Origin: Clostridia bacterium
GTDB lineage: Bacteria > Bacillota > Clostridia > Christensenellales > Aristaeellaceae
DNA: 64,000 nucleotides
Direction of reading: 5' to 3'
Assembly: GCA_017527065.1 (NCBI GenBank)
Contig: JAFXQO010000020.1
Span: 1 to 64,000, forward strand
Both the position numbers and the translations under genes were made by a program. The notes beneath the pieces are model-generated. The model saw only the letters and a program-made list of their open reading frames with translations. It searched no databases and was not told the DNA's origin. Each line of letters starts with the position of its first letter. Positions within the stretch are counted from its first letter, which is position 1. Positions 1-64,000 of this stretch are shown here, in pieces.

Positions 1-24
1 TGCCTCCTGTGCTATCCTATCCAT

Positions 25-96
25 GGCAGAGAGCTCCTTTCCCGTGATAGTTTTTGAGTGTCGCATCTTTATTCTATCACTTGGCTCTCTGCTTTT
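25..96. repeat. imperfect inverted repeat near the window edge
   Basis: GCAGAGAGC at 25-33 is the reverse complement of GCTCTCTGC at 88-96, and GTGATAG near 44-50 pairs with CTATCAC at 74-80, so the stretch can fold into a long imperfect stem. The rest of 1-225 shows no convincing gene: the short open frames have no ribosome site and no recognisable product. Confidence 0.4.
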
Positions 97-225
97 CTAT
101 ACCCCTCCGTTACCTGTTACCCATGTATTGTACCAAAACAGGGGAAAAGGCTGGCGGGTGAAAGGCCGGCGGGGCTCTCTTATTTACGTCTCGTTCAAAT
201 TGGATGTAGTCGTCTTAAGCAACGA

Positions 226-345
226 CCCTATTGCCTCGCTATGCTCGGCACTTCCCCTGAAAGGGGAAGCAAGATCGTTTCTTTTGAGGCGTTCTTCTTG
301 GCTCCCCTTCCAGGGGAGCTGGCGCGTAGCGCCTGAAGGGTTTTC
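226..345. repeat. palindromic MITE-like intergenic repeat (copy 1)
   Basis: Two inverted arms each carry nested hairpins: CTTCCCCTGAAAGGGGAAG in the left arm and CTCCCCTTCCAGGGGAG followed by GGCGCGTAGCGCC in the right. The architecture resembles the element at 2775-2882, although the sequence differs. It is noncoding, and the short open frames across it look accidental. Confidence 0.55.
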
Positions 346-446
346 CTCGTCATATGCCTATATGTGAACGACACTTTAAATGAGACGCTAAAGAAAAATC
401 ATCCGGGGACCAAAAACCGTTTGCCCCTGGGACGCATCTAACAGGT

Positions 447-460
447 GAAATCGCGATTTC
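447..460. promoter_or_regulatory. perfect palindrome in the sigma factor leader
   Basis: GAAATCGCGATTTC is a perfect 14-base palindrome 29 bases before the sigma factor start. Flanking CAGGT (442-446) and ACCTG (466-470) extend it as an outer stem. It could be an operator or a leader-RNA hairpin; which one cannot be told from sequence alone. Confidence 0.4.
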
Positions 461-488
461 AGGAAACCTGTGCGGGGAGGGAACGGGC

Positions 489-971
489 ATGGACAGGGAG
501 TCGTTCACGCGGCGCGTGGAGGCCATGCAGGGCGCGCTCTGGCGCGTGGCCTACGGACTGCTGCTCAACCGCGCCGACTGCGCCGACGCCGTGCAGGAGG
601 CGCTGCTGCGCGCCTGGGAAAAGCGCGGCTCGCTGCGGGAGGAGGCCTATTTCGAGACCTGGCTCACCCGCATCCTCATCAACGAATGTTACAGCATGCT
701 GCGCCGCCGCCGCGCCGCGCTGCCGCTGGACGGCGTGCCCGAGCCCGCGGCCCCGCCCGACGCCGACCCCATCCTGCACGACGCCATCGCCCGGCTGGAC
801 GTAAAGCTGCGCCTGCCGGTGGTACTGCGCTACATGGAGGGCTACGGCGTGAACGAGATCGCCCGGACGCTGCGCGTGCCGCCCGGCACGGTGAAGACGC
901 GGCTGGCCCGGGCGCGGGCGCTGCTCCGCCTGCAATTATCCGACGAACCGACGGAAGGAGGGAACCGCTGA
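489..971 (+). CDS. ECF-type RNA polymerase sigma factor
   Basis: This 160-residue protein has the size and layout of group 4 (ECF) sigma factors. A region-2 helix block lies at about residues 8-77 (NRADCADAVQEALLRAWEK, then FETWLTRILINECY). A region-4 helix-turn-helix lies at about 105-155 (GYGVNEIARTLRVPPGTVK, then RLARARALL). It should direct RNA polymerase to a small stress or envelope regulon. The start follows a GGGGAGGGAAC ribosome site. Its TGA overlaps the ATG of the next gene (TGATG), so the two are translationally coupled, the usual arrangement of an ECF factor and its membrane regulator. The target regulon is not visible. Confidence 0.93.
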   Translation: MDRESFTRRVEAMQGALWRVAYGLLLNRADCADAVQEALLRAWEKRGSLREEAYFETWLTRILINECYSMLRRRRAALPLDGVPEPAAPPDADPILHDAIARLDVKLRLPVVLRYMEGYGVNEIARTLRVPPGTVKTRLARARALLRLQLSDEPTEGGNR

Positions 972-2758
972 TGCGCGACTGGAAGAAGGCCTTCGGCCAG
1001 CCGGACGACGCGTTCAACATGCGCGTGCAGCAGACCCTCCTGGCCATTGAAGAAAAGGAGGAAGAACCCGTGAAGAAGAAGATGACGTTTTCGCTAACGT
1101 TTGCCTGCGTTCTGTTTGTGACGATCCTGGCCGTGTCGGCGCTGGCCGCGTCGAATCTGCTGGGGGGAAGGCCGGACGGGACGGTGCCGCCCCTCTCGCC
1201 GGGGGCGACCGGCCTCCCCGCCGCCACGGACCCGCCCGCCGCTGGCGACGCCTGGTTCGGCGGCACGATCGCGGATCCCACCTTCCTTGGGATAGCGCCG
1301 GGAACATCCACGGACGAAGCCCTTGGCGTGCTCGAGGAAGAAAAGGGCTACGCGAACGCGGACGCCATGCTCGCCCTGTATGGCGACGAGACAACCGTCA
1401 CCCGCTATCAATGGCCCGAAGCCGTTTGGGCGGGAGAACCCTGCGCGGTGCGGGCATATTTCGCGGAGGGGCGGACGCTGGGGCTGAGCCTGGTGTTTGA
1501 GCGCGGGACCGGCGACGAGGCGCTGCCCGAGCTGATCAGGGCGCTTCACGCGCGGCTTACGGAAGTATACGGCGAGAGCACGCCGTTGGCCATCCCCGAA
1601 GAATGGCCATCCATGGCCCTCAGGGATCTGTCGCTGGCCGAATGGCGATATCTGGACGGGCCCCGCGTCTTCCTGGTCTATCAGGTGCGCCGCGACGGAA
1701 CGGTGCAGGTAGAGGCCCGTGTGGGACACGCGGAACCGCCGTCGGAGGCGGCTGAGCTCCAGCCCACGCTCCTGCCCACGCCCATGCCGATGGAGCCCGC
1801 CCCCTACTGGACGACGGCTTACGGCAATTACTATCACATCGACGAGCACTGCTCCGGCATGGAGGGCGCCCAGCGCGTATCCTTCGAGACGGCGGTGAAC
1901 ATGGGCAAGCAGCCCTGCCCGATCTGCGTGGTGGAATACTTCCGCGCGCAGGAGATGGACGCGGCGGCGACGGAACAGCCCGCGCCCCAGCCGACGCTCC
2001 TGCCCATGCCGCCCTGCTGGACGACGCCGGAGGGCGTGTACTGGCACTTGGACGAGCACTGCTCCGGCATGGAGGGGGCCGTGTCCGTCTCCCGCGACGA
2101 GGCCGAGCTGGCGGGGAAGCTGCCCTGTCCGGTGTGCGTGGAGGAATACTTCCGCGCGCTGGAGATGGACGCAGCGCTTGAAGCGGAGCGGGCCGCCGGA
2201 GCGACGCTCCCCCCCGAGCCCCTGCCCGTGCAGGCGGACGACGGCGCGGACGGCGACGGCGTCGCCCTCATGACGGATTTCAACCAGCCCCTTCGCGCCG
2301 GTGAGGCGCGGGGCTGGGGCATCGACCTGACCGACCCGAACAGGGAGGATTTCAACGCCGGTTCAGAGCCGCTGAACAGCGAGGTGAACGGCAGTTGGAC
2401 AAACGACATCCTCACCGTGCACAACGTCGTGTTTCTGAGAACCCGCAGCGCGCTCTTCATGGAGTTTGAATACAGCATGAACGACATGACCATCGATCCC
2501 TGGTCCATCCGCATCCAGCCCTACATGGAGGGCGAAGCGGGCCCCCTGGGCTTGCACGACGCCATGGTGCACGAGGTGTCGGGGGAGGACAACACGATCC
2601 ACTACCTGCTCTCCATCGTCACGGACAGCCCGGCGGATTTCCAGGACATGGCGAACATATTGGGGGTCTTTGGCGCTGGCCTCGCCGAGCCGGACAAGCC
2701 GCGGATACTGGGAAGCCTGGGGAAGAACCTGGACTGGGGAAGGCAATATGGGAAATGA
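971..2758 (+). CDS. membrane-anchored putative anti-sigma partner with duplicated Cys/His modules
   Basis: The protein has 595 residues. A short charged cytoplasmic segment (1-38) is followed by one membrane helix (about 39-60) and a large extracytoplasmic part. Within that part, two tandem modules at about 277-330 and 348-400 share the pattern (Y/W)Hx(I/L)DEHCSGM ... PCPxC, which resembles the small Ada-like zinc modules attached to many exported bacterial proteins. Pro-rich linkers separate the modules, and the C-terminal 190 residues form a domain I do not recognise. Coupling to the ECF sigma gene and the one-helix topology suggest an anti-sigma factor that senses an external signal, possibly metal or thiol redox state. 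That role is inferred; the N-terminus has no classical zinc anti-sigma motif. Confidence 0.75.
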   Translation: MRDWKKAFGQPDDAFNMRVQQTLLAIEEKEEEPVKKKMTFSLTFACVLFVTILAVSALAASNLLGGRPDGTVPPLSPGATGLPAATDPPAAGDAWFGGTIADPTFLGIAPGTSTDEALGVLEEEKGYANADAMLALYGDETTVTRYQWPEAVWAGEPCAVRAYFAEGRTLGLSLVFERGTGDEALPELIRALHARLTEVYGESTPLAIPEEWPSMALRDLSLAEWRYLDGPRVFLVYQVRRDGTVQVEARVGHAEPPSEAAELQPTLLPTPMPMEPAPYWTTAYGNYYHIDEHCSGMEGAQRVSFETAVNMGKQPCPICVVEYFRAQEMDAAATEQPAPQPTLLPMPPCWTTPEGVYWHLDEHCSGMEGAVSVSRDEAELAGKLPCPVCVEEYFRALEMDAALEAERAAGATLPPEPLPVQADDGADGDGVALMTDFNQPLRAGEARGWGIDLTDPNREDFNAGSEPLNSEVNGSWTNDILTVHNVVFLRTRSALFMEFEYSMNDMTIDPWSIRIQPYMEGEAGPLGLHDAMVHEVSGEDNTIHYLLSIVTDSPADFQDMANILGVFGAGLAEPDKPRILGSLGKNLDWGRQYGK

Positions 2759-2774
2759 GCGATTCGCAATTGGT

Positions 2775-2882
2775 CCTCTCAGTCACGGCTTTGCCGTGAC
2801 AGCTCCCCCAAAGGGGGAGCCGAGGCGTTGCGGGCCTTGCCTCTCCCTTTGGGAGAGGTGTCCGCGAAGCGGACGGAGAGGG
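2775..2882. repeat. palindromic MITE-like intergenic repeat (copy 2)
   Basis: A left arm of about 45 bases (2776-2821) and a right arm (2839-2882) are inverted copies. Each has a CTC(C)CCAAAGGG(G)GAG hairpin plus a CACGGCTTTGCCGTG or GTCCGCGAAGCGGAC hairpin. It lies between a stop codon and the next promoter, so it could also act in transcript ending. The same style of repeat recurs in intergenic regions of many clostridial genomes. Confidence 0.65.
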
Positions 2883-2909
2883 CTGCTCTCCGGTTTATCA
2901 CGATTGCGC

Positions 2910-2939
2910 TTGACAAGATGAGGAAAAAAGCTTTAATAT
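2910..2939 (+). promoter_or_regulatory. sigma-A type promoter for the alcohol dehydrogenase gene
   Basis: A perfect TTGACA -35 box at 2910-2915 is followed by an 18-base spacer and TAATAT at 2934-2939. The coding start lies about 90 bases downstream. Confidence 0.65.
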
Positions 2940-3029
2940 GGATTTAGCGCCAAACTGCCTATGAAACCGCACCGTTTCGGGCAGACTGAGCCATATCTAC
3001 CTTTATTATCTGAAAGGAAGCTGATTCCC

Positions 3030-4178
3030 ATGGCCAATCGCATCGTGCTCAACACCATCTCCTACCACGGCAAGGGCGCCATCCAGAACATCGTGCCCGA
3101 GCTCACCGCCCGCGGTTATAAGAAGGCCTTCGTGTGCACCGACCCCGACTTGATGAAGTTCGGCGTGACCGCCAAGGTCACGAGCCTGCTCGACAAGGCC
3201 GGCTTCCCCTATGAGATCTACTCCAACATCAAGGCCAACCCCACCATCGAAAACGTGCAGACCGGCGTGGCCGCCTTTGAGAAGAGCGGCGCGGACTGCA
3301 TCGTCGCCATCGGCGGCGGCTCCGCCATGGACACCTCCAAGGCCATCGGCATCATCGTGATGAATCCCGAGTTCGCCGACGTGCGCTCGCTGGAAGGCGT
3401 GGCCCCCACCAAGAAGCACGCCGTGTTCACCATCGCCGTGCCCACCACCGCCGGCACCGCGGCCGAGGTCACCATCAACTACGTCATCACCGACGTGGAG
3501 AAGAAGCGCAAGTTCGTCTGCGTCGACACCAACGACATCCCCGAGATCGCCGTGGTCGATCCCGACATGATGAGCACCATGCCCAAGGGCCTCACCGCCG
3601 CCACCGGCATGGACGCCCTCACCCACGCCATCGAGGGCTACATCACCAAGGGCGCCTGCGCCATCTCCGACATGTTCCACCTGGAGGCCATCCGCCTGAT
3701 CGCCGCCAACCTGCGCGGCGCGGTGGCCAACACCCCCGAAGGCCGCGAGGGCATGGCCCTGGGCCAGTACATCGCCGGCATGGGCTTCTCCAACGTGGGC
3801 CTGGGCATCGTGCACTCCATGGCGCACGGCCTCTCCGCCCTCTACGACACGCCCCACGGCGTCGCCTGCGCCATCATCCTGCCCACCGGCCTGGAGTACA
3901 ACGCGCCCGTCGCCGGCAAGCGCTACCGCGCCATCGGCAAGGCCATGTGCGTGCCGGGCATCGACATGATGGACGACGAGCAGGCCGCGGCCGCCACCAT
4001 CGCCGCCGTGAAGCAGCTCTCCGCCGACGTGGGCATCCCCGCCAACCTGAAGGGCATCCTGAAGGAGGAGGACGTGCAGTTCCTGTCCGACTCCGCCTTC
4101 GCCGACGCCTGCCGCCCCGGCAACCCCCGCGACACCAGCGTGGAGGAGATCAAGGCGCTTTACCGCAGCCTGATGTAA
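3030..4178 (+). CDS. fucO: iron-containing alcohol dehydrogenase, FucO-like (lactaldehyde reductase)
   Basis: This 382-residue protein matches group III iron-dependent alcohol dehydrogenases and looks closest to FucO. It should reduce L-lactaldehyde to 1,2-propanediol with NADH, the redox-balancing step of fucose and rhamnose fermentation. Visible landmarks are the nucleotide-binding GGGSAMDT (95-102), the stretch PTTAGTAAEVTINYVITD shared with FucO, and the four metal ligands D195, H199, H262 and H276. The ATG at 3030 follows AAAGGAAG. An upstream in-frame start at 2961 would add 23 residues absent from the family, so it was not used. The rhamnosidase locus nearby makes a deoxysugar role plausible, but substrate choice is not readable from sequence. 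Confidence 0.92.
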   Translation: MANRIVLNTISYHGKGAIQNIVPELTARGYKKAFVCTDPDLMKFGVTAKVTSLLDKAGFPYEIYSNIKANPTIENVQTGVAAFEKSGADCIVAIGGGSAMDTSKAIGIIVMNPEFADVRSLEGVAPTKKHAVFTIAVPTTAGTAAEVTINYVITDVEKKRKFVCVDTNDIPEIAVVDPDMMSTMPKGLTAATGMDALTHAIEGYITKGACAISDMFHLEAIRLIAANLRGAVANTPEGREGMALGQYIAGMGFSNVGLGIVHSMAHGLSALYDTPHGVACAIILPTGLEYNAPVAGKRYRAIGKAMCVPGIDMMDDEQAAAATIAAVKQLSADVGIPANLKGILKEEDVQFLSDSAFADACRPGNPRDTSVEEIKALYRSLM

Positions 4179-4195
4179 TCCGCTCAACTTATCCG

Positions 4196-4232
4196 GCCGC
4201 CGCTTCGCCCCGCGCGAGGCGGCGGCTTCGCA
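4196..4232 (+). terminator. GC-rich hairpin after the alcohol dehydrogenase
   Basis: GCCGCCGC at 4196-4203 pairs with GCGGCGGC at 4219-4226. The U-run afterwards is poor, so termination is only probable. Confidence 0.4.
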
Positions 4233-4252
4233 TTTCACGAAAAAGAATGTTC

Positions 4253-4265
4253 ATAATTTATTAAT
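4253..4265. promoter_or_regulatory. AT-rich palindrome upstream of the metal-type cluster
   Basis: ATAATTTATTAAT contains the palindrome TAATTTATTA (mirrored TAAT/ATTA), in an AT island ahead of the small Cys-rich gene. It vaguely resembles Fur-family (Zur/PerR) boxes but lacks their full 7-1-7 symmetry. It is offered only as a candidate operator. Confidence 0.2.
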
Positions 4266-4325
4266 ACATACAACATATTGGCGTAGTATCATAGAGAAAA
4301 TCCGAGAGGAAGGGAGAGACGGCTC

Positions 4326-4610
4326 ATGAAGCGCACGCTGAAAAACGGCCTGGCGCTGATCCTCTGCGCCGCACTGCTGGCGCTGGGGCTGAGCGCGCTG
4401 CTCCTTTCCTGCCACGATTGCTCCGGCGAAACCTGCGCCGTGTGCCTGGCCATCGGAGAGGCGCTGCGCCTGACGCGGGCGGCGGCCGTGCTGTCGGCCG
4501 TATTCGCGGCGCTCATGTCGCTGGCGGACGCCGGGCGCGAGACGCTCCGGCGCGTCGTCGCGCGTCCCACTTTTTCCCTCATTTCAATGAAGACCGAGCT
4601 TCTGAATTGA
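4326..4610 (+). CDS. small two-helix membrane protein with a HDCSGETCAVC motif
   Basis: This 94-residue protein has one hydrophobic helix at about 8-28, a short Cys-rich loop HDCSGETCAVC (about 30-40), a second helix at about 52-68 and a basic tail. The start follows GAGGAAGGGAGAGACGGCTC. The Cys/His loop between helices looks like a metal or thiol site. From memory, small proteins of this kind occur next to clostridial metal ABC transporters. Here it directly precedes an ABC operon whose permease is His-rich, so a role in metal handling is likely. I know of no characterised homologue. Confidence 0.7.
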   Translation: MKRTLKNGLALILCAALLALGLSALLLSCHDCSGETCAVCLAIGEALRLTRAAAVLSAVFAALMSLADAGRETLRRVVARPTFSLISMKTELLN

Positions 4611-4621
4611 TCCGTCCCCTC

Positions 4622-4649
4622 TTGAACCGTTTCTATCTATAATTATAAT
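4622..4649 (+). promoter_or_regulatory. promoter for the ABC operon
   Basis: TTGAAC at 4622-4627, a 16-base spacer and a perfect TATAAT at 4644-4649. The ATPase start lies 34 bases downstream after AAAGAGGGG. Confidence 0.6.
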
Positions 4650-4682
4650 TATATAACAGAACAGAAAGAGGGGCACATTCCC

Positions 4683-5339
4683 ATGATCGAAGCCATCGGT
4701 CTGCGGAAGCGCTTTGAGGGCGGTTCCGCCATTTATTATAAGGATATTTGCTTTGAGACGGGCAAGAGCTACGTGCTGCTCGGCGCGTCCGGCTGCGGCA
4801 AGTCCACCCTGCTGAACATGATTTCCGGCATCCTGACCCCCAGCGAGGGCAAGGTCGTCATCGACGGCGTGGAGATGAGCGGCCAGACCCAGCCGAAGAA
4901 GGACGCCTTCCGCGTGGCGCACATCGGCTGCGTCTTCCAGGATTTCAAGCTGATCGAGGAAATGAGCGTCGCGGACAACATCGACATCCTCCGCCTCGAA
5001 CACGTGGACACCGCGGGCATCGACGCCATCCTGAACACCCTCGGCATACTGAAGCTGAAAAAGCGCCGCGTGGCGAAGCTGTCCGGCGGCGAAAAGCAGC
5101 GCGTGGCCATCGCCCGCGCGCTGGTCAAGCACCCGGACATCATCATCGCCGACGAGCCCACCGGCAGCCTGAACTACGCCATCGGCCGGCGCATCATGGA
5201 GGAGCTGATCGACGCGGCCAAGGGCAAGACGCTCATCTGCGTGACCCACGACGACCGCCTGGCCGAGCTGTTCGACGTCGTCATCGACATGAACGACATC
5301 GCCGCCGGCATCGAGGAAGAAGGTGAAGCCCATGCTTAA
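4683..5339 (+). CDS. ABC transporter ATP-binding protein (MacB/LolD type)
   Basis: This 218-residue nucleotide-binding subunit drives a MacB/FtsX-type permease. It shows the Walker A motif GASGCGKST (34-42), a Q-loop in VFQDFK (about 85), the signature LSGGEKQ (133-139), the Walker B motif IIIADEPTGSL (from 153) and the switch histidine in THDDRLAE. DEPTGSLN is typical of the LolD/MacB/FtsE group. Its last codons overlap the start of the permease gene, so the two are coupled. With the permease and lipoprotein it forms a three-gene operon that probably acts in envelope export or metal-linked transport rather than sugar import. Confidence 0.92.
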   Translation: MIEAIGLRKRFEGGSAIYYKDICFETGKSYVLLGASGCGKSTLLNMISGILTPSEGKVVIDGVEMSGQTQPKKDAFRVAHIGCVFQDFKLIEEMSVADNIDILRLEHVDTAGIDAILNTLGILKLKKRRVAKLSGGEKQRVAIARALVKHPDIIIADEPTGSLNYAIGRRIMEELIDAAKGKTLICVTHDDRLAELFDVVIDMNDIAAGIEEEGEAHA

Positions 5340-6564
5340 ATTCGCCTTCAAAAACATGGCGGTGCGCAAATCAAGGTTGCTGCTGGTCCTTCTGTCCATC
5401 GTCATTTCCGCCGGCGTGGCGCTTCTGAGCTACAACGTGGCCCAGCAGGTGAACGAGGGCATCGTGAGTACCGCCGCGTATTACGACATGATCGTCGGTC
5501 CCTCCGGCAGCGCCACCCAGCTGGCCATGAACACCATGTTCTTCACCGACAAGCCCCTGGGCACCATCCCCTACAGCTACGTTGAGGAACTGCAGAAGAG
5601 CGGGCTCGTGAATCAGGTCGTGCCCTTCACTATGGGCGACAGCTACAACAACGCCCGCATCGTGGGCACCACGCCCGTCTTCCTGGAGGGCAAGCCCCTG
5701 GCCCAGGGCGACATGTTCGCGGAGGTCTACGAGGCCGTGGTCGGCGCGGAGGTCGCCCGGATCTACGGCCTGAAGGTGGGCGACCAGATCGTCACCTCCC
5801 ACGGCCTGAACACCGGCGGCGCGGAACACGCCGCCTCGCCGCTGACCGTGGTGGGCATCCTCAAGACCACCGGCACGGCCTATGACAACACCGTGTTCAC
5901 CTCCTACAAGACCGTTTGGGCCGTGCATGAGCACCACGACGACGGGGACGAGGACGAAGACCACGACCACGAGGACCACGAGGTCGAAGACGAAGACCAC
6001 GACCACGAGGACGAGGAAGGCCACGAGGGCCACGCCCACGAGGGCGAAGTGTGCGCCATACTGGTCAAGACCAAGGGCTTCAACGAGTATTACAAGCTGA
6101 ACGACTACTACGGCCAGAACTCGCAGCTCCTGTGCATCAATCCCTCGACCGTGCTGCGGGAGGTGCTGGACCAGGTCGACCTGAGCGCGCGCATCGTGTA
6201 CCTGCTGTGCGGCATCATCCTGATCATGAACATCATGGTCATTTCGGTGATCACGCTGCTGAACCTGTTCGACGCGCGCAAGGAGATCGCCCTCATGCGG
6301 CTGATCGGCATCAGCATGAAGCGCATCGCCCAGCTCTATCTCATCCAGAACAGCCTGATCGGCCTGATCGCCATCGCGCTGGCCATGCTGCTGTCCCACG
6401 GCTGCCTGGGCCTGATGAGCAGCTTCGTGGCCTCCATGGGCATCGTGCTGAATTCCTGGACCATTTACCCGCTGGAGTGGGCCATCGCGGCGCTGGTGTT
6501 CGTGATCAGCGTGCTGCCCACGATGATTTCCATCTTGCACATGTCCCGGCAGGAGAGTCTGTAA
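5332..6564 (+). CDS. MacB/FtsX-type ABC permease with a His/Asp/Glu-rich extracellular loop
   Basis: The protein has 410 residues. One N-terminal helix (about 16-35) is followed by a long extracytoplasmic domain and three C-terminal helices (about 280-305, 330-355, 370-395), the MacB/FtsX topology. ARKEIALMRLIGISMKRI precedes the third helix, as in the family. Residues 199-238 are unusual: 11 histidines lie among Asp and Glu, with repeats such as DEDHDH. Such tracts bind zinc or other transition metals in metal transporters. The ATG at 5332 sits 8 bases after GAGGAAGAAGG and overlaps the ATPase stop; a GTG at 5323 is an alternative. Export or sensing of metal is inferred, not shown. Confidence 0.88.
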   Translation: MLKFAFKNMAVRKSRLLLVLLSIVISAGVALLSYNVAQQVNEGIVSTAAYYDMIVGPSGSATQLAMNTMFFTDKPLGTIPYSYVEELQKSGLVNQVVPFTMGDSYNNARIVGTTPVFLEGKPLAQGDMFAEVYEAVVGAEVARIYGLKVGDQIVTSHGLNTGGAEHAASPLTVVGILKTTGTAYDNTVFTSYKTVWAVHEHHDDGDEDEDHDHEDHEVEDEDHDHEDEEGHEGHAHEGEVCAILVKTKGFNEYYKLNDYYGQNSQLLCINPSTVLREVLDQVDLSARIVYLLCGIILIMNIMVISVITLLNLFDARKEIALMRLIGISMKRIAQLYLIQNSLIGLIAIALAMLLSHGCLGLMSSFVASMGIVLNSWTIYPLEWAIAALVFVISVLPTMISILHMSRQESL

Positions 6565-6583
6565 GCCGGGCGAGGAGGACTCC

Positions 6584-7492
6584 ATGAAAAAAACCGTTTC
6601 CCTTCTCCTGATCGCGGTCCTGGCCTGCCTCGCGCTGGCCGGCTGCTCGGGCACGTCCGCCTCCACGGGCGAGCCCACCAGCCTGAGCTTTTCGGGCGCC
6701 GCCAGCATCGAGACCATCCAGGCGCTGAACGGCAAGACCGTGACCATCGTGGGCTACATGGCCACGCTGTCGCCCATTTCGGGCAAGTACATGTATCTGA
6801 TGAACATGCCTTACCAGAGCTGTCCGTTCTGCGTGCCGAATACGGCGCAGCTGTCCAACACCATGGCCGTTTACGCGCCCAGCGGCAAGACCTTCCAGTT
6901 CACCGACCAGGCGGTCCGCATCACCGGCCGGATGGAAACGGGCGATTTCACCGACGAATTCGGCTACACCTACAACTACCGCATCGCCGACGCGGCCTGC
7001 GAGGAAGTGGACCTGGCGACGGTGTCGGAGAACTACAAGCTCTGGCAGGCCATCGCCTCGGACGGCATCGTGGCCGAAGTCAACGCCATGTTCGACTACC
7101 TGCACTTCATCTGCTGCTGGCCGACCTACTCGGCCTCCTACGTTGACGACGACGGCAACGAGGTCAGCTTCTTCCTGTACGCGGGCGACGTGGCCCAGTA
7201 CCTGGCCGACGACAGCGTCTACGGCTACGCGGACAAGGCCGCCGATGACTACTTCCCCGGCCTGGTCGCGCGGGCGCGGGCCATCAGCGAGACCGAGCTG
7301 AACGACCTGATCGCCATCATCAACGACGCCAAATCGGTTGAGACTTACGCCATGAGCGAGCTCGACAACGGCAACTACACCTACGATGAGGCGGCCGACC
7401 AGTTCTCGCTGAACAACCAGGACGACCTCTACAACCGCTGGCTGGAGGTTTACACCCGCTTCTCCGAGTGGCTGGCGAAGTGGGAGCTGTAA
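6584..7492 (+). CDS. lipoprotein with a DUF3299-like CPFC motif
   Basis: This 302-residue protein has a lipoprotein signal (lipobox LAGC, modified Cys at 21). The segment LNGKTVTIVGYM ... YQSCPFCVP (about 48-85) resembles DUF3299-type domains, where paired cysteines follow a small beta barrel; here they are C80 and C83. The C-terminal half is acidic, aromatic-rich and helical, with CC in FICCWP, and is unfamiliar. It begins 19 bases after the permease stop with a GAGGAGG site and is the last gene of the operon. A surface partner of the ABC complex that binds metal is a reasonable guess. Confidence 0.8.
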   Translation: MKKTVSLLLIAVLACLALAGCSGTSASTGEPTSLSFSGAASIETIQALNGKTVTIVGYMATLSPISGKYMYLMNMPYQSCPFCVPNTAQLSNTMAVYAPSGKTFQFTDQAVRITGRMETGDFTDEFGYTYNYRIADAACEEVDLATVSENYKLWQAIASDGIVAEVNAMFDYLHFICCWPTYSASYVDDDGNEVSFFLYAGDVAQYLADDSVYGYADKAADDYFPGLVARARAISETELNDLIAIINDAKSVETYAMSELDNGNYTYDEAADQFSLNNQDDLYNRWLEVYTRFSEWLAKWEL

Positions 7493-7510
7493 GGCGGAAA
7501 CGGGGAAAAC

Positions 7511-7544
7511 GCCGGCGCGTCAGAAGCGGCGCGCCGGTATTTTT
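7511..7544 (+). terminator. intrinsic terminator of the ABC operon
   Basis: GCCGGCGCG (7511-7519) pairs with CGCGCCGGT (7530-7538), followed by ATTTTT. Confidence 0.8.
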
Positions 7545-7550
7545 GGGGGA

Positions 7551-7579
7551 TGGACAGAACGCGGACGATATGGTATAAT
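7551..7579 (+). promoter_or_regulatory. promoter for smpB
   Basis: TGGACA at 7551-7556, a 17-base spacer and a perfect TATAAT at 7574-7579, 35 bases before the start. Confidence 0.7.
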
Positions 7580-7614
7580 ACCTGACGGACCAGCGAGGAA
7601 AGGAGAGAGAGGTT

Positions 7615-8097
7615 ATGCCGCAGAAGGGCGTCAAGGTCATTGCCCAGAACCGCAAGGCGCGGCATGACTACTTCATCGAGGAGACCTACGAGGCCGGCAT
7701 CGAGCTGCGCGGCACGGAGGTCAAATCCATCCGGCTGGGCCAGTGCAACCTGAAGGACTGCTTCGCGCAGATTCGCGGCGGCGAGATCGCGGTGCACGGC
7801 ATGCACATCAGCCCCTACGAGAAGGGCAACGTGTTCAACACGGATCCGCTGCGGCCGAAGAAGCTGCTGATGCACAAGGCGGAGATCCGCAAGCTGGGCC
7901 AGCAGGTTTCCCAGAAGGGCCTGGCGCTGATCCCGCTGTCGGTCTACCTGAAAAACGGGCTGATGAAGATCGAGCTGGGGCTGTGCCGGGGCAAGAAGCT
8001 CTACGACAAGCGCGACGACATGGCGCGCCGGGACGCGGAGCGCGACATCGACCGCTCCATGAAGGAGCACGCCGGGCGCCGGCGCGGAGACGACTGA
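7615..8097 (+). CDS. smpB: SsrA-binding protein SmpB
   Basis: This 160-residue protein is of normal SmpB length. It binds the tRNA-like end of tmRNA and delivers it to stalled ribosomes for trans-translation. Family hallmarks are [19 protein letters not shown] at the start, the segment [16 protein letters not shown], the beta-barrel core with [12 protein letters not shown], and a basic C-terminal tail ([20 protein letters not shown]) that occupies the decoding path. A ribosome site AGGAGAGAGAGG precedes the ATG. The tmRNA gene follows directly, a common clostridial order, so the two partners are probably co-transcribed. Confidence 0.98.
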
Positions 8098-8120
8098 GAA
8101 GGTCAGTTCACCATGAACAA

Positions 8121-8469
8121 GGGGGCGTATTTGGTTTCGACGGGGATCTGGAGGGTTTGAGAAGCGAGCGGCGGCCCTGGACCGCCTCAACAACGGGAAC
8201 TTAAATGAACTGACACTAACGAAAAGTTAGCTTTCGCGGCTTAAGTCCGTGAACGTCGGCCCCGGGCTTCCTGCGGCGCGGGTCACCGGCGTCATTAAGG
8301 CAGGGAACCAACCGCTCTAAGCTTTGCGAGCGGCGGGATCTTATGAAGCTACTGAAAGCGCGACCCTGTCTGCGGGGGCGCGCCGGAGGGAACGTCAAAA
8401 CACAGACTGCGCTCGGAGATGCTTGGGTTCTCGGGTTTTCGGACAGGGGTTCGACCCCCCTCGCCTCCA
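8121..8469 (+). ncRNA. ssrA: transfer-messenger RNA (tmRNA)
   Basis: The 5' end GGGGGCG pairs with CGCCTCC at 8462-8468, forming the acceptor stem, with the discriminator A at 8469. CCA is not encoded. The T-arm GGGGTTCGACCCC lies just before the 3' stem, and the conserved TTGGTTTCGACGGGG follows the 5' end. The tag frame closes with codons for NEKLAFAA and a TAA at 8242-8244. An in-frame TGA at 8206-8208 limits how far upstream the resume codon can lie. Ribosomes rescued by SmpB and this RNA add the peptide that marks proteins for degradation. Confidence 0.95.
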
Positions 8470-8471
8470 TA

Positions 8472-8515
8472 AAAGCGAAAATCCTGCCGACGAAAGCCGG
8501 CGGGATTTTCGCTTT
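8472..8515. terminator. bidirectional hairpin after tmRNA
   Basis: Eighteen-base arms (8472-8489 and 8498-8515) with one mismatch surround the loop, giving a long, stable stem directly after the tmRNA 3' end. Its lower part is AAAGCGAAAAT/ATTTTCGCTTT. Confidence 0.7.
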
Positions 8516-8526
8516 GTATTCTTCAG

Positions 8527-8596
8527 TTTTCAGTATTCATTCTTCAGTTCCCCGGCAGGAAGTTCTAAATGAATAATGAATAATGAATACTGAAAA
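8527..8596. repeat. 15-base inverted repeat
   Basis: TTTTCAGTATTCATT at 8527-8541 is repeated as its perfect complement at 8582-8596, next to tandem AATGAAT units. It lies between the tmRNA terminator and decayed coding fragments. A recombination scar is possible. Confidence 0.5.
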
Positions 8597-8601
8597 ACCG
8601 G

Positions 8602-8670
8602 TTAATGCTTGGTTGGTTCCCGTGCTTGCCGGTATTCCAGTCCCGCTTTCAATTTCTCAAGCTCTGTCAT
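8602..8670 (-). pseudogene. N-terminal fossil of a sugar O-acetyltransferase
   Basis: The 22-codon frame begins MTELEKLKAGLEY, the standard opening of maltose/galactoside O-acetyltransferases, then diverges and stops. None of the left-handed beta-helix remains. It follows AAAAGGT at ribosome-site distance and overlaps the end of the small frame upstream. An intact enzyme of the same broad class lies at 39299-39940 but has a different N-terminus. This looks like the stump of a deleted gene. Confidence 0.45.
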
Positions 8671-8842
8671 ACCTTTTCCACGCCTTTCCCTTTTCCCTAT
8701 TCTCAAGCGCAGGCACACACTGCATCGATTCGAGCCGCTTCGGTTTCTTTCCCGGCTCGAAGAATCCCCTATCATCTGCCGTCATGTTGGCCATATTGCT
8801 GATCGTCATATCCGCCGCCAGAATGAACAGATTCTTCCTCAT
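8657..8842 (-). CDS. small hypothetical protein
   Basis: The 61-codon frame starts MRKNLFILAADM after a good AGGAGGAAACGAAG ribosome site and ends RYDRA, overlapping the acetyltransferase fossil. No domain was recognised; the middle is polar and rich in Lys, Arg and Glu. It may itself be the truncated head of a longer gene. The opposite-strand frame across the same bases has no ribosome site and was discounted. Confidence 0.35.
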   Translation of the reverse strand: MRKNLFILAADMTISNMANMTADDRGFFEPGKKPKRLESMQCVPALENREKGKAWKRYDRA

Positions 8843-9051
8843 CTTCGTTTCCTCCTTTTGTTTGTTCAGTAACATCATATCAGGTTGCCCGAAAGGTTTC
8901 CTGTCTTTTCCTGCTGACTTTTGTCAGCTTTTGCCTGAATTCATCCGGCGCGCCGGATCGCGCCTTCATGATTTCAATGAAATAATATCAAATGAGACTA
9001 TCCTGGGGAGGTTCGGCACAAAGGGTGTCCTGCGGGGTAGCCGTTTCGCAG

Positions 9052-9080
9052 TTGTGCTCCGCCTGTCGCCATGCTATAAT
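9052..9080 (+). promoter_or_regulatory. promoter for the rhamnosidase gene
   Basis: TTGTGC at 9052-9057, a 17-base spacer and a perfect TATAAT at 9075-9080. The ATG is 32 bases further on, after AAAGGAG. The rest of 8843-9051 shows nothing else identifiable. Confidence 0.6.
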
Positions 9081-9111
9081 AAAGGCACAACGCAAAAGGA
9101 GCTGACCTCCC

Positions 9112-11289
9112 ATGAGCCTTCAGCGCGAATTCTTCATCAAGTCGCCTTTCCCCTACGACCCCGCCTACCGGCTCCGTGATCCGGCGCCCCTGTTCCGCAG
9201 GCGCTTTGTCATGGGCCCGTTCCGGAAGGCGCGCCTGAGCCTGTGCGCGCTGGGCTACGGCTACGCCTGGATCAACGGGCGGCCGGTCTCCGACGACCTG
9301 CTCGCCGCCCCGGTGAGCGATTACCGGAAGACCCTCTGGTACTACGACTACGACGTCTCGCCGCTGCTGCGCGAGGGAGAGAACGTCATCGCCCTCATAC
9401 TGGGCAACGGCTTCTTCAACGAATCCCTCAGGACCTCCTGGGACTTTGACCGGGCCCCCTGGCGTGACCAGCCGAAGCTGGCGCTCTCCCTCGAGGCGGA
9501 CGGAAAAGCCGTCCTCACCAGCGACGCGGACTTCCGCTGCACCATGGATTCCCCCGTCGTATTCAACCAGCTGCGCAGCGGCGAAACCTTCGACGCCCGC
9601 CTGTACGACGAACGCTGGAATACCCTCGCCTTCGACGATTCCGCCTGGCCGTGCGCCATACGGGACGTTACGCCGCCCCGGGGCGTCTTCCGCCTCTGCC
9701 CCTGCGAGCCGGTGCGCGCCTGCCGGGTCTTCCCCGCTCAGCAGGTCATTCAGACCGGCGATGAGAAATACGTCTTCGACATCGGCCAGAACATCTCCGG
9801 CTTCGTGCGGCTGAAGGTCTGCCAGCCGGCCGGCGACGAGCTGGTCATCCGCTACGGGGAACAGATCAACCCCGACGGCTCCCTGAACCTCAACCGCATG
9901 GAGATCCACTATAAGGACGGCAGCCCCTTCCAGACCGACCGCTTCATCTGCGACGGGAAAGAACATGTCTGGTCGCCCCGCTTCACCTATCACGGCTTCC
10001 GCTACATCGAGGTGAGCGGCCTCAAAAAGCCCGATCCCGAGGCGGTGAGCGGCGTCTTCGCGCACCAGGACGTGCGCGTCACGTCCTCCTTCCGCTGCTC
10101 GGACGAGCGGGTCAACGAGCTGTTCCGCATCGGACAGATGGCCACCCTCTCCAACCTCTTCTACATGCCCACCGACTGCCCCACCCGCGAAAAGTTGGGC
10201 TGGGCCAACGACGCCCAGGCATCCGCCGAACAGATGCTGACCGACTTCAGCACGGAGAACCTCTTCCGCAAGTGGATCGTGGACATCCGCGACGCCATGC
10301 GGGAGGACGGCATGATGCCCGGCATCATTCCCACCGGCGGCTGGGGGTATGAGTGGGGCAACGGCCCGGTTTCCGACGGCGTCCTCTTTGAGGTCCCCTA
10401 CCGGCTCTACCTGCATACCGGCGACGGCGGCCCCCTCGTCGACTGCCTGCCCGCCTTCCGGAAATACCTCGCCTTCCTCGACGCGCGCGAGGAGGCCGAC
10501 GGACAGGTGGACTTCGGCCTGGACGATTGGGCCCGGCCTGAGGGCTCGCAGGAAACGCCCCGCAGGCTGATCAACTCGGCCTTCCGGGTGAAGTTCCTGC
10601 GCATCGCGGCGCTGGCCGCTTCCCTTGCCGGGGAAGCGGGCGAGGCGGCGGCCCTGAAAGCGGAGACCGTCAGGCGCGAATCGCAGTACAAGCGCCAGTG
10701 GCTGAAGGCGGACGGGACCTGCGTCTCCGACGTCATGAGCGCGGTGGCCCTGACCATCAGCCACGACCTCTACGACGACCTCCGCCCGCTGGCGGGTCAG
10801 CTCAAGCGGCTCGTGGAAGAGCGCGATTTCCATCACAGCTGCGGCATGGTCGGCCTGCGGCACCTGTACCGGGCGCTGAACCGCTGCGGGCTCGAGGAAT
10901 ACGCCTGGCGCGTCGTCACCGCCGAGGGGTACCCGGGCTACATGGACTGGCTGAAGGGCGGCGCCACCACCCTCTGGGAGATGTGGGGCGACCGCGATTC
11001 CCGCAACCATCACATGTACTCGGATTTCATGTCCTGGCTTATCAAGACGCCGGGCGGTATCCGCTGCGCCGGGCCGGGCTTCGGCCGTGCGCGCATTGAG
11101 CCCGCCTTCATCGGCGCGCTGAGCTTCTGCGAAGCCTCTCAGGAGACCGCGCGGGGAACCGTTTCCGTCTCCTGGCGGCGGACGGCGGCGGGCGTCGAGC
11201 TCTTTTTCCGCGTGCCTGCGGGCATGAAGGCCGAATACGGCGGCCGCGAGTACGGCGCGGGCGAATACCGCTTTACCCTGAACCCGTGA
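9112..11289 (+). CDS. alpha-L-rhamnosidase (GH78)
   Basis: This 725-residue protein has the bacterial GH78 layout: a beta-sandwich with GYGYAWINGRPVSDDLL and LGNGFFNES (about 45-110), a second sandwich ending YGEQINPDGSL and FTYHGFRYIEVSG (about 245-305), and an (alpha/alpha)6 catalytic barrel. The barrel carries the family stretch MPTDCPTREKLGWANDAQ (from about 350) and acidic residues of the active-site region such as GLDDW. A C-terminal beta domain ends the protein. It inverts terminal alpha-L-rhamnose from plant glycans or flavonoids. No signal peptide is visible, so it should act inside the cell on imported rhamnosides, fitting the ABC importer genes just downstream and the FucO-like reductase upstream. 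Confidence 0.92.
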   Translation: MSLQREFFIKSPFPYDPAYRLRDPAPLFRRRFVMGPFRKARLSLCALGYGYAWINGRPVSDDLLAAPVSDYRKTLWYYDYDVSPLLREGENVIALILGNGFFNESLRTSWDFDRAPWRDQPKLALSLEADGKAVLTSDADFRCTMDSPVVFNQLRSGETFDARLYDERWNTLAFDDSAWPCAIRDVTPPRGVFRLCPCEPVRACRVFPAQQVIQTGDEKYVFDIGQNISGFVRLKVCQPAGDELVIRYGEQINPDGSLNLNRMEIHYKDGSPFQTDRFICDGKEHVWSPRFTYHGFRYIEVSGLKKPDPEAVSGVFAHQDVRVTSSFRCSDERVNELFRIGQMATLSNLFYMPTDCPTREKLGWANDAQASAEQMLTDFSTENLFRKWIVDIRDAMREDGMMPGIIPTGGWGYEWGNGPVSDGVLFEVPYRLYLHTGDGGPLVDCLPAFRKYLAFLDAREEADGQVDFGLDDWARPEGSQETPRRLINSAFRVKFLRIAALAASLAGEAGEAAALKAETVRRESQYKRQWLKADGTCVSDVMSAVALTISHDLYDDLRPLAGQLKRLVEERDFHHSCGMVGLRHLYRALNRCGLEEYAWRVVTAEGYPGYMDWLKGGATTLWEMWGDRDSRNHHMYSDFMSWLIKTPGGIRCAGPGFGRARIEPAFIGALSFCEASQETARGTVSVSWRRTAAGVELFFRVPAGMKAEYGGREYGAGEYRFTLNP

Positions 11290-11346
11290 GGCGCTCTTCA
11301 CCGGCCTGCGGACCGGGCGCGGCCATGCAAAGCTGAGCGCCAGTCA

Positions 11347-11375
11347 TTGACTTTATGACCGTCCTGTGTTATCAT
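11347..11375 (+). promoter_or_regulatory. promoter for the sugar ABC importer operon
   Basis: TTGACT at 11347-11352, a 17-base spacer and TATCAT at 11370-11375, ahead of AAGGAGG at the permease start. Confidence 0.7.
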
Positions 11376-11432
11376 ACCATTAACGTTCGGAAAAGCCGTA
11401 ACGCCCGATCCCGCTGTCAAGGAGGCGTTCCC

Positions 11433-12383
11433 ATGGCAGAAATCAGCAAACCGGCGGCCTTGCAGCCCTCAAAAAAGAAGAAATTCCGCCAGGACATCGT
11501 CAGGGAAAACGTGGAAGTCTGGCTGATGATGCTGCCGGTGCTGGCGCTTATATTCATCTTTTCCTATATCCCGCTGTGGGGCGTCATCATCGCCTTCCAG
11601 AATTACCTGCCCGGCAGCCCCTTCTTCGATCCGGCCAACTGGGTGGGCCTTAAGCATATCCAGCAGTTCATCAACAGCATCTACTTCACCCGGCTGCTCA
11701 CCAACACCATCCGCCTGAGCCTTTTGTCGATCGCCTTTACCTTCTGGGTGCCGATCATTTTCGCGCTGTTCCTGAACGAGGTCAACAACCTGCGCTTTAA
11801 AAAGGTCGTTCAGACCTGCAGCTACCTGCCCTATTTCGTGTCCTCGGTGGTGGTGGCCGGCATGGCCATCTCGTTCCTGGATGTGAACGGCATCATCAAC
11901 AACCTGCTGGCCGCCTTCGGCGCGCAGCCCTACGAGTACATGACCGACCCGGCCTACTTCCCCGCCATCTACACGGTGACAACCATCTGGAAGGGCTTCG
12001 GCTTCGAGAGCATCCTCTATTTCTCCACGCTGTCCTCCATCGACCCGTCGCTGTACGAGGCGGCGCGCATCGACGGCGCCGGCCACATGCGCCAGATCTG
12101 GCACATCACGCTGCCCGGCCTGAAAGCCGTCATTGCCATCAAGCTCATCATGAGCGTGGGCCATATCCTCAGCTCCAACACGGATATGATCCTGCTGCTC
12201 TACAACAGCTCGACCTACAAGACCGCCGACGTCATCGGCACCTATGTCTACCGCCTGGGCATCCAGGGCGGCAAGTTCAGCTATACCACCGCCGTCAACC
12301 TGTTCATGTCGGTCATCGCCTTCGCGCTGACGTCAACGGCCAACTGGGTCAGCAACAAGCTGACGGGCAGCGGCCTGTGGTAA
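11433..12383 (+). CDS. carbohydrate ABC permease, LplB-like
   Basis: This 316-residue membrane protein has six predicted helices after a Lys-rich cytoplasmic start (about 1-30). The EAA loop EAARIDGAGHMRQIWHITLP sits at about residue 210-229, where it docks with the shared ATPase. It belongs to the LplB group of complex-oligosaccharide importers. No ATPase gene is nearby; such systems usually borrow a MsmX-type ATPase encoded elsewhere. The ATG at 11433 follows AAGGAGG; an upstream start would extend through the promoter. It is the first gene of a three-gene importer after the rhamnosidase, so rhamno-oligosaccharides are the likely cargo. Confidence 0.93.
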   Translation: MAEISKPAALQPSKKKKFRQDIVRENVEVWLMMLPVLALIFIFSYIPLWGVIIAFQNYLPGSPFFDPANWVGLKHIQQFINSIYFTRLLTNTIRLSLLSIAFTFWVPIIFALFLNEVNNLRFKKVVQTCSYLPYFVSSVVVAGMAISFLDVNGIINNLLAAFGAQPYEYMTDPAYFPAIYTVTTIWKGFGFESILYFSTLSSIDPSLYEAARIDGAGHMRQIWHITLPGLKAVIAIKLIMSVGHILSSNTDMILLLYNSSTYKTADVIGTYVYRLGIQGGKFSYTTAVNLFMSVIAFALTSTANWVSNKLTGSGLW

Positions 12384-12395
12384 GGAGGTGCGCGC

Positions 12396-13340
12396 ATGGA
12401 TCTTTTCGGAAAAAACCGGGCTGAGCTGAAGGAGCTTCAAAAGCGCAACCGCATCCGCGACCGCAGCCCCCTCGGCACGGCCGTCATCTACGCCGTGGCG
12501 GCGCTGATCGCCTTCGTCACCATCTATCCCATGTACTACGTGCTGGTGCTGTCCCTGAGCACGCCCCACGAGGCGCTCACCATGCGCGTGTACTGGTGGC
12601 CCAAGGGCTTCTTCACGGACGGCTACCGCCGCATCCTCTCCGACGTGAAACTGTGGATCGCCTACCGCAACACCGTCATGTACTGCTCGGTGCGCGCTCT
12701 GCTGAATCTGACCACGTCGGTGCTGGTGGCCTACCCGCTCACCGTCAAGAAGCTCTACGGGCGGAAATTCGTCACGTATTTCCTGCTCATTCCCATGTAC
12801 GTGACCGGCGGCATCATCCCGGAGTTCATCCTCTCCACCAAGCTGCACCTGTACAACACGCCCTGGGCGCTGATCCTCCCCGGCGCGTATTCCATCTGGT
12901 ATATCATCCTGGTGAGGAGCTATTTCCACAGCATTCCCGAATCACTGCGCGAATCGGCCAAGATCGACGGCGCGAACAGCTACCGCATCCTCTGGAACGT
13001 GTTCCTGCCCACCTCCAAGCCCATCCTGGCGGTCATCGCGCTCTATACCATCATCGGCGTGTGGAACAGCTGGTACCACGCCTCCATCTACATCACCGAC
13101 CGCGCCTGGCAGCCGCTGCAGCTGTATCTGCGGCGCGTGCTGATCGAGCAGACCGGCCAGCTGGCCAACGCCATCTTCGACGACGCCGAGGCGCTGCGCA
13201 TGGCGCAGGAGCAGCAGATTTCAAACAACCAGCTGAAGTACACCATCATCATCATCTCGTCGCTCCCCATGCTGATCGCCTATCCCTTCTTCCAGCAGTA
13301 CTTCGTGAAGGGCGTCATGCTGGGTTCGCTGAAGGAGTGA
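12396..13340 (+). CDS. carbohydrate ABC permease, YtcP-like
   Basis: The second inner-membrane subunit has 314 residues and the YtcP/MalG-like arrangement of six helices. TIYPMYYVLVLSLSTPHEA marks the first helix, and the EAA loop (ESLRESAKIDGANSYRILWN) lies at about 183-202. It starts 12 bases after the LplB-like stop with AAGGAGG. The two permeases should form a heterodimer. The C-terminal segment FFQQYFVKGVMLGSLKE is typical of this subfamily. Confidence 0.93.
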   Translation: MDLFGKNRAELKELQKRNRIRDRSPLGTAVIYAVAALIAFVTIYPMYYVLVLSLSTPHEALTMRVYWWPKGFFTDGYRRILSDVKLWIAYRNTVMYCSVRALLNLTTSVLVAYPLTVKKLYGRKFVTYFLLIPMYVTGGIIPEFILSTKLHLYNTPWALILPGAYSIWYIILVRSYFHSIPESLRESAKIDGANSYRILWNVFLPTSKPILAVIALYTIIGVWNSWYHASIYITDRAWQPLQLYLRRVLIEQTGQLANAIFDDAEALRMAQEQQISNNQLKYTIIIISSLPMLIAYPFFQQYFVKGVMLGSLKE

Positions 13341-13415
13341 CGTCCCGCCCGTTTCAGGAAGCAATAACCGGGCGCCGGAACGCCCGATTATAAAAGCGAC
13401 AAGGAGGAACAACGT

Positions 13416-15122
13416 ATGAAGAAATTCCGCAACATTCTGGCACTGGCCGTCGCGCTGGCCATGATGCTCTCCATGGGCGCGTTCACCCCCGCCTCGGCGG
13501 AGGATCTGACCACCGTGACCGTGCTGGGCTACAACCAGGGCAGCGCCCGCATGGGCTACTTCCCGAACTCCGCCGCCTACGCCTGGGTGATGGAGAAGAC
13601 CCGGGAGCTGGGCATCGACCTGAAGCTGGACTACGTCGAATCCGACCAGTACGCCACCACCATCACCACCCGTCTGGCGACGGGCGTTGACCTGGCGGAC
13701 ATCATGTTCCTGGAAATCGACGCCGTAACGCTGAACAACCTCATCAAGCGCGGCATGCTCACCAGCGTCGACGCCGTTCTGGAGCACAGCAACGGCACCG
13801 CGGCGGGCTTCCTGGCCCCCGACGGCGAATACGCCGCCATCCGCAACGCCGGCACCGGCGCGGACGGCACCTTCTGGGTGCTGCAGGGCCTGCTGACCGG
13901 CCCCTTCAACATCAAGGGCTGGACAGGCGCCTACTCCGTCGGCATCCGTCAGGACTGGCTGGATAAGCTGAGCCTGCCCATGCCCACCACCATCGACGAG
14001 TTCGTCGACACGATGGTCGCCTTCCGCGACAATGACGCCAACGGCAACGGCATCGGCGACGAGAAGGCCATGTTCGCCACCGACCTGAGCCTGCTGCGCC
14101 ACAGCGGCATCGCCGGCTGGTACGGCCTGATCATGAACCCCATCGGCCTGGACCCGAACACCGACAAGCTGACCACCGTCTTCTACCAGGACGGCTTCAA
14201 GGGCTACATCGAGTTCATCAAGAAGATGGTTGACGCGGGCGTTCTGTCCCTGGCCGACAAGGGCTCCCTGTACACCACCGACACCCAGGCCCTGATCGCG
14301 CAGAACAACATCGGCGCCATGTACTATCAGACCGCCGCAATGTACACCCGCGACGAGCTCACCGGCGATGAGAACGCCGACTACCGTCCCATCAGCCTGC
14401 AGGGCGTGGAGGGCCTGACCCCCACCACCCGCGGCGACTACAACACCTCCATCTACACCGGCTACTACGCCATGATGAGCTCCATCGACGTTGAAGCCGC
14501 CGCCAAGCTCCTGGACTTCTTCTTCACCGAGGACTACTGGAGCTGGAACCGCGACGGCCTGGAGGGGAATGACTTCGAGATCGACGAGAACGGCAACAAG
14601 AACAGCCTGACCACCGGCTGGACCGCCGACGACGTCATCGCCAAGGGCTTCGGCAGCGGCCGCTTCTACATGGACCGCGCCAACCTGCCCGTTCTGGACA
14701 TGGCCAGCACCTACTTCACCTTCAACGGCGAGAAGGTCGGCACCTTCCAGACCGCGGCCGACGTGGAGGCCAGCGCCTACGGCCAGGATCTGCTCGCTAA
14801 GGACGACGAGGCCGACCCGACCGGCAAGCGCCGCGAGCTGCGCCTGCTGGCCTGGGACGCCATGGAGCAGAAGGACTCCGTGATGTACCAGACCAACATC
14901 GCCACCTACCTGGCCCTGCCCACCGACGAGGAAGTCGACATCCTCGATATGTACTCCACCGACCTCGACATGGCCATGACCGACCTGTTCATCGACCTGG
15001 TCAAGGGCGACAAGGATCTGGACAAGCTGGACACCTACCTGGACGAGCTGAAGGCGCTGGGCCTCGACGATGTCATCGGCGTGTACCAGGCCCGCTACGA
15101 TCGCTTCAAGGGCGTGAAGTAA
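13416..15122 (+). CDS. extracellular solute-binding protein (family 1, LplA-like)
   Basis: This 568-residue protein has a Sec signal peptide (KKFRNILALAVALAMML, cleavage near ASAED) and no lipobox cysteine, so it is either tethered otherwise or retained by affinity. The large size suits binding proteins for oligosaccharides paired with LplB/YtcP permeases. A calcium-loop pattern, DNDANGNGIGDE, occurs at about residue 206-217, as often seen in this family. It is preceded by AAGGAGG, 75 bases after the permease gene, and followed by a strong terminator. It should capture the oligosaccharide that the GH78 enzyme later trims. Confidence 0.93.
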   Translation: MKKFRNILALAVALAMMLSMGAFTPASAEDLTTVTVLGYNQGSARMGYFPNSAAYAWVMEKTRELGIDLKLDYVESDQYATTITTRLATGVDLADIMFLEIDAVTLNNLIKRGMLTSVDAVLEHSNGTAAGFLAPDGEYAAIRNAGTGADGTFWVLQGLLTGPFNIKGWTGAYSVGIRQDWLDKLSLPMPTTIDEFVDTMVAFRDNDANGNGIGDEKAMFATDLSLLRHSGIAGWYGLIMNPIGLDPNTDKLTTVFYQDGFKGYIEFIKKMVDAGVLSLADKGSLYTTDTQALIAQNNIGAMYYQTAAMYTRDELTGDENADYRPISLQGVEGLTPTTRGDYNTSIYTGYYAMMSSIDVEAAAKLLDFFFTEDYWSWNRDGLEGNDFEIDENGNKNSLTTGWTADDVIAKGFGSGRFYMDRANLPVLDMASTYFTFNGEKVGTFQTAADVEASAYGQDLLAKDDEADPTGKRRELRLLAWDAMEQKDSVMYQTNIATYLALPTDEEVDILDMYSTDLDMAMTDLFIDLVKGDKDLDKLDTYLDELKALGLDDVIGVYQARYDRFKGVK

Positions 15123-15154
15123 TCCGCCGGCAGGCGAAGGCACAAGAAACGCGC

Positions 15155-15194
15155 AAGGCCCGCATCCCATCATCGGGTGCGGGCCTTTGAGGTT
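15155..15194 (+). terminator. terminator of the importer operon
   Basis: AAGGCCCGCATCC (15155-15167) pairs with GGGTGCGGGCCTT (15175-15187), with one wobble pair; GAGGTTTT follows. Confidence 0.7.
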
Positions 15195-15199
15195 TTCAT

Positions 15200-16630
15200 A
15201 TGATGAGAAAAGCATGGTTTTGCCAGGGAAGGACGACCCTTTCGGCGCTCCTTCGCCTGATCGCGATTTCTTTGCTGTGCCTGACGGCGGTCCTGCCGCC
15301 GCCGCTCGCCCAGGGTGAAGAAGGTGAGAATATGAAGGAATGGCATTTCGGCTTCGGCCGCCGGCAGATCCTCTTTCCGGAATCCGAGGTTCAGTCGCTG
15401 TATATCGCCGGGTATCACAACGGGGTCCACATCAGCGAAACGCTGGACTGGTGCGAGGCCCGGGCCGTGTGGCTGGACGACGGGGGCGAAGGCGCGCTGA
15501 TCATCGGCGTCGACTGCGTGGCTCTGGACAGCGGCACGGTGGGGACCATCCGCGACGCGCTGAAGGACATCCCCGGCTGCCAGTCGGTCAACGTCTTCGC
15601 GACCCATACCCACGCCGGGCCGGATACCCTCGGCCTCTGGGGGCCGGTCATGCAGGACGGCAAGAACAAGGCCTATATGGAGGCGCTGGTGAGGGCGGCC
15701 TGCGAAGCCGCCGGGGAAGCCGCGGCGGGGACCCATCCCGCGTCCCTCCGCTTCGGGCTGGTCAAAACGGAGAACATGTACAGGGACTCCCGCTATCCCA
15801 CGGTTTACGACGAAAACCTGTATCAGCTCCGCTTCGCTGCGCTGGACGGCGCGCCGGGCCTTCGCCTGCTGTTCTACGGCGCGCACGCGGAGTCGCTGCG
15901 GGGCGGCAACACCCGCCTGAGCCGCGATTATCCGGGGCTGCTCTGCGACGGCGTTGCGGAGGCGACGGGCGACGGGGCGATGTTCCTCCCCGGCGCGGTC
16001 GGCGGCCTGATCATGACAAGGGAATTCGTCAACGCCTCGGCGTCCCCCGTGGAAAACCTGAAAATCACGGCCGGAAAGCTCGTGGATTACGCCCTGTCCA
16101 TCGCCGAAGAATCGGAAACGGCCGTCTCGCCGGGCATGAAGCTGTGCCGCCAGCCTTTCGTCGTTCCGCTGGACAATCCGGTGTTCCTGGCCTATAAGGC
16201 GCTGGGGATCCTGAAAAACCCGTCGCTGCCTTTCCAGAGCGCCACGGGCTTCGGCGTCCAGACGGAACTGACGCTCCTGGGGCTGGACGGCCTGACCATC
16301 GCCTTCCTCCCGGGGGAGCTCTTTCCCGAGCTGGCCAGCGGCGCGGCCTACGGCGACGCGAATCCGGAGGGCGTCAACCCGAAGCCCCTCAATGAAATCG
16401 CCGCGGAACACGGCCTGGGCCGGCTGCTGATCGTCGGCCTGGCCAACGACGAGCTGGGCTACATCATCCCGCCCAGCGATTTCCTGCTCAACGAAAAGAC
16501 GCCCTACCTGAGCCGTACCATGGACAGGCGGGGCGAGGATCATTACGAGGAGACGAACTCCGTGGGCCCGGCCTGCGCCGCGCGCCTGGCGGATGCGTTT
16601 GCCGAAGCGGCCGGGTGGTTGGAGGAATAA
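15200..16630 (+). CDS. secreted neutral/alkaline ceramidase-like hydrolase
   Basis: This 476-residue protein has an N-terminal hydrophobic segment (about 15-38, ending PPLAQGEE) resembling a signal peptide. The body resembles the N-terminal catalytic domain of neutral/alkaline ceramidases (PF04734): VDCVALDSG, then the metal-ligand motif FATHTHAGPDTLG (about 133-145), a later YGAHAES, and GANP-like LPGAVGG. Bacterial relatives are also found in sugar loci, where the substrate is unknown, so ceramide cleavage should not be assumed. An internal ATG at 15332 with GAAGGTGAG could give a 432-residue cytoplasmic form. It follows the rhamnoside importer but sits after that operon's terminator. Confidence 0.65.
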   Translation: MMRKAWFCQGRTTLSALLRLIAISLLCLTAVLPPPLAQGEEGENMKEWHFGFGRRQILFPESEVQSLYIAGYHNGVHISETLDWCEARAVWLDDGGEGALIIGVDCVALDSGTVGTIRDALKDIPGCQSVNVFATHTHAGPDTLGLWGPVMQDGKNKAYMEALVRAACEAAGEAAAGTHPASLRFGLVKTENMYRDSRYPTVYDENLYQLRFAALDGAPGLRLLFYGAHAESLRGGNTRLSRDYPGLLCDGVAEATGDGAMFLPGAVGGLIMTREFVNASASPVENLKITAGKLVDYALSIAEESETAVSPGMKLCRQPFVVPLDNPVFLAYKALGILKNPSLPFQSATGFGVQTELTLLGLDGLTIAFLPGELFPELASGAAYGDANPEGVNPKPLNEIAAEHGLGRLLIVGLANDELGYIIPPSDFLLNEKTPYLSRTMDRRGEDHYEETNSVGPACAARLADAFAEAAGWLEE

Positions 16631-16646
16631 GCGCTGGGGGCGTATC

Positions 16647-17180
16647 TCACCGGGCCGCCGCCGACACCAGCTCCTCCAGCGCCTCGTAAGTCAGGGAGCC
16701 CACCTTGTTGTAGCGAACGACCCCGTCCCGATCCAACACGGCGGTCTGCGGCAGCATGGTCGAGCCGCCCAGGGAGGCAATGACCGCGCCGTCTTCGTCC
16801 ACGGCGAAGGCGATGCCGTAGTCGAAATCCGCCAGGTAGGCGACGGGATCGTCGGTGATGAGGCTGGAATGGATGGCCAGAACGGCCACGTCGTCCGGAT
16901 GGGCCGCCTGCAGCCGGTCGAAGTTGGGCAGCTCGCCCACACAGGGCGCGCACCACGTCGCCCACAGGTTGATCACCACCACCCGGCCCCGGCATTCCTC
17001 CAGAGAAAAGAGCGCGCCGTCCGTCTGCTCGATCGTGAAGGCGGGCAGCCGCTCGCCGGCCTCATAGCCCACGGACGCCTCCACGGGCGCGGCCTCCGGC
17101 CGGTTGAACCAGAACAGCGCGGCGCACAGCCCGGCGAGCGCCAGGCCCCGCAGCGTTCGGGACATACTGCGCGGGATCAT
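16647..17180 (-). CDS. TlpA-like thiol-disulfide oxidoreductase
   Basis: This 177-residue redoxin has an N-terminal anchor helix (about 10-25) and a thioredoxin fold. The active site WCAPC (C77, C80) and the cis-proline segment MLPQTAVLD fit TlpA/ResA-type proteins. It should reduce or exchange disulfides outside the membrane. The ATG at 17180 overlaps the stop of the 4Fe-4S gene (ATGA), which decides the start and shows translational coupling; longer forms would begin inside the neighbour. It is the last gene of a three-gene redox operon and could receive electrons from the membrane ferredoxin encoded before it. Confidence 0.9.
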   Translation of the reverse strand: MIPRSMSRTLRGLALAGLCAALFWFNRPEAAPVEASVGYEAGERLPAFTIEQTDGALFSLEECRGRVVVINLWATWCAPCVGELPNFDRLQAAHPDDVAVLAIHSSLITDDPVAYLADFDYGIAFAVDEDGAVIASLGGSTMLPQTAVLDRDGVVRYNKVGSLTYEALEELVSAAAR

Positions 17181-18085
17181 TTCGCAACGCCCCCTTCCCT
17201 TCCGGCGATTTCCGGCCCCTTCAGCACGACGCGGCCCGCTTTCAGCGAAATGGCCTTCTCGGGGCACACGTCTATACACAGCCCGCAGTGCACGCACTCA
17301 TGGTCGCCCACATGGCGGATGTCCACCGGGCAGGCGCGAGCGCAGGCCCCGCAGCCGGTGCAGGAGGCTTCGTCCACCCGCACGCCCATGAGCGCAATGC
17401 GGGCGAACAGGCCGTAGATCGCCCCCAGCGGACACAGGAAGCGGCAAAAGGCCCGGTAGACGAACACGCACGCCGCGAAGATCGCCACCATGATGACGAA
17501 TTTGCCGGTAAAGAGCCCGCCCAGCATGCTGAATTTGTCCGCGTTGACGGGATTCGAGAGCAGGCCCACCGCGCCCTCGAGGGTGCCCGCGGGACAGATG
17601 TACTTGCAGAACGCCGGAAGCGGCGTGCGCCGCGCGGCGTAGATCAGCGGAATCAGCAGCGCGAACACGGCCAGCACGGCGTACTTCAGTCCGCTCAGCG
17701 CCCGCGTGAGTCGGCTCTTTTTTAATTTGGGCGTGGGCAGGCGGTGCAGAAGCTCCTGGATCAGCCCCACCGGGCACAGCCAGCCGCAGATCACGCGGCC
17801 CAGCGTCAGCCCGAACAGCATCAACATGCCCACGACGTAAAACGCGGGCCGGCTGGCCGAGGCGGCGACGGCGTTTTGAAGCGCGCCCAGAGGACACGCT
17901 GCGATCGCGCCGGGACAGGAGTAGCAGTTGAGGCCGGGCGCGCACACCGCTTTCGCCGGCCCCGTGTAGATTTTTCCCTCTATAAAGCCCCTGATGTGCG
18001 CGTTGTACAGCACGGCGGCGTACAGCTGCGCGAGGCGGCGGGCGGTGGGGCGATGCCGCCGCCACCATGCTCTGATCTTATCCAA
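17177..18085 (-). CDS. membrane 4Fe-4S protein (NapH/NosR/CcoG-like)
   Basis: This 302-residue polytopic protein carries many cysteine motifs. They are a cluster CAPGLNCYSCPGAIAACP (48-65), three membrane-edge CxxxCP motifs (CGWLCPVG, CKYICPAG, CRFLCPLG) typical of Fer4_5/NapH proteins, and a C-terminal two-cluster ferredoxin domain (CTGCGACARACP and CVHCGLCIDVCP). Such proteins carry electrons from cytoplasmic ferredoxin or quinol across the membrane. Here the partner is probably the TlpA-like thioredoxin encoded immediately downstream with a 4-base overlap. Its start overlaps the preceding CxxC protein by 8 bases. Confidence 0.9.
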   Translation of the reverse strand: MDKIRAWWRRHRPTARRLAQLYAAVLYNAHIRGFIEGKIYTGPAKAVCAPGLNCYSCPGAIAACPLGALQNAVAASASRPAFYVVGMLMLFGLTLGRVICGWLCPVGLIQELLHRLPTPKLKKSRLTRALSGLKYAVLAVFALLIPLIYAARRTPLPAFCKYICPAGTLEGAVGLLSNPVNADKFSMLGGLFTGKFVIMVAIFAACVFVYRAFCRFLCPLGAIYGLFARIALMGVRVDEASCTGCGACARACPVDIRHVGDHECVHCGLCIDVCPEKAISLKAGRVVLKGPEIAGREGGVAK

Positions 18086-18518
18086 GGCCGATACACTCCG
18101 TGCAAATATTGATGGCCTTCACGAGCACGTCGTTCAGGCCGCCGTTCAACACGCCCAGCGCCACCAGCAGCGCGGCGAGGCCATACAGCCCGGCCCGCAG
18201 CGCGGCGCGCTTTTTCGTCTCCTCCTGCCCCCGCATGCGGACGCGCTTCCCGCCGGGCGCGTTCCCGCGGGCGGGCGTAAGGATGCCGGTGAGGGCAGCG
18301 GCCAGAAGGGTGGCCAGCCAGGCCAGCCCCAGCGGCGCGAGGCGGCGCAGCGCCTGTGCGGCGTCCTCCCGCGTAAAGGGGGGGGCGGCATGGGTGTTCG
18401 CGGCCTCGCGGCGCGCCGATCCGCCCAGGTACAGCGCCAGAGCCGAGGCGATCAGCGCAACGGCCAGCGCCAGCGTGAGGACGGTCACGCTGGCGCGGAT
18501 GATCCTGGTTTTGTTCAC
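18078..18518 (-). CDS. membrane protein ending in a CD1871A-type CXXC motif
   Basis: This 146-residue protein has three hydrophobic helices (about 10-32, 62-82, 108-126) and ends VLVKAINICTECIGLG. That tail matches the CD1871A family of very small CXXC proteins, which are usually only about 40-50 residues long, so this looks like an N-terminal extension of that family. A basic linker (GGKRVRMRG) separates the second and third helices. It is the first gene of the operon with the 4Fe-4S membrane protein and TlpA-like redoxin, suggesting it is a dedicated redox partner. Its biochemical role is unknown. Confidence 0.75.
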   Translation of the reverse strand: MNKTRIIRASVTVLTLALAVALIASALALYLGGSARREAANTHAAPPFTREDAAQALRRLAPLGLAWLATLLAAALTGILTPARGNAPGGKRVRMRGQEETKKRAALRAGLYGLAALLVALGVLNGGLNDVLVKAINICTECIGLG

Positions 18519-18534
18519 GGTATGCCTCCGTTTT

Positions 18535-20013
18535 TCACGCCCGGCGCTGGCGGCGCATGGCCCGCGCTTTGGCGGCGCGCTGCCTGGCGCGCTCCCGGGC
18601 GCGCTTCCGGGCCACGGCCCGCTGATGGGCGCGGCTTATGCGGGCGATGATGCGCGAGATGATGAGGATCACGAGAAACAGCAGCAGAAAGCCCGCCGCG
18701 ATATAGACCCACTGGGGCACGCTTCCCAGGAGATTGCCGAAAAGATCCGACGGGGCGGCCGGCGCGGCGCTCACGTCGCGGTCGGACACCAGCACGGCGG
18801 TGACGACCTCCCCCTCCTCCGGGGTGAAGGTGAGCCGTCCCATGACGGTGCCCACCGACACGGGGGCCTTGAAGTCGTGGCTGTATTCGATGGTCAGGTT
18901 GTCCTTGAAGGACGCCAGGAGCGCCTCGGCGTTGCTCACGTGGGTCGTCACCTCATAGACGGCGGAGCGGTTGATCAGCGCGTTGAGCCGCACCACGCCG
19001 CCGGAGGCGTCGTCCTTCACCGCGCCGGAGATGGGCACGGTCAGGTTCAGCATGTCGTACAGCTCGGCGAAGGTGTAGGTGTGGTACTGGGAGAAGCCGA
19101 AGTTGAGCAGCCGTTTGGCGTCCTGCCACTTGGCGTTGGTGAAGGCCGTGGTGCTCTTGAGCGTGACGCAGATCAGCCGCACGTCGTTTTTCTCGGCGGC
19201 GCTGATGAGGCACTGGCCCGCGGCGCTGGTGGTGCCGGTCTTGACGCCTGTGGCGCCGGAATAGCGGAACTCGCTGCCATAGACCACCATCAGGTTGGAA
19301 TTCTGGATGACGTATTCCTCCCGCAGGTTGGTGGCGGCCATGGTGTACTGGCCGGTGCCCACGATGCGGCGGATGGTGGCGTTTTCCATGGCGGCCCGGG
19401 TGATGGCGGCCAGATCCCGGGCGGTGGTGTAGTGGCCGTCGGCGGTGTAGCCGTGGGGGTTGACGAAATGCGTGCCGGTGCAGCCCAGCTCGGCGGCCTT
19501 GGCGTTCATCATGTTCACGAAGTTCTCGACCGTGCCGCCCACCAGCCAGGCGACCGCGTTGGCGGCGTCGTTGCCGGAGCGGAGCATCATGCCGTAGAGC
19601 AGGTCGAGCATCGTCATTTCCTCGCCCACCGTCACAGGCACCACCGAGGAGTCCTTGGGGATGTCTTCCGCGGCCGCGGGGATGCGGTAAACCTCGTTCA
19701 GGTTGCCGAATTCAACGGCCAGCAGCAGCGTCATGATCTTTGTGGTGCTGGCCGGGTTCATGCGCACGTCGGCGTTTTTTTCAAGCAGCACCCGGTTGTC
19801 GTCCTGATTGATGAGGATGAAGGACTGGGCGTAGATCTGATCGGGCGTGAGCGCTTCGGGGTGGTCTTCGCTGTAGCTCGGCACCGAGGCGTCGAAGGGC
19901 GGCAGCGTGGGGGAAGGCGTGGGCGTGGCCCGCGTCGCCAGGCCGGGCGCGCCGTAGAACAAAAGCAAAACCGCTGCGCAGACGGCGGACAATCTCAGTC
20001 GCAATGAACGCAT
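18535..20013 (-). CDS. D-alanyl-D-alanine carboxypeptidase (peptidase S11)
   Basis: This 492-residue penicillin-binding protein of the PBP5/DacF type trims the terminal D-Ala of peptidoglycan stem peptides. The signal segment is at about 8-27, followed by a Pro/Thr linker. The catalytic S89-T-T-K92, S146-G-N148 and K258-T-G260 are all present, so the enzyme should be active. A C-terminal beta domain (about 330-425) precedes a membrane helix (about 440-460) and a very basic Arg-rich tail. Most DacF-type enzymes end in an amphipathic helix, so the true helix plus basic tail is less common. It follows the redox operon in the same direction but has its own promoter. Confidence 0.93.
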   Translation of the reverse strand: MRSLRLRLSAVCAAVLLLFYGAPGLATRATPTPSPTLPPFDASVPSYSEDHPEALTPDQIYAQSFILINQDDNRVLLEKNADVRMNPASTTKIMTLLLAVEFGNLNEVYRIPAAAEDIPKDSSVVPVTVGEEMTMLDLLYGMMLRSGNDAANAVAWLVGGTVENFVNMMNAKAAELGCTGTHFVNPHGYTADGHYTTARDLAAITRAAMENATIRRIVGTGQYTMAATNLREEYVIQNSNLMVVYGSEFRYSGATGVKTGTTSAAGQCLISAAEKNDVRLICVTLKSTTAFTNAKWQDAKRLLNFGFSQYHTYTFAELYDMLNLTVPISGAVKDDASGGVVRLNALINRSAVYEVTTHVSNAEALLASFKDNLTIEYSHDFKAPVSVGTVMGRLTFTPEEGEVVTAVLVSDRDVSAAPAAPSDLFGNLLGSVPQWVYIAAGFLLLFLVILIISRIIARISRAHQRAVARKRARERARQRAAKARAMRRQRRA

Positions 20014-20082
20014 AGATGTGAATTCCTTTCTGCCGGAGGGGCGCGCCTTTCCGTCCGGGCGGAAGGGCGTGCACTTGTTTAT

Positions 20083-20111
20083 ATCATATCACCGCTCGGG
20101 TTATTTGTACA
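20083..20111 (-). promoter_or_regulatory. promoter for the carboxypeptidase
   Basis: Read on the minus strand: TGTACA (20111-20106), a 17-base spacer and TATGAT (20088-20083), followed by a GC-rich leader hairpin. Confidence 0.6.
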
Positions 20112-20185
20112 GAGCGGTCGATTAATTCTAACAATACAGAAGGGGCCAGCGTGGTGGCGCTGACCCCGGAGGAGGCGATGCCGCG

Positions 20186-20905
20186 TCAGGTATTGGTGGC
20201 TCTCACCACCTGGATGTTCGGGTAGGAAGCCAGGTAGTTGATGACGTCGGTATAGTTCAGCGAGGACGGCAGGTGGAGCGTGTAGATGTTGGTGTACAGG
20301 CTCTGGTCGCCCACGCCCCTGTCCCCCGCGGTCTCGATGTGGAAATCCAGGTTGAGCACCTTGATGCCGGATTTCTCAAAGAACTCGTTGATGTACTGCA
20401 TGGTCTCCCGCCGGTTGGTGAAGCGCACCTCGACGCGCTTGAGCGAATTGACCGGGATGATCTTTTGCAGGCTCAGCAGCACGGCCAGCACCAGAAGGCA
20501 TCCGATGATGCTCATCCAGTAATAGCCGTATCCCGTCGCCAGGCCCAGACAGGCGGTGTTCCACAGGGAAGCCGCCGTGGTCAGGCCGCCGATTTTCCGC
20601 TCGGACATGAAGATCGTGCCCGCGCCGAGAAAGCCGATGCCGCTGATGACCTGCGCGGACATGCGGCCGAAATTATACGTGATCGGGACGTTGGTCGCGT
20701 CGTCGATCGCGTGCATGAAGATGCACTCGATCAGCGCGATGATGCAGGCCCCCAGGCTGACCAGCACGTGGGTGCGCAGGCCCGCCGGCCGGTTCTTATA
20801 TTCGCGCTCTATGCCGACCACGCATCCGGTCATGACGGCGATGAAGATCCGTATGATCATCTCCAAAGGAGAAAACGGATTGGCGCTTACCAGATGAGAT
20901 AACAT
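20186..20905 (-). CDS. MgtC/SapB family membrane protein
   Basis: The 239-residue protein has four or five helices and the family motifs GCVVGIEREYKNRPAGLRTH, LVSLGACIIA, GIGFLGAGTI and GLTTAASLWNTACLGLATG. The C-terminal cytoplasmic part (about 150-239) looks like the ACT-like domain of MgtC proteins. Relatives act in magnesium-limited growth and in control of F-type ATPase; the role here is not settled by sequence. The ATG at 20905 follows CAGGGGGACTGAAC; an upstream start at 20959 would add 18 basic residues outside the family. Confidence 0.92.
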   Translation of the reverse strand: MLSHLVSANPFSPLEMIIRIFIAVMTGCVVGIEREYKNRPAGLRTHVLVSLGACIIALIECIFMHAIDDATNVPITYNFGRMSAQVISGIGFLGAGTIFMSERKIGGLTTAASLWNTACLGLATGYGYYWMSIIGCLLVLAVLLSLQKIIPVNSLKRVEVRFTNRRETMQYINEFFEKSGIKVLNLDFHIETAGDRGVGDQSLYTNIYTLHLPSSLNYTDVINYLASYPNIQVVRATNT

Positions 20906-20972
20906 GTTCAGTCCCCCTGTTGATCGTTCCCGGCCACCTCGCGACCGCCGGACCCTCAAATGTCATGAACAC

Positions 20973-21001
20973 ATTATAGTCTTCTTGAGGGCATTTGTAA
21001 A
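20973..21001 (-). promoter_or_regulatory. promoter for the MgtC-like gene
   Basis: On the minus strand: TTTACA (21001-20996), a 17-base spacer and TATAAT (20978-20973). Three copies of TTTGAGGG/CTTGAGGG or its complement lie at about 20952, 20984 and 21014. They could form alternative leader hairpins or an operator. Confidence 0.6.
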
Positions 21002-21050
21002 GACGATATTAAAAATTTGAGGGCTTTTTGAAAAACTCAGCGTTCCCCCG

Positions 21051-21500
21051 TCATTTCCGCGCCGGGAAACCTTGATCGCTCTGGAACGCCTTCAGAAGCT
21101 GCTGCTGGACGGGCAGCCGCCGGAAGGTTGGATAGCGCTTCTTATACCAGGCGTACAGGGCCTGCCGCCGCGCCTCGGGGAGCAGCGGGATCAGGGGCAG
21201 CGCGTGGCGCTGCACGGCAATGAGCATCCATCGGGTGTATTCCGGCCACGCCCGGTCGTCCTCCGCCCGCAGCAGCAGCTCGACCGCGTCCCCCACCTCC
21301 TCGGCGGGGGGCCGGTCCGCCGCGATTTCCCCGCACAGCGCCGCGATCTGCCGGTCAAAGGCCTCGTGACAGGGATCGTCGCCCCGCTTGGGGCCCATGC
21401 CGAGCAGGCCGCTGCCCAAAGGCCGATGGGCGTCGGCCTGACGGACAGCCACTTCGTATTCATCGAAAAGATCGCGCAGCCTCTCACAACAGGTTTTCAT
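21051..21500 (-). CDS. hypothetical alpha-helical protein
   Basis: This 149-residue soluble protein is rich in Arg, Ala, Leu and Glu and probably all-helical, with no signal peptide or membrane helix. It contains KTCCERLRDLFDEYE at the start and a PLIPLLPEARRQALYAWYKKR stretch near the end. The start follows GGGGAAAGG. No family was recognised. It sits alone between the MgtC-like gene and the sugar importer, all on the minus strand. Confidence 0.65.
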   Translation of the reverse strand: MKTCCERLRDLFDEYEVAVRQADAHRPLGSGLLGMGPKRGDDPCHEAFDRQIAALCGEIAADRPPAEEVGDAVELLLRAEDDRAWPEYTRWMLIAVQRHALPLIPLLPEARRQALYAWYKKRYPTFRRLPVQQQLLKAFQSDQGFPARK

Positions 21501-21580
21501 GGACGCCTTTCCCCTTTCCCTCTTTTCATATCAAAAAGGCGCGGCGCCGTAACGGAGCCGCGCCTTAACGCCCTGTGGGT

Positions 21581-22813
21581 TTATCTTCCGGACTTGCGGC
21601 TCGACACCACGTCGAAGATGACGGCCACCAGCAGCACGCCGCCCTTGACCACATACTGCCAGGAGTCGGTGATGCCCATGATGGACATGCCCATGTTCAG
21701 CACGCCCAGCAGCATGGCGCCGATGACCACGCCGCCGATGGTGCCGCTGCCGCCGTAAGCGGAAGCGCCGCCGATGAAGCAGGAGGCGATGGCGTCCATC
21801 TCAAAGGAGGTACCCGTCTGGCCGGAGACGGAACCGACGCGGGCCAGGCACAACAGGCCGCACAGGCCCGCCAGCAGGCCCATGTTGGAATAGGCCAGGA
21901 AGTAGACCTTGTTGGTGTTGATGCCGGACAGGCGGGTGGCCTTTTCATTGCCGCCCACCGCGTAGAAGTAGCGCCCGAAGGCCGTCTTCGAGGTGATGAA
22001 GTAGTAGATCAGGCAGATGGCCAGCACCCACACCAGCATGACGGAAATGCCCTTGTACTGGCTGAGCAGATAGCAGTACCACATGATCAGCGCGCTGACG
22101 ACCACAGCCCTGCCGTAGTCCATCAGGGGGCTGTTCTGATGATAGCCGTGCTTGCTCTTGTTGAGACGGGAGCGGGCGGTCATCAGCAGGATCACCACGA
22201 CCACGACGGCGCCGATCACAAGGGGCGACCAGATGTGGGGATTGTCCACCGGATTGGCCTTGGTGGAGATCACATCCAGGCCGGGGATATTGATGTAGGA
22301 CGTGAACAGGTTGGTGAACGCGGCGTCCTTCACGGCGACGGTTTTGCTGTCCAGCACCAGACGGCCGATGCCGCGGAAGATGAACATGCCGGCCAGCGTG
22401 GTGATGAACGGCGGGATGCGCACGTAGCCGATCCAGTAGCCCTGCCAGACGCCCACGACCAGGCCCGCGAGCAGGCACAGGGCGACGGTCAGGTAGGCGT
22501 TCCAGCCCAGGTTGGTGCTCAGCACGGCGGCCAGGCCGCCGGTCAGGCAGACCACCGAACCCACGGACAGGTCGATGTTGCCGCCGGTGAGGATGCACAG
22601 CAGCATGCCGCAGGCCAGCACCAGCACGTAGCCGTTCTGCAGCAGCAGGTTACTCATGTTCTGGGCATAGAGCAGCCGGCCGCCCGTCAGGAAGTAAAAC
22701 AGGATGAACACTGCGATCAGCGCAATGGTCATGGAATTCTTTGTGAGAAACTTGAGGACCTTGGTCTTGCCGCTCTCCTGAGCGACAGCGGGCGTCGTGG
22801 GATTCGCTGCCAT
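21581..22813 (-). CDS. mmsB: multiple-monosaccharide ABC permease (GguB/MmsB type)
   Basis: This 410-residue permease belongs to the branched-chain/ribose-type family. About ten to twelve helices are predicted, with the motif GGNIDLSVGSVVCLTGG (about 101-117) and the conserved loop AVGGNEKATRLSGIN. The long hydrophobic protein with an insert between helices (TARSRLNKSKHGY) matches GguB rather than RbsC. It imports monosaccharides such as xylose, arabinose or galactose with the ATPase and binding protein encoded upstream in the same direction. The start has AAGGAGTGA. Confidence 0.93.
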   Translation of the reverse strand: MAANPTTPAVAQESGKTKVLKFLTKNSMTIALIAVFILFYFLTGGRLLYAQNMSNLLLQNGYVLVLACGMLLCILTGGNIDLSVGSVVCLTGGLAAVLSTNLGWNAYLTVALCLLAGLVVGVWQGYWIGYVRIPPFITTLAGMFIFRGIGRLVLDSKTVAVKDAAFTNLFTSYINIPGLDVISTKANPVDNPHIWSPLVIGAVVVVVILLMTARSRLNKSKHGYHQNSPLMDYGRAVVVSALIMWYCYLLSQYKGISVMLVWVLAICLIYYFITSKTAFGRYFYAVGGNEKATRLSGINTNKVYFLAYSNMGLLAGLCGLLCLARVGSVSGQTGTSFEMDAIASCFIGGASAYGGSGTIGGVVIGAMLLGVLNMGMSIMGITDSWQYVVKGGVLLVAVIFDVVSSRKSGR

Positions 22814-22860
22814 GAAGCGTCACTCCTTCTTATTGATTCTGCCGGATACGGTGTAAAAAA

Positions 22861-24396
22861 CTACCTGCCATCCCGCAGGATATAGCCCATGATGGTCTCC
22901 TGCGTGGCTTCCTTCGCGTCCAGCTCCGCCAGCAGATTGCCTTCGTTCATGACGTAAATGCGGTCGCACATGCCCAGCAGCTCCGGCATTTCCGAAGAGA
23001 TCATGATAACGGACTTGCCCTGATCCACCATCTGGTTGATCAGGCAGTATATGTCGTACTTCGCGCCGACGTCGATGCCGCGGGTGGGCTCGTCCAGGAT
23101 CAGGATGTCGGGTTCGGTAAACATCCATTTGCCCAGCAGCGCCTTTTGCTGGTTGCCGCCGGAGAGGTTGCCCACCTTCTGCTCGATGGAGGGCGTCTTG
23201 GTGCCCATCTCGTCCTTCATGCGCTCCGCGGCGACCCGCTCCTTGTCGCGGTCGATGATGCCGTTGTTGCACACCTTGTCCAGCCGGGAGAGCGTGGTGT
23301 TGAAGCGGATGCTCTCATTGAGCAGCAGTCCGTTGGTCTTGCGATCCTCCGTCACATAGGACAGGCCCGCGTGAATGGCCGCCTCGGGATTCCTGAGCTG
23401 CGTTTCCCTGCCGTGGATGAACAGCTTGCCCGAAATGTTGGTTCCGTAGCTCCGGCCGAATATGGACATGGCCAGCTCCGTTCGGCCCGCGCCCTGCAGG
23501 CCGGAGAAGCCGATGACCTCGCCCTTGTGCACCTTGAAGCATGCCTTGTTGACCACGACCTTTTCCGGATACAGCGGATGGTGCACCGTCCAGTCCCTGA
23601 CCTCCAGGCTCACCTCGTTCTGCACGCGGTGCGCGCGGGCGGGGTAGCGATCCTCCATGGGACGCCCTACCATGCCCTTGATGATGCGATCCTCGCTGAA
23701 TTCGTCCACGCCCTTGACCAGGGTCTCGATGGTCGCGCCGTCGCGCAGGATCGTGGCCTTGTCGGCGCAGTAGATGATTTCGTTCAGTTTATGGGTGATG
23801 ATGATGGAAGTGAGCCCCTGCTTCTTGAACTCCATCAGCAGGTCGAGCAGCATCTTGGCGTCCTCGTCGTTCAGGGAGGATGTGGGCTCGTCCAGGATCA
23901 GGAGCTTCACATTTTTAGAAAAAGCCTTGGCGATTTCCACCAACTGCTGCTTGCCCGTGCCGATGTCCTTGATGAGCGTGTGGGCGGATTCCTGCAGGCC
24001 CACCTGCTTCATGTGCTTTTCGGCCTCGGCGTAGGTCTTGTTCCAGTCGATGTAGCCGGCCTTGTTTTTGAATTCATTGCCCAGGAACATGTTCTCCCCG
24101 ATGGACAGAAACGGGATCAACGCCAGCTCCTGGTGGATGATAACGATGTTCTGCGCTTCGGATTCCTTGAGCGTTTTGAACTGGCACAGCTTGCCGTTGT
24201 AGTAGATTTCTCCAGAATACGTGCCGTAGGGATAAATGCCGGAGAGCACGTTCATCAGCGTGGATTTTCCCGCGCCGTTTTCGCCGATCAACGCGTGAAT
24301 CTCTCCCCGCTCCACCACCAAGTTCACGTTATCCAGTGCCTTCACGCCGGGAAATTCCTTAGTGATGTTCTTCATTTCCAGAATCACGTCAGCCAA
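22861..24396 (-). CDS. mmsA: multiple-monosaccharide ABC ATPase (GguA/MmsA type)
   Basis: This 511-residue protein fuses two ABC domains, as in RbsA/XylG/GguA. The first has Walker [10 protein letters not shown] (about 38-46), a [13 protein letters not shown] signature and Walker [12 protein letters not shown]. The second domain carries the usual degenerate P-loop [10 protein letters not shown] and an [15 protein letters not shown] signature with [11 protein letters not shown]. The start is a TTG at 24396, chosen because AAGGAGGAAG lies at the right distance and the protein then begins with the normal [17 protein letters not shown]. It energises the GguB-type permease 47 bases downstream. Confidence 0.95.
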
Positions 24397-24439
24397 GCGC
24401 GCTTCCTCCTTCCGCCGGTTGAATAGCCGCCGTTCCCTG

Positions 24440-24467
24440 AAAAAAGGGCGGGGCTGCGCCCCGCCCT
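24440..24467 (-). terminator. hairpin with U-run between binding-protein and ATPase genes
   Basis: AGGGCGGGGC/GCCCCGCCCT is a perfect 10-base stem (24445-24454 with 24458-24467) followed, on the minus strand, by a T-run. Placed after the binding-protein gene, it probably ends most transcripts so that more binding protein than ATPase and permease is made. Confidence 0.75.
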
Positions 24468-24509
24468 ATTGGTGCTATGGTTGATTTACACCGTGTGGCG
24501 CAGGGAGAA

Positions 24510-25619
24510 TTACTTCACCTTCTGCACATAGGTGTTGTCGGCGTTCCAGGCATAGAAGCCGGTGTCGACCAGAACCTGCATGTTGTCCTTGGTGACGACG
24601 GTGGGCACCAGCAGGAAGGAGGGGCACTTGTTGCCAGGCGTGGTCTCATAGGATTCGGTATCGAAGTCGCACTCGATGCCGAAGGTGGTGGCCAGCTGTT
24701 CGCCGTCAATTTCGCCTTCCAGCGCGGCCTTGGCAACGGCCAGGGTCACGATCACTTCGTTGCCCAGGTTCTTGTAGACAGACATGGTCTGCTTGTCTTC
24801 ATAGATGTTCACCAGGTTCACGTCGTCGGCGTCCTGACCGGTCACGATCACGACGTTGTCGCCGGCGTAGTCGGATTCGATGGCCTGGGCAACGCCCGCG
24901 GCGGTGGAGTCATTGGAGCACAGCCAGGCATCCAGAACGGTGCCGTCGGCGTAGTAGGAAGCCAGCAGATTCTGGGCGCGATCCAGGGCGGTGTCAGTGT
25001 TCCACTGGGCGGTCGCCACCTGCTGGAACTCGGTCTGGCCGGACACGACCTTGATGGTGCCGTTGTCGATGTAGGGCTTCAGCACGTCATAAGCGCCGTT
25101 GAAGAAGTAGCCCGCGTTGTTGTCGGCGGGGTCGCCGGCGGTGAACTCCATGTTGAAGGTCTTGTCGCCGGCGTTGGCCAGATCCAGCGCGCTTTCCACG
25201 AATTCGCCCTGCAGCTTGCCAACGGTGTAGTTGTCATAGGAAACATAATAGGAGACAGCGTCGTGCATGATCAGGCGGTCGTAAGCGATGACAATGACGC
25301 CTTTCTCGGCGGCTTCATCCATCACGGTGTTCAGGGCCTGGCCGTCCACGGCGGTGATCAGAAGCATGTCCACGTCTTCAGCCAGCAGATTCTGGATATC
25401 GTTCACTTGCTTATTGACGTCGTTGTCGGAATACACGACCAAGGTCTCATAGCCGGCGGCCTTGAACTGCTCGTCCAGATACTCGCCGTCGCTGTTCCAA
25501 CGCTCCAGAGACTTGGTGGGCATCGCGATGCCCACCTTCTTGGCGCCTTCCGCGGAAGCCACGGCGAACACGCTCAGCACCAGGGTCAGGACCAGTAACA
25601 GGGAAACAAACTTTTTCAT
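24510..25619 (-). CDS. chvE: monosaccharide-binding protein (ChvE-like)
   Basis: This 369-residue periplasmic-binding-type-1 protein has a signal peptide (KKFVSLLLVLTLVLSVFAVASA) without a lipobox. The family stretches VGIAMPTKSLERWNSDGEYL, LITAVDGQALNTVMDEA and GVIVIAYDRLI, the ligand-contact region SYDNYTVGKLQG, and CSNDSTAAGVAQAI plus VVIVTGQDAD place it with ChvE/XylF-type binders of aldoses. The ATG at 25619 follows AGGAGATGTATGCCCC; longer frames upstream run through the promoter. It feeds the GguA-GguB type transporter. Confidence 0.95.
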   Translation of the reverse strand: MKKFVSLLLVLTLVLSVFAVASAEGAKKVGIAMPTKSLERWNSDGEYLDEQFKAAGYETLVVYSDNDVNKQVNDIQNLLAEDVDMLLITAVDGQALNTVMDEAAEKGVIVIAYDRLIMHDAVSYYVSYDNYTVGKLQGEFVESALDLANAGDKTFNMEFTAGDPADNNAGYFFNGAYDVLKPYIDNGTIKVVSGQTEFQQVATAQWNTDTALDRAQNLLASYYADGTVLDAWLCSNDSTAAGVAQAIESDYAGDNVVIVTGQDADDVNLVNIYEDKQTMSVYKNLGNEVIVTLAVAKAALEGEIDGEQLATTFGIECDFDTESYETTPGNKCPSFLLVPTVVTKDNMQVLVDTGFYAWNADNTYVQKVK

Positions 25620-25640
25620 GGGGCATACATCTCCTTTTCC

Positions 25641-25667
25641 TTTCCCGAATTGATCATAATCGGGAAA
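25641..25667. promoter_or_regulatory. inverted repeat in the chvE leader
   Basis: TTTCCCGA (25641-25648) and TCGGGAAA (25660-25667) flank a central TGATCA palindrome. It lies between the -10 box and the ribosome site, a position typical of a repressor operator or a leader hairpin. Confidence 0.5.
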
Positions 25668-25677
25668 ATCTGCGATT

Positions 25678-25707
25678 ATTATATAACGGATCAACCGGAT
25701 TTGTAAA
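25678..25707 (-). promoter_or_regulatory. promoter for the chvE-mmsA-mmsB operon
   Basis: On the minus strand: TTTACA (25707-25702), an 18-base spacer and TATAAT (25683-25678). Confidence 0.65.
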
Positions 25708-25766
25708 GGCGATTTTTGCGGCGCGCCCATCATTTTTTGCATTATTTTTCTCAGAATTTGTTCTGT

Positions 25767-25973
25767 TCATTTGCCGCGCCTGCGCCAGATGATCCAGGCG
25801 TAGATCAGTACGGCGATCCCCGCCAGCGCGAACGCCGCGATCAGGACCGCGAACAGCGCCGGCGACATGTCGTCTTTCCCCCCGCGCATGTTCTCCAGCA
25901 GGTGATACGCGCTGTACAGCATGTATCCGCCCACCAGGGCCAACAGGGTGGAATGGATCCTTTCGTCTTTCAC
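25767..25973 (-). CDS. small two-helix membrane protein
   Basis: This 68-residue protein has a hydrophobic helix at about 8-24 (LLALVGGYMLYSAYHLL), a polar loop (ENMRGGKDDMSP) and a second helix at about 40-62, ending in a positive WRRRGK tail. The compact layout and clean helices support a real gene. It sits upstream of the chvE promoter in the same direction, and its function is unknown. Confidence 0.6.
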   Translation of the reverse strand: MKDERIHSTLLALVGGYMLYSAYHLLENMRGGKDDMSPALFAVLIAAFALAGIAVLIYAWIIWRRRGK

Positions 25974-26135
25974 AGGGTATTCGCCTCCGCCGTCCTTCGA
26001 TCTGGCCGGGTCTTCCCGTCCCCTGCATTATAATGGAAATAAAGCGGCGTTGTCAAATGATTTGGCGCCCGCGGGACGGACGGCGTCATTTTTCTCACCG
26101 AAAATTAAAAATCGCCATGAATCAACACAAAACAG

Positions 26136-26164
26136 ATGACTTTCAGGGCGTGTTATGCTATAAT
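26136..26164 (+). promoter_or_regulatory. promoter for the M16 peptidase gene
   Basis: ATGACT at 26136-26141, a 17-base spacer and a perfect TATAAT at 26159-26164. Confidence 0.5.
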
Positions 26165-26205
26165 TTGCTGGAAAACCCATTTCATCCTGCATGAGGAGGT
26201 TACCT

Positions 26206-29200
26206 ATGAAGAAGTTCCTTTCTCTCCTGCTGACGCTGGCTCTGGCGCTCTCCTGCGTTTCGGGCCTCGCGGAAGCGCTGCCCCAGGAGGCCGGTGCCCT
26301 GCCCCGGGTCGGGGACGTGGTGAACGGCTTTGAAGTGATTGAGATCCGCGATTTCCCGTTGGTCGGCGCGGAGCTGGTGCTTTTCGAGCATCAGAGGACC
26401 GGCGCAAAGCTGCTCTGGATCGCCAACGAGGATACCAACCGGGCGTTCCAGCTCGGCTTCCGCACCCGGCCCGTCGACGACACCGGCCTGCCGCACGTGT
26501 TCGAGCACGCCACGTTGTTCGGCTCGGAAAAGTATCCCTCCAACTCCGTGTTCTTCAATATCTGCTATCAGACCTACAATACCTTCATAAACGCTTATAC
26601 CACCGACGCCTGCACCTGCTATCCGCTGGCTTCCCTGTCCGAAGAGCAGCTGCTCCATCTGGCGGATTACTACGTGGACTCCTGCTTCCATCCGCTCATC
26701 ATGACGGATGAGGGCATCTACCGCACCCAGGCCTGGCATTACGACCTGGCCGATCTGGACGGCGAACTGACCTACGAGGGCGTGGTCTATTCCGAAATGC
26801 AGGGCAGCATGACGCTGTTGCGGACGGCGCTGAACAACGCCAACGGCCTCACCTTCCCCGGCGCCGCGCTGACTCATGATTATGGCGGCGATCCCGCAGC
26901 CATCCCGGAACTGACCTGGGAAGAAGTGAAGAATTATCACGACAAATACTATCATCCCTCCAACTGCCTGGCCATGCTCTACGGCCAGTTCGAGGATTAC
27001 GCGGCGTTCCTCGCCCTGCTGGACGACGCCTTCGCGCCCTACGAAAAGGCGGAATTCACCTTTGAGGACGCGGACTACGCCGCCATCACAGAACCCGTGA
27101 CGGCCGAATTCGCCTTCCCCATGGCCGAGGGAACGAACACGGCCAACCAGACCGCGATCTTCTATTACATCCTCTGCCCCGGCATGAAGGGCGACACGGC
27201 GCAGGAACGCCTGGTCGATCACGTGTGCTCCATGCTGAATGGAAGCGCTTCCGTGCTGAACCAGACCTTCCGGAAGGCTTTCCCCGCCGGCTCCGTCAGC
27301 TGCGGCCGCGAAGTGGCCGGACCGGACGACGCCATCCTCTTCAGGGCTTCCGGCGTGAACGAGAACGACGGCGAGGCCTTCAAGGCGCTGGTGGACGACG
27401 CGCTGAGGGAGGTGGCCGAAAACGGCTTCTCCCAGGACATGGTGGACAGCGCCATGGCCAGCCTGAATATCTCCGCCAAGCTGTCCTCCGAAAGCGGGGA
27501 TCCGGTTTTCGGCGTCATGTATGCCCTTATGTACAATTACGCCGTTACGGGCGATCCCTTCTGTTATGTCGAAACTGTCGACGCCCTGTCCGACATCGAC
27601 GAGGAAAACCGGCAGGGGTTGCTGAAGGAAGCGGCCGCCCAGTGGCTGGTGGATCAGCCCCTTTACACCCTCACCACCACCTATCCCGCGCCCGGCGAGA
27701 AGGAAAAGCAGGACGCCGCGCTGAAGGAAAAGCTGGCGGAAATCAAGGCCGGCATGACCCAGGAGGAGCTGCAGGCCATCGTGGATGAAACCAACGCCGC
27801 GCCGAATGACGACGACAACACCGAGCTGATGGCCAAGATCAAAGCCATCACCGTGGACAGCCTGCCCGAGGAAATCAGGGAATACGACGTCAACGACTTT
27901 ACCGACGAAAACAACATCCGCCACATCGAAGTGACCGCCGGCGTGGACGGCATCGGCTTCGCCTGCCTGTTCCTGGACGCCGCCGCCCTGCCCCAGGAGG
28001 ACATTCACTGGATGCGTCTCTACACCCGCCTGCTGGGCCAGCTGGACACCGACGCGCACACCAAGGAAGAGCTGGACGTGCTCATCCCCCGCTACCTGTA
28101 CGGCAATGTGATCGGCGTCAACGTCGTGGACATGGTCGACAGCATCCATCCCTACCTGGATATCGAATGGTACGCCCTGGACGACGATCTGGCGGCGGGC
28201 TACGACCTGATCGAGGAGCTGCTCTTCCACACCCGCTTCGACGACACCCAGGCACTGATCGACCAGGTGCAGGCCCAGAAGACCGCCGTGCGCGCCGACA
28301 TCAACAACAACGCGGAATCGATCATGATGTACCGCGGCCTGTCGGACGACTATCCCTTCTACCGCTATTACAATTACCTGAACTATCTGGATTACTACGC
28401 CTTCCTGGAGGACCTGGAAACCCAGCTGAACGAGAATCCCGAAGAGGTGACGAAGCGGTTTGAAGCCCTTCAGTCCTTCTTCGCCAACAGCGACGGAGCC
28501 GTCGCGGCCTTCGCGGGCAACGAAGAGAGCATCGGACTGAACCGTCCCCTGGCCGACGCGGTCCTGGCGAAGCTGGATCACGCGCAGCGGGACGCCGTGG
28601 CCTATGACCTCCCCGCCGGCGCTCAGCGCGAAGCCCTGATCATCGACGGCAACATCCAGTTCAACAACGTGCTCGCCAGCCTCGAGGATATGGGCCTTGA
28701 CGATTACGACGCCACCCTGAGCGTCGTCACCTCGCTGGTGTCCGACCAGATACTGTTCCCCATCCTGAGGGACCAGATGGGCGTGTACTCGCCTATAAAT
28801 GAAGTGATGGAAAACGGCTCCATGATCCTGATTTCCTACCGCGACCCCAACGTGGCGGAGACCTTCGACGTGTACGCCTCCCTGGCGGACCGCATCGCCG
28901 AAATGGACGTGGATCAGGACACCCTGGACGGCTACATCATGAGCGCTTATTCCGCCCTGGCCATGCCCGCGGGTGAGCTGACCGGCGCGAGCAACGCCAT
29001 TTTCAGCGCGCTGACCGGCATGGATCCGGAAATTCTGCTGGAGGACATGCGCACGATCAAGGCCGTCACGCCCGAAACTGTGAAGGCCGCCGCGGAGATT
29101 TACCGGAAAGCCTGGGAGAACGGCGTCCACTCCACCGCCGGCAGCGCCGCCGCCATCAATGAGAACGCCGACCTGTACGACGTGATCCTGAACCCCTTCA

Positions 29201-29619
29201 ACGCCGTCGACACTTCCGCCGTGGAATTCACCGACGCGGCCGAGGGCAGCGAATACTACGAAGCCGTGCGCTTCGCCTTTGAAAACGGCCTGATGGCCCC
29301 CGCGGCGGACGACGCCTTCGGAACGGACGATCCCGCCACGGCCGGCGACTTCTACGGGGCCATGTACGTGCTGATCGGCGGCGCGCCCAACGCCGTTGAC
29401 GAGGCCATGGCCACGCTGGCCGAGTACGGGCTGGTGCCCGACGGCGTGGAAGCCGCCACGGAGCTGACCAACGCCTCCGGCGCCGATCTTTTCGGCTCCG
29501 TCACCGCCGGCCTCGGCGCGCCCTGGACGCCCGAGGTGGAAGCCGGCGCGGAGGAGCAGCCGCTCACCCGCGGCCAGCTGGCCATGGAGCTGCAGGCCTT
29601 CGTCGAGACGCTGCAATAA
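26206..29619 (+). CDS. exported M16C (insulinase-family) zinc metallopeptidase
   Basis: This 1137-residue protein has a signal peptide (KKFLSLLLTLALALSCVSG) and the M16C fold of presequence protease and falcilysin. The inverted zinc motif H97-V-F-E-H101 sits in GLPHVFEHATLFGSEKYP, and the third ligand is probably E197 in GVVYSEMQG. The second M16 half occupies about 560-1000. The last 120 residues (YEAVRFAFENGLMAP, then DPATAGDFYGAMYVLIGG and LTRGQLAMELQAF) look like a degenerate S-layer-homology region, which could hold the enzyme at the cell wall. The ATG at 26206 follows GAGGAGGTTACCT. It probably degrades peptides outside the cell for uptake. Confidence 0.92.
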   Translation: MKKFLSLLLTLALALSCVSGLAEALPQEAGALPRVGDVVNGFEVIEIRDFPLVGAELVLFEHQRTGAKLLWIANEDTNRAFQLGFRTRPVDDTGLPHVFEHATLFGSEKYPSNSVFFNICYQTYNTFINAYTTDACTCYPLASLSEEQLLHLADYYVDSCFHPLIMTDEGIYRTQAWHYDLADLDGELTYEGVVYSEMQGSMTLLRTALNNANGLTFPGAALTHDYGGDPAAIPELTWEEVKNYHDKYYHPSNCLAMLYGQFEDYAAFLALLDDAFAPYEKAEFTFEDADYAAITEPVTAEFAFPMAEGTNTANQTAIFYYILCPGMKGDTAQERLVDHVCSMLNGSASVLNQTFRKAFPAGSVSCGREVAGPDDAILFRASGVNENDGEAFKALVDDALREVAENGFSQDMVDSAMASLNISAKLSSESGDPVFGVMYALMYNYAVTGDPFCYVETVDALSDIDEENRQGLLKEAAAQWLVDQPLYTLTTTYPAPGEKEKQDAALKEKLAEIKAGMTQEELQAIVDETNAAPNDDDNTELMAKIKAITVDSLPEEIREYDVNDFTDENNIRHIEVTAGVDGIGFACLFLDAAALPQEDIHWMRLYTRLLGQLDTDAHTKEELDVLIPRYLYGNVIGVNVVDMVDSIHPYLDIEWYALDDDLAAGYDLIEELLFHTRFDDTQALIDQVQAQKTAVRADINNNAESIMMYRGLSDDYPFYRYYNYLNYLDYYAFLEDLETQLNENPEEVTKRFEALQSFFANSDGAVAAFAGNEESIGLNRPLADAVLAKLDHAQRDAVAYDLPAGAQREALIIDGNIQFNNVLASLEDMGLDDYDATLSVVTSLVSDQILFPILRDQMGVYSPINEVMENGSMILISYRDPNVAETFDVYASLADRIAEMDVDQDTLDGYIMSAYSALAMPAGELTGASNAIFSALTGMDPEILLEDMRTIKAVTPETVKAAAEIYRKAWENGVHSTAGSAAAINENADLYDVILNPFNAVDTSAVEFTDAAEGSEYYEAVRFAFENGLMAPAADDAFGTDDPATAGDFYGAMYVLIGGAPNAVDEAMATLAEYGLVPDGVEAATELTNASGADLFGSVTAGLGAPWTPEVEAGAEEQPLTRGQLAMELQAFVETLQ

Positions 29620-29637
29620 AAAGCGCTCCCGCACAAC

Positions 29638-29673
29638 CGGGGAACCGCTCCGCGAGGGGCGGTTCCCTTTTTG
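29638..29673 (+). terminator. terminator of the M16 peptidase gene
   Basis: GGGAACCGC (29640-29648) pairs with GCGGTTCCC (29659-29667), followed by five T. Confidence 0.85.
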
Positions 29674-29711
29674 CGCCCGCGGAATGAAGGCCATAAGGCT
29701 TTGCGGGCATC

Positions 29712-29748
29712 ATAAAACCGCGCCCGTCGAGCGACAGGCGCGGTTTGT
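29712..29748 (-). terminator. terminator of nifJ
   Basis: AAACCGCGCC/GGCGCGGTTT forms a 10-base stem (29715-29724 with 29737-29746). On the minus strand TTTTATG follows. Confidence 0.7.
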
Positions 29749-29769
29749 GTTTGCCTTACGGCCTCACGA

Positions 29770-33315
<3,546 letters not shown>

Positions 33316-33375
33316 TTATTCAATAAATCGCGCGGCGGCTTCCGTAAAGCGCCGCTTATACGTTTACCACCTTGT

Positions 33376-33405
33376 ATTATAATAATTTTTCTCTGAGTAA
33401 GTCAA
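33376..33405 (-). promoter_or_regulatory. nifJ promoter and GC-rich leader hairpin
   Basis: On the minus strand: TTGACT (33405-33400), an 18-base spacer and TATAAT (33381-33376). The leader between here and the start holds a GCGGCG/CGCCGC hairpin near 33331-33356. Confidence 0.75.
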
Positions 33406-33512
33406 GACTAACCAGGCCCTTTCGGGCCGTGGCCGGCGAGTTTAACAGGGGGAAAATGAACAGGGGCGTCTTATTTGAAAAAATGAGAGCGCAAGGCCGC
33501 GTTTTATGGAAG

Positions 33513-33862
33513 AAATGCGCAGCGAACAGGCAATGAGTCAACGGCGCATGCTGTGCACACCCCTTCCCCTGCACCCCGTCCTCGCTCATCGCGGGGACGG
33601 GGAAAGAATAGTTATGGGGCTTCGCCCCATGCTGAGCAGGGCTTTGCCCTGCACCCACTGGGACCTCCCGGTCTCAGACCCCGGGGTCAAGGCGGACGCA
33701 CAGCGGCTTCAACGAAGCGGGTGCAGGGCGGAGCCCTGCTCTCTGTGGGCGAAGCCCACAACAAACTTTTCCCCGTCCCCGCGATGAGCGGGGAAGGGGT
33801 GCAGGGGAAGGGGTCTTTTACCACATACGCCGTTGACTCATCGCGCTCCGCTGTTCATTCCA
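33513..33862. repeat. long imperfect inverted repeat of about 350 bases
   Basis: The left arm (33513-about 33655) and right arm (about 33720-33862) are inverted copies. Outer parts share ATGAGTCAACGGCG, the next parts share CCCCTTCCCCTGCACCCC and GCTCATCGCGGGGACGGGGAAA, and the inner parts share GCAGGGCT..GCCCTGCACCC. Nested small hairpins (GGGGCTTCGCCCC, GTGGGCGAAGCCCAC) lie within the arms. No protein is encoded. It resembles a non-autonomous mobile repeat or a fold-back element. Flanking 33409-33512 shows nothing further; 33925-33950 holds a small CTGTC..GACAG hairpin. Confidence 0.75.
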
Positions 33863-34020
33863 TCAAGCGAAATTACAAATGAGACGCCTCCGGAAAAATA
33901 AACTCCGCCGGGGCCTCTCCTTTACTCCTGTCTTGCAGTTTGCAGGACAGAGCAGTACAATAAATACAAACATAAGAATCTCCCTGAGCTTGCAGCGTAT
34001 CATATACCGGCAGACTTCCA

Positions 34021-34037
34021 GCGCGCCGACCTTTCTG
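34021..34037. repeat. 17-base direct repeat, left copy
   Basis: GCGCGCCGACCTTTCTG occurs here and again at 36601-36617, flanking the repeat-protein gene exactly. Confidence 0.6.
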
Positions 34038-34068
34038 TCGTTATATACTGTTATCGACATAATAGTTC

Positions 34069-34097
34069 TTGCGTTTGCATGGTTTTCATGTTATTCT
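34069..34097 (+). promoter_or_regulatory. promoter for the repeat-domain surface protein
   Basis: TTGCGT at 34069-34074, a 17-base spacer and TATTCT at 34092-34097; AAGGAGATG precedes the start. Confidence 0.45.
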
Positions 34098-34136
34098 TTG
34101 GATGGGTATAAAGCGATTCGGGAAGGAGATGATCGT

Positions 34137-35981
34137 ATGTTGAGATCGGATCGTGGAATCAGAGGGATCGGCGTCAAGGCGAGCCTTATCATCGTGTGTC
34201 TGCTGCTCTTCGGTCTGCCCGCGCTGGCGGCCGCCAACCTGCTCGTCAACCCGGACTGGGAGAACGGAATGGTGGGATGGGTTGTCGAGGCGAACAACGC
34301 CGCCGCGAGCCGCGACGGGGAAACGCTCGTCTATTCCAGCATATATCAGGATGTGCCGCTGTCAGAGGTTGCAGGCGGGCAGAAACTGATCCTCAGCGCG
34401 GACCTGAAGGCGGAGGCGTTTCAGAAGAAAATCGAAATGGGACTCATCATCTGCAAGGCGGACGGCAGCCGAATCAGCGACCTGATGGAAAGCGAATCGG
34501 GGAACGAATGGAAATATCATGAGATCGTCACGGCAATCCCGTCGGATGCCGCCTATGCCCGCGTTTCCCTGACCATCTGGAAAGACGACGATTCGAGTTC
34601 GTTCGGCTTCGATAATCTGAGCCTGACAACGGCGCAGACGTATCCGGGCGGCCAAAAGGAAAACCCTTTCTCAAAGGCGAACACGGGCGAGCAGCGCAAC
34701 TCTCCCTCCTCGCAGGATGAGAGGGGCCAGTCCGACGCGGACAGCTCCGTCGAGGAGAAGACCTGGCCCGATAATCTGGAACCAAGCCCGGACGACCAGG
34801 GAACCGCAGCCCAGGCTACCGAAGTGTATACGTTTATCGACCGCAACGGCGTGGAGTACGCGGCGCCTGTGGATCTGTTTGCGGCCCGCGTGATCGACAT
34901 CATTCCGGGTCAGCCGTGGGCGTATTATGAAGCGAACCAGAATCCGGAGAACGCGTTGGGCCTTCCCGATTATGATGAGTCGCCCGACACGAGCGAATAC
35001 TGCCTGGGGTCGGGAGGCACGCTGGTGGTAGCGTTCGACAAGGCGCTGTATGACGGACCGGGGCCCGACCTGTATATCTTTGAAACGGGCGGGGCCGTGG
35101 AGGATACCAGAGTAGAGGTCAGCGATGATCTGGTTTTCTGGTATGACCTGGGAACGGCGTCCGGATCGCACGGCGATATAGAGATGAGCGGGATTGTACC
35201 GGCGGGGAGCAGCTTCCGGTACGTGAGGCTTACGGACGTGAGTCACACGGGAGGCCATTATCCGGGCGCCGACATCGACGCGCTCTGCGGCTTCTACGGA
35301 AAGGCCATAGCGCAGGACGCCGCGCCGGACGAGACCGACCGGTCGGCGGTTCTGAATCTGCCCCCGTACTACTCCAATTTCAACATATACGCCGTTCAGA
35401 ATGAGCCGGAATTTCTGCCGGATTTCACCGTGGGCAACGATGATATCGTGGTCAAGTGCATTTCCACATATCACTGGAACAACGGTCGGGGCGCGACGCC
35501 CGGAGAGATCAGCCTTTTCGACGACGACGGCATGTGCCTGGGCACCTGGGACGCGGTGGGGCGTTCCGGTTCCGGCGCTGAAAACGTATACTGGGACGTT
35601 TTCCCGAACATCACGCTGAAGGCGGGCAGTCGCTACTACGTGGGAGACTCCTCCACGGCCACGTGGAGCCATAATTCCGGCTCCGACGACGCGGGTTTCA
35701 TTGAGATACGCGCCGTCGAGGCGGTCGCGAACACCGTCGGCGCCAATACAAACAGCCTCCGCAACGACCCCCAGCCGCATGATTTCCCGATCTATTACAG
35801 CAACTATAACAGCGACCCCACGTCAAGCCATCCGGAATACTGCCCCGGTTTTAAGGTTGAAAACGGGAACATCCTGCTCGAAGCGGTCACCACTTATCAC
35901 TGGAACGGAGGCAAGGGGATGGAGGAGCCGGGAACCATCAGCCTCTACGACTGGAACGAAAACTGCCTTGGCTCATGGTAA
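34137..35981 (+). CDS. exported multi-domain surface protein, 5' part before an in-frame stop
   Basis: The ATG follows AAGGAGATGATCGT. A signal/anchor helix (about 15-32, ASLIIVCLLLFGLPALA) precedes a carbohydrate-binding-like domain (LLVNPDWENGMVGWVV, about 35-160) and a Pro/Ser/Glu linker. Then comes a jelly-roll domain with GPGPDLYIFETGG and VEVSDDLVFWYDLG (about 235-395). The rest is a tandem repeat of about 120 residues: copy 1 is complete, and copy 2 is cut by TAA at 35979-35981 in the middle of W-x-A-V-G. Sequence in the same frame continues the repeat without a gap. As it stands the product is 614 residues. It probably binds glycans at the cell surface. Confidence 0.75.
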   Translation: MLRSDRGIRGIGVKASLIIVCLLLFGLPALAAANLLVNPDWENGMVGWVVEANNAAASRDGETLVYSSIYQDVPLSEVAGGQKLILSADLKAEAFQKKIEMGLIICKADGSRISDLMESESGNEWKYHEIVTAIPSDAAYARVSLTIWKDDDSSSFGFDNLSLTTAQTYPGGQKENPFSKANTGEQRNSPSSQDERGQSDADSSVEEKTWPDNLEPSPDDQGTAAQATEVYTFIDRNGVEYAAPVDLFAARVIDIIPGQPWAYYEANQNPENALGLPDYDESPDTSEYCLGSGGTLVVAFDKALYDGPGPDLYIFETGGAVEDTRVEVSDDLVFWYDLGTASGSHGDIEMSGIVPAGSSFRYVRLTDVSHTGGHYPGADIDALCGFYGKAIAQDAAPDETDRSAVLNLPPYYSNFNIYAVQNEPEFLPDFTVGNDDIVVKCISTYHWNNGRGATPGEISLFDDDGMCLGTWDAVGRSGSGAENVYWDVFPNITLKAGSRYYVGDSSTATWSHNSGSDDAGFIEIRAVEAVANTVGANTNSLRNDPQPHDFPIYYSNYNSDPTSSHPEYCPGFKVENGNILLEAVTTYHWNGGKGMEEPGTISLYDWNENCLGSW

Positions 35982-36566
35982 GCCGTCGGATACAGCATGG
36001 ACGGCGTCCCCAACGCATTCTGGAGCGTATTTCCCAACATGGTGCTGAAATCGGGAGAGAGGTACTACATAGACGTCAATCCCGACACCGGCTGGAGCTG
36101 CAACGCCGAGTCCGGAAACGCCGGCTTTGTGCAGATCAGGGCGGAAAGCGTTTCTCTGTCGCCCGCCGACACGAAGGATCCCAATGATTATCCCGTGTAT
36201 TTTTCCAATATGAACGCGGACGCGGTCCAGGGCAACCCCCTCAACTACCCGGATCTGATCACGGGAGACCAGGATATTCTGGTGCAGGCCATCTCCACCT
36301 ATCACCTCAGCGGCGGAGAGGGGTCGGAGCCCGGCGTCATATGCATATACGACTGGGACGACCACCTCATCGGCCGCTGGCAGGCGACCGGCCGCGAAGT
36401 CAAGGGCGGCGTCAGTTGGGACGTGTTCCCCAATGTGGTGCTGAAGGCCAACACCATGTATTATATCTGGGATTCTTCCCTCTCCACATGGTGCCAGAAC
36501 GACCAGAACGGCAACACCGGCTTTGTGAAGGTTCGCGCGACCGCTTCGCCCACGAAGCTGAAATGA
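35982..36566 (+). pseudogene. 3' part of the surface protein beyond the in-frame stop
   Basis: This same-frame continuation completes repeat copy 2 (AVGYSMDGVPNAFWSVFPN) and adds a full copy 3 (YPVYFSNMN ... VSWDVFPNVVLK ... NTGFVKVRA), ending at a normal TGA. At the disrupted position copy 1 has TGG-GAC-GCG and copy 3 has TGG-CAG-GCG, so TGG-TAA-GCC here is most simply a one-base change from CAA or GAA. The internal ATG at 35997 has no ribosome site, so independent translation is unlikely. Read-through, recent mutation and sequencing error remain possible. Confidence 0.75.
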
Positions 36567-36600
36567 GGTTTCGGTCAGGCCGCGGGCTTTTGAAGTACCG

Positions 36601-36617
36601 GCGCGCCGACCTTTCTG
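36601..36617. repeat. 17-base direct repeat, right copy
   Basis: GCGCGCCGACCTTTCTG, identical to 34021-34037. The pair lies 116 bases before the start and 35 bases after the end of the surface-protein gene. Confidence 0.6.
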
Positions 36618-36653
36618 CAGGGCATTGTCCTGTGGAAAAATGAAAACGCCCCC

Positions 36654-36682
36654 TTGATTTATCGGCGGGAAAGCATTACAAT
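36654..36682 (+). promoter_or_regulatory. promoter for the YitT-like gene
   Basis: TTGATT at 36654-36659, a 17-base spacer and TACAAT at 36677-36682. Confidence 0.55.
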
Positions 36683-36749
36683 ATGGCAGGATTCCGGCGT
36701 ATCGCGCCGTTTCCCCATTTATTTCACGATAGAACGGGGGTTCCCCGCC

Positions 36750-37628
36750 ATGCAGGCCAAATCCGAATCCGCCGCGCCGCGCCCGGCCGCGCTGCTGCGC
36801 GACTGGGCCATCCTCGCGCTGGCCGTCCTCGTGTTGGACGCGGGCGTGTACTTCTTCAAGTTCCCGAACAACTTCTCCTTCGGCGGGGTCACGGGCATCT
36901 CCATCGTGCTGAACCGGCTGATCCCCTGGAGCGCCAGCTCGTACAACTTCGCGATCAACATGCTGCTGCTGGTCGTTGGGTTTGTGTTCATCGGGCGGGA
37001 TTTCGGCGTCAAGACGGTGATCGTGAGCGTCCTCTCCTCCACCGTGCTGAGCCTGCTGGAAAAATTCTGCCCCATGAGCGCGCCGCTGACGAACGAGCCG
37101 GTGCTGGAGCTGATCTTCGCCATCGTGCTGCCGGCGGTGAGCGCGGCGATCCTGTTCAACGTGGGCGCCTCCGGCGGCGGCACGGACATCATCGCCATGG
37201 TGCTCAAAAAGCACACCAGCCTGGACATCGGCAAGGCGCTGTTCTGCGTGGACCTGCTCATCACCATTGGCGCGTGCTTCGTGTTCGACATCCAGACCGG
37301 CCTGTTCTCCTTCACCGGCCTGATGGCCAAGACGCTGGTCATCGACGGCGTGATCGAGAACATCAACCTGTGCAAGTATTTCACCATCATCTGCGAGGAC
37401 CCCGCGCCCATCTGCGATTTCATCCACCGGCAGCTGAATCGCAGCGCCACGGTGTTCACCGCCGAGGGCACCTACAGCCACACCCCGCGCAAGGTCATAC
37501 TGACGGTGATGAAGCGCAGCCAGGCCGTTCAGCTGCGCAACTTCATCCGCCGCACCGAGCCCCACGCCTTCATGATGATCACCAACTCCAGCGAGATCAT
37601 CGGCAAGGGCTTCCGGGGGCTGAACTGA
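36750..37628 (+). CDS. YitT family membrane protein (DUF161/DUF2179)
   Basis: This 292-residue protein has five membrane helices with the YitT motifs FKFPNNFSFGGVTGISIVLNR and ASGGGTDIIAMVLKK. It then has a soluble C-terminal DUF2179 domain (about 210-285) containing GTYSHTPRKVILTVMKR and DPHAF-like EPHAFMMITNSSEIIGKGF. The family is widespread in Firmicutes, and no transport substrate is firmly known. The ATG at 36750 is chosen because a start at 36654 would lie inside the promoter; the ribosome site is weak. It is transcribed alone and ends at a strong hairpin. Confidence 0.92.
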   Translation: MQAKSESAAPRPAALLRDWAILALAVLVLDAGVYFFKFPNNFSFGGVTGISIVLNRLIPWSASSYNFAINMLLLVVGFVFIGRDFGVKTVIVSVLSSTVLSLLEKFCPMSAPLTNEPVLELIFAIVLPAVSAAILFNVGASGGGTDIIAMVLKKHTSLDIGKALFCVDLLITIGACFVFDIQTGLFSFTGLMAKTLVIDGVIENINLCKYFTIICEDPAPICDFIHRQLNRSATVFTAEGTYSHTPRKVILTVMKRSQAVQLRNFIRRTEPHAFMMITNSSEIIGKGFRGLN

Positions 37629-37643
37629 CACCTGCATAAACAC

Positions 37644-37686
37644 ACCGCCGCCGCGCCTCAGACGAAGCGCGGCGGCGGTCGTTTTA
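37644..37686. terminator. bidirectional terminator between YitT-like and MATE genes
   Basis: ACCGCCGCCGCGC (37644-37656) pairs perfectly with GCGCGGCGGCGGT (37667-37679), followed by CGTTTTA on the plus strand. The convergent MATE gene stops just beyond. Confidence 0.75.
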
Positions 37687-37693
37687 TCCCCTT

Positions 37694-39082
37694 TTACCTC
37701 ACGATGGCCTTTTCCTTCCACTTGCCGCGGCGGTAGAGCGCCACGGTGATCAGCGCGCCCATGATCCAGGAGATCAAAAGCGAGATGTACAGGCAGTCGG
37801 GCGTGCCGTGGGGCAGGGCCTCCGAGCGGGTGAAGAAGGCGATGCCGTAGGCGATCGGCACGCGGATGATGACGGTGGTGATGATGGAGACCCACATGGG
37901 CGTCATGGTGTCGCCCGCGCCGCGCATCACGCCGGAGAGGCTCTGGGTCACGGCCATGGCGATGTAGCCCAGGGCCAGTATGCGCAGCATGTGCACGCCC
38001 AGCTCCACCACGTCCTTCTCGTCCTCCCGGGTGAACAGCTCCATCAGGTTGCGGCCGAACAGCAGTATCGCCGCCACCAGCGCCACCGAGATGATGATCC
38101 CCACCCGGATGCCCTCGCGCACGCCCTCGTGCACGCGGTCCATCCGCCTCGCGCCAACGTTCTGGCCCACGAAGGTGGTCATGGCCATGCCGAAGGTGAA
38201 GTTGGGCATCATGGCGAAGCCGTCCACGCGCATCACGACCACGGAGCAGGCGATGACGCTGGTGCCGAAGGAGTTGGTGAGCGACTGCACCACGATGGCC
38301 GCCAGGGAGAAGATGGCCTGCGTGAGGCCGGAGGGCAGGCCCAGGCGCACGATTTCCTTCGTCATTTCCCTGTCCGGCTTGAGCGAGGCGCGGGTGAGCC
38401 TGAGGGCGCCGCCCATGTGGGTGAGCCGCCAGAGGCACAGCACGCCGGAGATGCCCTGGGCGATGACCGTGGCCAGCGCCACGCCGTCGGCGGTCATGCC
38501 GAAATTCGCCACGAAGACGATGTCCAGTATGATATTCAGCACGCTGGCGACGATCAGGAAGATCAGCGGCGAGATGGAATCGCCCATGCCGCGCAGCACG
38601 CCGGAGACGATGTTATAGTAGCCGCCGCCGATGATGCCGATGCAGATGATGTTCAGGTACGCCACGGCCATGTCGTAAACGTCCTCCGGCGTGCCCAGAA
38701 GGCTCATGAGCGGCCGCGTGATCAGCGGGCCCACGATCATGATGGACAGGCTGGCGATGGCCGTGAGGGTGAGGCAGGTGCCCACCGCGGAGGAGAGGTC
38801 TTCCCGGCGCTGCGCCCCGAAATACTGCGCCACCAGAATGCCCGCGCCGGTGGATATGCCCATGAAAAGCAGCAGCAGCAGGTTCAGGATCGGCCCCGCG
38901 GTGCCCACCGCGGCCAGCGCGCTTTTGCCCACGTATTTGCCCACCACGATGGTATCCACCGTGTTATAGAGCGTCTGGGCCAGGTTGCCGATGAGCAGCG
39001 GCACGGCGAAGGTCGCCAGGTTGACGAGGGGCCGGCCCACCGTCATGTCCTGCGCGCCGAACAGTTTCTTGAAGCGTTCCAT
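37694..39082 (-). CDS. MATE family efflux transporter
   Basis: This 462-residue protein has twelve predicted helices in two homologous bundles, typical of MATE (DinF/NorM-like) cation antiporters. Family features are PLLIGNLAQTLYNTVDTIVVGKYVG near the start, GTAGPILNLLLLLFMGISTGAGILVAQYFG, and the mirrored second-half segment FTFGMAMTTFVGQNVGARRMDRV. It probably exports organic cations or drugs using a sodium or proton gradient. The start has GGGAGGAAACGGG. No local regulator is adjacent, so the substrate cannot be guessed. Confidence 0.95.
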   Translation of the reverse strand: MERFKKLFGAQDMTVGRPLVNLATFAVPLLIGNLAQTLYNTVDTIVVGKYVGKSALAAVGTAGPILNLLLLLFMGISTGAGILVAQYFGAQRREDLSSAVGTCLTLTAIASLSIMIVGPLITRPLMSLLGTPEDVYDMAVAYLNIICIGIIGGGYYNIVSGVLRGMGDSISPLIFLIVASVLNIILDIVFVANFGMTADGVALATVIAQGISGVLCLWRLTHMGGALRLTRASLKPDREMTKEIVRLGLPSGLTQAIFSLAAIVVQSLTNSFGTSVIACSVVVMRVDGFAMMPNFTFGMAMTTFVGQNVGARRMDRVHEGVREGIRVGIIISVALVAAILLFGRNLMELFTREDEKDVVELGVHMLRILALGYIAMAVTQSLSGVMRGAGDTMTPMWVSIITTVIIRVPIAYGIAFFTRSEALPHGTPDCLYISLLISWIMGALITVALYRRGKWKEKAIVR

Positions 39083-39298
39083 CCCGTTTCCTCCCGAAAA
39101 CCGACGCGCGGCGAGGCGGCCGGCCAGTATCTGACAGACATTATACCATGCTTTTTAAGCGCCCGTGTGAAATATTCGTGAAACCGCGCGGTTTACGCCG
39201 AAATTTATCAAACCGTCTCGCGCGGGCGGCGAAACTGTGCTATACTGTCTACTATAAAAAAACAGCGGGCCGCCAAGGGCGGCGGGAAGGATGAAACC

Positions 39299-39940
39299 AT
39301 GACCGAGGAACAGAAAATCTTCAAAGGCGAATTGTTCAGCCCCGGCGCGCCCGAGCTGCGCGCGATCAAGCTCCGCAGCCACAACCTGAGCCAGGCCTAC
39401 AGCCAGGCCCGGGAGGACGAGACCGAGAAGCGCGCCGCCCTGGCTCAGGACATCCTGGCCGAGTTCGGCGAGGGCAGCTTCATGCAGGGCCCCATCTTCT
39501 TCCACTACGGCAGGCACACGCGCATCGGCAAGCGCGTGTTCATCAACTACAACTTCACCGTGCAGGACGACGCCCCCGTGACCATCGGCGACGACTGCAA
39601 CTTCGGCCCGAACTGCACCATCGTGACGCCGGTTCACCCCATGCTGCCGGACGAGCGCTTCCTGATGTACAACGAACACGGCGAGAAGAAGCACATGTGC
39701 TACGCCCGGCCCGTGGTGATCGGGCACGACTGCTGGTTCGGCGCGAACGTGGTGGTGTGCCCGGGGGTGACCATCGGCGACGGCTGCGTCATCGGCGCGG
39801 GCAGCGTGGTCACGCGGGACATTCCCTCCATGAGCTTCGCCGCGGGCGTGCCCTGCAAGGTGATCCGGCCCATCACGGCGGAGGACACCATGGCGAACAA
39901 GCCGGAGATTCTGGGGGACAATCGGGTGATTGAGAAGTAA
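39299..39940 (+). CDS. maltose/galactoside O-acetyltransferase-like enzyme
   Basis: This 213-residue left-handed beta-helix acyltransferase has hexapeptide turns such as VTIGDDCNFGPNCTI and VTIGDGCVIGAGSVVTRDIP. The active-site region is NYNFTVQDDAPVTIGD with the catalytic histidine in TPVHPM. FAAGVPCKVIRPI is the standard C-terminus of maltose/galactoside acetyltransferases, which acetylate sugars with acetyl-CoA. The N-terminus (about 1-45) is unusual: it lacks the common EKMLAGELY opening and has a helical SQAYSQAREDETEKRAAL segment. A GGCGGGAAGG site precedes the ATG. It ends 46 bases before the leucine-rich-repeat gene. Confidence 0.88.
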   Translation: MTEEQKIFKGELFSPGAPELRAIKLRSHNLSQAYSQAREDETEKRAALAQDILAEFGEGSFMQGPIFFHYGRHTRIGKRVFINYNFTVQDDAPVTIGDDCNFGPNCTIVTPVHPMLPDERFLMYNEHGEKKHMCYARPVVIGHDCWFGANVVVCPGVTIGDGCVIGAGSVVTRDIPSMSFAAGVPCKVIRPITAEDTMANKPEILGDNRVIEK

Positions 39941-39986
39941 GGAGAAGGTCAACGGAGCCGCGATAGCGCGAACGGAGGAATCTGGG

Positions 39987-41870
39987 ATGAAGAAGACTAT
40001 TTGGATTGCTTTTGTGCTCGCGCTGGTCGCGGCGGTTTTTTCAGCATCGGCGTATGCGGAGACGAAGAGCGGATATTGCGGCGGCGAGGGGGATGGAACA
40101 AATCTCACATGGACGCTGGATGATGAGGGCGTGCTGACGATCGAGGGACTGGGGCGGATGGCTGATTATTATTCTATATATTCATCTGGAAATGCGTATT
40201 CGTCAGCCCCATGGGGTGCGGACATTCAGCAAGTGATCCTGAAAAATGGCGTAACAAGCATTGGTAACATTGCTTTCTATGGCTGTTTTGATCTTAAAAG
40301 TGTCTCCATCCCGGAAAGCATAACCAGTATCGGTAACTTTGCTTTTGAAGCTTGTTCCAGCCTCACGAGTATCACCATCCCGGACGGCGTGACCACCATC
40401 GGCAGATATGCTTTTTCTGGCTGCTCCAGCCTCACGAGTATCACCATTCCGAATAGTGTGACAAGCATTGGCGGGGGTGCTTTCCATGATTGCTCCAGTC
40501 TCACAAGCATTACCATCCCGAATGAGCTCCCAACCATCGAGTACGAAACTTTCCGCAAGTGTTCCAGTCTCAAAAGTATTACTATCCCAGAAAGTGTAAC
40601 TAGTATTGGCTGGCGTGCCTTCTCTCAATGCACCAGTCTTACGAGCGTCTCCATTCCAGACAGCGTTATAACTATCGAGTGGGGTGCTTTTTCAGGTTGC
40701 TCCAGCCTTTCAAGTATATCTATTCCAAGCAGTGTAACAAGCATTGGTCAAGATACTTTTTACTACTGTTCCAGCCTTATAAGCATCACCATCCCAGAGG
40801 GCGTAACAAGCATCGGAGACAGTGCTTTCGGGTGCTGCTCAGGACTAACTAACTTCACGATTCCAGATAGCGTAACCAGCATCGGTGAATGGGCTTTCAT
40901 TGAATGTTCCAATATCACAGGTATCTCTATACCTGAAACCGTGACAAGCATAGGCAAATGTGCATTTATTGACTGTAATAAACTTAAAAATGTAATAATA
41001 CCGAATCGCACAATCTCTCTGGGCGATGCAGTCTTCCCCTCATGCGCCACCATCTACTGCTACTTCGAATCCGATGTCGATTATTGGGCTGCCGAACATG
41101 GTTGCCCTGTGGTCTACCTCGACGACTTCGACATCAGCACTCTTTGCACCGTCGACCTGCCGGATGATTTCGAACTCCCATGCGGTGAGACCCGTACTAT
41201 CACCGCCAGTGTATTCCCCACACGTGAGAACCTCACCATCACTTGGGTCAGTTCTAATCCTGCCATCGTCTCTGTGGATGAAAACGGCGTCATCAACGCA
41301 TTAACTCCTGGCACGGCAGTCATCACCGCAACAGTGAGTGGCGTATCTGCTAGTGTCACTGTGACGGTGTATCTTGAGGTTCAGCCCATCGAGCCTCAAT
41401 CCTTTGACTTGAACGAAACGGAAATATGGCTGCTTGCAAGAAACGACATTCAGTTATCTGTTACTTCCGTCACTCCCGTAGACGCTGACATGAATCTGAC
41501 ATGGACGAGTTCCAACACGACCGTCGCCACGGTGAGCGAAACCGGCTATGTACACACCATCAAGCCCGGCGAAGCCACCATCACCGCCACCAGCGCTAAT
41601 GGTATCGCACGCGAATGCCTTGTTCATTCCTGCTATTCCGTCTCCGCCGTCGCCTTCGCGGAGGATGACGTCCAGATAGCCGTCGGCCTCCCGCGTCAGC
41701 TCACCGTGAACGTGACCATGAACACGCAGAGCTGTGTCAATCATTTCGTGATCTTCACGTCCAGCGACGAGACAGTGGCGACGGTAAACGAGCGTGGCCT
41801 TGTTACCCCGATCTCTCCGGGCACGGCGCAAATACAGCAACGCCCACGAATGGCAAGGCTAACTCGGTGA
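39987..41870 (+). CDS. exported BspA-type leucine-rich-repeat and Big_2 protein, frameshifted
   Basis: A signal peptide (KKTIWIAFVLALVAAVFSASAYA) leads into a GYCG...WTLDDEGVLTI cap. About twelve BspA-type (LRR_5) repeats of 23 residues follow, with consensus LTSITIPxSVTSIGxxAFxxCSS (residues 83 to about 350). Then come three Big_2 domains containing WVSSNPAIVSVDENGVI, WTSSNTTVATVSETG and FTSSDETVATVNERG. The third is interrupted: after SPGTAQI (about 41832) the frame runs into unrelated residues and stops at 41870. The native continuation lies in another frame. Such proteins act in adhesion or surface binding. The AT-rich repeats differ from the GC-rich neighbours. Confidence 0.85.
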   Translation: MKKTIWIAFVLALVAAVFSASAYAETKSGYCGGEGDGTNLTWTLDDEGVLTIEGLGRMADYYSIYSSGNAYSSAPWGADIQQVILKNGVTSIGNIAFYGCFDLKSVSIPESITSIGNFAFEACSSLTSITIPDGVTTIGRYAFSGCSSLTSITIPNSVTSIGGGAFHDCSSLTSITIPNELPTIEYETFRKCSSLKSITIPESVTSIGWRAFSQCTSLTSVSIPDSVITIEWGAFSGCSSLSSISIPSSVTSIGQDTFYYCSSLISITIPEGVTSIGDSAFGCCSGLTNFTIPDSVTSIGEWAFIECSNITGISIPETVTSIGKCAFIDCNKLKNVIIPNRTISLGDAVFPSCATIYCYFESDVDYWAAEHGCPVVYLDDFDISTLCTVDLPDDFELPCGETRTITASVFPTRENLTITWVSSNPAIVSVDENGVINALTPGTAVITATVSGVSASVTVTVYLEVQPIEPQSFDLNETEIWLLARNDIQLSVTSVTPVDADMNLTWTSSNTTVATVSETGYVHTIKPGEATITATSANGIARECLVHSCYSVSAVAFAEDDVQIAVGLPRQLTVNVTMNTQSCVNHFVIFTSSDETVATVNERGLVTPISPGTAQIQQRPRMARLTR

Positions 41871-42112
41871 TCTGTTCCGTGACCGTTGCGGACGAGGCGG
41901 CGATCATACGACTGCCCGCCGACATAACCCGCATCGAATCCGAAGCCTTCGCCGACCTCCCTCACCCCGTTGTGATTGTCATCCCCACCTCCGCCGACAT
42001 CGACATCGCCGACGACGCCTTCGCGGGCAGCACCGTCACCATCGAATGTCCCGCCGGCAGCCCCGTCGAGGCCTGGGCCCGGGCGAAGGGCATCCCCACG
42101 GTGAATCCGTAG
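41832..42112 (+). pseudogene. out-of-frame C-terminal part of the leucine-rich-repeat protein
   Basis: Reading one base back from about 41832 restores the third Big_2 domain (TATPTNGKANSVICSVTVADEA). A final repeat-like cap follows (IIRLPADITRIESEAFADLP, AFAGSTVTIECPAGSPVEAWARAKG), which matches the closing pattern of BspA-type proteins. The shift fits loss of a single base within GCGCAAATACAGC; no slippery heptamer for programmed frameshifting is present. Disruption or a sequencing error is therefore more likely than recoding. Confidence 0.75.
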
Positions 42113-42137
42113 GGCGACGCCGCTGATTCCAGACAAA

Positions 42138-42173
42138 ACAAAACGCTCGCACCGCAACGGTGTGAGCGTTTTT
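42138..42173. terminator. terminator between the LRR gene and tRNA-Val
   Basis: AACGCTCGCACC (42142-42153) pairs with GGTGTGAGCGTT (42159-42170) with one wobble. TTTTT follows on the plus strand and TTTTGTTTTG on the minus, so it serves both the surface-protein gene and the convergent tRNA. Confidence 0.8.
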
Positions 42174-42176
42174 GAG

Positions 42177-42250
42177 TGGGATTAGTAGGACTTGAACCTA
42201 TGACCTCCACGATGTCAACGTGGCGCTCTAACCAGCTGAGCTATAATCCC
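42177..42250 (-). tRNA. tRNA-Val (anticodon GAC)
   Basis: The minus strand reads as a complete cloverleaf: acceptor GGGATTA with TAATCCC, D-arm GCTCAGCTGGTTAGAGC, anticodon stem CCACG/CGTGG with loop TTGACAT (anticodon GAC), T-arm with GGTTCAAGTCC, and discriminator A. CCA is not encoded. It reads GUC and, by wobble, GUU. Confidence 0.95.
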
Positions 42251-42322
42251 TTACAACGTTTATGGATTATAGCACAGCTTTCCTTTTCTGTCAACCGTCA
42301 ATTTTCGTAAAGTTGCGCCGCC

Positions 42323-44113
42323 TCAGCCGAAGGTGCGCAGGGGATTGAAGCTGAAGGTCAGCTTGCCGTTGGAAAGGGGCCTTTCGGTCGTCAGGGTGAG
42401 GCGGTAGAGCGTCTCGCCCCACAGCTCGCGCATCGGCCCTTCCGGCACGGAAAACGGCTCCGCCCGCGCCTCCAGCCCCTTCTCCCAGCGCATCCTGACC
42501 GGGCCCAGCTGCGCCCAGCCCTGGCCCAGCGACGGCTCCACGGGCGTCATGAAGCAGAATTCGATGTCCCTGGGGGAAGTCAGCTCGAACAGCTCCATCA
42601 GCTGGACCACCCCCGCGTCGCGCTCGAAAAGCAGCGTCCGCTGCCAGGCGCGGGCCCCCGCCTTCGGGGGATACGCCGCCGCCAGGTCCATGGAGAGCAT
42701 GGCGTAGTCCTCCTCCAGCCGGCAGGTCACGTCCCGCGCGCCGAAGGACGAGCCCAGGCTCTGGCCCTGCCCGTCGATCACAGGCAGATTGTGGAACATC
42801 GTGTCCTCCAGGAACCCCGCGTCCACCAGCACCGGCTCGCCCCCGCAGAACAGCACGAAGTCGCCCGCGTCCGGATGGGAGCCGATCACGCCGTTGTTCC
42901 CGCCGTGGGCCGCCAGCGCCAGACCCCGCTGGGCATCCTCCTCGCCCCGGGCCACCATCATCTGGGCGACGTTGAAAAAGCCCTGCCGCCGGAAGGGCGC
43001 CCGGCCGATCTCCCGGTCCATCACGGGCCCGTTGAACAGGTCGGCCGCCGCGTGCAAAAGCCACTGCTCCCGCGGCGGCTGCGCCTCCCGGGCGCGGCGC
43101 AGAAACACGCCCAGTTCGCACAGGGCGTCGTCGCCGATGTAGTCGCCCAGGCGGAACAGCTGCGCGCCGTCCAGCGGCGGGCGCATGGAGTGGCGGCCGG
43201 GGTTGACGAACCAGTCCTTCGCCACGTGGCAGAACACCGGGAAGTGGCACAGGAGCTGGATCTGCTTCTCCCGGCGCACGTCCACCCGCCCGCGGCTCAC
43301 CGAGAGCACCATCATCACCATGTCCATCGCCGGCTCGGCGACCGCGCCCCAGTCGTCCAGCCCGCCGGGCACGCTGCCGTCCCCCGGCATGGCCGAAATC
43401 AGCCGGTCGAACAGGGTCCAGGCCTTGCGCATGCACTGCCAGCGCTGCCGGTCGTTGCGCTCGAAGGTGAGGAAGGCCATCGCGCAGCCGGCCAGGCAGC
43501 GCAGGGCGTCGCCCTTGGGGCCGCACATCCAGGCCATGTCGTTGAGGCTCAGGAAGGGCCGCGTGACGCGCCGGTCGATCTCCCGCTCGATGCGCTCGAA
43601 CAGCTGCGGCGACACCGCGTCCAGCCGGGCGGATACCATCTGCGCGGCCAGCGCCAGGTCGGCGGCGGTCTCGGCGGCGGCGGCGTCCACCCGGTGGCTG
43701 TAGGGATCGGGCAGGGGCAGGCCCTTGCGGCCCAGGGAGAGGGGGTTGTTCTGGGGCAGGAGCCAGCTGGACTCCTCGCAGATGGCCCAAACCACGTCCG
43801 CCAGCTTCATGTCGTAGCGCCCGTCCGGCGCGACGCAGCTGCCCAGAACCAGGTCGCGCAGCATATCGCGGCGCACGCGGCGGCTGGCCTCGTAGTCGGC
43901 CGCCACGCCGGCGCGGCTGAAGCTGATGAAGCTCGACGCGGACAGCGGGGGCACGTCCTTTTGAAGCCATTGATCCGCGCGGCCGGTCAGCTTCTGGCGC
44001 ACGTCGCCGGGCAGGCCGTCCCACGCGGCGCGCTCCTCGGCCGGCATGGCCATGAGAAATTCATCCGCGCCCTGCAGCTCGAAGAGCAGCGCGTCCAGGT
44101 ACTGTTCCAGCAT
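42323..44113 (-). CDS. heparinase II/III-like polysaccharide lyase
   Basis: This 596-residue protein has an alpha/alpha-toroid N-terminal half with helical sections rich in Trp and Arg. A beta-sandwich C-terminal half contains HGGNNGVIGSHPDAGDFVLFCGGEPVLVDAG (split here as family motifs around SHPDAGDF), the hallmark of heparinase II/III-type lyases. These cleave uronic-acid polysaccharides by beta-elimination. No signal peptide is visible, so it probably acts on imported oligosaccharides. The gene follows the Gfo/Idh oxidoreductase by 37 bases on the same strand, with its own GGGGAGAG site, and is likely in the same transcript. Confidence 0.82.
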   Translation of the reverse strand: MLEQYLDALLFELQGADEFLMAMPAEERAAWDGLPGDVRQKLTGRADQWLQKDVPPLSASSFISFSRAGVAADYEASRRVRRDMLRDLVLGSCVAPDGRYDMKLADVVWAICEESSWLLPQNNPLSLGRKGLPLPDPYSHRVDAAAAETAADLALAAQMVSARLDAVSPQLFERIEREIDRRVTRPFLSLNDMAWMCGPKGDALRCLAGCAMAFLTFERNDRQRWQCMRKAWTLFDRLISAMPGDGSVPGGLDDWGAVAEPAMDMVMMVLSVSRGRVDVRREKQIQLLCHFPVFCHVAKDWFVNPGRHSMRPPLDGAQLFRLGDYIGDDALCELGVFLRRAREAQPPREQWLLHAAADLFNGPVMDREIGRAPFRRQGFFNVAQMMVARGEEDAQRGLALAAHGGNNGVIGSHPDAGDFVLFCGGEPVLVDAGFLEDTMFHNLPVIDGQGQSLGSSFGARDVTCRLEEDYAMLSMDLAAAYPPKAGARAWQRTLLFERDAGVVQLMELFELTSPRDIEFCFMTPVEPSLGQGWAQLGPVRMRWEKGLEARAEPFSVPEGPMRELWGETLYRLTLTTERPLSNGKLTFSFNPLRTFG

Positions 44114-44150
44114 GCCGTCTCTCCCCTTTGTTCCGCCTTGTTCCGCCGCC

Positions 44151-45278
44151 TCAGTCCACCGTCACCCAGGCGTGCTCCTTCGCCGAGCGCGCCATGCAGT
44201 CCATGAGCTTTTGCAGCCGCGCGCCTTCCTCCAGCGACGGGGAGGGCGCCTTGTCGTTGGCCACGCAGTCGAGGAAGCTGTAATAGCAGTGCATGTGGGC
44301 GCGCTCCCAGCCGACGGCGTTTTTCGAGGGCAGGAACGAGCCTCCCGGCGCGGGGTATCGCCCCAGGCACTCGACGCGCGTGTAGCCCCTCAGGCCGCCC
44401 AGGTCCACCTCGGGCTGCGTGTTGTCGTAAAACTCCAGCCAGCCGGGGTCCTTCAGGTTCCAGCGGATGGCGCCCTTCGTCCCGGTGATTTCCAGGAACA
44501 TCTCGTCCGCCGTGCCGGCGGTGATCTTGCTGGCCTCCACCGTGCCCAGCGCGCCGTTTTTCAGCCGCAGCAGCATCAGCGCGTGATCCTCGGTCACGTC
44601 CCGGCGCACGCCGCCCTCCCGGGCCGGCCGCTCGGGATAGAGCGTGTGCTCGGCGCAGAGCGCTTCCATGGGCTCCTCGCCGATCAGCCAGGTGACCAGG
44701 TCCAGCGCGTGGGAGCCCAGGTCGAGCAGCACGCCGCCGCCCGCGCCCTGTTTCCAGCCCATGGGCTTGTCCGGGTCGATGGAGCCGGAATGCAGGTAGC
44801 GGCAGGTGAAGGTGAGGATCTCGCCCAGCCGGCCCTCCGCGACGATCTCTTTCGCCCGCATGGTGGCGGTGAAGAAGCGGTTGTGCAGCGCCAGCTGCGC
44901 CTTGCCCTTCGCGCCACGGGCGGCGGCCAGGATGCGTTCGGCGGAGGGATAGTCCACCGTGAGGGGCTTGTCGATGTAGAGGTGCTTGCCGGCCTTCAGC
45001 GCGTCGACGGCCATGGCCTCGTGCTGGTCGTTGGGCGTGCACACGCTCACCACGTCGATATCCGGGTCGGCGAGGAGGTCGCGGTAGTCGCCGGTGGCGT
45101 AGGAAAAGCCCAGGTCGTCCCGCGCCTTTTCGGCCTTTGAAACGGTGCGCGAGCAAACGCCCACCAGCCTCGCCCTGAAATTCGCTCCCTGATAGAACAG
45201 CGGCAGGGAACGGACGGCCAGCGCGTGCGTGCGGCCCATGAAACCCCAGCCGATGATGCCGATGCCGATGGTTTTCAT
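44151..45278 (-). CDS. Gfo/Idh/MocA family NAD(P)-dependent oxidoreductase
   Basis: This 375-residue protein has an N-terminal Rossmann fold (IGIIGWGFMGRTHA, about 6-19), the conserved KP dyad in DKPLTVD (about 96-102), and a substrate half with LLDLGSHALDLVTWLIGE, where the histidine is catalytic. Family members oxidise, reduce or epimerise sugar carbons. Its place between a heparinase-like lyase and a beta-galactosidase suggests processing of sugars released from the same glycan. The start follows AAAGGAG and is served by a divergent promoter. Confidence 0.93.
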   Translation of the reverse strand: MKTIGIGIIGWGFMGRTHALAVRSLPLFYQGANFRARLVGVCSRTVSKAEKARDDLGFSYATGDYRDLLADPDIDVVSVCTPNDQHEAMAVDALKAGKHLYIDKPLTVDYPSAERILAAARGAKGKAQLALHNRFFTATMRAKEIVAEGRLGEILTFTCRYLHSGSIDPDKPMGWKQGAGGGVLLDLGSHALDLVTWLIGEEPMEALCAEHTLYPERPAREGGVRRDVTEDHALMLLRLKNGALGTVEASKITAGTADEMFLEITGTKGAIRWNLKDPGWLEFYDNTQPEVDLGGLRGYTRVECLGRYPAPGGSFLPSKNAVGWERAHMHCYYSFLDCVANDKAPSPSLEEGARLQKLMDCMARSAKEHAWVTVD

Positions 45279-45322
45279 CCTTCAAAACTCCTTTGCGCGA
45301 AAGAGTATGTTTCTTTATCCCT

Positions 45323-45351
45323 ATTTTATCTTTTCCCGCCGCGAAAGTCAA
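45323..45351 (-). promoter_or_regulatory. divergent promoter, minus side (Gfo/Idh and lyase)
   Basis: On the minus strand: TTGACT (45351-45346), a 17-base spacer and TAAAAT (45328-45323). Confidence 0.6.
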
Positions 45352-45370
45352 CTCGCCCGCCGTGTTTCTA

Positions 45371-48609
<3,239 letters not shown>

Positions 48610-48639
48610 AGCCAACCCGAGGAAAGGAAGTTTACGATT

Positions 48640-49320
48640 ATGCCGAAACCCTCTGAAATCGCCCGCATGCTGGATCACTCCATGCTCCAGCCCTGGCTGA
48701 CCGAGGCAGACATCCGCAAGGGCTGCGCGGTCGCCATCAAATACCACACCGCCGCCGTGTGCGCCCGTCCCTGCGACATGAAGCTGGTGTCGGCGCTGCT
48801 CAAGGGCACGGACATCGCCCCCTGCACGGTCATCGGCTTCCCCCACGGCACCCACCTGACGGCCGTGAAGGTCTACGAGGCGGAGCAGGCCCTGCTGGAC
48901 GGCTGCGCCGAGCTGGACATGGTCATCAACATCGGCCGCCTGAAGGCCGGCGACGACGCCTATGTGGAAAACGACATCCACGCCGTGGCCGAGGCCGCCC
49001 ACCGCGGCGGCGCGATCCTCAAAGTCATCATCGAGACCTGCTGCCTCACGGACGAGGAGAAGGTGCGCGCCTGCCAGCTGGCCGAGAAGGCCGGAGCGGA
49101 CTTCGTGAAGACCTCCACCGGCTACGGCGCCCACGGCGCGACGCCGGAGGACGTGGCCCTGATGCGCTCGGCCGTATCCGAAAAGGTGAAGGTGAAGGCC
49201 GCCGGCGGCATGCGCAATCTGGACGCCATACTGGCCGTGCGCGCGGCCGGCGCGGACCGCTGCGGCGTGAGCGCCACCGAGGCCATCATGAAAGAGGCTG
49301 AAGAAAGGCTGGCTGAATAA
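48640..49320 (+). CDS. deoC: deoxyribose-phosphate aldolase
   Basis: This 226-residue class I aldolase splits 2-deoxyribose-5-phosphate into glyceraldehyde-3-phosphate and acetaldehyde. The Schiff-base lysine is K157 in FVKTSTGYGAHGAT, and the second catalytic lysine is K186 in VKAAGGMRN. The phosphate loop and ELDMVINIG also match. Length is normal. Co-location downstream of the beta-galactosidase is unusual, since deoC normally sits with nucleoside-catabolism genes. A related short-chain sugar-phosphate aldol cleavage in the glycan pathway is conceivable, but the residues are those of ordinary DeoC. The gene ends at a very strong hairpin. Confidence 0.95.
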   Translation: MPKPSEIARMLDHSMLQPWLTEADIRKGCAVAIKYHTAAVCARPCDMKLVSALLKGTDIAPCTVIGFPHGTHLTAVKVYEAEQALLDGCAELDMVINIGRLKAGDDAYVENDIHAVAEAAHRGGAILKVIIETCCLTDEEKVRACQLAEKAGADFVKTSTGYGAHGATPEDVALMRSAVSEKVKVKAAGGMRNLDAILAVRAAGADRCGVSATEAIMKEAEERLAE

Positions 49321-49339
49321 CGGCCCATCGACGACAAAC

Positions 49340-49377
49340 GGGGCTGTTTCAAAACGCACGCGTTTTGAAACAGCCCC
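49340..49377. terminator. perfect 17-base hairpin between deoC and the methyltransferase
   Basis: GGGGCTGTTTCAAAACG (49340-49356) and its exact complement (49361-49377) surround the loop CACG. Convergent genes end on either side, so it probably stops transcription in both directions. Confidence 0.8.
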
Positions 49378-49389
49378 ATTCTTTCCCTC

Positions 49390-50148
49390 TCACCGCGCCT
49401 CTTTCAGCGCGCGAACGGCCATAAAGGTCGGTATCCGCCGCTCGAAAAGCGCGCCCTGGCTGTTGGTGTCCTGGTAGAGGTCGGTCAGCCGGAAGCCCGC
49501 GCGGAGCAGGCCGCCCAGCTGCTCGTCCAGCGTATGGGAAAACTGCACGCCGGCGTCCGAGTCCTGCAAGAGCTTCATCTGATCCGCGTTCTTCAGCGGA
49601 TTGAAGGGCAGATACCCGATGATGTGGGTCTCGTCCTGTTCATCCACCACGTAGTTGATTTCCAGGTCGAACCCGGCCAGCAGCGCGCCGCCCGGCTTCA
49701 AAACGCGGAAGCACTCCCGCCACACGGGCTCGACCTCCTGGATATAGCAGTTGGAGACGGGATGGAAGATCAGGTCGAAGCAGGCGTCTTCAAAGGGCAG
49801 CGGTTTGGTCATGTCCGCCCGGACGATGTCGATGGCGTAGCCCTCCCGCTCCGCCACGAGCCGCTCGCTTTCCAGCTGCTTTTTTGAGTAATCCAGCACC
49901 GTGCAGTCGGCCCCCAGCGCCGCGAAGATGGGCATCTGCTGCCCGCCGCCGCTGGCCAGGCCCAGGAGCTTTTTGCCCTTCAAATCGCCGAACCAGGCGT
50001 GGGGCACCGGCCTGACGGGCGTCAGCACCACGTCCCACTGCCCCTGCGCCGCCCGGACGTAGGTCTCGTGGTCGATGGGGACGCCCCATTCCCAGCCCCC
50101 TTCGATCCAGCGGTCGATGGTATCGGCGTTGATATCCTGATAATTCAT
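49390..50148 (-). CDS. SAM-dependent class I methyltransferase
   Basis: This 252-residue protein has the Rossmann methyltransferase fold. Motif I is LLGLASGGGQQMPIFAALG (about 61-79), followed by the acidic residue in CTVLDYSKKQLE, motif II-like IVRADMTKPLPFEDACFDLIFHPVS, and CFRVLKPGG. The N-terminus NYQDINADTIDRWIEGGWEWG is shared by a group of small-molecule methyltransferases annotated only by fold. The acceptor is unknown. AAGGAGAGG precedes the start. It lies 36 bases after the C39-like gene on the same strand and is probably co-transcribed. Confidence 0.9.
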   Translation of the reverse strand: MNYQDINADTIDRWIEGGWEWGVPIDHETYVRAAQGQWDVVLTPVRPVPHAWFGDLKGKKLLGLASGGGQQMPIFAALGADCTVLDYSKKQLESERLVAEREGYAIDIVRADMTKPLPFEDACFDLIFHPVSNCYIQEVEPVWRECFRVLKPGGALLAGFDLEINYVVDEQDETHIIGYLPFNPLKNADQMKLLQDSDAGVQFSHTLDEQLGGLLRAGFRLTDLYQDTNSQGALFERRIPTFMAVRALKEAR

Positions 50149-50184
50149 GGTCGATCCTCTCCTTCGTGATGCGCCGCTCTTCCC

Positions 50185-50841
50185 TCAGCCCTGCGGCGCG
50201 GTCTTGTGCAGCAGGTTGAAGTCCTTCGGAAGGTCCGCGTCCACCCAGAAAAGCGCCCAGCTCTCGCCGTAGCCCACCACATCGCCGGCGGCGTTGCGGA
50301 TGGGATAGCTGATCTCCGAGCCCGGCACGACCTCGCGCACGTGGTCGCGCACCTTCTCGGCCACGCTCTCGGCCACGGAGTCCATGGCCAGCAGCTCGCG
50401 CCGCCCGTCCCGCTCCCGGGCGGCCAGCAGAGCCACGATGTGGCCCGGACGCAGGTTGCAAAGGGCCGCGTTGCCCGCCGCCATGTGCCGCCAGAGAAGT
50501 TCATGGTCGTTCAGCAGGCCGTCGCCGTCGTAGCGGAAGCCGCAGCGGGCCGCGTAGCCGCAGGCCGTCATGCCGCCCAGCATGGAGGGGCGGTCGGTGC
50601 CGTCGTCGCCGCGGCCGCCCACGGCGACGGAGACCTCCGCCACATCGTCCGGCTCCAGCCGGACGCCGTGCATCCATTCCACGGCGTGGACCAGGGCGAA
50701 GACGCCGCAGCCCGCGTCCGTGAGGGTGCTGCCGTTGTGTTCGTATTCATAGAGATGCGTCCAGTCGGGGCTTTTCTGGTTGCAGAAGCGCAGCCTGCGG
50801 CCAAGGCAGGTCATTTCCCGCGTTTTTCCGGTCAGTTCCAT
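50185..50841 (-). CDS. C39-like cysteine-peptidase-fold protein
   Basis: This 218-residue soluble protein has NQKSPDWTHLYEY, then STLTDAGCGVFALVHAVEWMHG (catalytic-type C45), and further on a His in RPGHIVALLAA followed by an Asp in LLAMDS. That Gln...Cys...His...Asp order is the C39/papain-like pattern. No export signal is seen, so an intracellular or non-peptidase role is possible. It shares direction with the methyltransferase downstream and the CDF transporter upstream, with short gaps. Confidence 0.6.
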   Translation of the reverse strand: MELTGKTREMTCLGRRLRFCNQKSPDWTHLYEYEHNGSTLTDAGCGVFALVHAVEWMHGVRLEPDDVAEVSVAVGGRGDDGTDRPSMLGGMTACGYAARCGFRYDGDGLLNDHELLWRHMAAGNAALCNLRPGHIVALLAARERDGRRELLAMDSVAESVAEKVRDHVREVVPGSEISYPIRNAAGDVVGYGESWALFWVDADLPKDFNLLHKTAPQG

Positions 50842-50859
50842 CGGTATTTCTCCTTTTCT

Positions 50860-52020
50860 TTATCCTTTGTCGATCTTCACGATGGCCTCATAGCGGCCGT
50901 CCAGCCCTTTGGCGGCGTAGCCGGCAGCCTGGACCAGCGCCTCGTCGGACAGGGCCAGGTCGTAGGGGGCCACCAGGTCGAACAGCAGATACGTCCTGCC
51001 GCCTCTGTCCAGCACGTGGAAATCGTGCAGCGTGATGCGCGGATCGACGCCCTCCCGCAGCCGCGCGGTCATGGCCTCCATGAGGGGGGCGACGCGCTTG
51101 TCGTCCGTCGCCACGGGATCCATGTGGATCACCGCCTCGCACCGCAGCTCCTCGCTCAGTTTCCGCTCGATCCGGTCGATCTCGTTGTGCATGGTGGGGA
51201 AATCGCCGCCGGCGGGCACCTCGGCGTGGAGTACGACCATGCGCCGGCCCGGGCCGTAATCGTGCACCACCAGGTCGTGGACGCCCAGCACGTGCCCGCC
51301 CGCCATCACGTCGCGGGTGATCTTTTCCACCAGCTCCGGGGAAGGCGCTTCGCCCAGCAGGGGGCTGATGGTCTCCGCCGCCGCGGACAGGCCGCTGTAC
51401 AGTATGAACAGCGACACCCCCAGGCCCGCCCAGCCGTCGATATGCCGCCCGGTGAGGGAGGCCGCGGCCAGCGCGGCCAGCACCGCCGCCGTGGAGAGCA
51501 TGTCGCCCAGGCTGTCGGCGGCGGCCGCCCGCATCACCGGCGAATCCACGCGCCGCCCCAGCGCGCGGTTATACAGGCACATGTACAGCTTCACCCCGGC
51601 CGACGCCACGAGGATGACGGCGGTGAGGGGCGTGAGTCCCGTGGGCTGGGGCGAGACGATCTGCCCGACGGAGGAGCGCAGCAGCTCCCCGCCCACCAGC
51701 ACCACCAGCATGGCCACGAACAGCCCGGCCACATACTCCAGCCGCCCGTGGCCGAAGGGATGATGGGGGTCGGGCTTTTTGCCGGCCAGGCGGAAGCCGA
51801 TCAGCGCCACCAGGGAGGAGGAGGCGTCCGACAGGCTGTTGAAGGCGTCCGCGGTCACGGCGATGGAGCCGCTGACGAGACCCGCGGCCAGCTTGAAGGC
51901 GAACAGCAGCGCGTTCAGCGCGATGCCCAGCGCCGCGGCCACCGTGCCGCAGGCCAGCCGGTATGCCGGGTCCTTGGGATCGCCCGCCGGCGCGAAGCGC
52001 TTTATGAGATAAGTGAGCAT
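50860..52020 (-). CDS. cation diffusion facilitator transporter
   Basis: The 386-residue protein has six helices and an extended cytoplasmic C-terminal part. The transport site is Asp-only: D-A-F-N-S-L-S-D in helix 2 and ADSLGDML in helix 5. Histidine is absent at those positions, which suits manganese or iron rather than zinc, though this is inference. The conserved loop PDPHHPFGHGRLEYV follows helix 2. The C-terminal region (about 205-295) is the usual ferredoxin-like regulatory domain, with another 90 residues after it. It should export divalent metal in exchange for protons. Confidence 0.92.
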   Translation of the reverse strand: MLTYLIKRFAPAGDPKDPAYRLACGTVAAALGIALNALLFAFKLAAGLVSGSIAVTADAFNSLSDASSSLVALIGFRLAGKKPDPHHPFGHGRLEYVAGLFVAMLVVLVGGELLRSSVGQIVSPQPTGLTPLTAVILVASAGVKLYMCLYNRALGRRVDSPVMRAAAADSLGDMLSTAAVLAALAAASLTGRHIDGWAGLGVSLFILYSGLSAAAETISPLLGEAPSPELVEKITRDVMAGGHVLGVHDLVVHDYGPGRRMVVLHAEVPAGGDFPTMHNEIDRIERKLSEELRCEAVIHMDPVATDDKRVAPLMEAMTARLREGVDPRITLHDFHVLDRGGRTYLLFDLVAPYDLALSDEALVQAAGYAAKGLDGRYEAIVKIDKG

Positions 52021-52085
52021 GATTCCGTCCTTTCCGCCCCGCCGGGGCGACGGTTTCGCCGGATTATTCTATGCGGCGGGCTGCC

Positions 52086-52946
52086 TCAGTCGAACTCGCG
52101 GGCGTGATCCCGGAAAAAGTCGTAGTAGGCGCGCACCGATTCCAGCTCCGTCCACCGGCGCACGGCGGCGGGGTTTTCGTCCAGATTGTAGATCTTCGCC
52201 TCCCGCATGGCCAGCACGAAGGGCGAATGGGTGGCGATGACGAACTGGCAGCGGAAAAAGCGCGCCGAATCCTCCATGAAGCGCACCAGCTCCCGCTGCT
52301 TCCCGGGGGAAAGGCTGTTTTCCGGCTCGTCCAGCAGGTAGAGCCCGTCCTCGCGGATCTTCTCGGTAAAGTAGTAGAACGCGCTCTCGCCGTTGGACTG
52401 CTCGCGCACGTTGTCCTTGAGCATGGCGCGCACGTAGCGGGACTGGGTTTTGCTCCGCGCCAGGTTGATTTCCCGCAGCCGGTCGTAGTCCTCGAGGGAC
52501 CGCAAACGGAATTCGCGCTCGTTTTTGTTTTCGACGTATTCCTCGAAGAGCTCCTCGCGCCGCCGGTCGATGCCGCCGTTGAGGGCGCGCAGGTTCAGCA
52601 TGAAGTCGAACACGTCGTCGCTGGTGATCACGCGGCTGTCCTCGGGAATGGGCGACCGCGGCGTGAAATGGCAGAGCGCGGCGTAGTCCTCGAAGAAATT
52701 CGAGCGGTTGTAGAGGGTGTCGCGCTTCAGGCCCAGCTTCTCGCCGATGACGTTCAGCGCCGTGGTCTTGCCGGAACCGTTGCCGCCGTAGAGTATGGTC
52801 ACCGGCGCGAATTCCAGCCGCGCCAGCCCGCGGGCGGAGAGCACGTGGAACGGATACACGCTGTCGTAGCAGGTGCGCTTGACGGACAGCCGGAAATCGA
52901 ACTCGCGGTCCGCGTCCGGAAAGAAAAACTCGGAGAGGTAAATCAT
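52086..52946 (-). CDS. AAA ATPase of the ABC/SMC-like (RecF-type) group
   Basis: This 286-residue ATPase has Walker A GGNGSGKTT (54-62), a helical middle (about 110-195), a Walker B LYLLDEPENSLSP (202-214) and the switch H240 in IATHSPF. DEPENSLSP and ATHSPF are typical of the AAA_21/OLD-like family without a nuclease part. The ATG at 52946 follows AAGGAGG; a GTG at 52991 would add 15 residues without a good ribosome site. Its biological job is unknown: no toxin or nuclease partner is adjacent, so an anti-phage role is not supported here. Confidence 0.85.
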   Translation of the reverse strand: MIYLSEFFFPDADREFDFRLSVKRTCYDSVYPFHVLSARGLARLEFAPVTILYGGNGSGKTTALNVIGEKLGLKRDTLYNRSNFFEDYAALCHFTPRSPIPEDSRVITSDDVFDFMLNLRALNGGIDRRREELFEEYVENKNEREFRLRSLEDYDRLREINLARSKTQSRYVRAMLKDNVREQSNGESAFYYFTEKIREDGLYLLDEPENSLSPGKQRELVRFMEDSARFFRCQFVIATHSPFVLAMREAKIYNLDENPAAVRRWTELESVRAYYDFFRDHAREFD

Positions 52947-53057
52947 GCGGCCGCCCGCCTCCTTCCGCGATGTTGATTTATCTATTATCACGCTTCCAGC
53001 GCGTTTTGTAAAGGGGGAAACGCCCCGTTTTTGCGCCTGTTTTTTTCGCCCACCCTA

Positions 53058-53086
53058 TTGCCGAAACGGGATATATCGGATAAAAT
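53058..53086 (+). promoter_or_regulatory. promoter for the P-loop kinase gene
   Basis: TTGCCG at 53058-53063, a 17-base spacer and TAAAAT at 53081-53086. Confidence 0.55.
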
Positions 53087-53118
53087 AGAAACAGATAATC
53101 GGGAGGGAGTGAGCCGGC

Positions 53119-53598
53119 TTGGCGGGCGTCATCATGATCTGCGGCGGGCTGTGCTGCGGGAAGACGACCTACGCGGAGGCGCTGCGCGGCGAAAGGGGCG
53201 GCGTGATCCTGTCCATCGACGCGCTGATGCTCTCCCTCTTCGGCCCGGACGCGGGCGAGATGCACGACGAATACGCCCGGCGGGGCAAGGCGTACCTGCA
53301 CGGGCAAGCGCTTTCCCTGCTGGAAGCGGGCGTGGACGTGATCCTCGACTGGGGCTTCTGGACGAAGGCCGAACGGACCGCTACCCGCGCCTTCTACGAG
53401 AGGCGCGGCTATCCCGTGACGGTGCACGCGCTGGACATCGGCGAGGCGGCCTGGCGAGACCGCGTGGAACGGCGCAACGCCGCCGTGCGCTCGGGCGAGG
53501 CGCAGGCTTACCCGGTCGACGAGGGGCTGGCGGCGAAGTTCAGGGCGCGCTATGAGAAGCCGGAGGACGACGAGGCCGACGTCTGGATCAGGGCGTGA
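53119..53598 (+). CDS. small P-loop kinase-like ATPase
   Basis: This 159-residue protein has a P-loop GGLCCGKTT (9-17), an LDWGFWTKAERTATRAF segment corresponding to the Walker B/lid region, and an HALDIGEAAWRDRVERRN lid helix, as in zeta-toxin-like and nucleotide or sugar kinases (AAA_33). The start is a TTG at 53119, after GGGAGGGAG; an ATG at 53134 would cut into the P-loop strand. No antitoxin-like gene is beside it, so a resistance or salvage kinase is as likely as a toxin. Confidence 0.78.
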   Translation: MAGVIMICGGLCCGKTTYAEALRGERGGVILSIDALMLSLFGPDAGEMHDEYARRGKAYLHGQALSLLEAGVDVILDWGFWTKAERTATRAFYERRGYPVTVHALDIGEAAWRDRVERRNAAVRSGEAQAYPVDEGLAAKFRARYEKPEDDEADVWIRA

Positions 53599-53691
53599 GG
53601 GCGAGGGGCGGCGAAAAAGTGAATCGCGGCGGCCGCGCCGGTTATGGAATCAATGGGAACGACGAAATCATATAGAAAAGGTGGTTTTGCC

Positions 53692-55536
53692 ATGTATTGC
53701 GTGAAGAAGGTCCATGACGATCTCTACTGGGTGGGCGGCAGCGACCGGCGGCTGGCCCTGTTTGAAAACGTGTTTCCCATCCCCCGGGGCGTCTCCTACA
53801 ACGCCTACCTGCTGACCGATGAGAAGACCGTGTTGCTGGACACCGTGGACAGGGCGGTGAGCGGCGTGTTCTTCGAGAACCTGGACCACGCCCTGGCCGG
53901 GCGGCCCCTGGACTACGTGGTGGTCAACCACATGGAGCCCGACCACTGCGCCACCCTGGGCGAATTGATCCTGCGCCATCCCGAAGTCACGGTGGTGGCG
54001 GGCGCGAAGGCCCTGACGATGATCAGGCAGTTCTTCACCTTCGACATCGACAGCCGCGTTATGGTGGTCAAGGAGGGCGACACGCTGGAGACCGGCGCCC
54101 ACACCCTCACCTTCATCATGGCCCCCATGGTGCACTGGCCGGAGGTCATGGTGACCTACGACGCGGCCACGAAGACGCTCTTCTCCGCCGACGCCTTCGG
54201 CGCCTTCGGCGCGATCAACGGCAACCTCTTCGCCGACGAGGTGAATTTCGAGGCCGAATGGCTGGAGGACGCCCGCCGCTACTACACCAACATCGTGGGT
54301 AAATACGGCACCCAGGTCCAGGCGCTGCTGAGGAAGGCTTCCGCCGTGGAGATCGAGACCATCTGTCCGCTGCACGGCCCGGTCTGGCGCAGGAACATCG
54401 GCTGGTTCATCGAGAAATACCAGAAGTGGTCCACCTACACCCCCGAGGACGAGGGCGTGGTCGTCGCCTACGCCTCCGTCTACGGCGACACCGAGAACGC
54501 CGCGTTCATCCTGGCGAGCAAGCTGGCCGACGCGGGCGTGAAGAACGTGAAGATGTACGACGTGTCCGTGACGCATCCCTCGGTCATCGTGAGCGAGGCG
54601 TTCCGGGCGAGCCACCTCGTTTTCGCCTCCACCACCTACAACGCGGGCATCTTCTGCAACATGGAGACCGCGCTCAATGACATCGCCGCCCACAACCTGC
54701 AGAACCGCACCATCGCCCTGATCGAAAACGGCTCCTGGGCCGCCACCAGCGGAAAGCTCATGGCGGACATCCTGAGGGGCCTTAAGAACTGCACGATCCT
54801 GGAGAACACGGTGAGCCTCAAGTCCTCGCTGAAGGAGGCGCAGCTAAACGACCTGGACGCCCTGTGCGCCGCCATCGTGAGCACCATGCCCTCCTTGAAG
54901 CCCGCGGACGCGCCCGCCGCCGCCTCCAACGACGCCAGCGCCATGTTCAAGCTGAGCTACGGCCTGTTCGTGCTCACCGCCCGGGAGGGCGACAAGGACA
55001 ATGGCTGCATCGTGAACACCGTGTCCCAGCTGACCGACAACCCCAAGCGCGTGACCGTGGCGGTGAACAAGGCCAACTACACCCACGACATGATCCTGCG
55101 CACCGGCGCGTTCAACGCCTCCATCCTCACCCAGGACACGCCCTTCGAGCTGTTCAAGTACTACGGCTTCCAGAGCGGCCGCGACGTGAACAAATTCGAG
55201 GGCACGGAAATGCCCCGCGGCGCCAACGGCATCGTGTACCTGAACGGCTTCGCCAACGCCATGATCTCCGGCAAGGTGGTCCAGGCCATCGACTGCGGCA
55301 CCCACACCCTGTTCATCGCCGACGTGACCGAGCTCAAGGCGCTCAGCAACGACCGCTCCGCCACCTACCAGTACTACTTCGACCACATCAAGCCCAAGCC
55401 GGCCCCCGCGCCGAAGGACCAGAAGGGCTTCGTGTGCAAGATCTGCGGCTATGTGTACGAGGGCGACGAGCTGCCCGCGGACTTCATCTGCCCGCTGTGC
55501 AAGCACGGCGCGGAGGATTTCGAGCCGCTGAAATGA
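53692..55536 (+). CDS. four-domain flavodiiron protein with flavin-reductase and rubredoxin domains
   Basis: The 614-residue protein joins four modules. First is a metallo-beta-lactamase-type diiron domain with ligands H80, E82, D84, H85, H148, D167 and H228. A flavodoxin domain (about 253-395, ASVYGDTENAA) follows, then a flavin-reductase-like domain (about 425-560) and a C-terminal rubredoxin (CKICGYVYEG ... CPLCKHG, about 576-614). Flavodiiron proteins reduce O2 to water or NO to N2O without releasing peroxide. Having the electron donors fused makes a nearly self-contained NAD(P)H oxidase. The ATG at 53692 follows AAAGGTGG. It probably protects the PFOR-dependent metabolism against oxygen. 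Confidence 0.95.
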   Translation: MYCVKKVHDDLYWVGGSDRRLALFENVFPIPRGVSYNAYLLTDEKTVLLDTVDRAVSGVFFENLDHALAGRPLDYVVVNHMEPDHCATLGELILRHPEVTVVAGAKALTMIRQFFTFDIDSRVMVVKEGDTLETGAHTLTFIMAPMVHWPEVMVTYDAATKTLFSADAFGAFGAINGNLFADEVNFEAEWLEDARRYYTNIVGKYGTQVQALLRKASAVEIETICPLHGPVWRRNIGWFIEKYQKWSTYTPEDEGVVVAYASVYGDTENAAFILASKLADAGVKNVKMYDVSVTHPSVIVSEAFRASHLVFASTTYNAGIFCNMETALNDIAAHNLQNRTIALIENGSWAATSGKLMADILRGLKNCTILENTVSLKSSLKEAQLNDLDALCAAIVSTMPSLKPADAPAAASNDASAMFKLSYGLFVLTAREGDKDNGCIVNTVSQLTDNPKRVTVAVNKANYTHDMILRTGAFNASILTQDTPFELFKYYGFQSGRDVNKFEGTEMPRGANGIVYLNGFANAMISGKVVQAIDCGTHTLFIADVTELKALSNDRSATYQYYFDHIKPKPAPAPKDQKGFVCKICGYVYEGDELPADFICPLCKHGAEDFEPLK

Positions 55537-55552
55537 GGCGTCCCGCAGAAAG

Positions 55553-55593
55553 CGCCGCCGCGCGGAGGTTTTTCTCCGCGCGGCGGCGTTTTT
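55553..55593 (+). terminator. terminator of the flavodiiron gene
   Basis: CGCCGCCGCGCGGAG (55553-55567) pairs perfectly with 55574-55588, then TTTTT. Confidence 0.88.
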
Positions 55594-55607
55594 GTTTCCA
55601 TTCAGGC

Positions 55608-56432
55608 TTATTTCGCGAGTTCGTCCGCCAGGTCCGCGAGCCAGAGGCCCTGGTTGGCCTCGATGCGGCCCGCGTCGCACAGGGCGGCCAGCTCGGGGTC
55701 GATGGGTATGCGCGCCACGAAGGGGATGCTGAACCTGCCGGCGATCTCGTCCGCGTGGCTCTCGCCGAAGACGCTGATCTTCCTGCCGCAGTCGGGGCAC
55801 TTGATGTAGCTCATGTTCTCCACCAGGGCCAGCACCGGGATGTTCATCATCTGCGCCATCTTCACGGCCTTTGAAACGATCATGCCCACCAGCTCCTGGG
55901 GGGAAGCCACGATGATGATGCCGTCCACCGGCAGGGACTGGAACACGGTCAGCGGCACGTCGCCGGTTCCCGGCGGCATGTCGACGAACATGAAGTCGAC
56001 GTCGCCCCAGACGACGTCCGTCCAGAACTGCTTGACCGTGCCGGCGATCACGGGGCCGCGCCACACGACGGGGTCGGTTTCGTCTTCCATCAGGAGGTTT
56101 ACGGATATGGTCTTGATGCCGTTCGTCGTTTCCACCGGCAGGATGCCGCGCTCATCGCCGAAGGCGCTGGTACGCAGGCCGAACATCCGCGGGATCGAGG
56201 GGCCGGTGACGTCGGCGTCCAGCACGGCGGTGTCGTAGCCCTTGCGGCGCATCGCCACGGCCAAGAGGCTGGTGACCAGAGATTTCCCGACGCCGCCCTT
56301 GCCGCTGACCACGCCGATGACCTTCTTCACATGGCTGTGCTCGTTCGCGGGGGCGAGGAAGCTCTCCGGCTGGTTCCGGCTGGGGCAATCGGCGCCGCAG
56401 GTTTCGCAATTGTGGTTGCAGGATTCAGACAT
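55608..56432 (-). CDS. Mrp/NBP35-type ATPase, iron-sulfur cluster carrier
   Basis: This 274-residue deviant-Walker P-loop ATPase has SGKGGVGKS (about 43-51), VLDADVTGPSIPRMFG and FVDMPPGTGDVPLT, all diagnostic of Mrp/ApbC. An N-terminal Cys cluster (CNHNCETCGADC) and a C-terminal CPDC in YIKCPDCGRK can hold bridging 4Fe-4S clusters. It should assemble or deliver clusters to apo-proteins such as the ferredoxin-rich enzymes in this window. The start follows GGGAGGAAAAC. Confidence 0.95.
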   Translation of the reverse strand: MSESCNHNCETCGADCPSRNQPESFLAPANEHSHVKKVIGVVSGKGGVGKSLVTSLLAVAMRRKGYDTAVLDADVTGPSIPRMFGLRTSAFGDERGILPVETTNGIKTISVNLLMEDETDPVVWRGPVIAGTVKQFWTDVVWGDVDFMFVDMPPGTGDVPLTVFQSLPVDGIIIVASPQELVGMIVSKAVKMAQMMNIPVLALVENMSYIKCPDCGRKISVFGESHADEIAGRFSIPFVARIPIDPELAALCDAGRIEANQGLWLADLADELAK

Positions 56433-56470
56433 GGATTTGTTTTCCTCCCATACGTTTGTGCTGTTTGACT

Positions 56471-56498
56471 ATTATAGCAGACGAACGCAAAATGTAAA
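56471..56498 (-). promoter_or_regulatory. promoter for the Mrp gene
   Basis: On the minus strand: TTTACA (56498-56493), a 16-base spacer and a perfect TATAAT (56476-56471). Confidence 0.65.
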
Positions 56499-56534
56499 CG
56501 GTTTTCAAAGGCAAATAATAGGTTAAGCCGCGCC

Positions 56535-57794
56535 TCACAGCTTCAGCAGAATATGGAACCGCGAGCCCGCGCCGGGCTTGGACTGCACCTCGATGCGGCC
56601 GCCGTGGGCCAGCACGATCATGCGGGCGATGGCCAGGCCCAGGCCGTGGCCGTCCACCTCGCTGCCGCGCACGTTCGCCGCCCGGTAAAACCGGTCGAAC
56701 ACCCGCTGCAGATCCTCCTCCGCGATGCCGATGCCGTTGTCCTGCACCGTCAGCCGCGCCCAGCCCTTTTCCTTCACGCAGGACAGCGTGATCTCGCCGT
56801 CCGAGGCGGTGTATTTGAGGGCGTTGTCCAGGAACACGCGCAGCGCCTGCTTGAGCGCGTTCTTGTCGCCCCGCACGATGGCGCTCTCGATGGGCCCGGC
56901 TATGACCTTGCGCTCCCCCGCGATCAGCTTCGTATCCCGCAGGGCCTCGTCGGCCAGCTCCTTCAGATCGAAGAATTCCTTCTGGTAGCGCTGGGGGCTG
57001 TTCTCGTGCCGCGCGATGAACAGAAGCTGCTCCACCAGGTCCTTCATGGCGCGGGTCTCCCCGCTGATGGCGGCGATGGCCTCGTCCCGCACCTCGGGGT
57101 CGGATTTGCCCCAGCGGCCCAGCATGTCGGCATAGCCCTGGATCACGGCGATGGGCGTGCGCAGCTCGTGGGAGGCGTCGGACACGAACTGCTTCTGGTT
57201 GTTGTAGGCGCTCTCGATGCGGTCGAGCATGCCGTTGAGCACCTCGGTGAGCTCAAGCAGCTCGTCCTTCGCGCCGTCCGCCGAAATGCGCGCGCTCAGG
57301 TTGCTCGCCGACAGGCCCCGCGCCGCGGTCACGATGTCCGAAATGGGGCTGAGCGCCCGGCGGCTGATGCGGTCGGCCGACTGGCGCAGCACCCGCAGCC
57401 GGATCAGCTCGGCCAGGGCCAGCGTGAGGAGCAGCACCACGAACAGGGACGCGTAGCCGCTGAGCGTGAACACCACGGTGTAGCCGCCCTCGCCGCGCAC
57501 CAGGCAGAGCTGGCCGTCCACCTTCTGGGGCAGCACGCCGGGCCGCCAGGCGTCGTCGGCCAGGCGCGACACGCCCGACTCGCCCACCAGGTAACTGCCC
57601 TGCTGCCACTGGCCCCCGCTCATCTCGCTGAGGGCGCGGCCGCACACGCCGGAGGCGCGCACGATCACGGCGAACCAGTACACCAGCGTGAACACCGCCA
57701 GCGTAACGGCCATGCTGCGCACCAGGTAGAGGGTGTACTGGCCCGATATGCGCTGGCTCAGCGAGCGCCTGCCCGCCGAAGTGCCGTTCATCAT
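56535..57794 (-). CDS. sensor histidine kinase
   Basis: This 419-residue transmembrane kinase has helix 1 at about 22-45, a short extracytoplasmic sensor (about 46-105), helix 2 at about 110-130, a HAMP domain (about 132-185), and the phospho-acceptor histidine in SDASHELRTPIAVIQGY. The N box is in FLDNALKYTASDGE, the G1 box is DNGIGI and the G2 box is GHGLGLAIA. The start at 57794 overlaps the stop of the response regulator (ATGA), so the pair is coupled. The small sensor domain gives no clue to the stimulus. Confidence 0.95.
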   Translation of the reverse strand: MMNGTSAGRRSLSQRISGQYTLYLVRSMAVTLAVFTLVYWFAVIVRASGVCGRALSEMSGGQWQQGSYLVGESGVSRLADDAWRPGVLPQKVDGQLCLVRGEGGYTVVFTLSGYASLFVVLLLTLALAELIRLRVLRQSADRISRRALSPISDIVTAARGLSASNLSARISADGAKDELLELTEVLNGMLDRIESAYNNQKQFVSDASHELRTPIAVIQGYADMLGRWGKSDPEVRDEAIAAISGETRAMKDLVEQLLFIARHENSPQRYQKEFFDLKELADEALRDTKLIAGERKVIAGPIESAIVRGDKNALKQALRVFLDNALKYTASDGEITLSCVKEKGWARLTVQDNGIGIAEEDLQRVFDRFYRAANVRGSEVDGHGLGLAIARMIVLAHGGRIEVQSKPGAGSRFHILLKL

Positions 57795-58495
57795 TCGCCT
57801 TCCCCGCTTTCTTCCAGCCTCAGGAGGTAGCCCACGCCGCGCACCGTGTGGATGAGCTTCACATGGAAGGGATCGTCCAGCTTGCAGCGCAGGTAGCGGA
57901 TGTACACGTCCACCACGTTGGTGTCGCCGGCATAGCTGTAGCCCCACACCTTGTCGAGCAGCTCGTTCCGGTTGATGGCCACGTTGCGGTTCAGCATGAG
58001 GTATTCCAGCAGGTCGAATTCCTTCTTGGTGAGCTGGATGTCCTCCCCGCCGAAAGTCACCTCGCGGCTGTCCCGATCGAGGGACAGCGGGCCCTCCGTG
58101 AGCGTCCGCTCTCCGCCCGCGCGGCCGCCGTCCTCCGCGTGCCGCTTGAGGGCCACGCGGATGCGCGCCAGCAGCTCCTCGATGGCGAAGGGCTTGGTCA
58201 TGTAGTCGTCCGCGCCCATGTCCAGGCCCATGACCTTGTCGGACACGTCGTCCTTGGCCGTGAGCATGATGATGGGCACGCTGCTCTTCTGCCGGATGCG
58301 GCGGCACACCTCGATGCCGCTCAGTTCGGGCAGCATGAGGTCGAGCAGTATGAGGTCGCACGGCCACTCCTCGTGGGCGGCGAGGGCGGCGCGGCCGTCG
58401 TGCGCCAGGCGAATTTCATAGCCCTCGTGCGTCAGCTCAAGCTGGAGGTAGCGGGCCAGCTTCTTCTCGTCTTCGACCACCAGTATCTTCTGCAT
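57791..58495 (-). CDS. OmpR-family response regulator
   Basis: The 234-residue regulator has a receiver domain (ILVVEDEKKLARYL; phospho-acceptor D in LILLDLMLPELSG; the K in MLTAKDD) and a winged-helix DNA-binding domain (about 135-230) with LTKKEFDLLEYLMLNRN and VDVYIRYLRCKLDDP. The ATG at 58495 follows GGAGGAAAGAGC; longer forms would read through the leader. It is partnered with the histidine kinase directly downstream. Target genes are not evident, and no clear promoter is seen in 58496-58570. Confidence 0.95.
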   Translation of the reverse strand: MQKILVVEDEKKLARYLQLELTHEGYEIRLAHDGRAALAAHEEWPCDLILLDLMLPELSGIEVCRRIRQKSSVPIIMLTAKDDVSDKVMGLDMGADDYMTKPFAIEELLARIRVALKRHAEDGGRAGGERTLTEGPLSLDRDSREVTFGGEDIQLTKKEFDLLEYLMLNRNVAINRNELLDKVWGYSYAGDTNVVDVYIRYLRCKLDDPFHVKLIHTVRGVGYLLRLEESGEGE

Positions 58496-58570
58496 GCTCT
58501 TTCCTCCGCCGTATACACCCAAAAGGGCGCGCCGAAGCACACCCCTGGTTTTTTTCGCTTTATCCCGACG

Positions 58571-59062
58571 TTACTCGATGGTAATGCTGTTGAAGTCGTC
58601 CTTCTTCTCTTCCGCCTTGTCCCCGGCCTTTTCCGGCTCGGCCGGCGCGGGCTGAACGGGCGCGTCCGCCTGCGCCTCGGGGCCCACGAGCTTCACGCGG
58701 CAGCCCAGGGCCAGCGCCAGCAGCGCCGCGACGATCAGCAGCCGCCAGCCCAGCAGCAGCGCCAGGATCATGAACAGCACCGACAGGTTGACCAGCGTCA
58801 CGCCGTCGCGCTCCACCACGATGCGGGTGTCGCAGCCCTTGCGCCAGAGGCTCTTGGCCGCGCCGGCGGCGTCGCCGTTCACGTTGATATAGAAGCCCTT
58901 GTCCCCCTTGCCGCCCAGCTGGCCGCGCTTTTCCAGCTCGATGAGGGCGCGGGCCATGTCGCCGTCGTATTTGTCCAGCAGGGTCACGGCCTCTTCGTAG
59001 CTGACGCCGGTCTTGGCGCGCAGGGTCTCCACATCCTCCAGGGTATACTTCTTATCGTCCAT
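58571..59062 (-). CDS. UBA-like/DUF4342 membrane protein
   Basis: This 163-residue protein starts with a small three-helix UBA/TS-N-like domain (YTLEDVETLRAKTGVSYEEAVTLL, then LDKYDGDMARALIELEK). A basic stretch follows, then two adjacent hydrophobic helices (about 88-125) and an Ala/Glu/Pro-rich tail. DUF4342 proteins have this architecture; their function is unknown. AAATGGAGGCGTAATCC precedes the start. A shorter relative lies just upstream at 59118-59477, on the same strand. Confidence 0.8.
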   Translation of the reverse strand: MDDKKYTLEDVETLRAKTGVSYEEAVTLLDKYDGDMARALIELEKRGQLGGKGDKGFYINVNGDAAGAAKSLWRKGCDTRIVVERDGVTLVNLSVLFMILALLLGWRLLIVAALLALALGCRVKLVGPEAQADAPVQPAPAEPEKAGDKAEEKKDDFNSITIE

Positions 59063-59117
59063 GGATTACGCCTCCATTCGTATTGTCTCAGATACTCGCC
59101 TTTTTGTCAAGCCGCGT

Positions 59118-59477
59118 TCAGAGCGGCAGCTTCATGAACAGCGCCGCCAGCTCCACAAGGATCACGGCGGGCGCGCTCACCAGCGCCAGCAGCAGGACCG
59201 GCAGCGCGGGCGAGCCGGCCAGCTTCTGCCCCGCCCGCGCGAGGGCGCTCCCGACGACGCCGAAGAATCCGCTGACGCCCTGCCAGGCCGCCTGCCAGAT
59301 GTTTTCGCGCGTCTCGACCCGCTCGGGCTCCGCATAGACGCGCAGGGACCCGCAGCTTTCCTCCAGCACGCGGTCGGGCCGGCCGTCATACTGGCGGAGC
59401 AGGGCCTCGGCCCGCCCGCGGCTCATGCCGCCGGCGCGGCAGACGCGGTCGATGTCTTTCCTGTTATAGGATGCCAT
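59118..59477 (-). CDS. UBA-like/DUF4342-related membrane protein
   Basis: This 119-residue protein is parallel to the next gene: a UBA-like start (YNRKDIDRVCRAGGMSRGRAEALL, then RQYDGRPDRVLEE), a linker, and one C-terminal membrane segment (about 90-115). The likeness suggests a tandem duplication with divergence. The ATG at 59477 follows CGGAGGACATCGCC; upstream frames have no ribosome site. Its function is unknown. Confidence 0.72.
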   Translation of the reverse strand: MASYNRKDIDRVCRAGGMSRGRAEALLRQYDGRPDRVLEESCGSLRVYAEPERVETRENIWQAAWQGVSGFFGVVGSALARAGQKLAGSPALPVLLLALVSAPAVILVELAALFMKLPL

Positions 59478-59668
59478 GGCGATGTCCTCCGTTCGTTTGA
59501 TGGCTGTATTATAGCGCGAAAACGGCCCGCTTGCTTGAGAAGGGCCTGATTGATTCATGAGAATTTGATGAGAAAGCAAAAAACCCGCAGGCCGCTGCCC
59601 GGAATTACCAGGGCTAAAACGCGGGACGCGGGCCAAACTAGGACCGGACTCACGAGGAGGTGAATGAA

Positions 59669-59830
59669 ATGGCAGGCAAGAGCCGCATCAACGTGCCCGA
59701 GGCCGGCGCCGCGCTCGACAACATGAAGTATGAAATCGCGCGCGAGCTGGGCGTCAACCTGAAGAAGGGCTACAACGGCGACCTGACCGCCCGTGAAAAC
59801 GGTTCTGTGGGCGGTTCCATGGTCAAGAAC
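59669..59830 (+). pseudogene. alpha/beta-type small acid-soluble spore protein, 3' end removed by an insertion
   Basis: After GAGGAGG the frame encodes MAGKSRINVPEAGAALDNMK, YEIARELGVN, the GYNGDLTARENGSVGG block and MVK, a clear alpha/beta SASP with the germination-protease site near YEIA. A normal gene would continue with about 10-15 codons such as KMIE and an aromatic end. Here, from about 59828, the bases become the antisense of the recombinase gene's 3' end and the frame runs on meaninglessly to 60361. SASPs coat and protect DNA in dormant spores, so loss of one of several copies would be tolerated. Confidence 0.82.
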
Positions 59831-61458
59831 GTGTGGCCCGTACGGCGCTTAAATTTCTCCAATATCTTCTGCGTGGTTTCGCCGGTGAAAATGCGGATGT
59901 CCAGCCGCATGGTGCCGTCCTCCTCCGGCGTGACGAAGATGCGGTCGATGTACTTTTCGATGAACGGCCGCTTGATCACGCCCTGGGCCGCGTCCTTCTG
60001 TGCCTCGATCAGGGTTTTGCGGATCTCGTCGATGCGCTGCTTCAGCTTGTCACTGGAAAGAAGCTGCTCGTTCAGCTCGTCGATCTGCCCCTGGGCCGCG
60101 TCGATTTCAGCGTTGCACTGGTTGGTCAAGGCCGCGAAGTCGTCATCGGTGATCTTGCCGTCCAGATTGAGCTGCAGGAGCTTCATTTTTTTCTTCGAGG
60201 CGTTGTCGATAAGCTTCTTCTGCGCTTCGATCCGGGCGGGCAGCTGGTTGTGGTTCGTCATCTCGTTGTACATGCGGATGTATTCCTCCACCATCGCGTC
60301 CGCGTTGGCTTTGGTATCCTGTAACACCTCGAACAGCAGGGGGAGAAGCTCCTCCTCATAGATGGCGAAGGAGGGGCAGGTGTCCGCGCCGTTCTTGAGC
60401 TTTTCCGAACACACCCAGCGGTTGTTCACGCGGTTGCGCCTGTCGTGGGATTCCTTGCGGTAATAAGGCGCGCCGCAGCAGGTGCAGAACAGCTTGCCCG
60501 TCATGAGGTTTCCATGGTTGCAGATGCCCTGGCGGCTCTTCACATCCTCACTGCGACGCCTGAGCACAGTATTGGCCTGCTCCCACAGCTCCTCCGAGAC
60601 GATGGCCGGCACGATTTCGCCGCTCTCGTCCTTGAACATGACCCATTCCTCGGGCGGCAGGAACTTCTGCTTCTTCGTGAACATGTCCACCACCCGCACC
60701 TTGTTGCCCACATAGTAGCCCTTGTATTTGGGGTTGGCGATGATGTGGGACATGGTGCTGTGGGCGATCCGGTTGCCGTGGGTGTTGCGATAGCCCTTGC
60801 TCCAGAACAGATCCTCGATCTGCTTCATGCTGTACTCATCGGTGGCGTACAGCTCGAAGAGCTCCTGCACCATGGGCGCTTCGCTTTCATCGACGACAAG
60901 CCGACCCTTGTCCTTGCGGTAGCCGAAGATGCGGTTGTTGCCCAGCACCACGCTGGACTTGATGGCCTGCTGATGGCCGAATTTCACGCGGCTGGACAGC
61001 TTGCGCAGCTCGTCCTGCGCGATGCCGGACATGATGGTGAGGCGCAGCTCGGAGTCCTCGTCCAGTGTGTTGATGTTGTCGTTCTGGAAGAACACGGCCA
61101 CGCCGCTGCCGAGAAGCTCGCGCGTATACTGGATGGAGTCCAGCGTGTTGCGGGCGAAGCGGGTGATCTCCTTGGTGATGATCATGTCGAACAGGCCGCT
61201 CTTGCCGTCATCCACCATGCGATGGAAGTTTTCGCGTTTCTTCGTGGAGATGCCGGAGAGGCCTTCGTCGATGTAGCCCGGCACGAAGGTCCACGCGTTG
61301 TTCTGCCGGATCAGGTTTTCATAATACGCCACCTGATTGCCCAGCGAATTGAGCTGCTCGTCGGACTCAGAGGAAACCCGCGCGTAAAACGTCACGCGCA
61401 GCGGGATGTCGTAGATGGTTTTTGTGCGAAGCTGTTCCCGGACAGCGTGTATATCCAT
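59770..61458 (-). CDS. large serine recombinase (integrase)
   Basis: This 562-residue protein has a resolvase-type catalytic domain (FYARVSSESDEQL, catalytic S29; Arg-containing segment ITRFARNTLD). A recombinase domain with GYRKDKGRLVVDE and ATDEYSMKQIEDLF follows, then a zinc ribbon (CTCCGAPYYRK, later VCSEK and TCPSF) and a coiled coil (about 425-500). Such enzymes integrate and excise elements at short attachment sites. The last 20 or so codons are the antisense of the spore-protein gene, so the present stop codon at 59770 comes from host sequence. AGGAGGTCTCAT precedes the ATG. Confidence 0.93.
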   Translation of the reverse strand: MDIHAVREQLRTKTIYDIPLRVTFYARVSSESDEQLNSLGNQVAYYENLIRQNNAWTFVPGYIDEGLSGISTKKRENFHRMVDDGKSGLFDMIITKEITRFARNTLDSIQYTRELLGSGVAVFFQNDNINTLDEDSELRLTIMSGIAQDELRKLSSRVKFGHQQAIKSSVVLGNNRIFGYRKDKGRLVVDESEAPMVQELFELYATDEYSMKQIEDLFWSKGYRNTHGNRIAHSTMSHIIANPKYKGYYVGNKVRVVDMFTKKQKFLPPEEWVMFKDESGEIVPAIVSEELWEQANTVLRRRSEDVKSRQGICNHGNLMTGKLFCTCCGAPYYRKESHDRRNRVNNRWVCSEKLKNGADTCPSFAIYEEELLPLLFEVLQDTKANADAMVEEYIRMYNEMTNHNQLPARIEAQKKLIDNASKKKMKLLQLNLDGKITDDDFAALTNQCNAEIDAAQGQIDELNEQLLSSDKLKQRIDEIRKTLIEAQKDAAQGVIKRPFIEKYIDRIFVTPEEDGTMRLDIRIFTGETTQKILEKFKRRTGHTFLTMEPPTEPFSRAVRSPL

Positions 61459-61494
61459 ATGAGACCTCCTGTTGTCTTCAGGATCATCATCTAA

Positions 61495-61523
61495 AGTATA
61501 TCATATGACATTGAGAGAGTCAA
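61495..61523 (-). promoter_or_regulatory. promoter for the serine recombinase
   Basis: On the minus strand: TTGACT (61523-61518), a 17-base spacer and TATACT (61500-61495). Just beyond, about 61577-61605, TTTGTTGACA occurs twice as a direct repeat. Confidence 0.65.
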
Positions 61524-61658
61524 CATGTGGCAGAGTAGAGGCTGAATTGGGCCTGCGATAATTGCAAAAAAGTTTTTTCCTTTGTTGACAGGCTTTTGTT
61601 GACAAACTGGCCAAATGAGGCCTCGTACTGCGAAGTATGGTCCACCCCTTTGGTGCAC

Positions 61659-62003
61659 TCATCCATATATTACCTCCCTCATCACCCCTTCTTCCGCCAT
61701 CACCGTCAGCCCATTCATATGCGCTGCCCATCCCAGCGGATCGTCCGCCTTGTCCGGCGGGGGAAAGGATTTCGCCAGTTGCTCCACAATCCGATCCACC
61801 TGCTCCTGTGCCGTCTGGTCGATTTCCGCCAGATGGCGCTCCAGCTTGCCGGTCATCAGCATGCTCTGATACCAGTGCGGCTTGTGCGTCTTCAGGTACG
61901 ATTTCCGCAGAAGGCCGTACTTCGTGATCGTCAGCGTCTCCTCCGTCTCGATCACCAGATTCGGATAGAGGTAATCCCCGTTGCGATGATAGGTCAGTTC
62001 CAT
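61659..62003 (-). CDS. TnpV family transposon-encoded protein
   Basis: This 114-residue protein begins MELTYHRNGDYLYPNLVI and includes GLLRKSYLKTHKPHWYQSML and RIVEQLAKSFPPPD, matching TnpV proteins carried by clostridial transposons. They have no established biochemical role. The ATG at 62003 has AAGGAGG; an upstream in-frame start adds a Lys-rich segment that is not part of the family. It supports the view that this end of the window is a mobile element. Confidence 0.88.
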   Translation of the reverse strand: MELTYHRNGDYLYPNLVIETEETLTITKYGLLRKSYLKTHKPHWYQSMLMTGKLERHLAEIDQTAQEQVDRIVEQLAKSFPPPDKADDPLGWAAHMNGLTVMAEEGVMREVIYG

Positions 62004-62079
62004 ATAGCAAACCTCCTTGTTGTTTGTCTTCTTCGTTTTGTTCTCCTTGGCCACTTTCGCGCTTTAATGCGCTAAATTC

Positions 62080-62108
62080 ATTATATACCAGACTTTCTGT
62101 TTTTGCAA
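62080..62108 (-). promoter_or_regulatory. promoter for tnpV
   Basis: On the minus strand: TTGCAA (62108-62103), a 17-base spacer and TATAAT (62085-62080). Confidence 0.65.
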
Positions 62109-62130
62109 GAGGAATCTGCGGATTTTCACG

Positions 62131-62551
62131 GTCAAAGGCGCAAAGCTCCAGGTTACGGATTCCGAGGGGAACATGGTGGATAGCTGAATTTCTGAGAAAG
62201 AGCCTCACAAGATTATCCAAGGAAAATGGCGAGGTCATCGAGACCTAGACTTTTGGCAAGGAGCCACATTACATTGAAATGCTGTCCATTGGCAAGTACA
62301 AGCTGCATGAGGAAACTGCCCCGGACGGCTACCTGGTTGCCGAGGACATCATCTTTGAGGCGAAGGAAACCAGTGAAATCCCAAGCTGTGTCATGAAGGA
62401 TGAGGATTCGCCCGATAACCCCGAAACGCCCAAGACCGGCGATCCCGCTTGACCCGAAACCTAGGGGATTGTGGGCATTGTCGCTGTTTTCGGCGTGCTG
62501 ACCAGCATCCTAATTATTCGCAAAAACCGTCGAAAGTTCTGCTGCACCTAA
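62131..62551 (+). pseudogene. decayed sortase-anchored pilin/adhesin with a Cna-B-like C-terminus
   Basis: The translation gives VKGAKLQVTDSEGNMVDS and, after a stop and a frame change, YKLHEETAPDGYLVAEDI, typical of SpaA/Cna-B pilin domains. NPETPKTGDP, a sortase-type motif, follows, then a hydrophobic anchor (GIVGIVAVFGVLTSILII) and a basic end. At least three in-frame stops and one frameshift are present, and no start or upstream domains remain. It is a dead 3' fragment. The rest of 62004-62594 shows nothing else apart from the tnpV promoter. Confidence 0.78.
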
Positions 62552-62594
62552 ACAGGCACCCCCACCACATTGTCAGGGCTGCCCGTCAGAAAAA

Positions 62595-63962
62595 TCAGTC
62601 GGCGTAGAGATCGTCGCCGGTATAGTAGAGATAGCCGTCTTCTTTCTGGGTGAATCCGCTGGCTGAAATGAAGCCAATTTGGGCTACAGCAATGCCCTTT
62701 ATGCCTCGGATCTGTCCAGCTTCGCGGTGGATGTCATCGAGCTCTATGGGCTTCTTGAAGTATTTGGCTTCGCAGATGGTGTAGGTATCGCCGAAGTCCA
62801 GCGCGACATCAAACTCGCCATTGCTCTTGGTGGCAGGATCGTCATAGTAGAAGCTGCCGATATGCCGGATTCCAGGCAATTTCCCTTGCCGTGCAAGATA
62901 GGAGAAATAGTCGCGGCACAGCTCTTCAAAGCGGCGCGAGATGTACTCCGTCAGCGTAGGCGCGATGTACTGATCGTAGAAGACCTCCGCTCCGAGCATT
63001 TGCAAGGCGCTCTGATTCTTGTACACATAGGTGAAGTAGAATCGCATCAGGTTGTCGTTGATTTCATACATCACCTTCTTGGCGTCGCCGAGGCGGTTGA
63101 TTGGGGCATTCTTGCTCAGAATATCCAATTCAAGAAGGGCCTTGAGCTGCTTGGAGAGATTGCCGGTCTTCTTCACGTCGAGCAGGTTTTCAAGCTCTGA
63201 GTACTTCTTTTTGCCGTTGCCCAGCGTCGCAAAAATGCGCTCTGAGTTGACGCTCCTGGCGTAGTCTGACATGAGAAAATGCGAGGCGTACAGATAGACG
63301 GGGTTGCTCTCGTTGAGGATTGTCCGTATGATGTTGTCCCGCAGCGATTCGCCGTCCCGCAACTGCTCCAGCACAAAGGGGGAACCGCCGAATACGCCAT
63401 GGAAGCCGATTTTATCGTAAGCGTCCTTCGAGGCGTAGAAGGCCGCAGCCAACCGATAGGACAGTTCCTTCAACTGGATGACGGTGCTGAACCGACCGTA
63501 GAGCGCGTTGCCCTCACGAAGCATATCCCGCATCATGCCAATATGGGAACCTGATACGACGAGGTTGATATTGGTCAGATGATTGTCGATGATGGCCTGA
63601 AAGGCGGAATCCACCGTCTCAGGCTGTGTCATGGATTTGAGATAGGGATACTCGTCAATGACGACGATAAACTGCAGGGGGAGCGTGTTCAGGAAGGCGA
63701 AGACGTCCTGAAAGCTTGTAAACGTCGTTGCAAAGGTCAATATCTTCAGGCGCGCAAGCTCTTGCGTCAGTCCGTCGATATTGTCCCGCATCGTCCCTCT
63801 CAGGCATTCATAGTAGACATAGGTCTTCTGCTGCTTTTCAAGCGCCTCCTTGATCAGCGTGGTCTTTCCGACCCTGCGCTTTCCATAGAGCAGGGTTGCT
63901 GACCGCTTTTCCTTGAAGGCATCCAGGAGCAGCTGAAGCTCGCCGCTTCTTCCGACAAACAT
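62595..63962 (-). CDS. ATPase with C-terminal DUF234 nuclease-like domain
   Basis: This 455-residue protein begins with an archaeal-type STAND/AAA ATPase domain: Walker A GKRRVGKT (27-34), Walker B FIVVIDEYPY (98-107) and VVSGSHIGMM as sensor 1. The middle holds a winged helix (about 255-300). The C-terminal DUF234 region (about 355-455) contains EFDVALDFGDTYTICEAKY, a PD-(D/E)xK-type D...ExK pattern. Such proteins are common in clostridia and in mobile elements, and their role is unsettled. GGGGTGAG precedes the ATG. Lower GC than the left part of the window fits acquisition. Confidence 0.85.
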   Translation of the reverse strand: MFVGRSGELQLLLDAFKEKRSATLLYGKRRVGKTTLIKEALEKQQKTYVYYECLRGTMRDNIDGLTQELARLKILTFATTFTSFQDVFAFLNTLPLQFIVVIDEYPYLKSMTQPETVDSAFQAIIDNHLTNINLVVSGSHIGMMRDMLREGNALYGRFSTVIQLKELSYRLAAAFYASKDAYDKIGFHGVFGGSPFVLEQLRDGESLRDNIIRTILNESNPVYLYASHFLMSDYARSVNSERIFATLGNGKKKYSELENLLDVKKTGNLSKQLKALLELDILSKNAPINRLGDAKKVMYEINDNLMRFYFTYVYKNQSALQMLGAEVFYDQYIAPTLTEYISRRFEELCRDYFSYLARQGKLPGIRHIGSFYYDDPATKSNGEFDVALDFGDTYTICEAKYFKKPIELDDIHREAGQIRGIKGIAVAQIGFISASGFTQKEDGYLYYTGDDLYAD

Positions 63963-64000
63963 GATCTCACCCCACTTATGTTGAATTTGTTTTCAATGAA

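Follow-up and report, generated by a model that had tools for sequence, protein, structure and literature searches.

Introduction

SCC cassettes are islands with varied cargo that lie at the 3' end of a conserved gene. Other elements interrupt sporulation genes: passages of PMC5595907, PMC10747680 and PMC4191935 describe skin, SPbeta, vfbin, vrin, gin and yin, with sigK, spsM, spoVFB, spoVR, gerE and yabG as targets. The gene that gin interrupts is very small, and gin itself is a non-phage island (passage of PMC5595907). According to a passage of PMC4191935, SPbeta and skin are excised in the mother cell only, and the spore thereby retains them. In Bacillus subtilis, alpha/beta SASPs are made in the forespore under SigG control (sspC passage of PMC8270828); the same paper places the SPbeta attP between sprA and sprB. 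In mycobacteriophage BPs, attP lies in the repressor coding sequence, and integration changes the C-terminus and the activity of the repressor (passage in PMC4557955).

Here we analyze a stretch of 64,000 nucleotides (the window), which belongs to contig C55 of a MAG, G000, and in which an alpha/beta SASP gene is split by the end of an island, E1. As in the passages on skin, SPbeta, vfbin, vrin, gin and yin, a sporulation gene is cut at one site and could be rejoined exactly. Unlike in that class, whose targets of stated cell type are mother-cell genes in those passages, the gene concerned is a forespore gene in B. subtilis; moreover, many genera show SASP integration, and the integrase gene itself contains attP, unlike in SPbeta SprA (YokA) as described. 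An attP inside a coding sequence whose C-terminus is changed by integration resembles the integration-dependent immunity of BPs, as far as the passage on it goes. Unlike in BPs, the altered gene is the integrase rather than a repressor, and the exchanged tail ends up on the target gene.

Results

A SASP gene runs into an antisense integrase gene

A sequence-only reading of the window had described a SASP frame that is perfect to GGSMVK and then becomes antisense recombinase sequence. This was borne out: the frame starting at 59669 matched positions 2–49 of the 59 of the PF00269 profile (E 1.8e-22), was canonical to GGSMVK and then stayed open to 60361, antisense to the recombinase gene (Table 1). 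The junction had been placed correctly to within a few bases, and the TCAAGAA common to both junctions lies at 59823–59829. The core AA (59825–59826) forms bases 1 and 2 of the Lys codon in GGSMV-K. Conversely, the final ~19 codons of the integrase ORF, int1, are antisense SASP.

Three domains of int1 scored above cut-off, Resolvase (PF00239), Recombinase (PF07508) and a zinc ribbon (PF13408), which together make up the domain set of large serine recombinases. A profile search of the integrase matched solved SprA chains (E 4e-16); this match ended at position 514 of 559, ahead of the exchanged tail. Like SCC, the elements studied here are islands that carry varied cargo and occupy the 3' end of a gene that is conserved, and the best NCBIfam matches of int1 were CcrC and CcrB. 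Unlike SCC, the target gene is a different one, and the scores for CcrC, CcrB and CcrA were 106, 99 and 58 bits against cut-offs of 900, 900 and 700, so int1 does not belong to SCC/Ccr by the equivalog score. Nor is int1 TndX-like by domain content, as it lacks DUF4368, a domain named in a passage of PMC10083194 for a clade that includes TndX-like members.

Table 1. Features of the split SASP locus (window positions unless a contig is named).
Feature	Position	Strand	Basis or remark
Alpha/beta SASP gene 1 (SASP1), 5' part including core dinucleotide AA	59669..59826	+	PF00269; intact orthologues in G001, G003, G004
Hybrid open frame, SASP 5' part plus antisense integrase	59669..60361	+	230 codons
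Putative crossover dinucleotide AA	59825..59826	+	Center of reconstructed attP palindrome, 15/20 symmetric
attL, SASP arm left, attP arm right (..GAACGTGTGGCCCGTACGGCG)	59803..59848	+	Compared with the second E1 junction, on C28
Large serine integrase int1, 562-codon ORF	59770..61458	-	PF00239, PF07508, PF13408
TnpV-like small protein, adjoins integrase	61659..62054	-	PF14198, E 6e-32
Cargo AAA ATPase with DUF234	62595..63962	-	PF01637, PF03008
Element E1, left part	59827..64000	.	Goes on to contig C55 end, 66046; other end on C28, 91509 down to about 86400
SASP2 5' part	C28 86298-86150		3' end at C28 74485-74429

The gene is whole in relatives and its missing end lies on another contig

We searched five genomes of the genus, including G000 itself (3.07 Mb, 85 contigs, 89% complete). 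SASP1 was whole in three of the four other genomes (G001, G003 and G004), where it ran past GGSMVK to end MVKKMIEDYER.. and was directly followed on its 3' side by a second SASP gene. No SASP1 match was found in the fourth, G002 (72% complete). The missing SASP1 3' end of G000 was located on contig C28, minus strand, with the core AA at 86398–86399. This remnant (..CACATGTTCAAGAAGATGATCGAGG..) codes for KKMIEDYERQSSNR and a stop, and SASP2 comes next, matching the gene order of the relatives. C28 is 91% identical to G004 over the stretch that leads from the end of SASP1 into SASP2, and the SASP1 start on C55 shows the same identity. The sequence-only reading had expected the KMIE-like 3' part at the right end of the element: it exists, on C28, and is not at the right end of the window. 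We tried to join C55 and C28; the contigs do not overlap, and the interior of E1 is incomplete. Because the relatives have a whole SASP1 rather than the same truncated ending, and because a 3' remnant exists, the split-gene reading is favored on both counts. The comparison thus confirms that SASP1 is split and that its 3' end is an integration site, as had been proposed.

SASP2 of G000 is also cut, at the same codon as SASP1. Between its halves lies an element of 11,672 bp, E2, with both ends on one contig. The E2 integrase differs from int1 (39–41% identical), and its frame runs straight into the SASP2 end (..GNMVKKMIESQERQMSGQSR). A third, divergent SASP gene remains in G000, at C77. The gene found 3' of SASP2 in G001 and G003, which by reading alone resembles a nucleotidyltransferase, lies on a different contig in G000 (G000:C17:144304-145530); the C28 flank past the SASP2 end (below 74429) is therefore not ancestral.

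The integrase clade targets SASP genes

Some serine recombinase match was present in at least 112 of 150 relatives. All nine full-length integrase matches at 41% identity or more in these genomes were at a SASP gene, five antisense to its 5' half and four in frame with its end. Two shorter matches of that identity occurred, in G138 (161 residues at 65% identity, cut by the edge of a contig, with no SASP match at E ≤ 1e-3) and at G006:C7 (44% identity over 192 residues). At the 23 other loci (L032–L054, G138 included, several cut by contig ends) there was no SASP match at E ≤ 1e-3.

We then scanned genome contigs with an alignment of nine integrase sequences, using patterns away from the C-terminus. 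The scan yielded at least 553 relatives, of which the best 80 were kept. A SASP junction was present in 79 of these best 80. The integrase frame ran into the SASP-tail motif (e.g. ..RTGHTFKKMIESYENGMK) in 76 of them, where SASP identity mostly rests on a short C-terminal motif and the 5' half was on the same stretch in six; three of the best 80 were antisense to the SASP 5' half (L080, L126 and L129) and one was neither (L140). At L140 (L140:10001-11710) the integrase ends ..GHTFKVLRKPSERRLWDRISVHLPPP and has no SASP tail, and the same genome carries a hybrid SASP elsewhere (L200); L140 is possibly at a secondary site. Among 40 relatives on viral contigs, six had a SASP tail, two had the antisense form, 25 had something else and seven ran off the contig. 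The integrase of MT837325, a human fecal record in a phage collection, is likewise in tail form.

Most genomes compared were MAGs. The pattern recurred across assemblies made independently, some of which (L081, L112 and L126) have no MAG in their title, and nine elements were each whole on one contig. In Pseudoflavonifractor phocaeensis An858 (L081 = G156:C22, 217,190 bp), a hybrid SASP (153524–153778) and an integrase (about 194350–195978) have the same orientation, and the element, roughly 42 kb, is probably whole on one contig. By these comparisons, the integrase clade is SASP-specific, with this Lys codon as its predicted attB.

Rejoined flanks restore the SASP gene and a palindromic attP

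For E1, E2 and the elements of two further relatives, G066 (42,585 bp) and G085 (31,329 bp), we joined the two flanks in a script to rebuild the empty site and the circle junction. The rejoined empty sites were normal SASP in all four cases (MVKKMIEDYERQ, MVKKMIESQERQ, MVKRLVEQAERQ and MVKRLIEQAERA, respectively). The circle junctions formed an imperfect palindrome around AA, with 15, 16, 18 and 12 of 20 positions symmetric, versus 5–6 on average after shuffling. Six further single-contig elements of 6,341–11,499 bp (L085, L099, L103, L112, L115 and L137) had an attP symmetry of 12–15 of 20 (p 5e-5 to 1.8e-3), and the rejoined end read MVKKMI.. in 6/6.

Thus, both ends are known for ten elements, each of which gives a canonical SASP end on rejoining, and the core AA falls on bases 1 and 2 of the same Lys codon in 10/10. 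The earlier proposal that the gene could be restored by rejoining agrees with these reconstructions, which give a canonical frame; restoration of a split sporulation gene on rejoining is a feature of the skin/gin class. At the ten sites, attP is palindromic (12–18 of 20) and its central dinucleotide, AA, is common to attB and attP. From the symmetry and the shared bases, we infer that AA is the crossover dinucleotide.

A viral locus with a naturally unswapped integrase, L157, had an attP palindrome of 13/20 (p 0.047 versus a best-of-scan null). Among the 13 viral loci tested, no palindrome was found near the integrase end in L172, L175, L176, L182 and L189 (p 0.15–0.80); L154 and L170 had their best palindrome away from the expected core.

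Integration exchanges tails between the integrase and the SASP

In the circle form of the ten elements, the integrase frame crosses the core and runs on for 32–43 codons to its own stop. The stretch past the core is moved to the other end on integration and is what the SASP 5' part reads into. Since attP lies within the integrase gene, integration in the usual orientation exchanges the C-terminal tails in frame, both ways: ~33 residues of the integrase are added to the SASP, while the SASP end passes to the integrase. As in BPs, the gene that holds attP has a changed C-terminus in the integrated form.

We hand-chose carrier genomes for 50 of the best 80 loci, and 39 had a SASP match. At 30 loci, 31 SASP genes comprised 26 hybrids with an integrase tail, two of the antisense type and three intact ones. 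Among 39 distinct hybrids between SASP and integrase tail, a set restricted to tails of 25–48 residues (which leaves L203, with a 96-residue tail, and two antisense ones outside), the tail was exactly 33 residues long in 33. The motif R..R...GH.....Y was present in 30/39 tails and a looser form, R..R..........Y, in 36/39. In L157, a viral contig of 100 kb on which a DNA polymerase gene lies close by, the unswapped integrase reads ..RTGHTIKNILPIRN..YRFSVGVRI.

E1 has the less common orientation. Its core reads TT in the integrase sense, and int1 is antisense to the SASP 5' part because the core is flipped; the displaced native tail of int1 is at the far end of E1, on C28. In Bxb1, the central dinucleotide alone reportedly sets orientation, going by the title of a 2003 study by Ghosh et al.

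The SASP part of the hybrids had a median dN/dS of 0.29, indicating strong constraint. The median for the displaced tail was 0.67, only moderately low over 202 non-independent pairs; we rejected this value as too weak to prove a function of the displaced tail.

Elements move between hosts with varied cargo

Movement of the elements between hosts is indicated by comparison of tails and hosts: in hybrids L216 and L218 the tail DNA is 98% identical versus 74% for the host SASP DNA, and in L085 and L225 these values are 94% versus 81%. The integrases of L085 and L099 are 98% identical and the cargo is largely different. At the SASP codon, the element at L115:2176-9857 carries a full Wadjet set by PADLOC models (JetA3, JetB3, JetC3 and JetD3), the G085 element a type I restriction system; cargo ATPases were of DUF4143 and DUF234 type, and replication-initiator-like proteins were Viral_Rep and Rep_trans. 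A search with ten cargo proteins returned Viral_Rep, Rep_trans, a DUF4143 ATPase and WG repeats, an FtsK/HerA-like match below cut-off, and four proteins without a match above cut-off. A phage origin of the small elements was considered and rejected, as no phage structural family appeared among the matches of these ten proteins. E2 ORFs resemble sugar transport and glycoside-active genes by reading alone, and the one included in a Pfam search had no match.

An all-against-all comparison of ORFs of at least 70 codons in nine elements, in which the G085 integrase ORF was replaced by a larger antisense ORF, revealed no shared gene besides the integrase that could be a directionality factor. In E1, the ATPase and a sialidase-like gene span window positions 62330–64000 and C55 to 65380. 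This DNA is 95–96% identical to the stretch directly 3' of the intact SASP2 of G004 (L015:9843-12555), where it has the opposite orientation relative to SASP1. A short frame between the TnpV and ATPase genes (62279–62452) ends NPETPKTGDPA and presumably resembles a remnant of a cell-wall-anchored surface protein.

Carriers of a split SASP keep a spore-protein protease

We surveyed the family of one carrier, Colidextribacter sp. OB.20, whose record is not titled MAG, by sampling 150 of its genomes evenly. The SASP query matched in 117, with a single match in 110, and had no match in 33. Hybrid SASPs were present in 12 of the 117 SASP-bearing genomes (about 10%), not counting two survey rows that reach as far with a stop inside the match; a second intact SASP was listed in the survey table for 0/12. 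The SASP protease GPR (PF03418) was found in 11/12 hybrid genomes, 18/18 non-hybrid genomes and 7/19 genomes without a SASP match, the sample being taken by list order, not at random (19 of the 33), and MAG incompleteness limiting both the SASP and the GPR counts. The difference between hybrid genomes and those without a match had p 0.003 (Fisher), and that between hybrid and non-hybrid genomes p 0.4; 17 of the 18 non-hybrid genomes read as intact SASP, and one was cut by a contig end. GPR is kept in hybrid genomes, and the carriers therefore appear to be sporulation-type genomes.

Six integrase-clade genomes are nearer to the window. In two of them, G066 and G085, the split SASP is accompanied by an intact one; G006, G014, G058 and G111 (97% complete) have a split SASP only.

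Discussion

Taken together, these results very probably have one explanation: the window holds the end of an island that belongs to a clade integrating at a SASP Lys codon with a swap of tails. E1 would work like other serine-integrase islands: a site-specific large serine integrase would have inserted it at the GGxMV-K Lys codon of the alpha/beta SASP gene. Its attP would be an imperfect palindrome centered on AA within the integrase gene, 32–43 codons before the stop in the ten elements. In the usual orientation, the SASP N-part would take the integrase tail and the integrase the SASP end, and excision of E1 would restore both genes. Genome comparison establishes the split genes, the att sites, targeting across the clade, the in-frame hybrids and movement between hosts; catalysis by the integrase and the exact crossover dinucleotide we infer. 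We read the island as a transferable element and not as a fixed developmental switch: until it is excised, its hosts would put up with a SASP that is hybrid or missing.

That the arrangement is an artefact of assembly or binning could be suspected of G000, a MAG of 85 contigs in which the SASP1 3' half is on another contig. The same arrangement in independent assemblies (L081, L112 and L126 among them) and nine elements whole on single contigs refute this as the cause of the general pattern, and we consider it extremely improbable. Could excision instead be programmed into sporulation, as in skin, gin and SPbeta, so that the SASP gets made? The hybrid is the only SASP found in all 12 surveyed family carriers, the one SASP match of the nearly complete G111 is split, GPR is retained in hybrid genomes compared with those without a SASP match, all ten rejoined SASP genes are canonical, and the passage of PMC5595907 on gin offers a precedent. 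We nevertheless find this improbable. The sequence-only reading had suggested that excision in the mother cell or during sporulation could restore the gene; the mother-cell idea fits poorly with SASPs being forespore proteins and with the known excisions being, in the passages cited above, mother-cell events after which the spore keeps the element. Mother-cell excision would not supply SASP to the spore, because SASP genes are forespore genes driven by SigG in B. subtilis, and excision in the forespore would strip the element from the germ line unless the circle were kept. In addition, recent insertion accounts equally well for GPR retention, G066 and G085 have an intact SASP beside the split one, and no common directionality factor was seen across nine elements among ORFs of at least 70 codons.

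Two readings do without programmed excision. The hybrid SASP may be functional with only its last stretch replaced, the insertion being nearly neutral; we regard this as doubtful. Hybrids make up 26 of 31 SASP genes in carrier loci, the 39 distinct ones stop after 33–44 added residues, and their SASP part is under strong constraint, but the substitutions behind that dN/dS are largely older than the insertion. Moreover, a useful tail is not guaranteed: antisense-type E1 gives a 230-residue read-through, L206 has a very short end (KNM stop) and the L203 tail has 96 residues. Alternatively, SASP loss may be tolerated, with spore genes as convenient targets and carriers that form weaker spores or do not sporulate. 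Retention of GPR in hybrid genomes speaks against such a loss, whereas 33/150 family members have no match to the SASP query used, and G000 has its two main SASP genes split, leaving only the divergent third at C77. We hold tolerated loss to be a real possibility, if somewhat short of an even chance.

Within our preferred reading of SASP-codon integration with tail swap, the swap could act as a latch on directionality. The extreme C-terminus of SprA is reportedly, by the title of a paper by Abe et al., a potential part of a directionality switch. Because of this reported role and the integration-dependent change in BPs, a latch is a reasonable suggestion. If it is true, the integrase of the circular form, with its own tail, would favor integration, the SASP-tailed form would have a different directionality, and element and host spore gene would report each other's state. 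Joined to excision before division or in the forespore that restores a sole split SASP at spore formation, the whole becomes rather unlikely; it would be, as far as known, the first forespore-directed programmed rearrangement.

As far as we searched, three things are new: SASP as the target, the recurrence of this target and the two-way exchange of tails. In the open-licence papers searched, SASP was not found as an integrase target. PMC5786514 mentions SASP solely among its references, and in Durrant et al. (PMC10083194) the word 'spore' is absent from the main text, although the supplementary tables of such catalogues may hold integrases of this kind. Alpha/beta SASPs, DNA-protecting spore proteins, add to sporulation-gene interruption a target class that is recurrent in gut Clostridia and no mere curiosity. 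The reciprocal in-frame exchange provides a natural test of how the C-terminus of a serine integrase sets directionality. With a single conserved attB and att sites that can be read in many orthologues, the clade is also useful for recombinase engineering. The split genes also raise the question of how spore DNA is protected in carriers whose only SASP found is split.

A second insertion site

The same SASP gene has a second site, at E|VGVN (L254–L269; e.g. L099:3590-3660). Its N-parts read ..FKMEAAND or similar, followed by a short tail and a stop, and its C-parts start, for example, ..GTPREVGVN. The recombinases just 5' of the second-site C-part in L099, L259 and L262 carry DUF4368, unlike int1. 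In OB.20, an extra SASP N-part at L255 (G179:C111:6330-6428) has the same start as the hybrid SASP and is cut at this second site, which points to a duplicate copy or to a population that is mixed. The C-part also has the site-B hybrid tail in six genomes (G158, G161, G164, G170, G171 and G175), where the SASP gene is therefore split twice.
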